Under the pieces are notes generated by a model. It was not told the origin of the DNA. It worked only from the letters and a program-made list of their open reading frames with translations, and ran no database searches. The position numbers and the translations under genes were made by a program. A stretch of 43,210 bases of DNA from an uncultured Gammaproteobacteria bacterium (GTDB lineage Bacteria > Pseudomonadota > Gammaproteobacteria > Arenicellales > JAANXG01): NCBI GenBank assembly GCA_947259175.1, contig CAMYKW010000025.1:1-43210 (forward strand), written 5' to 3'. Positions 1 to 43,210 of the stretch are shown piece after piece. Position 1 is the stretch's first letter. Every line of letters starts with the position of its first letter.

Positions 1-1
1 G

Positions 2-181
2 CCCACCGGGGTCGCCGCCGGCGCCGATATCTGCGACCAGAACCGTGATGCCGGGCTGGTCATCGATGCCACCACCGGCGAATCAAAGTGGCTGGGCGAA
101 ACCATGGATCTTGACCTCGCGGTGTTCGGGGCATGGCAGGCGGATCATGGGTGCACCGGCCACGCGGTCGAGACGCAATGA
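2..181 (+). CDS. C-terminal fragment, probable DUF222/13E12-type HNH endonuclease
   Basis: An open frame runs from the window edge to a TGA at 179-181, giving the last 59 residues of a protein. The segment reads GLVIDATTGESKWLGE followed by MDLDLAVFGAW. This resembles the stretch after the HNH motif in proteobacterial DUF222 (13E12 repeat) proteins, where a GIHID...TRWxGERMDY pattern is common. The HNH residues themselves would lie outside the window, so the family call is a pattern match only. These proteins are frequent passengers of genomic islands. No downstream gene is coupled to it. Confidence 0.45.
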   Translation, partial: PTGVAAGADICDQNRDAGLVIDATTGESKWLGETMDLDLAVFGAWQADHGCTGHAVETQ

Positions 182-452
182 TTGGCCTTGCTTGGATCAC
201 TAAAACGAAAAACTCAGCTCTGACCGCTGCACTGCGTCGTGCGGCAAACGACCAGTTCCTGTCGTTCGCTCGTTCCGCGCGTCAAGTCTTGGATTGAAGA
301 AGCAGACGTTAATTACTTGGCGCTTTATATATACGTAACAAACTAACTCACCGGAGGCCAAACGGTGATATACCGTCGCGTCTCGGCCTTGTAGTAGCGT
401 TCCCAGTTGCGATGTGGAAACTTAGAAACAAGTGTTCTCTGACACGTATTAT

Positions 453-977
453 CTAAATTCTTAGACCCTCGGTATCCGCTGACCACCTTGTCTGCCAAAA
501 TGATGGTGGCACTGGTTCAGGGTTTTCCGATTCTTTCGTACTCCGACATATCGCGCTCACCAAACGTCCCCTAGCCATAAATTCAAGTCTTGGCGACTCC
601 GTATCACAGACCAAATTCATGGTTTCGTCTCTCGATGAGTATCCGAAGCGGTGCTGCTCAAAACCAACGAACCTGTCATCGTGAATCTCCAGTTCCAATC
701 GCCAGTGCGTTGATGGGTCTCCGATGAAAGCCATTATCTTCTCAACATCACTAATCGGGCCGATTTTAAACTGACCATTCTGAGTAGATTCAGTACGCAC
801 CGACTTCGAGTACTTCGACGACGGATATGCCGTGAGTATCACAACAGCTCTTTCTACTGGCTTCCCCGAGCGCATTACGACTCCTGAGATTGACGGTGCC
901 TCTACACGAGTATGTGGAATCGGTAAGCATCCGCTTAGAAGCCCAAAAATTGCCATAAAAAGGGGGAACCTCAACAT
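453..977 (-). CDS. Small lipoprotein of unknown function
   Basis: The 174-residue product begins with a short hydrophobic stretch ending in LLSGC, a lipobox that puts the acylated cysteine at residue 17. The mature part opens with SGVVMRSGKPVERAVVIL, the start of a carboxypeptidase-regulatory-like or transthyretin-like beta-sandwich often found in DUF6795-type lipoproteins. After that there is no motif I recognise. The likely location is the inner leaflet of the outer membrane. An AGAGGAT-like ribosome site lies about 13 bases upstream, which is rather distant. The gene stands alone, and the surrounding non-coding sequence is less GC-rich than the rest of the window, which would fit acquisition by transfer. 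Confidence 0.65.
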   Translation of the reverse strand: MLRFPLFMAIFGLLSGCLPIPHTRVEAPSISGVVMRSGKPVERAVVILTAYPSSKYSKSVRTESTQNGQFKIGPISDVEKIMAFIGDPSTHWRLELEIHDDRFVGFEQHRFGYSSRDETMNLVCDTESPRLEFMARGRLVSAICRSTKESENPEPVPPSFWQTRWSADTEGLRI

Positions 978-1487
978 AGCTTGTGAAATATCCTCTGAAT
1001 CCTATGGAAATAAAACAACCGTCGACTTCAATAGTTTTTATCCTATCGCACAGTATTCGGATATTAGGTGCAAACGGGCGGCGCGTTGATCAATAAAGGT
1101 TCTACGCACTCTATCAGGTTTACCGCATGCGTGTTGCCTATTGACAGTGTGGAATAGACTTGCGAAAGATTATGCTCAGACGTTCGAGGCGTTAATGACC
1201 GCTTACGATCAAGTTACAGGTACGCGAATCAAATTGCCAGTGACGGCTTAGGGTCGTTTGGGAGCATTGGTGCTGCAACGCACCAAGTCGATTTGATCTT
1301 CCAGCCGAAGGCCCGCAACGGGCTGCGTCCCAGTCATTTAAACACACGTAGCTGTCTAAGCTAGTCGAATCTAATACTCAGGATTTTCCAAATCGGGTGC
1401 CGAGTATTGCGGTTTGCCTTGCTTGAGTAACTATTGCAGTCTTGGTTTCAATCTCCGGACAAACCGTGGGATTGTTCTAGTGAAACT
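978..1487. other. Non-coding stretch, no gene recognised
   Basis: Short open frames exist here on both strands, but none has a credible ribosome site, signal peptide or recognisable family. With the truncated DUF4331 gene on one side and the lone lipoprotein on the other, this looks like eroded DNA. I see no inverted repeats or transposase remnants that would explain the erosion. Confidence 0.5.
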
Positions 1488-1874
1488 CTATACCGTTGGA
1501 GACCACGAAAAACACGGATGGCTCGCCGCCGCGTGCGGCAAAAAGTGACTGCTGCCGGGTGGCTGGTGGACGATGTCGTTGGAGATACCGTCCTCGTTGG
1601 TATCCAGGTGAATCTGGTACAACACATCGTCGTCGATGCTGAAGTAGTTCGGTCCGGCGCTAGGATCCTGGGCCCGAATGACATTCATGATAAACCCCGC
1701 CATGGACGGATCATTCCAGCTGCGGAACGCGTAGGCGTCGGTGATGTCCGCAGCCGGATCCAACGCGATCAGCGGTGCTTCACGGTGGCTGGCGGCGTGT
1801 CCAAGGCCGGTGAATACCAGGGACAGGGAGATTCCCGCAGTGACAACAAATGGGCGTAAAACCGCATGTTTCAT
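1488..1874 (-). pseudogene. Truncated DUF4331 family protein (N-terminal part only)
   Basis: The frame starts at an ATG (1872-1874) with GGAGG seven bases upstream. It encodes a signal peptide (VTAGISLSLVFTGLGHA), then SHREAPLIALDPAADITDAY, the N-terminal hallmark of DUF4331 proteins, and the conserved GPNYFSIDDDVLYQIHLDTN segment. Family members are usually several hundred residues long. Here similarity stops after about residue 95 and the frame ends at 128 residues with an unrelated tail. DUF4331 proteins are exported proteins of unknown function. The good start site and broken 3' half indicate a deletion or recombination that removed the C-terminal three quarters. Confidence 0.7.
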
Positions 1875-2112
1875 TGCATCCTCCGTATTGAGTTGCTTGG
1901 CTTGCATCCTCTAATACGGAGGAGCGCGGAAAATGGATGATCAGACCTTGATTATTGATCGGAGTTGGTCAGTTGCCGGCGCTATCCTCAGCTCCGTTGA
2001 CATGGCCCACGTTTGATCTTTGTTACCCTCCGGATCCCAGGGGCGATACTCGTATCGCGATATTCACCAATCAACTACGGCACGAACGGGTTCCCGGGGG
2101 TTATGATTGCTG

Positions 2113-4689
2113 TCAACGGGATCCGCTCCGAATCCGGTGAATTGCCTGCGCTAAGGACTCGTGATACGCGGCGGGAAGATTGTTGTACAGTTTTATCTCG
2201 GAGCGACTGCCGACGTTATCCTCGATATTTTGAAGATATCGCCGCATTTTGGCCTCGATGCGAGTTACAACTTTAGGGTCATCCGATGCGGCCAGCGACC
2301 GGGCGGCCCGCTTTGCATTCCACTCGTTTTCGCACAGACACTTGATGCACATGCCCCGTAAGTGGTTGGATAAGGTGCGCGACTTTTGGCTGAGTCCCAG
2401 CTCTTGTTCGGCGGGTTTGATACGGAACTCGTGTTTCTTGAGTGTGGTCAATTCTTCGGGTTCTGCGGCCGGGCTGACTTCGTGCGGTACGATGTTCGGT
2501 CGGTGCGGCTGCAAGGAATTCGTTGCTGTTGGTCCCGGGCGCGACGTGGTTGCGGCGCGCAGCCTCTCCGACAAGTACCCGGCGCGCAGTACGTTATCAT
2601 CCTCCAGCATCGCCTTACCGATCGCATTGTGTATCTCGGACATGAGTTCACGTGCGTTCCCTTCCGCATAAGAATGCCGGCTCAATAAATTCATGGCTTT
2701 GGGAGAGACTACGGAAATGTTATGTTGCAGCTCCTGGCCGATGTTGTGAGTGAAACGTTCCACCAACGGCGGGATATCCTCCGGACGTTCGCGCAGCGGC
2801 GGTACGTACACACGTGCGCCGATACGTGCCAGCACATCGGCTTGAAATCGTCCCTCGGACGCCAACCGAGCGGGATCGCGGTTGGTGGCGAAAATAAACT
2901 TGATCGAGACGGCGCGCGGTTTCCCGCGTCCGATTCCCGGTTCAAACGGTTTCCCCTCAAGGGGATACAGCAGCAGGTCCTGAACGTTAAGTGGTAGACG
3001 GTCGAAGTCGTCGAGAAATAGCGTGCCGCCGTTGCTTTCCTCCAACAGACCGCTTTGTCCTTCCTTGGGCACGTTGGGCAGTCCGTGACCGCTACCTAAC
3101 CCGAACAGTTTGCCAAGCGCGAAGGCGGGATCGGCGTGCTCGAATTGGGCGCAGCTGATCTCCTTGCACACCTGCTCGCTGCGATCGCTCAACAGGTGGA
3201 CCGCCCGAGCGATATGTGTCTTTCCGGTTCCCGACTCGCCGACAATCATCGCCGGTGTGGTACCGCGCGCCGCTACTGCGACCTGTTCGAAGACGTGCTC
3301 CCAGAGTGGGCTCGCTCCGATCAAGGATTCCTTGCGAACCCGCTCGAGCTGCGGAAACCGCTTCTCCAACTTCTTTAATTTCGTCGAGGTACTGGTCGAT
3401 CCTTCTCCTGCCCGTTCCATCTGTGCGTATTCCTCGAGCTCCGCGTTTAACTGATCTAGTTCATGGGTCATCTCGCGCATCCGCTGGTCCCGCCGCATCA
3501 CCATGCTCTTCTCTTTTTGCAACCGTGCTTGCACCAACTTCATGCGGCCGCGGATGATGCCGATCACACCGAACAATTCGTGATTGGTGATGGCAACAGT
3601 CAAGGCGAGCGGGATCAAGGCCACCGGTACCAACATCCAGTTATAGTTGGGCACCAGCGCTTCGCCCAGAAATGCGGTTGGCAGATTCCAGAAAATGAGA
3701 TGTGTCGTTGCGACGATCGCCATCGCAACGATAATCCAACGCGTCCGTTCGCGTTGGGTGGGAGACGCGCATTGCCGGTAGCTCATCAGCATGATGATCG
3801 TGGCCAGGATCAGCAACGCGGTGTTGATCCAAAGGCGGGGCGGATAGACTGCGGCCATGCGATTGAGCAGGCTTCCAACTGAAAATAGCATCGCGATGAG
3901 CGGAAAGGCTATTGAGAAGACATAAACCGGAATCGGTAGCCACGGATGTCGTTTTAAAATCGGTCTGTGCTCGGGGAAGATCAGGCTGATGTGCACCAGC
4001 ATGCCCATCACCAGTTGTAGCCCAAGAATCTCGATCAGATCCGCCGAGTAAATGACGGCCAAACTGCCACCGCGAATTATCGGCGCGTTGAATGCCGGCC
4101 AATAAGGAGAGTCATTGGCAAGCCAAAGCACGGCAGCACAGAAGCAAAGATAAATCAGCGACGCGGACCGGTCGCGCACTTTCGAGATGACGATGTAAAT
4201 GCCCAGGCCAATTAGGAACGCGATCAAAGCGGTGCGCACACCAAAGTGTTCCCACATTTCGGCAGCGCTCAGGGGTCTCGGCGAGATCTCGAGGACGATG
4301 CGCTTGCCGTCACGCTCTACCTCGAAGGCGACTCGCGCATCACGCAACTGGGTGCGGGCGTTTAGATAAGAGGATAAATCGTTCCGGTACCAACGATACC
4401 ACTGGGATACGGAGACATTTCCTTGCTTCAAAACGACATCGCCATCCTGGAGTCCGCCAAGTTGTGCCGGGCTTTTTTCCCAGACCTCCGACACGAACAG
4501 CGTTTCATCCTGCCACTTGGTCTTGAACCCGATGATCTCGGCGTCATGGGCCAACGGCACGAACACAAGCAGTACATAGCCGAGGGTGAGCCATCCCACC
4601 GCCATCAAGCCCCGCCTGCCAAGCCCTGTCCCGTGTAGTCGCATCAGAGATTCACACCCTTTCCCCACACGTTTCGTCTCCGCCTGCAT
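2113..4689 (-). CDS. Membrane-bound PDZ-7TM-AAA+ regulator lacking the GAFTGA loop
   Basis: Order of parts: a membrane segment (about 30-48), a PDZ-like periplasmic domain (about 50-135; SPAQLGGLQDGDVVL), then seven or so membrane segments (about 152-370), a charged coiled coil (385-450) and an AAA+ domain of the sigma-54 activator type. Walker A is GESGTGKT (484-491), Walker B is GGTLFLDD (D in place of the usual DE), and the sensor/arginine-finger region ends in VYVPPLRERPEDIP. The GAFTGA loop that normally follows ELFG is replaced by a glycine-rich sequence (LFGLGSGHGLPN, 528-539). A diverged Fis-like helix-turn-helix (NEWNAKRAARSLA) sits near the C-terminus. It is divergent from a sigma-54 promoter at 4777. 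It probably senses an envelope signal; whether it can still open sigma-54 complexes is doubtful. The start could also be the ATG at 4644. Confidence 0.85.
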   Translation of the reverse strand: MQAETKRVGKGCESLMRLHGTGLGRRGLMAVGWLTLGYVLLVFVPLAHDAEIIGFKTKWQDETLFVSEVWEKSPAQLGGLQDGDVVLKQGNVSVSQWYRWYRNDLSSYLNARTQLRDARVAFEVERDGKRIVLEISPRPLSAAEMWEHFGVRTALIAFLIGLGIYIVISKVRDRSASLIYLCFCAAVLWLANDSPYWPAFNAPIIRGGSLAVIYSADLIEILGLQLVMGMLVHISLIFPEHRPILKRHPWLPIPVYVFSIAFPLIAMLFSVGSLLNRMAAVYPPRLWINTALLILATIIMLMSYRQCASPTQRERTRWIIVAMAIVATTHLIFWNLPTAFLGEALVPNYNWMLVPVALIPLALTVAITNHELFGVIGIIRGRMKLVQARLQKEKSMVMRRDQRMREMTHELDQLNAELEEYAQMERAGEGSTSTSTKLKKLEKRFPQLERVRKESLIGASPLWEHVFEQVAVAARGTTPAMIVGESGTGKTHIARAVHLLSDRSEQVCKEISCAQFEHADPAFALGKLFGLGSGHGLPNVPKEGQSGLLEESNGGTLFLDDFDRLPLNVQDLLLYPLEGKPFEPGIGRGKPRAVSIKFIFATNRDPARLASEGRFQADVLARIGARVYVPPLRERPEDIPPLVERFTHNIGQELQHNISVVSPKAMNLLSRHSYAEGNARELMSEIHNAIGKAMLEDDNVLRAGYLSERLRAATTSRPGPTATNSLQPHRPNIVPHEVSPAAEPEELTTLKKHEFRIKPAEQELGLSQKSRTLSNHLRGMCIKCLCENEWNAKRAARSLAASDDPKVVTRIEAKMRRYLQNIEDNVGSRSEIKLYNNLPAAYHESLAQAIHRIRSGSR

Positions 4690-4714
4690 AACACAGTTTC
4701 ACACCTTTGACCAA

Positions 4715-4731
4715 CGCGACGCGCTGTCGCG
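4715..4731. promoter_or_regulatory. Inverted repeat, candidate enhancer site
   Basis: CGCGAC-N5-GTCGCG, a perfect 6-base inverted repeat, is centred about 80 bases upstream of the start expected from the sigma-54 promoter at 4777. That is within the usual range for an activator-binding site. The DNA-binding partner would most simply be the divergent AAA+ regulator. Confidence 0.4.
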
Positions 4732-4776
4732 CTGAAAAAGAGGCGATGTTTGCTCGTTGTTGCCGTTTAACTGCGG

Positions 4777-4793
4777 TTGGCACGCATCTTGAT
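4777..4793 (+). promoter_or_regulatory. Sigma-54 (-24/-12) promoter
   Basis: TTGGCACG-CATC-TTGAT matches the RpoN consensus TGGCACG-N4-TTGC with a single change in the -12 element (GA for GC). The predicted start is near 4804, leaving a leader of about 60 bases before the gene at 4865. The site lies in the intergenic space shared with the AAA+ regulator. Confidence 0.75.
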
Positions 4794-4864
4794 AAGAACT
4801 GGATGAGCGGCGTTAAAAAACTCACTGCCGCGGTAAGTAATTATCTCGAAGGAGGGAACAAGCA

Positions 4865-5386
4865 ATGACCAGTTCACGATGCCAACGAATCGCCGCCCGG
4901 GCCGCCATCACTACTCTACTCACGTTCCCCGGATTCAACGCACACGCGGAAGACGGCACGACCCTGTTTCAGTACGAGATGGGTTTCGGCGGAAATCGTC
5001 CCACAAGCACCTTCTACTACGCGTCGCAGCTTCAGCTAGTGACGAACGCCCTGGAATCCGGCGATGAGGGCTGGATCAGAATCCCGCTGTATTCGACAAA
5101 AAGGCGCGCATGGACCTTGTATCGCGCACTGCGGCCGATGCGGACAGCCCTCGCCCTGGAAGGTTCGGACGATCTACCCGCCGGTGATGCACCCGCCAGC
5201 GAAGATGAAGCTGCGCAGGATTCGTCCTTGGGTACATTCGGACGCGTCTTGTTGGCCGGCGGTGCGTTGGGCGTGTTGGTGTACATGTCGAGCAAAGAGG
5301 AAAAGCGCGAATGCACGTCCGGCGAAAGGTCGGCATGCATAGTCGGCGGCTTTCTTGGAGGCGGCGGCTGCGACTGTAAATTGTAG
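4865..5386 (+). CDS. Small exported protein with Gly/Cys-rich C-terminus, unknown
   Basis: The 173-residue product has a signal peptide (ITTLLTFPGFNAHA, cleavage near residue 28), a beta-rich middle, an acidic linker around 115-130, one hydrophobic segment (VLLAGGALGVLVYM) and a C-terminal tail with four cysteines that ends GGFLGGGGCDCKL. I do not recognise the family. GAAGGAGG lies seven bases before the ATG, so the start is secure. It is the first gene behind the sigma-54 promoter at 4777, and the GDSL esterase gene follows 53 bases later, so the two are probably co-transcribed. The tail could form disulfides in the periplasm. A membrane-associated envelope protein is the most that can be said. 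Confidence 0.8.
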   Translation: MTSSRCQRIAARAAITTLLTFPGFNAHAEDGTTLFQYEMGFGGNRPTSTFYYASQLQLVTNALESGDEGWIRIPLYSTKRRAWTLYRALRPMRTALALEGSDDLPAGDAPASEDEAAQDSSLGTFGRVLLAGGALGVLVYMSSKEEKRECTSGERSACIVGGFLGGGGCDCKL

Positions 5387-5439
5387 CCATTGCCGTCAGC
5401 GTTAAAACAATTTCATTCACTAAGACGGAGGATTTGATC

Positions 5440-6426
5440 ATGAAAAGAGTTTTACGAAACCCGTATACGTTAGCTACATTGATGCTTGTCGGAATTCTGT
5501 TGCCGGGATTGGTTTTTGCCGACACGACGTTTTCGAAATTGTGTGTCTTTGGCGACAGCTTGTCCGATACCGGTAACGTATTCGAAGATACCGGTGAAGT
5601 GACCACGCGACCGTACGATTTGATCCCGTCGTATCCGTATCCCAGGGGTGGGCCGACATTCAGCAATGGTCGCACGTGGATTCAGCACTTCGCGAAATCC
5701 CTGAAACGCAAAAACGACGCCAAACCGGCATTTCGAGAACCCGGCCGTTTTTGTAACTACGCGTACGGCAGCGCCCGGGCCAGACAGAGGGCGGATCAGC
5801 CCTTTGACCTCCCGGGATTGGTCAACCGTTACTTTGAGAGCGTGGAGAATGCGGATGCGGACACGCTTTATATCGTGCTGGTGGGGGGCAACGATATTCG
5901 TGACGCCATCGAGGCATACTCGATTGACCCGAATGTCAGTTTGAATATGCTCAACGACGCGATAACGGCGATTGTGCAAAGCGTCTCGGATTTGGCCGCA
6001 GCCGGTGCCACCAAGTTTCTGATCATGAATGCGCCCAACCTTGGGTTGGTTCCTGCGGTCAATACACTAGGAGAACCGGTCAAGACGCTGGCGCAGTTCC
6101 TGTCATCTCAGTTCAATGATGCCTTAGCATCCGCTCTGGAAGTGCTGCCACCGGGCATCGAGGTCATGCACTTTGATCTATTTTCTTTTTCCAACAGCAT
6201 CGCCGCCGCACCGCCCGAGGGCGTGGTCGACACCACGAATTCTTGTATCACTCCGGGAGTTCGCAAGGGCGCAATCTGTGCGGATCCGGATGAATACGTG
6301 TTTTGGGACGGCATCCACCCCACGAGGATGATCCACGCAGCTTTAGCGGACGCCGTTGCGCAGGCATTACCAGCCGCCGGCTTCCGGCACGTCAAGCCAG
6401 ACCGTCGTCGCTCACGTCAAAGATAG
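5440..6426 (+). CDS. Secreted SGNH/GDSL-family esterase or lipase
   Basis: A signal peptide (TLATLMLVGILLPGLVFA) is followed by the four SGNH blocks: FGDSLSDTGN carries the nucleophile serine, a conserved glycine lies in the next block, GGNDIRDA carries the block III asparagine, and WDGIHPT carries the catalytic Asp-His pair. The mature enzyme is about 300 residues, close to the length of GDSL lipases and acyltransferases such as thermolabile-hemolysin-like proteins. The substrate is probably an ester-linked lipid or polysaccharide substituent outside the cell. The start is the ATG at 5440, with GGAGG upstream; an in-frame TTG two codons earlier has no better site. It follows the small exported protein and probably shares its sigma-54 promoter. 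Confidence 0.9.
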   Translation: MKRVLRNPYTLATLMLVGILLPGLVFADTTFSKLCVFGDSLSDTGNVFEDTGEVTTRPYDLIPSYPYPRGGPTFSNGRTWIQHFAKSLKRKNDAKPAFREPGRFCNYAYGSARARQRADQPFDLPGLVNRYFESVENADADTLYIVLVGGNDIRDAIEAYSIDPNVSLNMLNDAITAIVQSVSDLAAAGATKFLIMNAPNLGLVPAVNTLGEPVKTLAQFLSSQFNDALASALEVLPPGIEVMHFDLFSFSNSIAAAPPEGVVDTTNSCITPGVRKGAICADPDEYVFWDGIHPTRMIHAALADAVAQALPAAGFRHVKPDRRRSRQR

Positions 6427-6457
6427 CAACGGCTCAGCTGGGCTTTGCGCAGAGGAT

Positions 6458-6484
6458 CCACGGGCAGCTTTCGGCTGCCCGTGG
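6458..6484 (+). terminator. Strong hairpin after the esterase gene
   Basis: An 11-base perfect stem (CCACGGGCAGC with GCTGCCCGTGG) encloses a 5-base loop 31 bases after the stop codon. The T-rich run (TTCTTTTT) begins only about 16 bases after the stem, so this may be a weak intrinsic terminator or a 3'-end-protecting hairpin. Confidence 0.6.
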
Positions 6485-6562
6485 TCCATTGAGCGAGCGG
6501 TTCTTTTTGGCGAACCTCTCGCTTGGGTCCACGGAGTGTGCGTTGACGAGAGCGTGACGTGG

Positions 6563-6750
6563 TTAGCGCTGCAAGAGCGAACGCAGTTCGTTTATGACTA
6601 GAGTGGTGGCGAAGTTGAGCCCGCCACGCACTTTGAACGCGCCGACCGGCTGATGGTTTTCATGTTTGACATAGAGGTCCAGACCGGTCTCTTCATTCAA
6701 TCCGGTATAGGAATAAAGAGGGGTCGGCCTGATGTCGTATTGCGAATGTC
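6563..6750 (-). pseudogene. Remnant of a threonine dehydratase (PLP-dependent lyase)
   Basis: Reading leftward from about 6750, the frame gives YDIRPTPLYSYTGLNEETG, then LDLYVKHENHQPVGAFKVRGG, before ending at a TAA at 6563-6565. This is the conserved N-terminal region of threonine ammonia-lyase/serine dehydratase proteins and includes the lysine (AFK) that forms the PLP Schiff base. No ATG with a ribosome site precedes it, and the catalytic and glycine-loop regions that should follow are absent. It is therefore a fragment of about 60 residues from a gene normally over 300 residues long. The rest of the 6427-6863 gap shows no other gene. Confidence 0.75.
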
Positions 6751-6863
6751 TAGTTGGCTTATATTGTAAGAATCGGATTGGCGTCTTGGCGCAAGTTTCG
6801 CGCTAGCGTACACCAAAGCCGGGCGGTGTTAGGGGCGCGCGGCGGTCTCGGCTTCGGCGACGG

Positions 6864-7673
6864 TTAGTTTATCTCGCGCATCGCCGCCAGTTGATGGCTC
6901 GCTTGCAGATAGCGGCGTATCGAGCGCACGCTGACCACCGGGAACCGGCCGTCGCGCCGTGACTCTTCGCTGTGGTCATCGAAGCGGACATTGGCGCGAA
7001 ATAGATTCGCCGCGAGCTGTTTTGCGCCGGAGATGGGTATCATATCGGGCGTGAACTTCGACCAGCGCAACAGTCGTTGTGCGTCCCCGCGGTTGTCAGC
7101 GGCCAGGAACATGGATTCAGCGGAGACGATGATCTCCAGCAACCATTGATTCGAGTTCTGGTAGCGCGTTGAGTAGGGGTTGGCGATCATGTTGTAACGC
7201 GGCTCGTGCAGCCGCCGGCCGAGACCTTGTAGCAACTCCCGTTCAATGGGACGTTGCAAGGCAAGTTTGGGGACCAGAATCAGGGCGCGCAACTCGAACG
7301 GATCGTCGGTAAAAAAATTAATCAACCCCTCGACGAACAATTCCGATCGTTCGGTGCCGCAATGATTCAATTCGTGGACCACGCGCCAGCGGCCGAGCGG
7401 ATGGTTGCGCAATACGAATCCCGCGTGACTGTAGACGAGGCCGTGTTTTGACAAGTCGGCGCCGGCGCGGGCGACGATCGCCACCCGCGGCTGCAAGCGT
7501 TCCAGCTCGTCGCGAAGCTTGATCGCCAGCCGCGCCGCGGCCGAAACCGCCTGTGGCGAGACCGGTTCGGGTGCGCACACGGTTCCGGCGCCGGCGGGCA
7601 GCGCCACCAGCGCGAACACCGCGCCGAGGCGTAGTGTTCGGGTTAGCGCCGCAATCACGACGACGACACGCAT
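6864..7673 (-). CDS. DUF2145 family exported protein
   Basis: A signal peptide (LRLGAVFALVALPAGAG) leads a mature protein containing VAIVARAGADLSKHGL, YSHAGFVLR, VVHELNHCG and FVEGLINFF, the segments typical of DUF2145. Conserved His and Cys residues (HAGF, LNHCG) suggest a papain/NlpC-like fold, but no activity is established. I use the ATG at 7673, which shares its A with the stop codon of the preceding gene (TGATG); a GTG one codon earlier is the alternative. It is the last gene of a four-gene operon headed by the VIT/vWA protein, so it may process or support that surface protein. Confidence 0.8.
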   Translation of the reverse strand: MRVVVVIAALTRTLRLGAVFALVALPAGAGTVCAPEPVSPQAVSAAARLAIKLRDELERLQPRVAIVARAGADLSKHGLVYSHAGFVLRNHPLGRWRVVHELNHCGTERSELFVEGLINFFTDDPFELRALILVPKLALQRPIERELLQGLGRRLHEPRYNMIANPYSTRYQNSNQWLLEIIVSAESMFLAADNRGDAQRLLRWSKFTPDMIPISGAKQLAANLFRANVRFDDHSEESRRDGRFPVVSVRSIRRYLQASHQLAAMREIN

Positions 7674-8092
7674 CACGGGTGCGTGGATTGATGCAGCAGG
7701 GAGCGGCCCAGTTCATTGGGGATGAACGCCACCGCCTGGCCGGCGTGGGTCAACACCCACCCCGCGGTTTCGGCGACCACGGTAACGGTCTTGCCCGCCG
7801 CCAGCGACACCGCACCGACCGCCTGGGCCGACAATTCAACGCTGACCCGGCCGGCCTCGGACAGGGGTTTTAGAACCACCACCACGCTGTCGCCGACAGT
7901 GGCGACGGATTCGATCACGACCTGGCTGGCGCCGATGAAAACCTGCCCGCTGCCTTCCACGATCTTCGCCGACCCCTGCACCGATAACCGAGAGGCCTCG
8001 GACAGCGCCGAACTCTGGGCGAATGCCGTGGGAGTCAGCATCATCGGAACGGCGAATAAAGCGAACTTGAGTTTTTGCATGCATCGATTCAT
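7673..8092 (-). CDS. Small exported protein, unknown family
   Basis: The 139-residue product has a signal peptide (KFALFAVPMMLTPTAFA). The mature region is an alternation of Ser/Ala- and Val-rich stretches (SRLSVQGSAKIVEGSG, VVIESVATVGDSVVVVL, VSLAAGKTVTVVAETAG) and resembles imperfect repeats of about 35 residues. GGAGG lies seven bases before the ATG at 8092. The start overlaps the stop of the rhombosortase gene by four bases (ATGA) and its own stop overlaps the DUF2145 start, so translation of the operon is coupled. I do not recognise a named family. A small periplasmic or outer-membrane partner of the rhombosortase system is a reasonable guess only. Confidence 0.75.
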   Translation of the reverse strand: MNRCMQKLKFALFAVPMMLTPTAFAQSSALSEASRLSVQGSAKIVEGSGQVFIGASQVVIESVATVGDSVVVVLKPLSEAGRVSVELSAQAVGAVSLAAGKTVTVVAETAGWVLTHAGQAVAFIPNELGRSLLHQSTHP

Positions 8093-8664
8093 GGTCTTGC
8101 CTCCAGAGTTGTTCGCGATTGGGGCGCGTTCACCGGGCGCGTAACGGCGTAAATCAAGCCGGCGGCTAGCCCAAACAGGTGCGCGCCCGGAACCGGGGTC
8201 CAGGAGATTTGAGTCAGCAGCGCCTGTCCGCTGCCCATCTCGTAGAGTACTTTCGCCAGTGCCGCCAGCAATACCGCGGACGCCAGTGCCCGATCGCGTC
8301 TTGTTAGGATGCGCATTACCAGCGCCGCCGCCAGCACCGTGTTCAGGATGCCTGACAGTCCGCAGTAGTAGGCCAGCTGCGGGTTGCCTAAAAGAAACAG
8401 ATCTACACCGAGGATCCCGGCGCCGAGCACCGCCGGCAGGCGGCGGCCGAGATCCGCTTTGAACAGCGCGGTCAGCGTCGCCAGGGCGGCGGCGTTCCAG
8501 GCGAAATGTTCGATATCGGCGTGCACGAAGTGGCCGGTGATCAGCCGCCACCACTGGCCGGCGGCGACTGCTGCGCGGTCGTATACCCACGGCTCGGGCG
8601 CGGGGCCGAAACCGGCCCACGCGCCCGACACCACGGCGAACCACAACCAGCCGCAGCGGGACAT
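8089..8664 (-). CDS. rrtA: Rhombosortase (rhomboid-family intramembrane protease)
   Basis: This is a 191-residue polytopic membrane protein. It has the rhomboid landmarks: ITGHFVHADIEHFAWN in the first conserved helix, the nucleophile serine in GLSG (Ser104) and the catalytic histidine in PGAHLFGLAAG (His162). The short length and these spacings match rhombosortases, which cleave the GlyGly-CTERM-like C-terminal tail of exported proteins. Its start (ATG 8664, with AAGGAG upstream) lies one base after the stop of the VIT/vWA gene, whose product ends in just such a tail. The protease and its substrate therefore appear to be co-encoded. It overlaps the next gene by four bases. Confidence 0.85.
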   Translation of the reverse strand: MSRCGWLWFAVVSGAWAGFGPAPEPWVYDRAAVAAGQWWRLITGHFVHADIEHFAWNAAALATLTALFKADLGRRLPAVLGAGILGVDLFLLGNPQLAYYCGLSGILNTVLAAALVMRILTRRDRALASAVLLAALAKVLYEMGSGQALLTQISWTPVPGAHLFGLAAGLIYAVTRPVNAPQSRTTLEARP

Positions 8665-8665
8665 C

Positions 8666-10744
8666 TCACGCGCTCCTTGGCGCCCGCGGCCGCCGACGCA
8701 GCTGCACAGCGAATAGCGGCAACAGTAACAAAAACCACCAACCGTCGACCGCGCCGCTGCCGCTGAGCCCGGGGCGGCTCGACTGATACATGGGTTGTTG
8801 CGTATCGACGCGACGGCTTTGCGCCGGACGTTGCGCGCGCGCCTGTTGCGCCGCGTTCTCCACCTGCAGGCGGCGTTGATTGCGGCGATCGATGCCGCGC
8901 GTCGCGTACACTTCGTCACGCAACACCAGCATCGAGGTGTAATCGGTGACCAGTCCGAATTCGACACCGAGGTCGGTGATCGCCTGTTTGAGGTCCGCCT
9001 TCTCGCCGAACTGATCGATGCGATCCTGTAAATCACGAATCTTGGCGTAGGCCCATAAGCGCTCGATCTCCGGATTTTCGTGGGCCGCGGCGGGAAAGTT
9101 GAAGCGCGTGGTATAAACCTGCTCTTGTCCGGCGATTTTTCCCTTCACGCGCAGGGTCGCTTCGCCGGATCCCCAGTAGTGACCGAACATGACCAGTTGG
9201 TCGCCGCGGTACAGACTGCGAACCCGGGCCGGCGTGAGATCAGCGGTACGCAGGCCCTCGACTTCGATGCCCACACCGCGTAAGGCCTGATGGGTGACCT
9301 TGCTTGCGGCGAGCAGCAACTGGCCAACGATGTCGTCGCTGTTCGATATGCTGATCGCGAAGCCGCCCGACGCGTCTGTAAGTGCTTCCAGCAGTGGACG
9401 GTTGGCGCTGTTGCCCATGATAAACGTGAACAGCCGCACGTCTTTACGCTCCAGCAGCTTGAGGAAAATTTGTTGTGCGGTTTCGCCCACATTCGCGACG
9501 CCGTCGGTCACCAGAACGATCGGTGCGGTACGTTCCGCCTCCAATCCCTTCAATGCCAATTGCAAACCGGCATACAGGTTGGTGCCGCTCCCGGGCGTGA
9601 TTTGTTCCAACTCGCGGCTGTAGCGCTCCACCGCTTCCGGCGTTGCGTGCTCGAAGCCCGCGGTCAACTCGCGGGCCTCCTTGTTGAATAACACAATGCG
9701 GAATCGGTCGCCGGTTTGCATTTGGCGCAGCGATCGCTGCACGCCGTCGACCAAGGTCGCATACTTGCCCTGCATGGATCCGGAGATATCGAGTACGAAT
9801 GTCCAATCGCTGCCGCGCGCTATCGGTTGCAGGTCATCGCCCGGCGTCACCACCAGCATGAACGTCCCGCGTTGCGCCGGATCCGCCTTGTGCGCTATCA
9901 GGTCGACGGATCCCGGCAGGCCCGGCGCGAGCCGCCAATAGACGACCAGGTCTTTGGCCAGGGAAAACGCCTGTTGCCGGGTCTGTCCGGGGATCGGTAA
10001 CGGGGGTGGTGCGGTCTCCGAGTTGACGGGCGCAGCGGTGTGGCCGCGGCTGTCGATACGCACCTGCCACTCATCACTCCCGATCTGCGTCACCACCGCG
10101 CCCGCTTGCGCGGGTACCCGCACGGCATCCACGGGGTACGCCGACTTGATGCGCCAATTAAAGCTGAAGTGGTCGCGCACCTGGTCGTTGGCGGTCCAGA
10201 ACTGCAACTTGGCCTCATCGACGCCGCCCTCCTCGAGCGGATAGACATAACGGCCGATGCCGGTGTCGAGGTGGGTCGGTTGGTAGTAGCTCAAGCGTAT
10301 ACGCGTGTCCTGGCCGGCGCGCACCGGGGATACGAAGATCTCGAACGTCTTGTAGCCGTCCTGTTCCGCGAGCCCGCTGTCGCGCCCCGCCTGTTTCTCC
10401 TCCTCATAGGCGCGCCGCGCCGCTTTTTTCTCCAACACCTCGCCGGTCACCGGCTGCCCGTCGATCCACACGGTGAACTCCGCGACTGACGCCTTGTCGG
10501 GCACTGGAAACGAGTACACCGCTTCCAGGTCCCGGGCGTGGGGATTGGCAAACACCTGCTCGATGCGGGTGATTGCGTAGCCATCCTCGACATCGACGTC
10601 GACATGATGCTCGGCCAGCTCGAGGGGCGGCACACTGGCGTCGCTGGGGGTCAATAAACCGGCGGCCTGGACGCCTTGGGTCGCGAACACAAACCACAGC
10701 GCGAGGCCGGCAATGGCGCGCGTGTATACGGTGGACTTTTGCAT
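8666..10744 (-). CDS. VIT and von Willebrand A domain surface protein with sorting tail
   Basis: A signal peptide (AIAGLALWFVFATQGVQA) is followed by a VIT domain (about 30-155; VDVDVEDGYAITRIEQVF, DARDLEAVYSFPVPD-type pattern) and a vWA domain with the metal-site motif DISGS near residue 310. The last 35 residues carry GLSGSGAVDGW, a hydrophobic stretch (WFLLLLPLFAV) and an arginine cluster (LRRRPRAPR), the three-part layout of sorting tails. Related proteins (marine proteobacterial sortase-target type) usually end in LPxTG beside a sortase; here the partner is a rhombosortase. The start is the ATG at 10744 with AGGAG upstream, not an upstream ATG lacking a site. First gene of the operon; probably a cell-surface or outer-membrane adhesion or inhibitor-like protein. 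Confidence 0.9.
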   Translation of the reverse strand: MQKSTVYTRAIAGLALWFVFATQGVQAAGLLTPSDASVPPLELAEHHVDVDVEDGYAITRIEQVFANPHARDLEAVYSFPVPDKASVAEFTVWIDGQPVTGEVLEKKAARRAYEEEKQAGRDSGLAEQDGYKTFEIFVSPVRAGQDTRIRLSYYQPTHLDTGIGRYVYPLEEGGVDEAKLQFWTANDQVRDHFSFNWRIKSAYPVDAVRVPAQAGAVVTQIGSDEWQVRIDSRGHTAAPVNSETAPPPLPIPGQTRQQAFSLAKDLVVYWRLAPGLPGSVDLIAHKADPAQRGTFMLVVTPGDDLQPIARGSDWTFVLDISGSMQGKYATLVDGVQRSLRQMQTGDRFRIVLFNKEARELTAGFEHATPEAVERYSRELEQITPGSGTNLYAGLQLALKGLEAERTAPIVLVTDGVANVGETAQQIFLKLLERKDVRLFTFIMGNSANRPLLEALTDASGGFAISISNSDDIVGQLLLAASKVTHQALRGVGIEVEGLRTADLTPARVRSLYRGDQLVMFGHYWGSGEATLRVKGKIAGQEQVYTTRFNFPAAAHENPEIERLWAYAKIRDLQDRIDQFGEKADLKQAITDLGVEFGLVTDYTSMLVLRDEVYATRGIDRRNQRRLQVENAAQQARAQRPAQSRRVDTQQPMYQSSRPGLSGSGAVDGWWFLLLLPLFAVQLRRRPRAPRSA

Positions 10745-10836
10745 GACGGTCGCTCCTATCAGCTCGTGTCTTGGTACACACAAGCTTCGTGAAAAGTCTC
10801 GTATAAAGCAACGATAACCGTCATAGTTCCTCTATA

Positions 10837-10865
10837 TTGACTTATGAGTATTAATAAACAATACT
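10837..10865 (+). promoter_or_regulatory. Sigma-70 promoter for the XRE regulator
   Basis: TTGACT and AATACT are separated by 17 bases. The start of transcription would fall at about 10871-10873, on or beside the ATG at 10872, so the message could be leaderless. No ribosome site is visible before the ATG, which fits. Confidence 0.5.
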
Positions 10866-10871
10866 TTTACC

Positions 10872-11603
10872 ATGTCTCAGGTTCACGAGCTCCTCGGCGC
10901 GCTGAAAACCGCGCTCAAGCAACGCGGCATCACCTACGCCGAGGTGGCGGCGCAGCTGGGTTTGTCGGAATCGAGCGTCAAACGGCTGTTCGCCACAGGC
11001 GGCTTCAAGCTCGATCGATTGCAGCAGATCTGCGACCTTGCCGAGGTCGACATCGCGGAACTCGCGCGCATCGTGGAAGCGCGGCGCCGCGACGTGGCGG
11101 AGCTGACCGAGGAGCAGGAGCAGCTTTTGGTCGCCAACGTCAAGTTGCTTTTGGTCGCGTTTTTACTGCTCAACGACTGGACCTTCGAGCAGATCGTCGG
11201 CCAGTACGCGATCACCGAAACCGAGGGTATACGGCTGTTGGCGCAACTCGACCGGTTGAAGATCATCGAACTGCAACCGGGGAACAAGGTGCGTATGCGC
11301 GTGTCGCGTTCTTTCCACTGGCGGGCACATGGTCCGATTCAGCGCTTCTTCGAGGAGCAGGTGCAAACCGAATTTTTCAAATCCCGTTTCAACGCCAAGG
11401 GAGAACTGCGCATCGTCATCAACGGTATGTTGTCGGACCGATGCAACCGGCTGCTGCAACGGAGCATGGAAAGGCTGGCCGCGGAATTCGAATCCCTGGT
11501 GCAGGAAGACCGCAAGCTCGACCTCAAGGAGCGCCGCGGCACTACCTTGATCGCGGCGATTCGTCCCTGGGGACTGGGCATCTTCGAGCAGTTGCGGCGC
11601 TAG
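10872..11603 (+). CDS. XRE-family transcriptional regulator
   Basis: Residues 1-65 form a helix-turn-helix of the XRE type (ITYAEVAAQLGLSESSVKRLF with FKLDRLQQICDLAEV). The following 180 residues form an alpha-helical ligand or oligomerisation domain that contains EEQEQLLVANVKLLLVAFLL and a winged-helix-like segment (LLAQLDRLKIIELQPGNKV). The family is common in gammaproteobacteria and its ligand is unknown. The gene is divergent from the VIT/vWA operon and about 127 bases separate the starts, so it is the obvious candidate to control that operon and itself. There is no Shine-Dalgarno sequence. Confidence 0.85.
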   Translation: MSQVHELLGALKTALKQRGITYAEVAAQLGLSESSVKRLFATGGFKLDRLQQICDLAEVDIAELARIVEARRRDVAELTEEQEQLLVANVKLLLVAFLLLNDWTFEQIVGQYAITETEGIRLLAQLDRLKIIELQPGNKVRMRVSRSFHWRAHGPIQRFFEEQVQTEFFKSRFNAKGELRIVINGMLSDRCNRLLQRSMERLAAEFESLVQEDRKLDLKERRGTTLIAAIRPWGLGIFEQLRR

Positions 11604-11701
11604 CCCGCATTCAGTTTTCTGCGACGACTCCGAGATGCGATGGACGATGTCAAACTTGCAAACCATACTTGGGGTATGCCAAGAAAATTTGCCTCGCCCG
11701 C

Positions 11702-13099
11702 ATGAATGAATTCATCGAGAACCGCACTTACGACGAAATCGAGGTCGGCGAGTCGGCGAGCCTCGATCAAGCGCTCACCATGGGTGATATCAAGCTCTTC
11801 GCCGTGATGTCGGGAGATGTGAATCCCGCCCATGTGGACGAAGACTACGCACGCAGCAGCCGCTTTCACGAAGTGATCGGCCATGGCATGTGGGGAGGTT
11901 CGCTGATCTCCACTGTGCTCGGCACCCAGTTGCCCGGGCCCGGGACGATCTATCTCACGCAAACCCTCAAGTTTCTGCGCCCGGTCGGCCTGGGTGATGT
12001 TTTGCGGGTCACCGTCACCGCGCGCGAGAAGAAGGCGAAACAGCGAATCGTGTTTGATTGCACTTGCCTTAATCAGGACGGGGAGGAGACTATCATTGGG
12101 GAGGCGGAAGTCATTGCGCCGTCCGAGAAGGTTCGCAGGCCGCGCTACGTGCTACCGGGTGTGCGGCTGGCCGAGCGTTCCCACCTCAATAGCCTCGTCG
12201 CCGCGGGCGCCGACGCCGGACCCGTCCCTATTGCCGTGGTGCATCCGTTGAGTCCCAATTCGCTCAAGACCTGCGCCGAGGCGCAGGCGGAAGGCATTAT
12301 CGAACCGGTGCTCATTGGTCCCCCAAGCAGGATTCGCGCCGCCGCAGCGGAAGTGGAAATCGATATCGGGTCTTGGCGCCTGATCCGGGTCGATCACAGC
12401 CACGCGGCGGCGGCGGAGGCGGTGTCCCTGGCGCGCGAGGGAAAAGTGCGAGCCCTGCTGCAGGGCAGCCGCAACCTGGAGGAGTTACTGCGCGTCGTGC
12501 TGTCACGGGAATCCGGACTGCGCACGGAACGGCGCGCCAGCCACGTCTACGCGTTTGACGTGCCCACCTATGAGAAGCCGCTTTTTATCACCGATGCCGG
12601 CCTGAATGTGCACCCGAACCTGGCGGAGAAAGCCGACATAATTCGAAATGCCGTTGACCTGCTGCACGCCCTCGGAGTGGCCACCCCGAAGATCGCCTGT
12701 TTGGCGGCGATCGAGCGGGTCAACGCGGCGGTGCCGTCGACGCTCGAGGCGGCGGCGCTGTGCAAGATGGCCGACCGCGGACAGATTACCGGGGCGCGCC
12801 TGGATGGGCCGCTGGCGTTCGACACCGCGGTTTCGCGCGCCGCCGGAGAGGCCAGCGGCGTTGATTCGGAGGTGGCGGGCGATGCGGATGTGCTCGTTGC
12901 CCCCGATCTGGAAGCGGGTTCCATGATTGCACACCAGTTCCGCCACCTGGGCGACGCCGGCGCCGCCGGCATCGTCATGGGCGCGCGGGTGCCCGTGGTG
13001 GTTACAACCCCGCATGATGACCCGCTCGACCGGCTCGCGTCCTGCGCGCTGGCGGCGATAGTGGCCGGGAAGACGAAAGGCCACCCGATGCCGACTTGA
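11702..13099 (+). CDS. Bifunctional MaoC-like hydratase / phosphate acyltransferase
   Basis: The 465-residue product has an N-terminal MaoC/hot-dog domain (residues 1-140; DIKLFAVMSGDVNPAHVDEDYA, the hydratase motif) fused to a phosphotransacetylase domain (about 160-465; ALCKMADRGQITGA, LDGPLAFDTAVS, DVLVAPDLEAGSM). The fusion matches the known enoyl-CoA hydratase/phosphate acetyltransferase family, which acts on acyl-CoA and acyl phosphate in the cytoplasm, probably in short-chain acid or polyhydroxyalkanoate-related metabolism. The start at the ATG 11702 follows family alignment; no good ribosome site precedes it. In many genomes such genes sit beside an acetate kinase; none is present here, so the partner lies elsewhere. 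Confidence 0.9.
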   Translation: MNEFIENRTYDEIEVGESASLDQALTMGDIKLFAVMSGDVNPAHVDEDYARSSRFHEVIGHGMWGGSLISTVLGTQLPGPGTIYLTQTLKFLRPVGLGDVLRVTVTAREKKAKQRIVFDCTCLNQDGEETIIGEAEVIAPSEKVRRPRYVLPGVRLAERSHLNSLVAAGADAGPVPIAVVHPLSPNSLKTCAEAQAEGIIEPVLIGPPSRIRAAAAEVEIDIGSWRLIRVDHSHAAAAEAVSLAREGKVRALLQGSRNLEELLRVVLSRESGLRTERRASHVYAFDVPTYEKPLFITDAGLNVHPNLAEKADIIRNAVDLLHALGVATPKIACLAAIERVNAAVPSTLEAAALCKMADRGQITGARLDGPLAFDTAVSRAAGEASGVDSEVAGDADVLVAPDLEAGSMIAHQFRHLGDAGAAGIVMGARVPVVVTTPHDDPLDRLASCALAAIVAGKTKGHPMPT

Positions 13100-13364
13100 T
13101 TCTGAAGCCGTTTATCTTCACCCGCGCGCCGGTGTGCATTGACCCGTCCACGCACCGCTGCCGTCGGCGTATTCGACTTTTGTAGTCTATTCTTAATGGT
13201 GTAAGCCGAGCACTTGGCACACGTGCCGTGAGCCACCGGGGGTAACACAACACGTTCTCGGCTATCTCTGCCTGAAACATTCGGCGGGCGCCGTGAGCGT
13301 GACGGGGACTAGTCGAGTTCCCGTCGGCAAGCTTGTATCGAATCGCTGTCAATTGGGGGTAAAC

Positions 13365-14723
13365 ATGACGTTAACGAATAGGACGTTCGGTCGCTGGTGG
13401 GTGGTCGTGGGTGCGGTGCTGATTCAGCTCGCGTTGGGCGCGATCTACGCCTGGTCGGTGTTCACCGGGGCGTTGACCGACGCGCACGGTGCGTACCGAT
13501 TTTCCGCGAGCCAAACCGCGTGGATCTTTTCCGCGGGCCTGGCGACGTTCGCCGTGGTGATGATCGCCGCGGGAAAGTTGCAGGCCAGGATCGGCCCGAT
13601 GTGGGTCGCCGTGGCCGGCGGCGTCACCCTGGGCCTCGGATATGTCCTGGGAGGCTTGCTCGGCGCGGGATTCTGGACCCAGCTCCTGTTTATCGGCGTG
13701 ATGGGCGGGGCCGGCGTCGGCCTGGCCTATGTGGTGCCCATCGCCGTGGGCGTGCGCTGGTTTCCCGACAAGAAAGGCTTAATCTCCGGTCTCGCAGTGG
13801 CTGGATTCGGGTTCGGCGCGGTGATTTGGGTGAAACTCGCGGGCTCCTGGTTCGGCGGATTGCTGAATACCGTCAGTATTTTCGGACTCCCCGGCGTGCA
13901 GAGCGTGTTCATCGTCTACGGCGTAGCGTTCCTTACCCTGGTGGTGCTGGGCAGCCTGACGATGGTGAATCCACCGGACGATTATACGCCCCGCGGATGG
14001 TCGCCCCCTGCGGCGGATGCCGCCGCCGACGGTCGGTTCGACTATGGGCCGCGGCAGATGTTGCGCAGCCCGCGGTTTTATCTGCTGTGGTCGGTTTTCG
14101 TGTGTTCCGCACTGGCCGGCCTGATGGTCATCTATTGCATCAAATTATTCGGCATCGACATCCTGCGCGGCCGCGGTGTTGCCGAGCTTGGCGCGGTCAC
14201 CGGCACGGCAATGGCGTGGTACGCGGTATTCAACGGGCTTGGCCGCATCCTGTGGGGCGGGCTTTCGGATCACCTCGGCCGCAAGACTGCGATCGTGCTG
14301 ATGACCGGCTGCCAGGGACTGGTGATGCTGCTTATTTATCACGGGTTCATTTATGTGGGTGCGGTGCACGGCTTCATCCTTGCGGCGGCGCTGATCGGAT
14401 TCAACTTCGGCGGGAATTTTGCGCTGTTCCCGGCGGCCATCGCGGATTTATTCGGCAACAAGAACGTGGGCGCCAACTATGGTTGGTTGTTCACTGCTTA
14501 CGGTGTCGCCGGCATCGCCGGACCGTTGCTCGCCGGGATGTTCAAGGATGCGGCGGCGGGCGCCGCCGAAGCGGGTATCTGGATGACCCCATTCGTCATC
14601 GCCGGGGCCGCGTGCCTGTTGGGTTCGCTGCTAATGGCGTTAATGCCGCAGAATCCGGCGGTGCGCGGCGCGCAGCCGGCGGATGAGGTCAGCCGCGTGA
14701 AACTGGCGGCCGCCATGGACTAG
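13365..14723 (+). CDS. OFA-family MFS transporter (oxalate/formate antiporter type)
   Basis: Twelve membrane segments are predictable in 452 residues. The opening WWVVVGAVLIQLALGAIYAWSVF is characteristic of the OFA family, and the loop motifs RIGPMWVAVAGG and WGGLSDHLGRKTAIV match the MFS signature between helices 2-3 and 8-9. Family members move small organic acids such as oxalate, formate or lactate across the inner membrane; the substrate cannot be told from sequence. The ATG at 13365 has GGGGGT five bases upstream. A 265-base gap separates it from the MaoC/Pta gene, so it probably has its own promoter, though a shared role in organic-acid metabolism is plausible. Confidence 0.9.
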   Translation: MTLTNRTFGRWWVVVGAVLIQLALGAIYAWSVFTGALTDAHGAYRFSASQTAWIFSAGLATFAVVMIAAGKLQARIGPMWVAVAGGVTLGLGYVLGGLLGAGFWTQLLFIGVMGGAGVGLAYVVPIAVGVRWFPDKKGLISGLAVAGFGFGAVIWVKLAGSWFGGLLNTVSIFGLPGVQSVFIVYGVAFLTLVVLGSLTMVNPPDDYTPRGWSPPAADAAADGRFDYGPRQMLRSPRFYLLWSVFVCSALAGLMVIYCIKLFGIDILRGRGVAELGAVTGTAMAWYAVFNGLGRILWGGLSDHLGRKTAIVLMTGCQGLVMLLIYHGFIYVGAVHGFILAAALIGFNFGGNFALFPAAIADLFGNKNVGANYGWLFTAYGVAGIAGPLLAGMFKDAAAGAAEAGIWMTPFVIAGAACLLGSLLMALMPQNPAVRGAQPADEVSRVKLAAAMD

Positions 14724-14768
14724 CCCCGGGCGGTTCGCCCCACGCCATGTCGTTGCGGGCATTGCGGG

Positions 14769-17237
14769 CTATGGGGGGTGCGCGGCGGTTATTGACGGCG
14801 GCCTCCAGGAACTCGCCGTGGCGATGGCGCCGGAGATGCTGATGATGTCTTCAACGGGAAACGGTCTTGCGATGGCATAGCCCTGCGCGTAGTCGGCGCC
14901 GAGTTGCTTCAGGTATTGCATGATACTGTCGTTTTCAACGAACTCCGCGATGGTCTTGAGTCCCACCACTTGACCGATACGAATGATGGATTCAACCATG
15001 GTCGCATCGATGGGATCGTGCATGATGTCCTTGACGAAGAATCCATCGATCTTGAGATAATCCACGGGTAAGGTCTTCAAGTAGTTAAACGAAGACAAAC
15101 CGCTGCCGAAGTCATCGAGGGCAAACAGGCAGCCGCGGGTATTCAGTGTGTCCATGAACTGCGTCGCCTGACGCAGGTTGGCGATAGCGGCGGTTTCGGT
15201 GACCTCGAAACACAAAGTCCCGGGTTTCAACTTCACTTTATCGAGCAAGTCGACGACTATCTTCAGAAATCGCTTGTCGCCGAGCGACTGTCCGGAAATA
15301 TTGACGGAAAAACTTTGATTCATTAGCGCCGGCCGCAGGGTCAACAGCCGTAACAGTTTGCGAATCACGCATTCGTCTATGGTGCTGATCAAACCATAAC
15401 GCTCGGCGGCGGGCAGAAACGACATCGGGGCGATCAGGCTCCCGTCCCGGCTGCGCAGGCGCAGCAGAATCTCATAACGCACCGGCACGGGCATGTTCTC
15501 CGACAATGCGACCATCGGTTGACAGTACAATTCGAAACGGTCAGCTTCGATGGCGTCGGTAATACGAGCGATCCACTTCATCTCGCCGCGACGCGCGCTG
15601 AGCTCAACATCGTCCGCCTGATACACGTGGGTGCGATTTCGCCCTGCGTCCTTGGCGCTGTAGCAGGCGACGTCCGCCGCGCTCAGCACGCCTTTTACGT
15701 CCATGCTGTCGGCGTTCATCATCACCAGGCCGGTGCTCACACCGACCCTGAATATCTGGTTGTCCCAGGAGAAACGAAATTCGTGGATTATCTTGTGCAG
15801 CTGATCGGTGATACTGCGCGCCTGATCCAAACGGCAGCCATAAAGCAATACGCCGAATTCGTCACCGCCCAGCCGCGCCAAAGTGTCGGACTCACGAATA
15901 CGTTCGGCAAGCAACGCGCTCAGTTGCGCCAGCATCTTGTCGCCGGCGCGATGGCCGCAGGTATCGTTCACCACCTTGAACTGGTCCAGATCCATGTACA
16001 GCACGCAGTGTTCGATCTTTTTAGTGCGGGTTTCTTGCAACGCCCGCTCGAGAATGTTTTCAAACTCGCGTCTGTTGACCAGCCCCGTCAACGCATCGTG
16101 GGTGGCCTGATGGGAAAGCCGTCGCGCGAGCTCACGCGACTCGCTCACATCGCGGAACACCAAAACGGTGCCGATGAGGGCATTACCCAGCATAATGGGC
16201 GCGACGTTGTAATCGATGGCGTACTCGCGTCCGTCGCGGCTCACCAGTAACGTCGGGTCGGATCGCTTGACCGAGCGCCCGGACTGCAGGCACTGCGATA
16301 CAGGATTGGGTATGGCGGCGCGCGTGCCCTCGGTGACCAGGGCAAAAATATCGGTGATGTACAACGCGTCGAAATCCTCGCGCCTTTTTACGCCCGTCAA
16401 TGATTCTGCCAGGGGATTCATATCTAGGACCTGCTGTTCGGAGTTCGTGGTGATTACGGCATCGCCGATGGACTGCAGGGTGATTTCCGCAAGCTCCTTT
16501 TGACGCATCAGGTGAGCCCGCGCCCGGTCGCGTTCCGCCTCCCGCTCCTGGATACGGCTCAACAGCAGGTTGAAGGCGTCGTAAAGGTCGTCAACTTCAT
16601 CGCCACCGGTGCGGGCCGTCAGGACCGGGGGTTCCTCTTTTCGCGAAAACTTCCTCATCGCCTCCGCCAACCGCAGGACATGTCCGAAAACCACCGTCTG
16701 CAGGCGGCTGGCTACGAAGTACACCAGAGTGACCAACACCAGCCACACGCAAAGCATCAGGGCGCCGAGCCTGGACATGCGGGCGTGCATCGGCTGCAAT
16801 GACCAGCGCGTCCGCATCGTTCCATAGTAGTCGCCCTTGTAGTTGATCGGCGCCTCGGCGACCAGCCAGTGCTGGCGCAGGGGTCCCTCGTCCGGTGGGG
16901 CGGTATCCGTCAGCCGCGGCTGATTGCCGCTGTCGACGGTGGCCGCGAACCGCCTGCCTTGAGCGTCAAAAATGACCGCCTCTACCGCAGGGGATGCGGC
17001 GAGCAATTTCTCAAGGAGTTTGCGCGCGCCGGCGGCATCGTCAAATACCAGCGGGCTTACCGCGTAATCCCCGACCAGGCGCGTGTTGACTTCGGCGCGC
17101 ACGCGCAGATCGGACTGATAGTGATTCGCGGCCTCGCGCCAGGCGAGCAGCAGCGCCACGCTTAGCGCCAGGCCGGTGACGGTTACGGTGGACGCGGTCA
17201 CTTTGTTGCGCAGCGACCAGTCGCGAAATCGCTTCAT
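14769..17237 (-). CDS. CHASE8-like/HAMP/PAS/GGDEF/EAL c-di-GMP enzyme (YfiN-like)
   Basis: Two membrane segments (about 15-33 and 158-177) flank a periplasmic CHASE8-like domain (YAVSPLVFDDAAGARKLL). HAMP, PAS (about 245-365), GGDEF (about 375-540) and EAL (about 550-800) domains follow. The cyclase site is intact (RLGGDEF, 455-461) with an inhibitory site RESD (448-451). The phosphodiesterase domain has EIL in place of EAL but keeps Glu589, Asn646, DDFGSG and KID, so both activities may be retained. Its start shares one base with the stop of the YfiR-like gene, so the pair is translationally coupled. By analogy with YfiR-YfiN, the periplasmic YfiR-like protein would restrain this enzyme. Confidence 0.92.
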   Translation of the reverse strand: MKRFRDWSLRNKVTASTVTVTGLALSVALLLAWREAANHYQSDLRVRAEVNTRLVGDYAVSPLVFDDAAGARKLLEKLLAASPAVEAVIFDAQGRRFAATVDSGNQPRLTDTAPPDEGPLRQHWLVAEAPINYKGDYYGTMRTRWSLQPMHARMSRLGALMLCVWLVLVTLVYFVASRLQTVVFGHVLRLAEAMRKFSRKEEPPVLTARTGGDEVDDLYDAFNLLLSRIQEREAERDRARAHLMRQKELAEITLQSIGDAVITTNSEQQVLDMNPLAESLTGVKRREDFDALYITDIFALVTEGTRAAIPNPVSQCLQSGRSVKRSDPTLLVSRDGREYAIDYNVAPIMLGNALIGTVLVFRDVSESRELARRLSHQATHDALTGLVNRREFENILERALQETRTKKIEHCVLYMDLDQFKVVNDTCGHRAGDKMLAQLSALLAERIRESDTLARLGGDEFGVLLYGCRLDQARSITDQLHKIIHEFRFSWDNQIFRVGVSTGLVMMNADSMDVKGVLSAADVACYSAKDAGRNRTHVYQADDVELSARRGEMKWIARITDAIEADRFELYCQPMVALSENMPVPVRYEILLRLRSRDGSLIAPMSFLPAAERYGLISTIDECVIRKLLRLLTLRPALMNQSFSVNISGQSLGDKRFLKIVVDLLDKVKLKPGTLCFEVTETAAIANLRQATQFMDTLNTRGCLFALDDFGSGLSSFNYLKTLPVDYLKIDGFFVKDIMHDPIDATMVESIIRIGQVVGLKTIAEFVENDSIMQYLKQLGADYAQGYAIARPFPVEDIISISGAIATASSWRPPSITAAHPP

Positions 17238-17845
17238 CAGTGACTTTCTCCCACGATTCGCGCGCTGCGCAGCAGCACATAACTCATGTCCAGGCCTGCA
17301 CGACGCACCGGTGCCGGATTAATCTCGAAACGAAGATGTTCGCCGGCCGCAAAGAAATTCACCATAACGCCGAGGTCGCCGAATCCCGGTGTGTCGCTCA
17401 CCGTGAGCACACTGCGGTCACGAGCTGTGGTGAGGATTTTCGGCAAGTAGCTCTCGTCCAGTTTGCCGATGAATAACAGGTGCGTCGCGGCCACGGCGGC
17501 GAGATCACCCGGATTGCGGATGCGCCGCACCTCGACGGGTTTACCTTTTATTTGTTGTCGGCTGAATATCGAAGTCAGGGCTCCTCCGAATGGATCGACC
17601 CCGATTACGCCGACGACAAATCGTGTGGCCGAACTATTGATCTCATGATCAGCGGGCCATTCGATAAATCGTGTTATCCGCTCCAGATACACGGCCTTGA
17701 GTTCGTGCTCCGCCACGGCGACCGGCGATTTGGAGGCCACCCCGGGCTTCAGCACCAGCAGTAATGCCAGACCTAATAGACTGCCCATCATCCGGGGCGG
17801 CCGAACGTCGCGACCTAGAATTGTGCGACTTATCCGGATCAGCAC
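17237..17845 (-). CDS. YfiR-like periplasmic repressor (DUF4154)
   Basis: After a signal peptide (MMGSLLGLALLLVLKPGVAS) the protein contains HELKAVYLERITRFIEWP, FVVGVIGVDPFG, HLLFIG and DTPGFGDLGVMVNFF with LRFEINPAPVRRAGL, the full set of YfiR/DUF4154 signatures. YfiR proteins bind the periplasmic CHASE8 domain of YfiN and hold its cyclase inactive. No cysteine is present, so disulfide-based redox control, described for the Pseudomonas protein, cannot operate here. I favour the GTG at 17845, which has GGAG upstream and adds basic residues to the signal peptide; the ATGs at 17791 and 17788 are alternatives. Middle gene of the TonB receptor - YfiR - GGDEF/EAL operon. Confidence 0.85.
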   Translation of the reverse strand: MLIRISRTILGRDVRPPRMMGSLLGLALLLVLKPGVASKSPVAVAEHELKAVYLERITRFIEWPADHEINSSATRFVVGVIGVDPFGGALTSIFSRQQIKGKPVEVRRIRNPGDLAAVAATHLLFIGKLDESYLPKILTTARDRSVLTVSDTPGFGDLGVMVNFFAAGEHLRFEINPAPVRRAGLDMSYVLLRSARIVGESH

Positions 17846-17864
17846 GAGCCTGTGTCTCCGTATG

Positions 17865-19994
17865 TCAGAACCGGTACCTGAGTTCGGCAAATATCCGGCG
17901 GCCCGCCAAGGGCAGATCGCCGGGGATCAACACCGGTCCGCCACCCGCGGGGCCGGGACTGGGCGATTTTGCGTCCTCGTCCAACAGGTTGTGTGCCGAT
18001 ACGGCGAAGTCCCAGTGTTTGCTGCGCCTGCGGAGTGTGGCGTTCAAGGTCACAGAATCCTGGAGATCCGCGCGCGGATCTCCAGGGGCGCGTTGCTGGT
18101 CGCCCACCCAGTGCATCTCCGCCACGAGACTCCATTTGGGCAGGAATTGCCAGTCGCCGCGCAGGTAGAGCTGGTGTTCGGGCGCCAGGCCGGCGTCTTC
18201 ATCCAGCCGCTCATCGGTGGCGCGTTGGTAAGCGAAGTTGCCTGCTACTCGCAGACTATCTGCGGCTTGCCACTGTAACTCGGTCTCGAAACCGGCGCCG
18301 GTTTGTCGCCCCTGATTGCGAAACGTCGATGTCGAGGCGGGGGGCGGATCTTGAAGCAAACGAATGACGTCGTCCCATTCGTAAGCGAAGACGTTGAATC
18401 CAAGTCGAAGCCGCCGCGACGGGTCGTAAGTCAAGCCCAGTTCAATGGTGTCGATGGTCTCCGGTTCCAGATCGGGGTTGCCGAGCACGATCGGGTTGTT
18501 CATATTGAACAGTTCCGCGAAGCTCGGCGGCCGGAACGCGCGGCCATAGAGCAATTTTGCGATCAAGTCTTCCCGCGCCTGCCACACCAGCGCCACGCGC
18601 GGATTGAACGTGTCGCCGACGTCGGAATAGTGGTCGTAACGCCCACCGGCGGTGAGCTCCCAGGCCGCGTCGAACTGCCACTGATCCTGGGCAAGCAGAT
18701 ACCAGTTGGTGCGATCCTTTTCCGGTAAGAAGACGTCGGCGGTGTCGCTCACGTCGGTGATTTCTGCGAGTGGAACCGGCACCGCGGCGACCGGATCGAA
18801 TCGGAAGTTCTTGTGCTCGCTGACGCGATGCACGTCGAGGTAGTTGATACCGGCGCCGATTTGCAATCGATGATCCGCCCAGCCTTCATAGGCGCCGGTG
18901 ACGCCGGCGCGGGCCTGGTACTGCTCGACCTCAGGATTGCCAATCATGCCTTCGGCAAAGCTACCGCCGAACGCCCCGGGGGGGAACAAAAACACGTCTT
19001 CTTCTACGTCCTGGGTGAGGTAGTACAGGCTCATTTTCGCCTCCCATCCCCAGTTCGCATCGTCTGGCGCGCGCCGGTAGGTCAGATCCGTGTTGAGTCG
19101 GTCACTCGCGTATTCGCCTCGCGGGTCGAGCGCCTGGGAGGTGCCGGCACCGGTGCCTAGATTCCTTCTGCCTTGGTAGCCGAGGCGGAACCGATAGTCG
19201 CCGTGGGACAGATCAAGCCGCGCGTCCACGCTGTCCCTCCCCAGTGCTACGGAATCCGGGGCCAGCGTCGCACGGGTACCGAATAGATTGTCGAAGGCAC
19301 TCTGCGCGTCCGCGTTAATCACCCCGCCGTGCCCATCGGTGGTTCGGAACTCGAAGGTCACGGCGGCATCGAACCCCATCCATTCTCCACCGTAAAGAAA
19401 CCAGGCATCCCAGGTGTCGTTGCTACCTCCGCGGAGACCGACTTCCGGCCTGGTGATGTCCGCGCGCGACTTGGTGACGATGTTGATGACCCCCGCAAAC
19501 GCGTCGGCGCCGTGAAGCGCCGAGCCCGGACCGCGAATGACTTCGATGCGGGCGATGGCATTAACCGGCATGCCCGCCCACACGTTACCGCGATTGCCCT
19601 CGAACGCACTGGTGACCGGAATTCCGTTGATCATCACCAATACCTGCTGGTTGCTGGACGATCCGCCGATGCCCCGGATCACATAGTTGGGTGAATACAG
19701 TTGGAAGAAGTGGTTGACATGCAACCCCGGCACCGTCTCCAGCACCTCATCCAGATCCGTGGCGCCGATGGCGGTGATGTCCTCGGCGGTGATTACCGTC
19801 GCCACCGTCGGTGCGCGCACCAACGGCTGCCGGATACCGGTGGCCGTTTCGATTTGGATATCGAGCAGCGACTCGAAGGGGAGGTCGAACAGCGCGCCGA
19901 CGCGTTGCTGCAGGGTGACGTCGTTCCGCGCCCAGACGTTGGATGCAGTGGCGCAAAGGGTCAAAATGACTAACAGAATTCGTGATGGTGTCAT
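17865..19994 (-). CDS. TonB-dependent outer-membrane receptor
   Basis: A signal peptide (ILLVILTLCATASNVWA) is followed by a plug domain (APTVATVITAEDITAIGATD, YVIRGIGGSS, RIEVIRGPGSALHGADAFAG, GVINIVTK) and a 22-strand barrel that ends in the outer-membrane signature ...FAELRYRF. RPPSFAELF is the usual extracellular-loop landmark. The DLPFESLLDIQIETAT segment after the signal is seen in receptors linked to YfiR/GGDEF genes. The substrate is unknown. The start is the ATG at 19994, chosen from the signal peptide; no strong ribosome site is seen. It heads the operon with the YfiR-like and GGDEF/EAL genes, so receptor occupancy may feed c-di-GMP output. Confidence 0.92.
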   Translation of the reverse strand: MTPSRILLVILTLCATASNVWARNDVTLQQRVGALFDLPFESLLDIQIETATGIRQPLVRAPTVATVITAEDITAIGATDLDEVLETVPGLHVNHFFQLYSPNYVIRGIGGSSSNQQVLVMINGIPVTSAFEGNRGNVWAGMPVNAIARIEVIRGPGSALHGADAFAGVINIVTKSRADITRPEVGLRGGSNDTWDAWFLYGGEWMGFDAAVTFEFRTTDGHGGVINADAQSAFDNLFGTRATLAPDSVALGRDSVDARLDLSHGDYRFRLGYQGRRNLGTGAGTSQALDPRGEYASDRLNTDLTYRRAPDDANWGWEAKMSLYYLTQDVEEDVFLFPPGAFGGSFAEGMIGNPEVEQYQARAGVTGAYEGWADHRLQIGAGINYLDVHRVSEHKNFRFDPVAAVPVPLAEITDVSDTADVFLPEKDRTNWYLLAQDQWQFDAAWELTAGGRYDHYSDVGDTFNPRVALVWQAREDLIAKLLYGRAFRPPSFAELFNMNNPIVLGNPDLEPETIDTIELGLTYDPSRRLRLGFNVFAYEWDDVIRLLQDPPPASTSTFRNQGRQTGAGFETELQWQAADSLRVAGNFAYQRATDERLDEDAGLAPEHQLYLRGDWQFLPKWSLVAEMHWVGDQQRAPGDPRADLQDSVTLNATLRRRSKHWDFAVSAHNLLDEDAKSPSPGPAGGGPVLIPGDLPLAGRRIFAELRYRF

Positions 19995-20576
19995 GATTCG
20001 GTATGAACGGTAGGACGTTGGTGAGTCCATTTCTGAGTGTCGCACTCGCGTCCCCGCAAGCGCTGCAATCAGGCCGGTGTCGAGGACTGGCGGGTATTCC
20101 GGTGTCCCTGTTGTGTTGTTGTTGGGCACTTGCAAGATGATTCGCTTGCGGCTCCCGTCGGGGGACCGCAGTTATTTTTCATCAATTACTTGAAAACATA
20201 GCAAGTTCTGTGCCCTTGTCTAATTTGCGTCGTAAATACGGGGATATTCGGCAAGCCTCGGGCCTGGGGCCTGCATCGGGTGCATGTGGCGACGAAATCT
20301 TGGCGCCCGAACGCGGGGCTAAGCGCAATACGCTATTGATTGTTAGGGGACGCGGTTATGGATTAACGCGCAACCGGATGGCCGCGGATCAGCGACAGCT
20401 CAATCGCCGGCGTCGCGCGAGCGGCGCGCATCACAACCGGGTGTCTACGACGTATAAATTGAGTCAAAGAAAGACCTGACCTCTGCATATTATACACCCT
20501 AACCATCTGTTTTTGCGTCGTAATTTCTCGTTGCTGGAGAAATGTACAAAGAAATAATACAGACGGTGTATGGAGG

Positions 20577-20707
20577 TAACTTATTGAAAATAAGGAATAT
20601 CTCACGAAAGCCCTGGGTCAGTTGTATATAAAAAATATTCTTCACCGGCCCAAGCACACCGTGACGGTGCACTCGGCCGCAAGCGGCCTTTTGATATAAC
20701 TTATTGA
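20577..20707. repeat. Two copies of TAACTTATTGA, 120 bases apart
   Basis: Copies at 20577-20587 and 20697-20707. The first is the left part of a perfect inverted repeat (CTTATT-GAA-AATAAG); the second gives TTAT-TG-ATAA. They lie upstream of the sigma-54 promoter at 20750 and are candidates for activator binding. Chance occurrence is possible in AT-rich DNA. Confidence 0.35.
20675..20692 (+). terminator. Short GC hairpin with TTTT
   Basis: GGCCGC-AA-GCGGCC is followed by TTTT. It lies about 60 bases before the sigma-54 promoter and would insulate the operon from upstream transcription or end a short leader RNA. The two-base spacer forces some melting of the stem. Confidence 0.45.
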
Positions 20708-20749
20708 TAACGTGCAGAAAAAAGCGCAAACACGCAGTGTTTTTCGATT

Positions 20750-20767
20750 TTGGCACGCTAGTTGCTT
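20750..20767 (+). promoter_or_regulatory. Sigma-54 (-24/-12) promoter, near-perfect
   Basis: TTGGCACG-CTAG-TTGCTT fits the RpoN consensus exactly in both the -24 and -12 elements. The expected start is near 20778, about 44 bases before the first response-regulator gene, which has GAGGAGG as ribosome site. Genes at 20822, 21310, 22002 and 23359 all lie downstream on the same strand. Confidence 0.88.
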
Positions 20768-20821
20768 TATCAACTGGCAAGACAGGACCAGACGAGATTG
20801 AGTAAAGGCGAGGAGGTCTGA

Positions 20822-21277
20822 ATGTACGAAACAACGAACATCCTCATTGTTGATGACGAAGAAGTGGTACGTATGAGTCATCTCAGGACCTTGGCAGGCG
20901 AACACTGCCACGTGGAGGCGGCCTGGAACGGGCAGGAAGCATTGCGCGCGATGGAGCGTCAGCCGTTTGATGTGGTGCTGCTCGATCTCCGCATGCCGGA
21001 TCTGGACGGTATGGCGGTACTCAAGATTATTAAGGAGAGATGGCCCGAATGCCAGGTAGTGATCATCACCGGTTACCCATCCATAGAAACCGCGAAAGAG
21101 GCGGTTCGGCTCGGCGCTTACGATTATCTGGCCAAGCCGGTGGGTCCGGATGACGTCATCAAAGCCGCGAACGCAGCCATGCTGCAAAAAAAGTGGACGC
21201 TGCAACCCTGCAGCGCGGGCAGCGCAGGCAGCGAAAGCGGCGAACAGTTTAAGTATCGATATCCTTGGGAAAACTAG
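20822..21277 (+). CDS. Single-domain response regulator
   Basis: A receiver domain fills residues 5-125: acidic pocket DDE (11-13), phospho-acceptor Asp55 in LLDLRMPDLDG, the conserved Thr in IITGYPS and Lys in LAKPVGP. A 25-residue tail of low complexity (SAGSAGSESGE) has no output domain. Such proteins act as phosphate shuttles or bind a partner directly. GAGGAGG sits just before the ATG. It is the first gene after the sigma-54 promoter at 20750 and is followed 32 bases later by a second receiver protein. The kinase that phosphorylates it is not fixed by context; the heme-sensor kinase at 25650 is the nearest candidate. Confidence 0.92.
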   Translation: MYETTNILIVDDEEVVRMSHLRTLAGEHCHVEAAWNGQEALRAMERQPFDVVLLDLRMPDLDGMAVLKIIKERWPECQVVIITGYPSIETAKEAVRLGAYDYLAKPVGPDDVIKAANAAMLQKKWTLQPCSAGSAGSESGEQFKYRYPWEN

Positions 21278-21309
21278 TTGGCCTCGTTGACAGGGGCTAG
21301 GAGGTAGTC

Positions 21310-21882
21310 ATGCAAGCCTTAGCAAAAGTACTGGTAATAGACGATGATGCGGTGGTCGGACAGAGCTTTGACCGTGTGCTCTCAGAAAAGGGCTACGCCG
21401 TAAGCACCGCGCTGAATGGCGCCGAAGCGCTGAATAAATTTGCCGGTGAGAACCACGATGTCGTCTTTACCGATATGAAAATGCCGGGCATGGACGGGAT
21501 CGAGGTCGCACAGCGCATCAAGGCGAAGAGCCCTTGGACGCCGGTAGTGGTGGTGACGGGTTACGGCACCCCCGCCAACGAGGCTGCGGCGGCAGCGGTG
21601 GGAGTCGCCGATTTTCTGCACAAACCTCTATTACCGGAACAAATCGAGGAAGTGATTGAAAGAATCACTCGCAAACCGATAGTCGAGGAGAAGTCCGCGG
21701 AAGTCGAAGAAGAGAAAAGCGAGCCCCGAGGTCTCGGCCGCACCTTGAAGAACATCGGCCTGTTCCTTGCTTCGCCTTTCATCGGCTTGGCGTACTTCAT
21801 TGCCTTTCCATTCATCGGTCTCGGAATGCTGGGATACTACGGCTATCAAGCGTTGACCAAACGGTCCGCGGCGAAGCAGTAA
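21310..21882 (+). CDS. Response regulator with C-terminal hydrophobic tail
   Basis: Residues 5-122 form a receiver domain with DDD (11-13), phospho-acceptor Asp55 in FTDMKMPGMDG, Thr in VVTGYGT and Lys in LHKPLLP. A highly charged linker (VEEKSAEVEEEKSEPRG) leads to a tail rich in Phe, Ile, Leu and Gly (IGLFLASPFIGLAYF, FPFIGLGMLGYYGYQ) that could form one or two membrane segments or a re-entrant hairpin. Membrane-attached receiver proteins are uncommon. A strong AGGAGG precedes the ATG. Position between the first regulator and the cytochrome genes suggests that it works at the membrane with the electron-transfer proteins. Confidence 0.88.
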   Translation: MQALAKVLVIDDDAVVGQSFDRVLSEKGYAVSTALNGAEALNKFAGENHDVVFTDMKMPGMDGIEVAQRIKAKSPWTPVVVVTGYGTPANEAAAAAVGVADFLHKPLLPEQIEEVIERITRKPIVEEKSAEVEEEKSEPRGLGRTLKNIGLFLASPFIGLAYFIAFPFIGLGMLGYYGYQALTKRSAAKQ

Positions 21883-21943
21883 ACCAGCGGCTCCGGAACA
21901 GTTGGACAAAGGCAGGTGTTACGAACGTTGACAGCGGGAAATA

Positions 21944-21970
21944 CCGGGAGGCGAAGTCGCCTCCCGGTTT
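21944..21970 (+). terminator. Perfect hairpin between regulators and cytochrome genes
   Basis: CCGGGAGGCG-AAGT-CGCCTCCCGG forms a 10-base perfect stem with a four-base loop followed by only TTT. It may attenuate transcription so that the cytochrome genes are made in a different amount from the regulators, or it may be an mRNA-stabilising boundary. Confidence 0.55.
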
Positions 21971-22001
21971 GACGGGAGACAAAGCAACGGCGGAACCAGT
22001 C

Positions 22002-23345
22002 ATGACAATATTAAAAACAAGATGTAAGACTAAGGCGGGCCTGTCCCGCATACAGTATTTCAGGACAGCGGTGGCATCCATCTTCGTTGCGTGGATTATT
22101 CTTGGTTTTGCGCCCGCTGCCCAGGCGAGCATTCCGGTTCCGGATGATTCGCAACCGGCGGACGACGCAGAGTGCTTGAAATGCCACTCCTTTGAAAGTC
22201 TGTCGAAAACGATGGACAACGGTGAGACGGTTTCACTGCACGTGCCCAACGAGATGTTCGCCAAATCGGTACACAGTTGGATCGGCTGCACGAGCTGTCA
22301 TCGCGACGTCGATCTGAGTACGCACTCATTGAGCGAGAGCCGGAAGACGTATGCCAGCAAGCGCGAGCGTTCAGTCGCCATGGCCAAGATCTGTAACGAA
22401 TGTCACGAGGATAAATCCTACCAGTATGAGGGCAGTATTCACGCGTCGCTGGTGGAATCCGGAAACCTGGCGGCTCCGGTGTGCACCGATTGTCATGGTT
22501 CTCATACGGTAAAACCGAAAGCGGCCTACGAAACGCTGACCGGCGCTCCCTGCAAGACATGCCACGAAGATATCTTCGCCGCCTACCGCGAGAGCATGCA
22601 TGGCCGGGCTCGCGCCGATCTGGGCCACATCAAGGCGCCGATCTGCGCCGACTGCCACCGCGCCCACGATGTGAACGTAGCATCGGTGGAGAACCGTTTG
22701 AAGGACGCATGCCTCGGTTGCCACGAGGATGCAAAGGGCGCGCACAAGGAATGGTTACCGAACGCCGGGTTACATCTTCAGGCGGTGTCCTGCGCCGCTT
22801 GCCACGCGCCCGCCGCGCGGCGCCGGGTTGACCTCATGCTGTTCGACACCGTCGCCGAGCGGCCGATTTCGGAGCACGAGATTGCGCCGCGATTGGGTGA
22901 GCTGACCGCCGCCGGGGCATCGGGCAAGGACGGTCTGGATGCAAAAGAGTTGTGGAGTCTGGTGCGCGGCATCAACCGCGACGGCATCGCGGCCGAAGTG
23001 ACCTTGCGGGGCCGCATGGAAGTGACCGGCGGGGTGGAGGCGCACCAGATGGTGTCGAAGGACAAGGCGATTCGGGACTGCGAGAGTTGCCACAGCGACG
23101 GCGCCGAGCCGTTTCAGAATGTGACCGTTTCCCTGATCAGAGCAGACGGTAAACGCATGAGTTACGACGCCGAAAAAGAGGTGCTGAGCTCCGCGCTGTC
23201 ATTGAATTCGATCGGTGGGTTTTACGCGCTCGGCGGCACCAGAATAAAACTGCTCGATATCCTGTTGCTGCTTGCCCTCCTGGGCGGCGCTTCAGTGCCG
23301 ATCGTGCACCTGACGATGCGTAAATTCCTCAAGAAGGACAAGTAA
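22002..23345 (+). CDS. Nonaheme cytochrome c, membrane-anchored
   Basis: The 447-residue product has a signal sequence (TAVASIFVAWIILGFAPAAQA) and nine CXXCH heme-binding motifs: CLKCH, CTSCH, CNECH, CTDCH, CKTCH, CADCH, CLGCH, CAACH and CESCH. The first eight are spread through the N-terminal two thirds and the ninth stands apart before the C-terminus. A single membrane segment (LLDILLLLALLGGASVPIV) anchors the end with a positive tail (RKFLKKDK), leaving the hemes in the periplasm. The start is the ATG at 22002. It is followed 13 bases later by a cytochrome b, so the two probably form a quinol-oxidising, electron-conducting complex. No catalytic subunit such as a nitrite, tetrathionate or formate enzyme is adjacent. 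Confidence 0.9.
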   Translation: MTILKTRCKTKAGLSRIQYFRTAVASIFVAWIILGFAPAAQASIPVPDDSQPADDAECLKCHSFESLSKTMDNGETVSLHVPNEMFAKSVHSWIGCTSCHRDVDLSTHSLSESRKTYASKRERSVAMAKICNECHEDKSYQYEGSIHASLVESGNLAAPVCTDCHGSHTVKPKAAYETLTGAPCKTCHEDIFAAYRESMHGRARADLGHIKAPICADCHRAHDVNVASVENRLKDACLGCHEDAKGAHKEWLPNAGLHLQAVSCAACHAPAARRRVDLMLFDTVAERPISEHEIAPRLGELTAAGASGKDGLDAKELWSLVRGINRDGIAAEVTLRGRMEVTGGVEAHQMVSKDKAIRDCESCHSDGAEPFQNVTVSLIRADGKRMSYDAEKEVLSSALSLNSIGGFYALGGTRIKLLDILLLLALLGGASVPIVHLTMRKFLKKDK

Positions 23346-23358
23346 GGTGGGACGAACC

Positions 23359-24072
23359 ATGAAACAACTATACATCCATCCACTCCCCGTCAGAATCTGG
23401 CACTGGATCAACGCGACCAGTGTGATGACCCTGATCCTGACCGGACTGCAAATCAGATACGTCGGCATGGTCGACGTCATGTCCATGCAGCTTGCCGTCA
23501 CCGTGCACAACTGGACTGGGTTTCTGCTGCTCGGGAACTTCTTCATCTGGTTGGCCCTGTATATGTTTTCCGACAATATCAGGATCTACCATCCCGAGTT
23601 GAATCCGAAAAAGTATTATCGCGAAAGCTTCCGCCAGGCCCAGTATTACAGTTGGGGAATTTTTAAAGGCGCCAAGAATCCGCACCGCGTGAGCCCCTAC
23701 AATAAATTCAATCCGCTGCAGAGCGTCTCTTACCAGATCATTATGCTGCTGGTGTTACCGGCGCAGATATTCACCGGGATCCTGCTATGGGACGTGGAGC
23801 GCTTCTCGGGTTTGGTCAACTTCCTGGGTGGGGTGCGGGTCGTGGATACCGTGCACGTGCTGGTACTGATCTTCTTTACCTTCTTCTTGTTTGTCCATGT
23901 CTATCTGGCAACGCTAGGCCATACGCCTGCGGCGCACATCAAGGCGATGTTCACCGGATATGAAGAGGTAGAGGAACACGAAGAGGAGCAGAAGAAAACG
24001 AGCAACCCGGAAAGCAAACCGCAGCAACGTATGCCCGTCAGCGGGCCGACGTCTCCGCTGCAGATTCACTAG
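23359..24072 (+). CDS. Cytochrome b (b561/thiosulfate-reductase-type membrane subunit)
   Basis: This 237-residue protein has four predicted membrane helices (about 15-35, 50-75, 125-150 and 165-190). Candidate heme b ligand histidines are in PVRIWHWINA, VTVHNWTGF, DTVHVLVL and LFVHVYLATLGH. The layout matches the di-heme cytochrome b subunits of formate dehydrogenase, Ni-Fe hydrogenase and PhsC-type enzymes, which take electrons from or give them to the quinone pool. A charged tail (EEVEEHEEEQKK) is cytoplasmic. The ATG at 23359 has AGGTGGGA upstream. It would pass quinol electrons to the nonaheme cytochrome encoded just before it. A hairpin at 24094 ends the unit. Confidence 0.9.
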   Translation: MKQLYIHPLPVRIWHWINATSVMTLILTGLQIRYVGMVDVMSMQLAVTVHNWTGFLLLGNFFIWLALYMFSDNIRIYHPELNPKKYYRESFRQAQYYSWGIFKGAKNPHRVSPYNKFNPLQSVSYQIIMLLVLPAQIFTGILLWDVERFSGLVNFLGGVRVVDTVHVLVLIFFTFFLFVHVYLATLGHTPAAHIKAMFTGYEEVEEHEEEQKKTSNPESKPQQRMPVSGPTSPLQIH

Positions 24073-24093
24073 ACAATAGGTAAGTTACACCAT

Positions 24094-24120
24094 GCCGGGG
24101 CGTCGTAAAGACGCCCCGGC
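24094..24120. terminator. Hairpin between convergent operons
   Basis: GCCGGGGCGTC-GTAAA-GACGCCCCGGC forms an 11-base perfect stem, followed on the plus strand by TCGTATTT. It lies between the cytochrome b gene and the convergent NtrC-type gene and probably serves the plus-strand unit. Confidence 0.65.
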
Positions 24121-24222
24121 TCGTATTTCCGGGGTTCGGCATCCGTGGTCTGACCGGCGGCGTAAGTCACCTTGCTGTCAACAACCCCGCGAGTCGTTTC
24201 TGGACCCGGCGTAATTCGGAGT

Positions 24223-25653
24223 TCAGGAACCCGCCGACTCCGCATCGCTGGAATCGCGCTCGGTTCCCCGGATGCGGATATCGTACTTCTTCATCAGCGC
24301 CTGGAAGTTGGTGCGCTGCATCCCGGTTTCCTCGGCGCTCCTGGTGACGTTCCAGTCGTTTCGTTTCAGCGCCTCGAGGACGAACAGCTTTTCGATGTTC
24401 TTCACCGACTTTTCCCGCGCAAGCTTTTTGAAGTGTTTGAGCTCGTCGCTGCTCTTGGGTACGTTTGCCTCGAGCGCCGCGCCCATATCGATGATGTTTA
24501 CCAGGTGGCCCTGGCGGATGACCTTGTCGGCGGCCAGAATCACGGCGCGATGGATGGTGTTTTCCAGTTCCCGCACATTCCCCGGCCAATTGTAATTGAC
24601 CAACATGTTCATCGCCTCAACCGAGAACTCGGTCATCTCCTTGCTCAACTCCTCGCTGAACAGCTTGAGGAAGTGAAACGCCAGCGCGGGGATATCTTCG
24701 CGGCGCTCGCGCAGCGGAGGTAGCTCGATGGGAAAGATATTGAGGCGGTAGTAAAGGTCTTCGCGGAACGTGCCTTCCGCCACCATCGCCTCGAGGTCTT
24801 TATTGGTGGCGCTGATCAGCCTGATGTTGGCGGTGCGGATGCGGGTATCGCCAACGGCCTTGAACTCGCGTTCCTGGAGAATGCGCAAAAGCTTTGCCTG
24901 GGTGGACAGCGAGATGTTGCCGATTTCGTCCAGGAACAGCGTGCCGCCGTCGGCAACCTCGAACAATCCCTGTTTGTTGGCCACCGCGCCGGTGAATGAA
25001 CCCTTGACGTGACCGAACAACTCGCTCTCCAGCAACTGTTCGCTCAGCGAACCACAGTCGACCGGGACAAACGCCTTGTCTTTTCGCAGGCTGTTGTAGT
25101 GGATGGCGCGGGCGATCAGCTCCTTGCCGGTGCCGCTATCCCCCCGGATCAACACCGTGCTGTTGGTGGGCGCGCATTTCGCGATCAGGCGGTATACGTT
25201 TTGCATCTGGGGGCTGGAACCGATGATGTTCTCGAAGCGGTACTTGGAACTCACCGCGTTTTTGAGGTCGAGGTTCTCCTGCTGCAGCCGGCGCTTTTCG
25301 AAGGCGCGCTCCACCAGAATCTTGAGCGCCTCGGGATCGAAGGGTTTGGGCAGGTAGTCGAATGCTCCCAACTTCATGGATTTGACCGCGGTCTCGATCT
25401 CCGACAGCCCGGTGACCATGATGACGTCGATATCGGGATGGGACTCCTTCACCCGCTGCAGCACTTCCAGGCCGTCCATTGTCGGCATCATGATGTCCAG
25501 CACCATCACGTCATAGTGGGTCTCGTCGAGTCTATGCAGGGCCTCCAGGCCGCTCTGCACAGCGTCGACCTCGTACTCGGTGTCACCGAGTATGCGCAGG
25601 CAACTTCTTATGACGATCTCCTCGTCGTCAACTACCAGTATCTTGCCGCTCAT
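24223..25653 (-). CDS. NtrC-family sigma-54-dependent response regulator
   Basis: A receiver domain (1-120; acidic pocket DDEE, phospho-acceptor Asp53 in MVLDIMMP, Lys in LPKPFDP) is followed by an AAA+ domain with Walker A GDSGTGKE, the sigma-54 contact loop GSFTGA, Walker B GGTLFLDEIG and LYYRLNIFPIELPPLRER. A Fis-type helix-turn-helix (NDWNVTRSAEETGMQRTNFQALMKK pattern) closes the protein. All catalytic elements are intact. The start overlaps the stop of the kinase gene (ATGA). It is convergent to the sigma-54-driven cytochrome operon and is the most likely activator of the promoter at 20750, and possibly of the one at 4777. Confidence 0.95.
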   Translation of the reverse strand: MSGKILVVDDEEIVIRSCLRILGDTEYEVDAVQSGLEALHRLDETHYDVMVLDIMMPTMDGLEVLQRVKESHPDIDVIMVTGLSEIETAVKSMKLGAFDYLPKPFDPEALKILVERAFEKRRLQQENLDLKNAVSSKYRFENIIGSSPQMQNVYRLIAKCAPTNSTVLIRGDSGTGKELIARAIHYNSLRKDKAFVPVDCGSLSEQLLESELFGHVKGSFTGAVANKQGLFEVADGGTLFLDEIGNISLSTQAKLLRILQEREFKAVGDTRIRTANIRLISATNKDLEAMVAEGTFREDLYYRLNIFPIELPPLRERREDIPALAFHFLKLFSEELSKEMTEFSVEAMNMLVNYNWPGNVRELENTIHRAVILAADKVIRQGHLVNIIDMGAALEANVPKSSDELKHFKKLAREKSVKNIEKLFVLEALKRNDWNVTRSAEETGMQRTNFQALMKKYDIRIRGTERDSSDAESAGS

Positions 25654-27266
25654 AAGTCTTCACTCGTTGATTCGCTGTCCTGCGCCTCCAAGGGCAGGTA
25701 GATGCGGAATGTGGATCCCTCGCCCACCGTGCTGTCCACCTCAATCGTTCCGCCGTGGGCCTTGACGATACCGTGGCTCACGGACAAGCCCAGGCCGGTT
25801 CCTTCCCCCACACCCTTCGAGGTGAAGAACGGATCGAAAATCCGTTGCCGGTCCTGCTCGGATATGCCGCATCCGGTATCGGTGATTGCGACCTCCACCA
25901 TGGGGCCGGGATCCACGTCGGGGCTCTTGACCTCCGGCACCACGCGGCTGCGGATGGTGATGTGTCCGGCACCTTCCATGGCCTGCTGGGCGTTGACCAG
26001 GATGTTCATGATCACCTGTTTCAGCAAATCCTCATCCACCCAGATCTGCGGCAGGTTCAGGTCGAGGTCCATGTTGATTTCGATGTCGTTCATATATGCC
26101 GGCCGCTCCATGAACTGTTTGGTATCCTCGATGATTTTATTGATATCGGCAAATTTCTTCTCCGGTGTTTTCTCGCGGGCGAAATCCAGCAGCCGTCTGA
26201 TGATGGTGGCGCAGCGGTTGGTTTCGCGGATCACCAGGTCCAGGTCCTCCGCTTCCGGGCTGCCGTCCGGCATCTTGCCGCGCACCAGCGTCGAAAACGT
26301 GAGCACACCGGTGAGGGGGTTGTTCAATTCATGGGCGATTCCGGCCGCGAGCAGACCGACGGCGGCGAGTTTTTCCCGGTGCGCCGAATCGGCTTCGGCG
26401 GCCTGCAATTCCGCGCTCTTTTGCTGCACCTTCTGTTCCAGGGTACGGCCCCACTCGTGCAACTCCTGATGGGATTTGTCGAGCGCCTCGGTCATCGCAT
26501 TGAAGGAGACCGCCAACTGCCCGAATTCGTCCTGGCTGCGCACCGGGATCGGCTGGTCCAGGTTTCCCGATGCCAGTCGCTCGGCCCCGTTTTCCAGGTC
26601 GCGTAACGGCACGTACACCATGCGGTGCACGAAAAAACTCACGAACAGCGAGGCGATGATCACGAATCCCATGGCGAAACCCGCGATTGTGAACGAATCG
26701 TTCCGGGCCTTGCGATCGATTTCGTCCAGGGAGTAAACGATATCCAGCACTCCCAGCACCGACTGATCCTTGGTGTGCACGTGGCAACTCGCCGTGTAGC
26801 ACGACGGTTCGTTGCGGATCACCTCCATGCTGCCCAGCAGCCTGCCGCCATCGGCGGCCTCGAAAATCCGTGCCCGTTTGTGCTTCGGAATCTGGTCCAG
26901 CGGCGTCTTGCTCTCGTGGCAGTGGAAGCACGCCTCCGCCTTGGCGTCCACTTGCAGTCCGAATTCGTCGGGGAAGCTGGAATGGATGATGGTCCCGTCC
27001 TTGCTCATGATCCTGATCTTTTCGATGCCCTCCTGGCTGCCGACGTCCTCGATGATGCGGTGCACATAGGACGGCTGGTTCTGCAGCATGGCGAACCGCG
27101 TGCTCTTGGTGACCACCTCGGACAGTTGGGTGACATGGCTGATCGCGCCGTCGAGCAGATGGGCGCGGTGTTGTCGCATGACCAGCGCGATGAACGCCAC
27201 CATCACCGCGGTGAGGGCGATCCCCAGGTACAGACCGACTTTCAGTTTCAGGGATTTAGGCCCCAT
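25650..27266 (-). CDS. Heme c-containing sensor histidine kinase
   Basis: Membrane segments at about 10-30 and 192-213 bracket a periplasmic domain of 160 residues. That domain holds a CXXCH motif (CFHCH, 113-117) and a CX4CH motif (CYTASCH, 156-162), so it should bind two covalent hemes. HAMP (about 215-268), a coiled coil, a dimerisation domain with phospho-acceptor His312 (AHELNNPL) and an ATPase domain (N box NILVNAQQAM, G box DTGCGIS and GEGTGLGLS) follow. The kinase could sense periplasmic redox state or a ligand such as NO, CO or oxygen. It is coupled to the NtrC-type regulator by a four-base overlap. The 27267-27489 gap carries no further gene. Confidence 0.93.
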   Translation of the reverse strand: MGPKSLKLKVGLYLGIALTAVMVAFIALVMRQHRAHLLDGAISHVTQLSEVVTKSTRFAMLQNQPSYVHRIIEDVGSQEGIEKIRIMSKDGTIIHSSFPDEFGLQVDAKAEACFHCHESKTPLDQIPKHKRARIFEAADGGRLLGSMEVIRNEPSCYTASCHVHTKDQSVLGVLDIVYSLDEIDRKARNDSFTIAGFAMGFVIIASLFVSFFVHRMVYVPLRDLENGAERLASGNLDQPIPVRSQDEFGQLAVSFNAMTEALDKSHQELHEWGRTLEQKVQQKSAELQAAEADSAHREKLAAVGLLAAGIAHELNNPLTGVLTFSTLVRGKMPDGSPEAEDLDLVIRETNRCATIIRRLLDFAREKTPEKKFADINKIIEDTKQFMERPAYMNDIEINMDLDLNLPQIWVDEDLLKQVIMNILVNAQQAMEGAGHITIRSRVVPEVKSPDVDPGPMVEVAITDTGCGISEQDRQRIFDPFFTSKGVGEGTGLGLSVSHGIVKAHGGTIEVDSTVGEGSTFRIYLPLEAQDSESTSEDL

Positions 27267-27489
27267 AACCTGTTTTCTTGCGTATCAACGTGGGTGAAGA
27301 ATAACAAGGAACCGGTTGCCGCGCTGCGGATTTAACTGCATCTTTCTTCGGCAACCGCGCATACATTTTAATTAGACTGAAAAAGTTGTCAGGTCGCAAT
27401 GCGCGGTGCATTGACTCAGGTCATGCGAAACACAACAAATTCCGAGCCCAGCCGCAAATCCGGGCGCCGCCCCACTTGGGTTTCGCCGC

Positions 27490-28593
27490 CTAAAAGGCGA
27501 TCGACAGTTGCGCGCCGAAACGGTCGACACCATCGAGCGGGTTGTCGTCGTCGTCGCGAGCGAGATCGCCGCGGTAGCGCCCGTGCAGGTACTCCGCGGT
27601 CAGGGTCACGTAGCGATGCACGAGGATGGTGACCGCGGCGCCGTACTGCCGATACGGTTCGTCTTCCAGCTCACGGCTGCCTTCAATGCGCAGCGCCAGA
27701 TCGAAACCGCGGTGCGGAAATATGCCGAGCTCGATATTCCACGCCCACGGCCGGTCACGATCGGCGTCGAACTCGGCAAAAGACTGGGTCGCCCCCAACG
27801 CCTCGAAAGTCAATTCGAAGCGCTCATCGATCCACAGCAGGTACCCGCTCACGCCCGGCACCTTGCGAATAAATCGATTGTCATGGTCGGCGAGCAGCCG
27901 GCTGTCGGCATCCGCCAGATCGGTGAGGTAACTGAAACCCAGTGCAAGATTCCGGCGCGGCCATGCCTCCATTGCCACCCCCCAATCCAATCCGCGGTTG
28001 TTCCGGTCCCATTCACCGGCCGCGCCTTCGTAGAGCGACAGCGAGAAGTCCAGGCGGTCGCTGAAGTCATAGGACAGCGTGGCAGCGGTCTCTCGGGTCT
28101 CGCCGAATTCGATGATCGGCCCGGTGACAAAGCGGCTGAAATATTCCCCGAAAGGCAGATACTGCTTGCCGACGACAAGTTCCCATGGGTCGAATTCCAC
28201 TGCGGCGGTAAATTCCTCGGCCTTGACGCTGTCGGTGTCGGTGTCATATTCGAGGATCAACTCGGCCTGGGTGTTTTCCAATGGCGTGGCGATAAGGCCC
28301 AGTTGCAAGGTCATCGCCTCATCGTGTCGATCGAAGGCGCCGGCATTGTCCGCGAGCGAAAATCGATCCTTGTTCCATTCGAGTTCCGCCAGGCCGGAGA
28401 GGGACAGCCACGGAGTCAACTGTCTGTGTAAGCCGGCTTCGCGTTTTTCCGCCCGCGTGCGGTACAGGCGCACCGACTCGTCTTCTTCTGATTCAGCCGC
28501 CGCCGGTGGCATGCACACCGCGCCGATCAGCACGACGCTCAACAGGCGGTGCCAGCCTGCGCGTTGTAACGTGCGGCCAAGGCGATACGACAT
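27490..28593 (-). CDS. LbtU-family outer-membrane porin
   Basis: A signal peptide (LLSVVLIGAVCMPPAAA) and a short coiled region are followed by a 16-strand-type beta barrel with alternating hydrophobic residues (LSLSGLAELEWNKD, LGLIATPLENTQAELILEYD, WELVVGKQYLPFGEYFSRF). The last strand ends in FGAQLSIAF, giving the terminal aromatic needed for barrel assembly. These segments match the LbtU siderophore-porin family first known from Legionella, although many members are generic outer-membrane channels. The gene is monocistronic, and the flanks show no Fur box that I can identify. Confidence 0.8.
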   Translation of the reverse strand: MSYRLGRTLQRAGWHRLLSVVLIGAVCMPPAAAESEEDESVRLYRTRAEKREAGLHRQLTPWLSLSGLAELEWNKDRFSLADNAGAFDRHDEAMTLQLGLIATPLENTQAELILEYDTDTDSVKAEEFTAAVEFDPWELVVGKQYLPFGEYFSRFVTGPIIEFGETRETAATLSYDFSDRLDFSLSLYEGAAGEWDRNNRGLDWGVAMEAWPRRNLALGFSYLTDLADADSRLLADHDNRFIRKVPGVSGYLLWIDERFELTFEALGATQSFAEFDADRDRPWAWNIELGIFPHRGFDLALRIEGSRELEDEPYRQYGAAVTILVHRYVTLTAEYLHGRYRGDLARDDDDNPLDGVDRFGAQLSIAF

Positions 28594-28920
28594 GGGCTCG
28601 CGTCTATCTGCTCAGGAAACGGATGGTTATGCAGGCAATATAGCAATTCGTCGCGAGTTTTACCGGGATGAACGGCTATCCCATGGTGAGATTCACTTCG
28701 ACGACGTCCGGGGCTTGATTGCGAGGTGAACGTGGATGCCGGGTCAATGCGTCAAAGACTGATGTCATCCATGTGCGTGTTGAACTCTCGGCCGGCGATG
28801 GGAAGATCCCGCCCCGGTTCCCGGCAGGCAATACGGCGTTTCGTCGCCGCGACATCACAGAAAATGCGCGGTGGACGTGCATGAATTGCCGACGGAAACC
28901 GGGGCGGGTTCGCCAACCGG
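28594..28920. other. Intergenic region, nothing recognised
   Basis: This 327-base stretch between two minus-strand genes has only short frames without ribosome sites. It should contain the promoter of the porin gene, but I could not place one with confidence. Confidence 0.4.
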
Positions 28921-29703
28921 CTATTCAACCAGAAAACAGCTCTCGGTCGCGGTCTGGTTGTCGCTGTCCTCGCGCACCAGGACCTCGACCTTGGCGTTGC
29001 CCGGGGCCAGCAGGCCGGTCGGCAGCTCCACGCTGGTCGCCGTGGGCGGCAGGATTACGGAAAACTTGACCGGCGGCAGCGCGGACTCCTGCTCCACGAC
29101 CAGCTCGTAGTTCTTGACCACGATAGGTTCGTTGGTGCGGCCGATGTCGGGATGCGACAGCACGACGTGCTCCCAGTGGACGGTGATCGGGTCGCCGACG
29201 CTCGGCCCGGGATTCTCGTCGCAATCTTCCGCTACCGGGTCGGGGCCGGAGTCGCCGTCTGCTACCGAGATCACCGGCGGCGCCGGCATCAAGTGGGTGA
29301 CCGTCGCAATGCTTTCGAGCTCATCACCTTCGAGGGTCACGCCGCTCACTTCGTAATCGCCCTCCGGGAACCGCGCGAAGAATTCCTCGGGCGACAGGGT
29401 GACCTCTTCCGGGTCGTCGCTTTCAAAAGGCGGTTCGGCGCTCTCGAAAAACAACTCCGTCAAACCCTGCCGCCGCAAGCGCCCCTTGAGGCGTATGTCG
29501 AGAATCTTGCGTTCGTTGGCGTCCTCGAGCTTGAGCCGCTTCCACGGGTCTCCGTCGACAAGTGCGTGTATCCCCAAGTCACCATCCGTGTTGTTGAGCT
29601 CAAAGAAGATATTCGCCACATCGAACGGTTCGTCGGCGCCGCTCACCGCCGGCGCCAGCGACAGCGCGAGCGCGCCACAAATAATGGTATGTTGCTTCAT
29701 CAT
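28921..29703 (-). CDS. Exported acidic protein of unknown function
   Basis: The signal peptide (TIICGALALSLAPAVSGA) is followed by FDVANIFFELNNTDGDLGIHALVDGDPW, an acidic, possibly calcium-binding opening. The middle has many Glu/Asp residues (FESDDPEEVTLSPEEFF, DGDSGPDPVAEDCDENPG), and a C-terminal fibronectin-like beta sandwich runs to the end (FSVILPPTATSVELPTGLL). Two cysteines lie in the second half. I do not recognise a named family. GGAG lies upstream of two adjacent ATGs (29703 and 29700); either could be used. It is divergent from an OmpR-type two-component pair whose kinase has a strongly acidic sensor segment, so the system may control it. Confidence 0.75.
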   Translation of the reverse strand: MMKQHTIICGALALSLAPAVSGADEPFDVANIFFELNNTDGDLGIHALVDGDPWKRLKLEDANERKILDIRLKGRLRRQGLTELFFESAEPPFESDDPEEVTLSPEEFFARFPEGDYEVSGVTLEGDELESIATVTHLMPAPPVISVADGDSGPDPVAEDCDENPGPSVGDPITVHWEHVVLSHPDIGRTNEPIVVKNYELVVEQESALPPVKFSVILPPTATSVELPTGLLAPGNAKVEVLVREDSDNQTATESCFLVE

Positions 29704-29968
29704 ACTGTCTCCGAGTTGTTTGGGTTTTCCCGCCTTCAATATGTTGCGCAGGGATCGGGTTCACGTAGCTTGTTCTGATGCCTGCGCGTACAAGTGTGAT
29801 GGGTGATGCTTAATATCCACTGAAGCGGCGTTATGTTTTTTCGTTGCATGATGTTTGCGCAAGATGGCGACGCGCGGATACAGTGTCGTATTAAGGATTC
29901 ATTAATGTGAATTTGCTACGGTGAGGTGTTGGGTCCGCATCCACGAATAGATGTATCATTGAGCGCTC

Positions 29969-30634
29969 ATGAAGATACTGGTTGTCGAAGATTCTGAGCG
30001 GTTGCGGCGGGCGCTTGGGGAAGGTTTGCGCCGCTCCGGTTTCGTCGTCGATCTCACCGGAGACGGCATCGAGGGTCAGAAATTCGCCAATGCCATCGAC
30101 TACGATGTGATTGTCCTGGATATTATGTTGCCGGGCATCGATGGGCTTGAACTACTGAGGGATCTGCGCCGCCGCCACAGCCCTGCCCAGGTGTTGATCC
30201 TCTCGGCCAAGGACCAAATCGCCGACCGGGTAAACGGTCTCGAGCTGGGCGCCGACGATTACCTCGTGAAGCCGTTTGCGTTCGAGGAATTACTGGCGCG
30301 GATCAAGTCCTTGGGCAGGCGGCGCTACGAAGTCAACCAGCCCGAGATCCAGATCGGGGAATTGATAGTCGACACCTCCAAACGCGAGGTGCGGATCAAC
30401 GGGTCGGTGCTGTCGTTGACGCCGGCGGAATACAATCTGCTGCAATATCTCTGTTTCAGGCGGGGCCATGTCATCGCGAAGTCGCAGCTGCAGGACCGGC
30501 TTTCCGATACCGGCTCACAGGTGGTCAGCAATGTCATTGAAGTTTTGGTGAGCAATCTGCGCAAGAAGATCGGCGCGATCAGCGCCGACGCGGTGATAAA
30601 GACCAAACGCGGGTTTGGATACTATGTCGACTGA
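29969..30634 (+). CDS. OmpR/PhoB-family response regulator
   Basis: The 221-residue product has a receiver domain (ED at 7-8, phospho-acceptor Asp51 in VLDIMLPG, Thr/Ser position LILSAKD, Lys in LVKPFAF) and a winged-helix DNA-binding domain (REVRINGSVLSLTPAEYNLL, VSNLRKKIG, IKTKRGFGYYV). It is of the QseB/PmrA/TctD type. It is followed 12 bases later by its cognate kinase. The intergenic space shared with the divergent exported protein is 265 bases and would hold its own binding site. Confidence 0.93.
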   Translation: MKILVVEDSERLRRALGEGLRRSGFVVDLTGDGIEGQKFANAIDYDVIVLDIMLPGIDGLELLRDLRRRHSPAQVLILSAKDQIADRVNGLELGADDYLVKPFAFEELLARIKSLGRRRYEVNQPEIQIGELIVDTSKREVRINGSVLSLTPAEYNLLQYLCFRRGHVIAKSQLQDRLSDTGSQVVSNVIEVLVSNLRKKIGAISADAVIKTKRGFGYYVD

Positions 30635-30646
30635 AGGCGCGCGCCC

Positions 30647-32125
30647 ATGAGCTCGATCCGCAATCGGCTGACGCTGCTCATCATCGCCGGGATGACGCTG
30701 TTGATGATCATCGCCGGCGTGACCATCGATTATCTGTTGCGCGCGCAGTTGAGAGCGGAGTTTGATCGCAACCTGTTATCCAAGACGATGAGCCTGGTCA
30801 CCCTGAGCGAGCAGGAGGACGGTGAAGTCGAGTTCGATTTCATCGATGGATTCATGCCGGAGTACTCGGCGGAGGAACGGCCGGAGTACTTTCAATTGTG
30901 GCTGACCGACGGGACTCTGATCGCACGCTCGGAATCCCTGGACGAGGCCGACTTGCCGCGGTCCGACCTGCCCCTGGACAGCCACCGGTTTAGCGACCTG
31001 ACGCTGCCCGATGGCCGCGCCGGACGACTCGTCGCGGTGCGGTTCATCCCCTATGATGAGGATGCGGAAGAAGATGACGAGGACGACGACGAGGACGAGC
31101 GCCGGCAAGCGGAGACGGCGCTGGCGGGTGACCGTGACGCAGAATCCCCGGACTCCCGTGTGCGCGCGGACATCGCGGTTGCGCGCGGTACGGAAGACCT
31201 CGATCAACTGGTCGCCACCGTGCGCGCCGGGCTGGCAGCGGCCTTTGTGGTGCTGATGGGCGCGGCGGCGCTGCTGATTCGCATGCTGGTCGGTCACGGC
31301 CTGAAACCACTGAACCGGATCGCCGCCGAGGTGCGGGGCCTGGATGCGGATCGATTGAACAACCGCCTGGCGGAGACGCCCGGCAGCGACGAGTTGGCGC
31401 CGATCACACACCAGCTCAACGCCCTGTTGGATCGCCTGGAGGCCGCGTTCCAACGGGAAAAGCGGTTCTCCGGCAACGTCGCCCATGAGTTGCGCACGCC
31501 GATCGCGGAGCTGCGCAGCCTGGCGGAGGTGGGCGGGGAGTGGCCCGCCGACCAGGAGTTGGTTGCGGATTTTTTCGGACAGCTGGTGCACCTGGCCGAT
31601 GACATGGAAAGGACGATCACCAATCTGATGATACTCAGCCGATTGGAGGCGGGTACGCAACAGGCGGAGATGAGCCCCATCAAGTTGTCACGTTTGATCG
31701 AAGATACCTGGAAACGCCTGGCGTCCCAGGCGAACGGCAAGCGGGTGCTTTTGGACAATCGCGTTCGCGGCGATCTGCTGGTGCGCAGCGATGCGGACAA
31801 GCTGGGGCTTATATTGACGAACTTGTTTTCCAACGCCGTATCGTACAGCCCCGACGAGTCGGCGGTGGTGGTAGAAGTGGAGGAGGGCGCCGGCGGCTCG
31901 CGGCTGGCGGTGTCGAACCCGACGTTGGATCTGGATGAACAGGATCTGCCGCTGATGTTCGAACGGTTCTGGCGCAAGGACACCGCGCGCACCGGCGGGC
32001 GCCACGCCGGGCTCGGCTTGTCCCTGGTGGAGGCGCTGGCGGAACTACTGAGTATCAAGGTCAGTTCGGTGTTGGACAACAGCCGGCGGTTTACTATTAC
32101 GCTGTCCGAACTGCAGGCGGTATAA
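30647..32125 (+). CDS. Sensor histidine kinase with acidic periplasmic segment
   Basis: Two membrane helices (about 9-30 and 197-217) enclose a periplasmic domain. Near its end, residues 137-151 contain 14 acidic residues in 15, a likely site for divalent cations or cationic peptides. HAMP, HisKA (His280 in GNVAHELRTPIAEL) and an ATPase domain (NLFSNAVSYSP, GLGLSLVEAL) follow; all phosphotransfer motifs are present. GAAGG lies before the ATG, 12 bases after the regulator gene, so the two form one operon. By analogy with PhoQ and PmrB, acidic sensor patches respond to Mg, Ca or Fe or to antimicrobial peptides; which applies here is not known. Confidence 0.92.
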   Translation: MSSIRNRLTLLIIAGMTLLMIIAGVTIDYLLRAQLRAEFDRNLLSKTMSLVTLSEQEDGEVEFDFIDGFMPEYSAEERPEYFQLWLTDGTLIARSESLDEADLPRSDLPLDSHRFSDLTLPDGRAGRLVAVRFIPYDEDAEEDDEDDDEDERRQAETALAGDRDAESPDSRVRADIAVARGTEDLDQLVATVRAGLAAAFVVLMGAAALLIRMLVGHGLKPLNRIAAEVRGLDADRLNNRLAETPGSDELAPITHQLNALLDRLEAAFQREKRFSGNVAHELRTPIAELRSLAEVGGEWPADQELVADFFGQLVHLADDMERTITNLMILSRLEAGTQQAEMSPIKLSRLIEDTWKRLASQANGKRVLLDNRVRGDLLVRSDADKLGLILTNLFSNAVSYSPDESAVVVEVEEGAGGSRLAVSNPTLDLDEQDLPLMFERFWRKDTARTGGRHAGLGLSLVEALAELLSIKVSSVLDNSRRFTITLSELQAV

Positions 32126-32179
32126 CACCGTCGATGCGATGCCAAGAAAAAGCCCACGCCGGGTGACACGCGCTCGTTC

Positions 32180-33253
32180 ATGAAGATTCTGGTAATCAGA
32201 CTAAAACAGATCGGCGATGCGTTGATCTCGCTCCCCGTTTGCAAGAGCCTGAGGAAGACTCTGCCGGATGCGCAGATCGACTATCTGCTGTACGAGCACA
32301 TTGCGCCGCTGTTCGAGCATCATCCCGCGATCGATCATATTATTACGATCACGCCTGACGAGCGGCGCAACAAGTGGAAGTACTTCCGGAAGATGCGGGC
32401 AATCCGGCGCGCCCGCTATGACATGGTCATCGATCTGATGACGGTGCCGATTACTGTGCTTATGACTCGCTTTTCGGGCGCCAAATGGCAGATCGGTTTC
32501 GACAAGGGGAAGTGGCGTTCGCGTCTCTACAACACGCCGGTGCCGCATCCGCCGAGAAGCGGCAGCCTGGACGCCAAGTTGGCGATCTTGCGGGGCCTGC
32601 CGTTTGCGGTCGAAACCGACCGCAGCTTCGACGTGGTGCTGACCGCCGACGAGATGAGCACGATGCAAGAGCGCATGCGCGCCGCCGGCATTGACCTGCG
32701 CAAACCGGTGTTGCTTTTCTCCCCCATCAGCCGCCTGGATTCCAAGACCTGGCCGGAGGACTATTTCGTAACCGTACTCGATTACTGCGTGAGCCGGTAT
32801 GACTCGCAGGCGGTTTTGATCTGGGGCCCCGGCGAGCGCGAGGGTGTAGCGCGTTTAACCGAACTGACGGAATTTCCGGATCGCGTCTTCGCAAGCATCG
32901 AGACCGCCGATCTTCGTCAACTGGCGGCGGTGGCGAAGCACTGCGTCATGTTTATCGGCAACGACAGCGGACCGCGACACGTGGCGGAAGCCGTCGGCAT
33001 CCCCACGTTCACCATCTTTGCGCCGTTTACCGGCAAGTTCGCCTGGCTGCCGCACATGGGCGAGCGGCACCGCGGCGTGGACATGTGCGACGTGCTCGAT
33101 ATCGACGAGCACAGCTGGTACGAACGCGCCGGGGAATTTCGCGAACACAGCGCCCGTTATTACCGGCGGATCACCCCCGAGCTGGTGATTCGAGAGCTGC
33201 AACCGATGCTGGATGCTTATGTCGCCACCGCGTCCCGGCGGGAGGCGGGTTAA
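32180..33253 (+). CDS. GT9 glycosyltransferase (heptosyltransferase family)
   Basis: The N-terminal MKILVIRLKQIGDALISLPV is the GT9 signature (donor-domain Rossmann fold). The second domain contains KTWPEDYF, LIWGPGERE and FIGNDSGPRHVAEAVGIPTF, the conserved acceptor/donor-site motifs of ADP-heptose:LPS transferases. At 357 residues it has the family length. It would add heptose to the lipopolysaccharide inner core at the cytoplasmic face of the inner membrane. A second GT9 gene is convergent and overlaps its 3' end by four bases. Confidence 0.9.
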   Translation: MKILVIRLKQIGDALISLPVCKSLRKTLPDAQIDYLLYEHIAPLFEHHPAIDHIITITPDERRNKWKYFRKMRAIRRARYDMVIDLMTVPITVLMTRFSGAKWQIGFDKGKWRSRLYNTPVPHPPRSGSLDAKLAILRGLPFAVETDRSFDVVLTADEMSTMQERMRAAGIDLRKPVLLFSPISRLDSKTWPEDYFVTVLDYCVSRYDSQAVLIWGPGEREGVARLTELTEFPDRVFASIETADLRQLAAVAKHCVMFIGNDSGPRHVAEAVGIPTFTIFAPFTGKFAWLPHMGERHRGVDMCDVLDIDEHSWYERAGEFREHSARYYRRITPELVIRELQPMLDAYVATASRREAG

Positions 33254-34314
33254 CCGCGGCGCGGCGGCAGCCAGGAACGCGCCGATTCCAGGGCCTGGGT
33301 GTATTCGGCGAGGTCCAGGTCGTCGACGTGGCGGCTGGGCGGCCGGGGAAACAACACGATCGCCCGTTCCGACATCGGCCGCCACAATGACCACTCGCCC
33401 CGGTCGCGGTATACGCAGATCTGCGGTTTATCGAACGCACAGGCGATGTGCACGATGGACGTATCCGGCGTCACCACCAGATCGGCGTGATAGATGATCG
33501 CCGCGGAGTCCCGGATGGTGCGCGTCGCTGCCGCGGTGTGGACGTTTGGCAGCCCTAACTCGTTTTGCATGCTGAGGGTTTCGCTTTTCGTCGCCGGCGA
33601 ACACAGCAGGACAATCGCCGCCTGCTCGTACCTGTGCGCGATCTCGCGGATCAGCTGCATGGCGCGCGTGCGGCTGAACAGTTTCCCGCGGCGGTGCCCG
33701 TAACGGTTGAACGCGATCACCGGGGTCCCCGACAGGCCGGCTATCCAGGCCGCACCGCGGGACAACTCTGCACCGGTGAGGGGGAAATCGTAGCGGCGGT
33801 CGACGTCCGCCACGCCGAGTAATTCGAGAAACGCCGCAAACCGATCGACTTCGGTCTTTGTGGCTGCATCGATGGAGTAATCGAACAGCCGTAACCGGGA
33901 CTTGTTGCGCCCCACGTTGACTCGCGCTCCGGCATAGCGCAACAGTAGGAAGTCGCGCAGCGCCAGCCGGTTCTTGTGAAAATACAAAATGTCGAAGCGC
34001 TCGCGCCTCAACGCCCGGATTGCCGGCCACCATCCGGTAAACTCGTGGATCTTGTCGACATGGGGATTGCTGCGGATGACCTCGCGATTCACCGGCCCCG
34101 CCAGTACCTGGACGGACCAGCGCGGATGGGCCTGCTTGAGGGCGCGGAAGGCGACGGTATTGACGATCATGTCGCCGATGAGGTTTTCTTTCTGGTCGAA
34201 CAGGATCTTTACCGGCCGCTCCAAGTCGAGCGTCCCGGCCTGCTTGTGATCGAACAGCAGGCGCCACAGCGCCTGCCTGGACCGCCTGAATGTTGCTTTC
34301 ACAGAACCAGTCAT
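33250..34314 (-). CDS. GT9 glycosyltransferase (second heptosyltransferase-like)
   Basis: Residues 35-60 (VKILFDQKENLIGDMIVNTVAF) form a diverged GT9 nucleotide-binding start. The C-terminal domain keeps VIAFNRYG, IVLLCSPATKSE, DLVVTPDTSIVHIACAFDKPQIC and a final LARS-type helix. The N-terminal extension of about 34 residues is basic (KATFRRSRQALWRLLF) and may contact the membrane. It is probably a lipopolysaccharide-core or glycan-assembly transferase with a different acceptor from its convergent neighbour. A lipoprotein gene is divergent only 25 bases away, so the two share a very compact promoter region. Confidence 0.88.
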   Translation of the reverse strand: MTGSVKATFRRSRQALWRLLFDHKQAGTLDLERPVKILFDQKENLIGDMIVNTVAFRALKQAHPRWSVQVLAGPVNREVIRSNPHVDKIHEFTGWWPAIRALRRERFDILYFHKNRLALRDFLLLRYAGARVNVGRNKSRLRLFDYSIDAATKTEVDRFAAFLELLGVADVDRRYDFPLTGAELSRGAAWIAGLSGTPVIAFNRYGHRRGKLFSRTRAMQLIREIAHRYEQAAIVLLCSPATKSETLSMQNELGLPNVHTAAATRTIRDSAAIIYHADLVVTPDTSIVHIACAFDKPQICVYRDRGEWSLWRPMSERAIVLFPRPPSRHVDDLDLAEYTQALESARSWLPPRRG

Positions 34315-34339
34315 AGTAATTTAATTGCCGGGCAGACAC

Positions 34340-34555
34340 ATGACCATCAAATTCTTATTCAAGTCGATTGTTGTGACGGCGGTGCTAACCGGCTGCGCGA
34401 CCGAACAGCCGCGCCCGGTAACCGAAGACAGCGCGTCGATTCATGCCGCGCGCTGCGCGCAGCTGTCGCAAGAAGTGGAATCGCTCAAGGGCCGTCCGGC
34501 AAGGCGTAAAGCGGCCATGGATCGCTATCAGCTGGAGTGCCTGGACCGCCGCTGA
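34340..34555 (+). CDS. Small lipoprotein
   Basis: The 71-residue product has a lipoprotein signal (FLFKSIVVTAVLTGC) with the acylated cysteine at about residue 20. The short mature part has two further cysteines (AARCAQLSQEVESLKG and YQLECLDRR) that could form a disulfide across a helical hairpin. I do not recognise the family. The residue after the Cys is Ala, so outer-membrane sorting is expected. The start is the ATG at 34340, chosen because it gives a proper signal; its ribosome site is weak. Confidence 0.6.
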   Translation: MTIKFLFKSIVVTAVLTGCATEQPRPVTEDSASIHAARCAQLSQEVESLKGRPARRKAAMDRYQLECLDRR

Positions 34556-34592
34556 GCCTGAGGTTTTTGGCGTTGTTCGTTTTGCACGCCAG

Positions 34593-34967
34593 TCACCGGC
34601 CGCGGGGGTGGGCCCATTCCCAATCCAGTCCGTTCGGCGCCCGGCATATAGTGACGGCGTTTCGCCATCTGCCCTGGGATTGAATGTTCACCACATGTTC
34701 GAGAGTGCGGCACTCGCGCTCGTTACGTTGAAAGCGATCCGCGAGGCGGACTGTTCCATGGTTGCCGGTGTCGGCGTTGCTCCAATCGAGCTCGGTGCCG
34801 ACCGGCTTGCCGGTCATTTCCTTCCGTGCTGTGTTTTTGATTCGCTCGATGTCGCTATCTTGCAGGGCGGGTAAGCTCTGCCGCCATCCGGCCTGACCGA
34901 GCGCGTACTGCGCCGGCGACAACGCCAGGATTGCGATCAGCATGATACGATAAGGTCTGTTAATCAT
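34593..34967 (-). CDS. Surface-antigen-like exported protein (RT0821/Lpp0805 type)
   Basis: After a signal peptide (IMLIAILALSPAQYALG) the mature region of about 100 residues contains GTELDWSNADTGNHGTVRL, FQRNERECRTLEHVV, ITICRAPNGLDWEW. This is the conserved end domain of 17-kDa-antigen/RT0821-type surface proteins, which usually follow a glycine-zipper region that is missing here. The two cysteines in ECR and ICR are typical. The function of the family is not known; an envelope role is likely. I chose the ATG at 34967 from the signal peptide; 34943 is an alternative. Confidence 0.65.
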   Translation of the reverse strand: MINRPYRIMLIAILALSPAQYALGQAGWRQSLPALQDSDIERIKNTARKEMTGKPVGTELDWSNADTGNHGTVRLADRFQRNERECRTLEHVVNIQSQGRWRNAVTICRAPNGLDWEWAHPRGR

Positions 34968-35129
34968 TGCGGTAGAACTCGACGGACATGGAAGAACGCG
35001 TGTCATGCCCGCTATTGTACCAAGACCCCCCGCGACTGTTCACCGTGCCCGGCCAACAGCAGCGAAGTCTCCGTTCGCGGCAATGACGACGAACAAGTCG
35101 CCAGTAATTGAGGCGGAATAGTCGCGCAG

Positions 35130-35594
35130 TTAATGCACCAGTAGAACCGGTATTTTCGCGCCGTTGGCGACCTCCCGGCTGACGCTGCCGATGAGGAAGT
35201 CGTGGCGGCGTTTGCCGCGGGATCCCACCACGATGAGGTCAACGTTCTCGTCCTTTGCGGTGGCCAGTATCTCCTCCGCCGGATGACCTTGTCTGATCGT
35301 CGGCTTGACGTTGGAGAAACCCGCCTCCACCAATACTTGAGTGTGGTACGCGAGAATCTTGCCGGCCCGCTGGTCGAGTTTTTCCTTGTAATCGGTGCCT
35401 TCCAGGGCTTCACGCATCTCCGCCAGATCCGTGTCGCTCTCCAGGCTCTCCCCGATCAGTGATCTCCCCAGCATTTGTTCCACATGGAGTAGGATAATGG
35501 TTTCTGGTCGAACCATGCCGGCCCACTCGGCGAGCGTCTGCGCCGCTTTGATCGAGCCTTTGGTGTCGTCGACTGCCACTAAGATCGTTTGCAT
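35130..35594 (-). CDS. Universal stress protein (UspA family)
   Basis: The 154-residue product starts MQTILVAVDDTKGS and ends with VDLIVVGSRGKRRHDFLIGSVSREV and IPVLLVH, the UspA landmarks. The nucleotide-binding glycine motif is one residue shorter between the second and third glycines than the usual G-2x-G-9x-G(S/T), so ATP binding is likely but not certain. Usp proteins are cytoplasmic and accumulate under growth arrest or stress. GGAGAAC lies before the ATG. The hemerythrin/peroxiredoxin pair is divergent 259 bases away. Confidence 0.9.
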   Translation of the reverse strand: MQTILVAVDDTKGSIKAAQTLAEWAGMVRPETIILLHVEQMLGRSLIGESLESDTDLAEMREALEGTDYKEKLDQRAGKILAYHTQVLVEAGFSNVKPTIRQGHPAEEILATAKDENVDLIVVGSRGKRRHDFLIGSVSREVANGAKIPVLLVH

Positions 35595-35853
35595 GCTGAG
35601 TTCTCCATGATTTTGTCTGCTCTTGGTTCGACCAACCCGGGCGGAATCCGGCGGCCGGATACTGGGAAACCGGGTTCTTCCGCCGTATCCAGGCTTGATG
35701 CCGATATATTATCGTTTCGCTGTGCCGTGATGCATAATGTGTTTATATCATTTTTAGCGCCTGACGCCAGTCGGTGGTTGCCATCCACGGGTTTTGCAAC
35801 CACGGCATTTCGAGCCGGCGCTGTGGCGCATAGAACTGAGCAGGTGTATCTCC

Positions 35854-36264
35854 ATGGTGTTGATAGAGTGGGATGACGATTTCGCGGTGGGCAGCCCCGC
35901 GCTGGACAAGGATCACCGCGATCTGATCGCGGATATCAACGGTCTGTACGAGCAACTCGGGTCCGGCGAACACGATTTGACTGTTATTGATTTTATTGAC
36001 GCGGTTCACGATCACGCCCGCGAGCATTTCGTACGCGAGGAAGCGGTGATGCTCGAAAACGACTACCCGGAATACGAGGATCACAAAGCCGAGCACGAGC
36101 GGTTTCTCGAACGGCTGAGTGAACTCCAGGACGAGTATCAGGACGAGGAGGGTAACGAAGACGGCGGCATGTCGCTGTGGTTGAGCCATTGGCTGATCAA
36201 TCATTTTCGCGTCTATGATGCACGCTTGCAGCCTGCGTCCGAAGAAAACAAACAGGAGTCCTGA
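35854..36264 (+). CDS. Bacteriohemerythrin
   Basis: The 136-residue product has the hemerythrin ligand set for a di-iron oxygen-binding site: His21 (DKDHRDL), His54, His58 and Glu62 (HAREHFVREE), His77 and His81 (HKAEHERF), and an H-x4-D near residue 115 (NHFRVYD). The opening IEWDDDFAVGSPALDKDH is typical of the family. Bacteriohemerythrins bind O2 in the cytoplasm for supply or sensing. The gene is followed one base later by a peroxiredoxin-like gene, suggesting joint oxygen and peroxide handling. The start is the ATG at 35854 with an AGGTG site. Confidence 0.9.
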   Translation: MVLIEWDDDFAVGSPALDKDHRDLIADINGLYEQLGSGEHDLTVIDFIDAVHDHAREHFVREEAVMLENDYPEYEDHKAEHERFLERLSELQDEYQDEEGNEDGGMSLWLSHWLINHFRVYDARLQPASEENKQES

Positions 36265-36265
36265 C

Positions 36266-36835
36266 ATGTCCGGTTTGAGTCCGTTGTATCCGCGCCAGCC
36301 GGCGCCGGCAATCGAAGTACCCGTGGTGGGCGGCGGCACGTGGAATCTTGCTGCGCAAAACCCGGAGAATTTCACCATGATCGTGTTTTACCGGGGTTTT
36401 CACTGTCCGATCTGCACCCGGTATCTCGGTGATCTCGAGCGCAAGCTGGACGACTTCGGGCAACGGGGTGTCGAGACGGTTGCGATCAGCAGTGATTCCG
36501 CCGAGCGCGCGGCGCGGTCCAAGGACGAGTGGCGGCTCGAAAACCTGACCGTCGGCTACGGCCTGGATCTGGATGTCGCGCGGCAGTGGGGGTTGTACAT
36601 CTCCACCAGTAAGGGAAAGACCTCCGTCGGCGTCGAGGAGCCCGCGCTGTTTTCCGAACCCGGGCTGTTCCTGGTACGCCCGGACGCCACCCTGTATTTC
36701 GCTACCGTGCAGACCATGCCGTTCGCGCGCCCGAACTTCGGCGATATCTTGAACGCGCTCGATTTCGTGATTAAGAACGATTATCCGGCCCGCGGCGAAG
36801 TGCTGGATCACCGCACGGAGGCTACCGGCGGCTGA
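36266..36835 (+). CDS. Peroxiredoxin-like thiol protein (AhpC/TSA superfamily)
   Basis: A thioredoxin-fold protein of 189 residues with FYRGFHCPICTRYLGDL: Cys47 is in the peroxidatic position and Cys50 makes a CXXC pair, as in the peroxiredoxin-like subfamily that is annotated near AhpC/TSA. VAISSDSAERA and GLFLVRPDATLYF follow the family pattern. It would reduce peroxides or act as a thiol-disulfide protein in the cytoplasm; no signal peptide is seen. AGGAG lies before the ATG, which is one base after the hemerythrin stop, so they form one operon. Confidence 0.88.
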   Translation: MSGLSPLYPRQPAPAIEVPVVGGGTWNLAAQNPENFTMIVFYRGFHCPICTRYLGDLERKLDDFGQRGVETVAISSDSAERAARSKDEWRLENLTVGYGLDLDVARQWGLYISTSKGKTSVGVEEPALFSEPGLFLVRPDATLYFATVQTMPFARPNFGDILNALDFVIKNDYPARGEVLDHRTEATGG

Positions 36836-36878
36836 TCCTCGCCGCAGAAACGTCGCGTACGATAGACCGCCCGCGAGA

Positions 36879-37814
36879 TCAGATAGGGATGTCGCGGGCG
36901 ACGCGGGCGACGCGAAAGCCGATGTCGTTGAGCGGTGTGTCGGCCTTCCAGCCCTCGCGGTTGGCGGCACGCAGGCTCCACGGGTTGTCCTGCCAGGAGC
37001 CGCCGCGGATCACCCGGGTGCACGCCCGCGGGCCGGTTACCGATTGCGGATAAGTTGTGACGTGCCTTTTGTAGGCGTCCGCCTGATAGCAATCTTCCAC
37101 CCATTCCCACACGTTGCCCAGCAGGTTGAACAATCCGAACGGATTGCCGCGAAAGGCGTCCACCGGCGCCGTTTGACGGTAGCGGTTGTCGCATTGATTG
37201 AGGCAGTTGACGCGGTTGAGCATCATCCGCTCCCCCCACCAGTAGCGGGTCTTGGTGCCGGCGCGGGCGACATACTCCCATTCCGCCTCGGTCAACAGGC
37301 GGTACCGCTTGCCGGTTTCGGCGCTCAGCCAGCGCGCATAGTCCCTGGCGTCATGCCAGGTCACGCACACCACCGGATGATCCTCCAACTGCTCGAATCC
37401 CGGATTGCGCCAACCCAATTCGCGATTGCGCTGAAACGCGCCGTTGATCAGTCCGGCGCAACCCCGGGTGGCGCGTCCGGTGGCGGTGGCAAACGCGGCA
37501 TATTCCCGCCGGGTGACGTTATAGACGCTGACCGCCAGGTGATCTTCGATGTGCACAACGAATGGAAGATCATCGGGCCCATGTTCGTCGTTGTGGCCTT
37601 CGCCGGGAAGAGAGCCCATGAAAAACCGGCCGCCTTGAATCAGCGCCAGCTCCGGGCAAAAAACACAAGGATGGCCGTTCGCCAGCGTGTCGCGAAAGAT
37701 GACCTCCCGCTGCTGTATGTACTCCGCCGCATACCCGGGCGCGGCGAACCATATCGCCGCGGCCATCAAGATAACGGCAAGGGGCTCAGGTCTTGAATTG
37801 CCACATGCAAGCAC
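36879..37814 (-). CDS. Exported SUMF1/FGE-fold protein without catalytic cysteines
   Basis: A signal peptide (ILMAAAIWFAAPGYAAE) is followed by the formylglycine-generating-enzyme fold: ELALIQGGRFFMGSLPGEGH, VSVYNVTRREYAAFATATG, PVVCVTWHDARDYARWLSAETG, RLLTEAEWEYVARAGT, FGLFNLLGNVWEWVEDC and RVIRGGSWQDNPWSLRAANR. True FGEs carry two cysteines in the region after RGGS; here that segment has none, so copper-dependent formylglycine formation is unlikely. Such proteins often serve other oxygenase or lectin-like roles, for instance ErfK-linked or carbohydrate-binding proteins in the periplasm. The start is a GTG at 37814 with an AGGTG site; the ATG at 37766 is possible. Confidence 0.85.
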   Translation of the reverse strand: MLACGNSRPEPLAVILMAAAIWFAAPGYAAEYIQQREVIFRDTLANGHPCVFCPELALIQGGRFFMGSLPGEGHNDEHGPDDLPFVVHIEDHLAVSVYNVTRREYAAFATATGRATRGCAGLINGAFQRNRELGWRNPGFEQLEDHPVVCVTWHDARDYARWLSAETGKRYRLLTEAEWEYVARAGTKTRYWWGERMMLNRVNCLNQCDNRYRQTAPVDAFRGNPFGLFNLLGNVWEWVEDCYQADAYKRHVTTYPQSVTGPRACTRVIRGGSWQDNPWSLRAANREGWKADTPLNDIGFRVARVARDIPI

Positions 37815-37892
37815 AGCGACAGCACCTTTAGAAAAATCCTACGATAGCATACCGGGCGATGGTTGCCTGTGATTCAGACTCCACGCCAAAAA

Positions 37893-37969
37893 ATGGGGTC
37901 GGTGACAAATGAGAATCATTTATGAAACATGGGGTCGGTGACAAATGAGAATCATTTGTAAACGACCCC
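37893..37969. repeat. REP-like tandem repeat and hairpin
   Basis: A 29-base unit beginning ATGGGGTCGGTGACAAATGA and ending TCATTT occurs at 37893-37921 and 37929-37957 with a 36-base period. The second copy extends into a long imperfect palindrome: GGGGTCG-gtg-ACAAATGA-gaa-TCATTTGT-aaa-CGACCCC (37931-37969). A further GACCCCTCTTCGTTA duplication follows at once (to about 37994). GGGGTC-bounded hairpins are typical of REP elements moved by RAYT transposases; none is in the window. The AAATGAGAATCATTT core also resembles a Fur box. Confidence 0.6.
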
Positions 37970-38076
37970 TCTTCGTTAGACCCCTCTTCGTTACTTCGTT
38001 CCTAATGCTGGAGCCCCTTGTCGACGAATGTGGCAATGGAAGACCTGACACTGTTTTCCTGGTGATGGGTTCGTAG

Positions 38077-38105
38077 TTGACCATCGCCGAGGAGTGGCAT
38101 ATGCT
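38077..38105 (+). promoter_or_regulatory. Sigma-70 promoter of vapBC
   Basis: TTGACC and TATGCT are spaced 17 bases apart, placing the start of transcription near 38112, about 24 bases before the vapB ATG. Two GGCATAT direct repeats (38096-38102 and 38108-38114) overlap the -10 element. Confidence 0.6.
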
Positions 38106-38114
38106 TTGGCATAT
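38096..38114 (+). promoter_or_regulatory. Candidate VapB operator (GGCATAT direct repeats)
   Basis: GGCATAT occurs twice with a 12-base period, about one helical turn, across the -10 element; GCATATGC in the first copy is itself palindromic. VapB antitoxins repress their own operons through such sites. Confidence 0.4.
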
Positions 38115-38135
38115 ACAAGCATCGAGGACCACAAT

Positions 38136-38378
38136 ATGGCTGAGATCGAGCGTCACGTCCGCCTGTTTCGCAATGGCCGCAACCAGGCACTGCGCATTCC
38201 CCGCGAGTTCGAACTGGAGGGGGAGGAGGCGATCGTGCGCAAGGACGGCGACCGCCTGATCATAGAGCCGGTACGCAAGGGTCGATTGCTCGCCTTGCTT
38301 AGTACGCTTGATACCTTGGATGAGCCGTTTCCCGACGTGGACGAAGACCTCGCGCCGTTAGACGACATAGACCTCTGA
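38136..38378 (+). CDS. vapB: Antitoxin VapB (SpoVT/AbrB fold)
   Basis: The 80-residue product has the swapped-hairpin AbrB DNA-binding domain (HVRLFRNGRNQALRIPREFEL, EEAIVRKDGDRLIIEP) and an acidic, partly unstructured tail (PFPDVDEDLAPLDDIDL) that would wrap and block the toxin. The ATG at 38136 has GAGGACC upstream. An in-frame ATG 42 bases earlier would add residues that overlap the predicted operator, so it is less likely. The toxin gene follows two bases later. Confidence 0.92.
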   Translation: MAEIERHVRLFRNGRNQALRIPREFELEGEEAIVRKDGDRLIIEPVRKGRLLALLSTLDTLDEPFPDVDEDLAPLDDIDL

Positions 38379-38380
38379 AT

Positions 38381-38797
38381 GTGCCGCTGCGATACCTGCT
38401 GGACACCAATACTCTGTCCGACCTGATCCGGCGTCCGCACGGAGAGGTTGCGGGTCGAATTGCGGCGGTCGGCGAAACTACGGTCTGCACCAGCATCGTG
38501 GTCGCCGCCGAACTGCGATACGGCGCCGCGAAGTCCGGCTCCAAGAAACTTGCAGACCGCGTCGACCTGATTCTCTCGGCGCTGGAAGTGCTGCCTCTCA
38601 AAAAGCCCGCCGATGGTCACTATGGAGAGATCCGTCGACAGTTGACCCTAAACGGAACTCCGATCGGTCCGAACGATCTACTCATCGCTGCACACGCCCG
38701 CGCGCTGAACCTAACGGTCGTGACAGCGAACGTTAGGGAGTTCTCACGTGTGCCTGATCTGCAGGTGGAAGACTGGCTCGATGTCAAACGGACTTGA
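38381..38797 (+). CDS. vapC: Toxin VapC (PIN-domain ribonuclease)
   Basis: This 138-residue PIN domain carries all the acidic metal ligands: Asp8 (YLLDTNTLSDL), Glu44 (VVAAELRYG), Asp99 (IGPNDLLIAAHA) and the downstream Asn117/Glu120 (TANVREFSRV). VapC enzymes cut initiator or other tRNA, or rRNA loops, when the antitoxin is degraded. The start is a GTG two bases after the vapB stop. The module lies next to a REP-like repeat and at the left edge of the polysaccharide region, a usual position for mobile stabilisation modules. Confidence 0.93.
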   Translation: MPLRYLLDTNTLSDLIRRPHGEVAGRIAAVGETTVCTSIVVAAELRYGAAKSGSKKLADRVDLILSALEVLPLKKPADGHYGEIRRQLTLNGTPIGPNDLLIAAHARALNLTVVTANVREFSRVPDLQVEDWLDVKRT

Positions 38798-38952
38798 CGA
38801 ACAAGCAATCTTCGAGTCCGGAACGCTTGCCGTATTAAATGGAGTCCGCCAATGGTTATCCCCATCTTGGAAACAGCCTGAGTTGACAATTACAAGTGAT
38901 CGCTATTTATGGAAAAATCAACAGGATATGAGCCTTAGCCCCTTTTCTCGAA

Positions 38953-40854
38953 TTAACGCGCGATTTGTGTCAACAATTTCTTGGATAGAAAAATGCTTCC
39001 GGCCTGTGTCAGATGCGAATTATCCCAAGTGGTCAGGTCGCGTTTACCGTCGAGTTCGGCGATGGCCTTACATACGTTTTCCGTGCACAGGCTGTCAATG
39101 GCGGATAAAAATCGCGCGCCGTTGGAATCGGCGGCCTCTCTCAGGTCCTCGTCGATATGCCTTAAACCTTCAAGGAGCGGCACCGGAAGGTATTCTAGGA
39201 TGTTCGCCCGGTCGGATATCAATTTTGACCGGATAGCCGTCTGTAAATTTGGGCTCCACTGAGGAACACTCCCTACAACAAGAATTTTCGATGATGGCGC
39301 TATGTTTTGAATGGCGGCAATGGTCGCCTTGATAAAACTAGAACGATTGATTTGGTCATACTTGCTCCAATTTGCGTGGATGAAAATTGTTTTCGGTTGC
39401 ATGCGCTGAACTTCCTGCATCACAAAATCATTAACGTTCTTGCAAACCAGGTCGTCTGTGATAACAAGTCCCACTAAAGGTGGACATCCACTGGCCGTAT
39501 ATTGGGCCACGTTGGACATCGTGGAGCGCAATCCAACTGACAGCGCTGCGGCATGGGAATCGCCCCATATCAAACTGGCGGTGTCATCACTAACGGTTTC
39601 TTTGCAGTCTGCAGAGAAATCTTTGTAATTCTGCGATCCATCCAGAACCAGGAAACAATCGCCCATGCGATATAGAGCCAGAGAGTAAGACCTAGTATTT
39701 TGTGACAGGAGTTGCACGATCTCGGGATCGAACCGCCCGGTAAATCCGCCGTTGTAGTGACCATAGGCACCCAGAAAAAAGAAGCTCATGCTCATAATGA
39801 GCCCAAGGCTGAATACGGTCCTTGCCTTGAATGCCTGTCTGTTTCTGAACGGTTGTTCGATATAGCGCCAACTCAGGTATGCAAAAAATACTGCCAGGAC
39901 CGACAGGAACAGCAGCAGCGGCCCATCTACTTGGTCGAACGTGCGGTACCTGGCCAGGGCGAACATCGGCTGGTGCCACAGGTACGCGCTGTAGCTGATC
40001 AAGCCCATTCCCACCAACCACCTGTAGCTCAATAGCTTCCCTACGAACGTCTGTGGTGTCGCAAATAGAATTAACAGCACTACACCAAGTGTCGGTACCA
40101 GCGCGTATAAACTCGGAAATAGCGTGCTGTCATCGAAAGTGAAGATTGCGTACCCAACTAAACCTAAACCGAAAAAAGCGCACAATTCGCTGATTGGCCG
40201 AGTCGCAGGAGTCGATGGTTTGTCGTTCATGTAGAAAGCAACCAGCGCGCCCAGCATCAATTCAAATCCACGGGTCGGGAGCAGATAAAATGCCGCAGCT
40301 GGCTTATGTATCGAGGCCCAATGCGCCAATGCCACGCTTATCACGGCGATCAACGCGAGTGACGCGATCGTCCAGCGTCTTCCAAGACGCCATGTAATCA
40401 GAAGAAATAGCGGGAACAGCACATAGAATTGTTCCTCGACCGCCAAGCTCCAGGTATGCAACAGCGGCTTGAGTTCGTTCGCGGTGTCGAAGTAACCGCT
40501 CTGTCTCCAGAACAGGATATTCGAGGCAAAGACGGAAACAGCGGCGACACTCTGAGAAAAACGTTGCATATCTCCGGGCATCATCCACAGCCAGGCAAAC
40601 GGCAGACATACGAGCATTACAAAAAATAAAGCAGGCAATATGCGGCGCACCCTGCGTTCATAGAAACCGATCAGTGTGAAGTTGCCTTGATTTTTCTCTG
40701 TGAGGATGATCGATGTGATCAGGTAGCCGCTGATTACGAAAAACACATCGACACCAACAAAACCGCCACTGAACGGTTTAAAACCGGCATGGAAAAATAT
40801 TACCGGTACAACAGCAAATGCACGAAGGCCGTCGATTTCCTTTCGATACTTCAT
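38953..40854 (-). CDS. OafA-like acyltransferase with SGNH domain
   Basis: The 633-residue product has an acyltransferase-3 domain of about 10 membrane helices (1-340; start MKYRKEIDGLRAFAV, HTWSLAVEEQFYVLFP motif, RRVRRILPALF) followed by an extracytoplasmic SGNH hydrolase-like domain (about 420-633). The latter has IWGDSHAAALSV with the nucleophile serine and TTWDNSHLTQAGS with the Asp-His pair. Such fusions move an acyl group, usually acetyl, onto lipopolysaccharide O-antigen or exopolysaccharide. I chose the ATG at 40854 as it begins the conserved motif; an upstream 25-residue extension is poorly supported. It is part of the polysaccharide-type region that continues to the right edge. Confidence 0.92.
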   Translation of the reverse strand: MKYRKEIDGLRAFAVVPVIFFHAGFKPFSGGFVGVDVFFVISGYLITSIILTEKNQGNFTLIGFYERRVRRILPALFFVMLVCLPFAWLWMMPGDMQRFSQSVAAVSVFASNILFWRQSGYFDTANELKPLLHTWSLAVEEQFYVLFPLFLLITWRLGRRWTIASLALIAVISVALAHWASIHKPAAAFYLLPTRGFELMLGALVAFYMNDKPSTPATRPISELCAFFGLGLVGYAIFTFDDSTLFPSLYALVPTLGVVLLILFATPQTFVGKLLSYRWLVGMGLISYSAYLWHQPMFALARYRTFDQVDGPLLLFLSVLAVFFAYLSWRYIEQPFRNRQAFKARTVFSLGLIMSMSFFFLGAYGHYNGGFTGRFDPEIVQLLSQNTRSYSLALYRMGDCFLVLDGSQNYKDFSADCKETVSDDTASLIWGDSHAAALSVGLRSTMSNVAQYTASGCPPLVGLVITDDLVCKNVNDFVMQEVQRMQPKTIFIHANWSKYDQINRSSFIKATIAAIQNIAPSSKILVVGSVPQWSPNLQTAIRSKLISDRANILEYLPVPLLEGLRHIDEDLREAADSNGARFLSAIDSLCTENVCKAIAELDGKRDLTTWDNSHLTQAGSIFLSKKLLTQIAR

Positions 40855-41031
40855 CGTAACCGGCGAAAAAATGGAAAACGAATCATCGTTGCAGCACTTG
40901 TTACCGTGACGGTCTTCGCAGGTGGTCACGGGACTTTGCTAATACGATCTTCATGGTATCAACGGCGCTCTCGAAACGAACGACTATTCGAAATTCGACC
41001 GGTGGTCTTCGAAGGAGAAGTGAGGCGCTTC

Positions 41032-41622
41032 TTAGCCCCGTCGGTTGGTGCAAAGATAATACACTTTCTGATATCCGCCGATTTCCCGTAAGGAGGTAAT
41101 CTTCAACATTGCCAGGGCGAAAATTAAAGACCCTATCATGGGTCTTTGACGTGTGGAGAAAGCCGATCCGTATCTTATTTTCTCTACACTTTCAAATTTC
41201 GACGACAGCAATACATTGATCTCTTCCTCGTACTTCTTGCTGTCTTTGCCGATATTGAATATGAGCGTGCCCTTGGGGTTTACCATGGCGCAAAGCGCCC
41301 CGACCGCGTCCATTGTCCGATTGACATCGAAGTGAATATTGTTGAAAACCTGAACGCAGAGAAGAAAATCCCCTTTCACATGTGTCGCCTGTTCCATCGG
41401 CGCGCAAACGGATTCCGCCCGCGGATATGTTTTCCGGCCCAGGTCGAGGCTTGTTTGATCTATGTCAACGCCGATGTATCGTTGCGTCTGGAACAGTGAG
41501 TAATTTCCCATTTTTCCGCAACCGACATCCACGCCTACTTCCCGACTTTGCGAATGCTTCATGTCTCGCTGTAAGAGTAGCCACAGCAGTTGTTTGCTCG
41601 GCCTTGGGGATCGTCTCACCAC
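41032..41622 (-). CDS. SAM-dependent methyltransferase (class I)
   Basis: The 196-residue product has motif I VGVDVGCGKMGNY, the acidic post-I residue in YIGVDIDQTS, and FLLCVQVFNNIHFD, where a motif IV-type residue is expected. The rest is a Rossmann-like methyltransferase fold. The substrate is unknown; beside the acyltransferase it may modify a sugar or a lipid precursor. The start appears to be a GTG (41622), with an AGGT-like site; the ATG at 41562 is too close to motif I to be comfortable. Confidence 0.8.
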   Translation of the reverse strand: MVRRSPRPSKQLLWLLLQRDMKHSQSREVGVDVGCGKMGNYSLFQTQRYIGVDIDQTSLDLGRKTYPRAESVCAPMEQATHVKGDFLLCVQVFNNIHFDVNRTMDAVGALCAMVNPKGTLIFNIGKDSKKYEEEINVLLSSKFESVEKIRYGSAFSTRQRPMIGSLIFALAMLKITSLREIGGYQKVYYLCTNRRG

Positions 41623-41788
41623 AATGATACCTGGAGCTCCTCGAAAATCAGTTCAACAAGCAATTACAGATTAGGTGATATGAAACTAACTGTAGAAATC
41701 ACACAAAAAGCCTGAGTCAAGGCCTTTGTCTAAATACTCCACGACCAGGCGCCCGCTCGGCTCTTGGCAGGGATTAGCCGGATAACGG

Positions 41789-41861
41789 CGGAGCGAGGGA
41801 GGACTAAAATCCCGTCCTTCGGGTTGCGAATGCGACGCTCTCACGGCTGAGCTACTGCCCC
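41789..41861 (-). tRNA. Degenerate tRNA-Ala(CGC)-like sequence
   Basis: Reading leftward from 41861: acceptor GGGGCAG, D stem GCTC/GAGC, anticodon loop TTCGCAA (anticodon CGC), T stem GGGAT/CTCCC and 3' acceptor half TCGCTCC. The acceptor pairs at five of seven positions as G-C or G-U, with one A-C mismatch and a G-U at 7-66, and contains the G3-U70 pair typical of alanine tRNA. The anticodon stem has two mismatches, G19 and C56 are both T, and no encoded CCA follows. It is probably a decayed tRNA gene rather than a working one. Confidence 0.45.
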
Positions 41862-42234
41862 ATTTGTCGTTTTGATATCTTCCCGGCAGGGGCAGGTATT
41901 GTAGACCAGTCGCGATAAATGCTGAAGCTTCCATCAGGTGTTTAGATAGACTCCGCAGCCCCGATTGCAGACGGGTGAGACGGGTTATGGGGCCGCTCCT
42001 TTCGCGTAGATGTTGTGTTACCACGGTGTCGAGCGGCAGAAATATCGCCAACCGTTAGCGCGTTCAGTTTCTATCGTTAAAACGATCTTGTAATGAAAAA
42101 ATAGGGCGGCCCCTTCTCAACTCCCTTTATATCGGACAGTACTAATGACTCAGTTTCGTAAATAAGGTCCGCGGGGTCTGTTCAAGCATGACCGTTTGTC
42201 AGAGTTGAGCCGAAGACTTAAGGGATGCCTAGGC

Positions 42235-42251
42235 TGTTCAGTCAATGAACA
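42235..42251. promoter_or_regulatory. Operator copy 1, TGTTCA-N5-TGAACA
   Basis: TGTTCA-GTCAA-TGAACA, a perfect inverted repeat (extended by one pair to CTGTTCA/TGAACAG). It has the same half-sites and spacer length as the copy at 42387, 152 bases away. Confidence 0.55.
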
Positions 42252-42357
42252 GTGAACCCTCAATACCACGCGGAACGGGTTCGCTCACACGCGAGCGGAC
42301 CCGCAAGATTACTCTGGACTCAGTTGCGTCGGTCACTTTTGTCATAGTTTCAATGGG

Positions 42358-42387
42358 TTGACGCAACATTCTTGATTCGTTTATAGT
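42358..42387 (+). promoter_or_regulatory. Sigma-70 promoter of the winged-helix regulator
   Basis: TTGACG and TATAGT are separated by 18 bases. The expected start is near 42394, two or three bases before the ATG at 42397, so the message would be leaderless or nearly so. No ribosome site is present. Confidence 0.6.
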
Positions 42388-42403
42388 GTTCATAATATGA
42401 ACA
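42387..42403. promoter_or_regulatory. Operator copy 2, over the start codon
   Basis: TGTTCA-TAATA-TGAACA (extended to TGTTCAT/ATGAACA) covers the predicted transcription start and the ATG of the regulator gene. A bound repressor would block the promoter directly. Confidence 0.6.
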
Positions 42404-43023
42404 AAGGCGAAACCAAGGAAGACCGGCTGACGCTGGAATTGCTCAATGCCATTGAGCAAGAGAGCGATCTCAGCCAGCGCCGCTTGGCCGGCCACATGGG
42501 TGTGGCGCTGGGTCTGGCCAATTCCTACCTCAAGCGCTGCGTGCGCAAGGGACTGGTGAAGATCCACGATGCCCCGGCCAACCGCTACCTGTATTACCTG
42601 ACGCCCAAGGGATTCTCCGAAAAGGCGCGTCTCACCGCGCAGTATCTGTCGTCGTCGCTCAGTTTCTATCGCGAGGCCGCCGAATCCTGCACCGCGATCT
42701 ACGCCCATTGCCAGCGATTTAACTGGCACCGCTTGCTGTTGTGCGGCCTGTCCGACCTGGCCGAGATCGCGATCTTGCGAGCCACCAATTCTCCCGTCGA
42801 AATCATCGGCATCTACGACCGCAACTGCGGGAGTGAACAATTTTTCTCCAAACCGGTGTGGCGGGAATTCGGCGAATCCGAACCCTTCGATGCGTGTGTG
42901 CTCACCGATCTGGGCGCGCCGCTGACTACTTATGAGTCACTGGTGGGCGCGGTGGGCGCCGAGCGATTGCTGGTTCCCGCTGTGTTGGGACTCAAGGGCA
43001 TCGTCGGAGACAACGGTCACTAG
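42397..43023 (+). CDS. Winged-helix regulator with Rossmann-like C-terminal domain
   Basis: Residues 1-95 form a winged helix of the MarR/EPS-associated type (ELLNAIEQESDLSQRRLAGHMG, NSYLKRCVRKGLVKIHD, RYLYYLTPKGFSEKARL). Residues 105-208 contain a nucleotide-binding-like core (RLLLCGLSDLAEIAIL, VEIIGIYDRN, FDACVLTDLGAP) seen in regulators of polysaccharide clusters. It is followed by an NAD-dependent epimerase gene. It likely represses itself and neighbouring polysaccharide genes through the twin TGTTCA operators, with a sugar-nucleotide or similar ligand binding the second domain; that is inference. Confidence 0.82.
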   Translation: MNKGETKEDRLTLELLNAIEQESDLSQRRLAGHMGVALGLANSYLKRCVRKGLVKIHDAPANRYLYYLTPKGFSEKARLTAQYLSSSLSFYREAAESCTAIYAHCQRFNWHRLLLCGLSDLAEIAILRATNSPVEIIGIYDRNCGSEQFFSKPVWREFGESEPFDACVLTDLGAPLTTYESLVGAVGAERLLVPAVLGLKGIVGDNGH

Positions 43024-43071
43024 ACAGTTAAGGAGCCGGCTGGCCGGGAATGCCGGGAATCATTCATGCGG

Positions 43072-43090
43072 AACACTCGCGAAGTGTTTT
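43072..43090 (+). terminator. Weak hairpin after the regulator gene
   Basis: AACACT-CGCGA-AGTGTT followed by TT. The stem is only six pairs, so termination is likely partial. A second imperfect hairpin (CGGTAGC...GCTACCG) follows at about 43096-43132. Confidence 0.3.
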
Positions 43091-43173
43091 GCAGGGCGGT
43101 AGCGTGCTTGCGGCTCCGCCTACGGCTACCGGATACCGGAGCGATACATAATCGATATACGAAGGACAATAAG

Positions 43174-43210
43174 ATGCGGGTACTGATCACAGGGGCAGCC
43201 GGATTTATCG
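43174..43210 (+). CDS. NAD-dependent epimerase/dehydratase, N-terminus only
   Basis: The gene begins at the ATG 43174 (AAGGAC site) and runs off the window. The 12 visible residues, MRVLITGAAGFI, are the glycine-rich NAD-binding start of the extended short-chain dehydrogenase family that includes UDP-glucose 4-epimerase and dTDP-glucose dehydratase. Sugar-nucleotide conversion for surface polysaccharide is expected from the neighbourhood. Confidence 0.8.
   Translation, partial: MRVLITGAAGFI

Follow-up and report, generated by a model that had tools for sequence, protein, structure and literature searches.

Four minus-strand genes in the window, the 43,210-nucleotide stretch analysed here, form a tightly packed operon at positions 6864–10744 that runs from a VIT/vWA protein through a rhombosortase and a small exported protein (SML) to a DUF2145 protein. 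We propose that these genes make up a dedicated unit for rhombosortase display into which a phospholipid-acting module has been built, a reading to which we assign a probability of about 0.45. The biology of the VIT/vWA–rhombosortase half is known, whereas the SML–DUF2145 half is new. As the preliminary description had stated, the four genes are coupled by overlaps or a one-base gap: read directly, the VIT/vWA and rhombosortase genes are separated by 1 base, the rhombosortase and SML genes overlap by 4 bases (ATGA), and the SML and DUF2145 genes overlap by 1 base (TGATG). Rfam gave no match in the window. The same four-gene block is found again in a genome from another family of the same order (G376), and the arrangement is therefore beyond chance.

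Features of the operon and of the divergent gene beside it (window coordinates)
Feature	Position	Strand	Basis or remark
VIT/vWA exported protein, predicted rhombosortase substrate, 692 aa	8666..10744	-	Pfam VIT, VWA
Sorting tail at the C-terminus (residues 657-692), with RPGLSGSGAVDGWW, a hydrophobic stretch and an Arg cluster	8669..8776	-	aligned with 21 orthologous tails
Rhombosortase, 191 aa, Ser104/His162	8089..8664	-	TIGR03902 over cut-off
SML, small exported protein of 139 aa; small beta barrel (predicted) and a FIPNELGRSLLH motif at the C-terminus	7673..8092	-	DUF2145 partner; model pLDDT 77
DUF2145 protein of 269 aa; fold predicted to be circularly permuted NlpC/P60	6864..7673	-	PF09916; model; conservation
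Divergent Cro/C1-type HTH regulator	10872..11603	+	PF13443

The VIT/vWA protein contains a VIT domain (108 bits) and a VWA domain in Pfam, and residues 657–692 show the end described earlier, with a Gly/Ser spacer, a hydrophobic stretch and a cluster of Arg. This tail can be aligned with those of 21 VIT/vWA orthologues, which are Gly-rich too, and in that alignment has the GlyGly-CTERM layout, i.e., a Gly-rich motif, a hydrophobic stretch and a basic end; the reading frame in G034 is interrupted, so that its tail is not visible. The GlyGly-CTERM model TIGR03501 (cut-off 15.5 bits) misses the tail because its motif is SGSG: the protein is unmatched at E<=1, and no protein genome-wide scores over the cut-off. 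We therefore call it a GlyGly-type tail and keep it out of the model's membership. The rhombosortase scores 61 bits with Pfam Rhomboid and 115.9 bits with TIGR03902, the NCBIfam rhombosortase model (cut-off 84), and is the only over-cut-off TIGR03902 member found in a scan of the genome. Residue numbering confirms its rhomboid Ser/His dyad at the positions first proposed, Ser104 (in GLSG) and His162. The VIT/vWA and rhombosortase genes lie side by side in 16 genomes, the window's and 15 further ones (G353 and G297 being near copies), which bears out the rhombosortase as the adjoining partner of the VIT/vWA protein. A type II secretin scores over the cut-off in the window's genome and in G376, and in 14 of the 16 pair genomes in total. 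A VIT/vWA family with GlyGly, PEP-CTERM and LPXTG tails, together with dedicated adjacent pairs, was described by Haft and Varghese in 2011 (PMC3237569).

The preliminary description had also supposed that the rhombosortase was swapped in for a sortase that acts on LPxTG in related loci. An in-place swap is ruled out by the coexistence of both VIT/vWA types: in a sample of 274 genomes, at least 10 of the 15 that hold an orthologue of the VIT/vWA protein also hold a VIT/vWA paralogue over the cut-off of TIGR03788, the sortase-target model (threshold E<=1e-30; no more than four candidates were scored in any genome). The exchange of tails was itself published in 2011 (PMC3237569). The window's protein scores 200.9 bits with TIGR03788, under its cut-off of 551.65. 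LPxTG also fails as the tail of the related loci, being present within the last 80 residues of 0/30 best sortase-type relatives fetched, a label that here denotes TIGR03788 score and tails only; TA[TNS] occurs within the last 60 residues of 25 of these 30. A scan for an adjacent sortase at the 30 sortase-type loci was positive in 6 and is not used, as over-extended reading frames spoil it.

The DUF2145 protein matches PF09916 with 205.6 bits (gathering cut-off 25) over positions 2–200 of the 200-position profile. Its structure model (pLDDT 94.2) is confidently predicted to adopt a circularly permuted NlpC/P60 fold, with VIA-align matches to YiiX (2if6; Z 12.4 over 161 residues, rmsd 3.4) and to the B. 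cereus C92 enzyme (Z 9.3). Matches under Z 8, to TseH (7.7) and CLN5 (5.2), may reflect a common arrangement only, and Foldseek alone gave no match to the model with E <= 0.001. Conservation points to a candidate active site of His83, His100, Tyr160 and Ser174. The alignment comprises 77 of 80 DUF2145 loci (two without a start and one omitted), the window's protein, three further Ser-type rows and six Cys-type rows. His83 and Tyr160 are present in 87/87 rows and hence in 81/81 Ser-type rows, and His100 is present in 76/81 of the latter; the 80 loci were found with a pattern demanding Ser-Asn, so that Ser174 and Asn175 are there by construction, Ser174 in all 77 scan-derived rows. In the model, His83 lies on strand 83–90 and Ser174 starts helix 174–186, and the candidate residues show the permuted NlpC/P60 order of a His before a nucleophile that opens the core helix. 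The start of a helix is the position of the papain-fold nucleophile (PMC10318531). The catalytic Cys of permuted NlpC/P60 enzymes is replaced by Ser174 in the window, with Cys found in 6/6 Cys-type rows; DUF2145 is therefore classed as a fold relative only, and the exchange of Cys for Ser may have left the enzyme inactive. A literature search found no biochemistry of any DUF2145 protein.

SML and DUF2145 are a module of their own, and a widespread one. Among the 80 DUF2145 loci taken as the best of 281, 74 have SML upstream, and two of the 80 lie on the contigs of G068 and G295; DUF2145 starts were picked nearest the SML stop, which biases these loci to small gaps. SML falls in no Pfam family, its top match, TOBE_3 (E 0.013), staying under the cut-off, and it is a putative small barrel, for which VIA-align gave tied rows with Z 6.6 at best; its alignment holds 61 of the 74 SML rows plus the window's. 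A less biased PF09916 sample contained six Ser-type loci and the G376 block, with SML upstream in 6/7 and not seen upstream in G165. It also contained nine Cys-type loci, one truncated, with another small exported protein upstream in 9/9; DUF2145 fragments in G174, G281 and G285 were left unclassed. Homology between SML and this other small protein is not supported by hhalign, which gave a probability of 35% over the signal-peptide region only, although three of the Cys-type small proteins have weak matches to the profile of SML (E 2e-4 to 4e-3).

SML and DUF2145 share the operon with the pair in two lineages, the window's and that of G376, but the suggestion that they are parts of one display system cannot hold generally. 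No rhombosortase shows in the flanking sequence fetched for the 80 DUF2145 loci, the best of 281 (flanks short at contig ends), and a co-occurrence test, the kind of check put forward for DUF2145, finds no association with rhombosortase by genome, with 3 of 11 DUF2145 genomes against 94 of 274 overall (p 0.75). These results rule out that the module is dedicated to rhombosortase systems at large. Conversely, SML–DUF2145 accompanies only 2 of the 16 VIT/vWA–rhombosortase pairs, 15 of which are informative, as the G264 contig stops about 270 bases past the gene.

Other neighbours of DUF2145 point to lysophospholipid metabolism. An LplT-Aas-type gene (lysophospholipid transporter/acyltransferase) is found in 28 of the 80 loci, adjacent and on the same strand in 19, and within stretches of ~9 kb it is found at 26/78 DUF2145 loci vs 0/59 rhombosortase control loci. 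Neither the window nor any of the 9 Cys-type loci yielded such a gene. Five of the 28 genes were checked in Pfam and NCBIfam, and the others rest on phmmer E<=1e-45; the gene of L219 passes an NCBIfam cut-off, and the other four are below cut-off and without a ligase domain, that of L202 also without an acyltransferase match. The family of the divergent HTH regulator in the window stands beside DUF2145 in 21/80 Ser-type and 6/9 Cys-type loci, and beside VIT/vWA genes in 3 of the 15 other rhombosortase pairs and two further GlyGly-type loci, with 0/59 control loci; the HTH gene is absent from the G376 block. Since many of the loci are from Burkholderiales, and the near copies G353 and G297 are both among the pairs, the LplT-Aas and HTH counts are not independent.

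The window and G376 blocks share 54% identity in the VWA protein, 43% in the rhombosortase, 44% in SML and 45% in DUF2145, and none of the other genes in the 11-kb stretch of G376 matches the window at E<=1e-5. The two DUF2145 proteins are sisters (99/98) in a tree of 49 of 90 rows. In the VWA tree, built without G297, a starred branch (96/96) separates the window from G376, and a BLAST search with the window's SML does not place the G376 SML among its top seven matches; single genes may therefore have been replaced within the block. A single clade of window and G376 is not rejected for either the VWA protein (p-AU 0.27) or the rhombosortase (p-AU 0.27; 5 of 30 stand-alone loci in the tree). 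With sister DUF2145 proteins and one such clade not rejected, independent joining of two four-gene blocks is not required.

In the display unit that we favour, the VIT/vWA protein would be exported by means of a signal peptide, and its GlyGly-type tail would keep it in the inner membrane, as read from the sequence. SML and DUF2145 would be exported as a pair, SML being the usual partner, and the YiiX/LRAT-like DUF2145, with Ser174 as candidate nucleophile, would act on the acyl groups of periplasmic phospholipids, an activity suggested by its predicted fold, conserved residues and gene neighbours. This activity would either serve the lipid that anchors the VIT/vWA protein or clear lysolipid made around it; the evidence for such a link is operon conservation, which hints that a partner enzyme makes or remodels the anchor. 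A full lipid-anchoring machine, in which the rhombosortase frees the C-terminus and the building, trimming or reversal of a PE anchor falls to a separate papain-fold Ser enzyme and its small partner, is unlikely. If true, DUF2145 would be the "second enzyme" that the VesB work deemed possible, in one operon with the rhombosortase. That work, in the parts covered here, leaves open how a rhombosortase substrate gains its ethanolamine-lipid anchor, with or without a second enzyme, and offers no evidence for one (PMC6219818). The operon supplies a concrete candidate, and DUF2145 gains a function lead, a defined small partner and a neighbourhood link to lysophospholipid recycling.

The operon could instead carry two unrelated modules on one transcript, SML–DUF2145 having been placed behind the rhombosortase once and doing an envelope-lipid job of its own that leaves the VIT/vWA protein untouched. 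The rhombosortase-free flanks of the 80 DUF2145 loci and the absence of co-occurrence by genome are consistent with this, and one joining event would account for both blocks; however, the block has stayed intact at identities down to 43–54% with no other nearby gene in common, the junctions in the window overlap or lie 1 base apart, and a regulator family is common to both halves elsewhere. Such a chance pairing has a substantial minority probability. The papain-fold enzyme Atg4 cuts Atg8–PE, and DUF2145 might in like manner be an anchor-removing hydrolase that breaks the amide bond joining the ethanolamine lipid to the new C-terminus and so frees the surface protein. The VesB authors likened the VesB modification to Atg8–PE (PMC6219818), and YiiX/C92 enzymes have been proposed to cleave a fatty acid–amino acid amide (PMC3142127), yet SML–DUF2145 mostly lies without a rhombosortase nearby, and the anchored protein therefore cannot be the general substrate of DUF2145; this role is distinctly improbable. 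It is also improbable that Ser-type DUF2145 is a pseudoenzyme that binds a lipid or lipoprotein together with SML, its Cys-type relatives being the active enzymes. Ser does occupy the position of the Cys-type Cys, and an earlier study noted this Ser and a positively charged pocket and called activity speculative (PMC10318531), but a scaffold would not need the His83, Tyr160 and His100 that Ser-type rows keep.

Among known systems, the rhombosortase/GlyGly-CTERM pairs (PMC3237569) are alike in that the target gene adjoins the rhombosortase, and the VIT/vWA family with GlyGly tails appears in Figure 3C of that paper; SML and DUF2145 are unmentioned in the parts of it covered here, and the window's SGSG tail differs in escaping TIGR03501. 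The "marine proteobacterial sortase target" proteins of TIGR03788 likewise combine VIT and vWA domains with a C-terminal sorting tail, from which the window's protein differs by score and tail, with such a paralogue coexisting in the genomes counted above. In Vibrio cholerae, rhombosortase acts on VesB by cleavage of the GlyGly tail and conjugation to a glycerophosphoethanolamine-containing moiety (PMC6219818); the counterpart here is predicted, and the VesB substrate is a protease, in contrast to the VIT/vWA protein of the window. Relatives of the LplT-Aas lysophospholipid remodelling system (PMC11416262) lie near the module at the 28 loci described above, although none was found in the window. 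With the permuted NlpC/P60 enzymes of the YiiX/C92/LRAT group, several of which act on phospholipid or fatty-acyl bonds, DUF2145 shares the predicted fold, a His before the nucleophile and a conserved Tyr (PMC3142127, PMC12994826), but it has a Ser as candidate nucleophile and, in most loci, a small partner gene. In LnsAB lipoprotein N-acylation, a secreted NlpC/P60 protein, whose best matches are permuted members, and a polytopic membrane protein with remote protease homology together put an acyl chain on surface proteins; the system differs in acting on lipoprotein N-termini and in that LnsB is CAAX-protease-like rather than a rhomboid (PMC7387801).

The four genes form a compact operon (table) whose junctions, in order, are a 1-base gap, a 4-base overlap (ATGA) and a 1-base overlap (TGATG). 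As proposed in the preliminary description, the rhomboid is a rhombosortase with Ser104 and His162, scoring 115.9 bits against a cut-off of 84 in the rhombosortase model TIGR03902, and no second one over cut-off was found in its genome. A family search with the small exported protein encoded before DUF2145 (SML) found no family. A type II secretin is present both in the window's genome and in G376, a distant relative of the same order.

Features of the four-gene operon and its divergent neighbour
Feature	Position	Strand	Remarks
VIT/vWA protein	10744-8666	-	692 aa; VIT and VWA families
Rhombosortase	8664-8089	-	191 aa; Rhomboid family
SML, exported protein	8092-7673	-	139 aa
DUF2145 protein	7673-6864	-	269 aa; DUF2145 family
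Cro/C1-type HTH regulator	10872-11603	+	divergent from operon

The VIT/vWA–rhombosortase half of the operon is already known biology: exchange of GlyGly, PEP-CTERM and LPXTG tails within the VIT/vWA family and dedicated rhombosortase–target pairs were both published in 2011 (PMC3237569). The window's VIT/vWA tail aligns with the Gly-rich tails of 21 orthologues and is not detected by the GlyGly-CTERM model TIGR03501. Among 274 sampled genomes of the class, 15 carry an orthologue, with the sorting tail visible in 14 and the reading frame interrupted in the other (G034). All 15 possess a rhombosortase over cut-off, versus 94/274 overall, adjoining the orthologue in six and lying elsewhere in nine. 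Sixteen adjacent pairs were found in all, window and G376 included, among them three relatives of G264 (itself a pair genome) together with other genomes from the window's order. The idea that the sorting enzyme was swapped in place did not hold: 10 of the 15 genomes also encode a VIT/vWA protein over the sortase-target cut-off (TIGR03788), and the GlyGly and sortase types are therefore coexisting paralogues. A VIT/vWA search of the window's own genome returned a single match. Nor was the expected LPxTG seen in any of 30 sortase-type tails (loci L242-L271), 25 of which contain TA[TNS]; sortase-type tails of this class are mostly P-x-T-A-T-like.

SML–DUF2145, by comparison, is a separate module. 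Scanning named genomes for DUF2145 gave 281 relatives, and in the best 80 SML lies upstream in 74, always within 132 bases and with a 4-base overlap in 27. Of the other six loci, contig ends truncate two (L179, L220), one carries another gene (L182), and three hold a caspase-like gene in SML's position, overlapping DUF2145 (L229 and L231, assigned by Pfam Peptidase_C14; L236, by likeness). In these 80 loci, no rhombosortase occurs in the flanks examined, and a VIT/vWA relative, distant to the window's (E 2e-29), lies ~5 kb away in one. The suggested test for co-occurrence was negative too: by genome, DUF2145 and rhombosortase showed none (3/11 DUF2145 genomes versus 94/274 overall, p 0.75). 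The nine loci of Cys-type DUF2145, with Cys where the Ser-type has Ser (L032-L036, L039, L160, L315, L316), each carry upstream of DUF2145 a different small exported protein rich in Ala, Gly and Val, for which comparison did not establish homology to SML. In locus L043 (genome G199) the C-terminal part of the SML gene (6209-6583) deviates from the family through an apparent frame change, and the locus yielded no DUF2145.

Relatives of the HTH regulator adjoin 21 of the best 80 (of 281) DUF2145 loci, which are Ser-type, 6/9 Cys-type loci, 3/15 other VIT/vWA–rhombosortase pairs and two GlyGly-type VIT/vWA genes without a neighbouring rhombosortase, versus 0/59 stand-alone rhombosortase controls. 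Because they adjoin both DUF2145 and VIT/vWA loci, one regulator family is common to both operon halves, even where the halves are separate. The HTH gene is absent at G376's four-gene block and present at its second, Cys-type DUF2145 locus.

The four-gene join is conserved. With the window's rhombosortase as query, 109 genomes of the order yielded nine matches, its own included; G376, of another family and 86% complete, holds all four genes with order and strand kept, at 54% (VIT/vWA), 43% (rhombosortase), 44% (SML) and 45% (DUF2145) identity. No other gene of G376's 11 kb matches the 43-kb window at E<=1e-5, one extra match being the VIT/vWA gene's antisense frame. The two DUF2145 proteins are sisters (99/98); the VWA tree has a starred branch between window and G376, and the rhombosortase tree does not group them. 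A single clade is not rejected for either (p-AU 0.27 each). The seven best BLAST matches found with the window's SML do not include that of G376. The simplest history is a single joining and long retention as a unit, possibly with some gene replacement.

DUF2145's gene neighbours point to phospholipids. An LplT-acyltransferase (Aas)-type gene occurs at 28 of the best 80 (of 281) loci, adjacent and on the same strand in 19, in Burkholderiales, Rhodocyclales, Nitrosomonadales, Neisseriales, Legionellales and one alphaproteobacterium; one is a complete three-domain Aas (1706 bits, over cut-off). Within ~9 kb windows the count is 26/78, versus 0/59 stand-alone rhombosortase loci, and since the genomes are related the p of 5e-8 overstates its strength. 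Near Cys-type DUF2145 it is 0/9. Because Aas re-acylates the lysophospholipids that LplT flips inward (PMC11416262), an exported lysophospholipid-making enzyme would be their natural partner. Convergent with the window's operon is a GDSL lipase/acylhydrolase gene (5434-6426, +), another possible acyl hydrolase, with no match in the G376 locus.

The AlphaFold2 model of DUF2145 (87-row alignment, pLDDT 94.2) gave no Foldseek match at E <=0.001. VIA-align of this predicted model against Foldseek candidates returned two members of the permuted NlpC/P60 group, YiiX over 161 residues (Z 12.4, rmsd 3.4) and, at Z 9.3, the C92 enzyme of B. cereus; lower-scoring rows, TseH (7.7) and human CLN5 (5.2) among them, may by the tool's note reflect a common arrangement only. 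His83 and Tyr160 are invariant (87/87), His100 is retained in 76/81 Ser-type rows, and Ser174, replaced by Cys in the six Cys-type rows, starts helix 174-186. An earlier classification of papain-like proteins had assigned DUF2145 to the superfamily and remarked on its Ser (PMC10318531); the accessible part of that source makes no mention of a Cys-bearing subtype.

A phospholipid-acting SML–DUF2145 pair in the operon would fit building, trimming or removal of a lipid anchor, or lysolipid clearance. We tentatively favour, at roughly 45%, a phospholipid-acting module that serves the rhombosortase display operon; its narrower form, with DUF2145 as the second enzyme of the VIT/vWA protein's anchor, is unlikely. 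Alternatively, SML–DUF2145 may be merely co-transcribed with the VIT/vWA–rhombosortase pair, which we consider possible though rather doubtful. These estimates do not sum to the whole, the anchor claim being nested in the general account. The preliminary description's assignment of SML and DUF2145 to the same display operon is accordingly upheld in part: recurrence of the block in G376 speaks for it, whereas the DUF2145 flanks free of rhombosortase speak for mere co-transcription. A search of open-licence papers found one that names DUF2145 and none pairing any two of rhombosortase, DUF2145 and 'vault protein inter-alpha-trypsin'. For the phospholipid-acting module, known systems offer parallels, as far as the available parts of the sources go: fatty-acyl bonds are the target of several permuted NlpC/P60 members, YiiX was crystallised with a fatty acid (PMC7387801), amide cleavage is the proposed activity of its group (PMC3142127), cleavage of PG and PE is reported for Tox-Act1 (PMC12994826), and lipoprotein N-acylation requires LnsA together with a membrane partner (PMC7387801).
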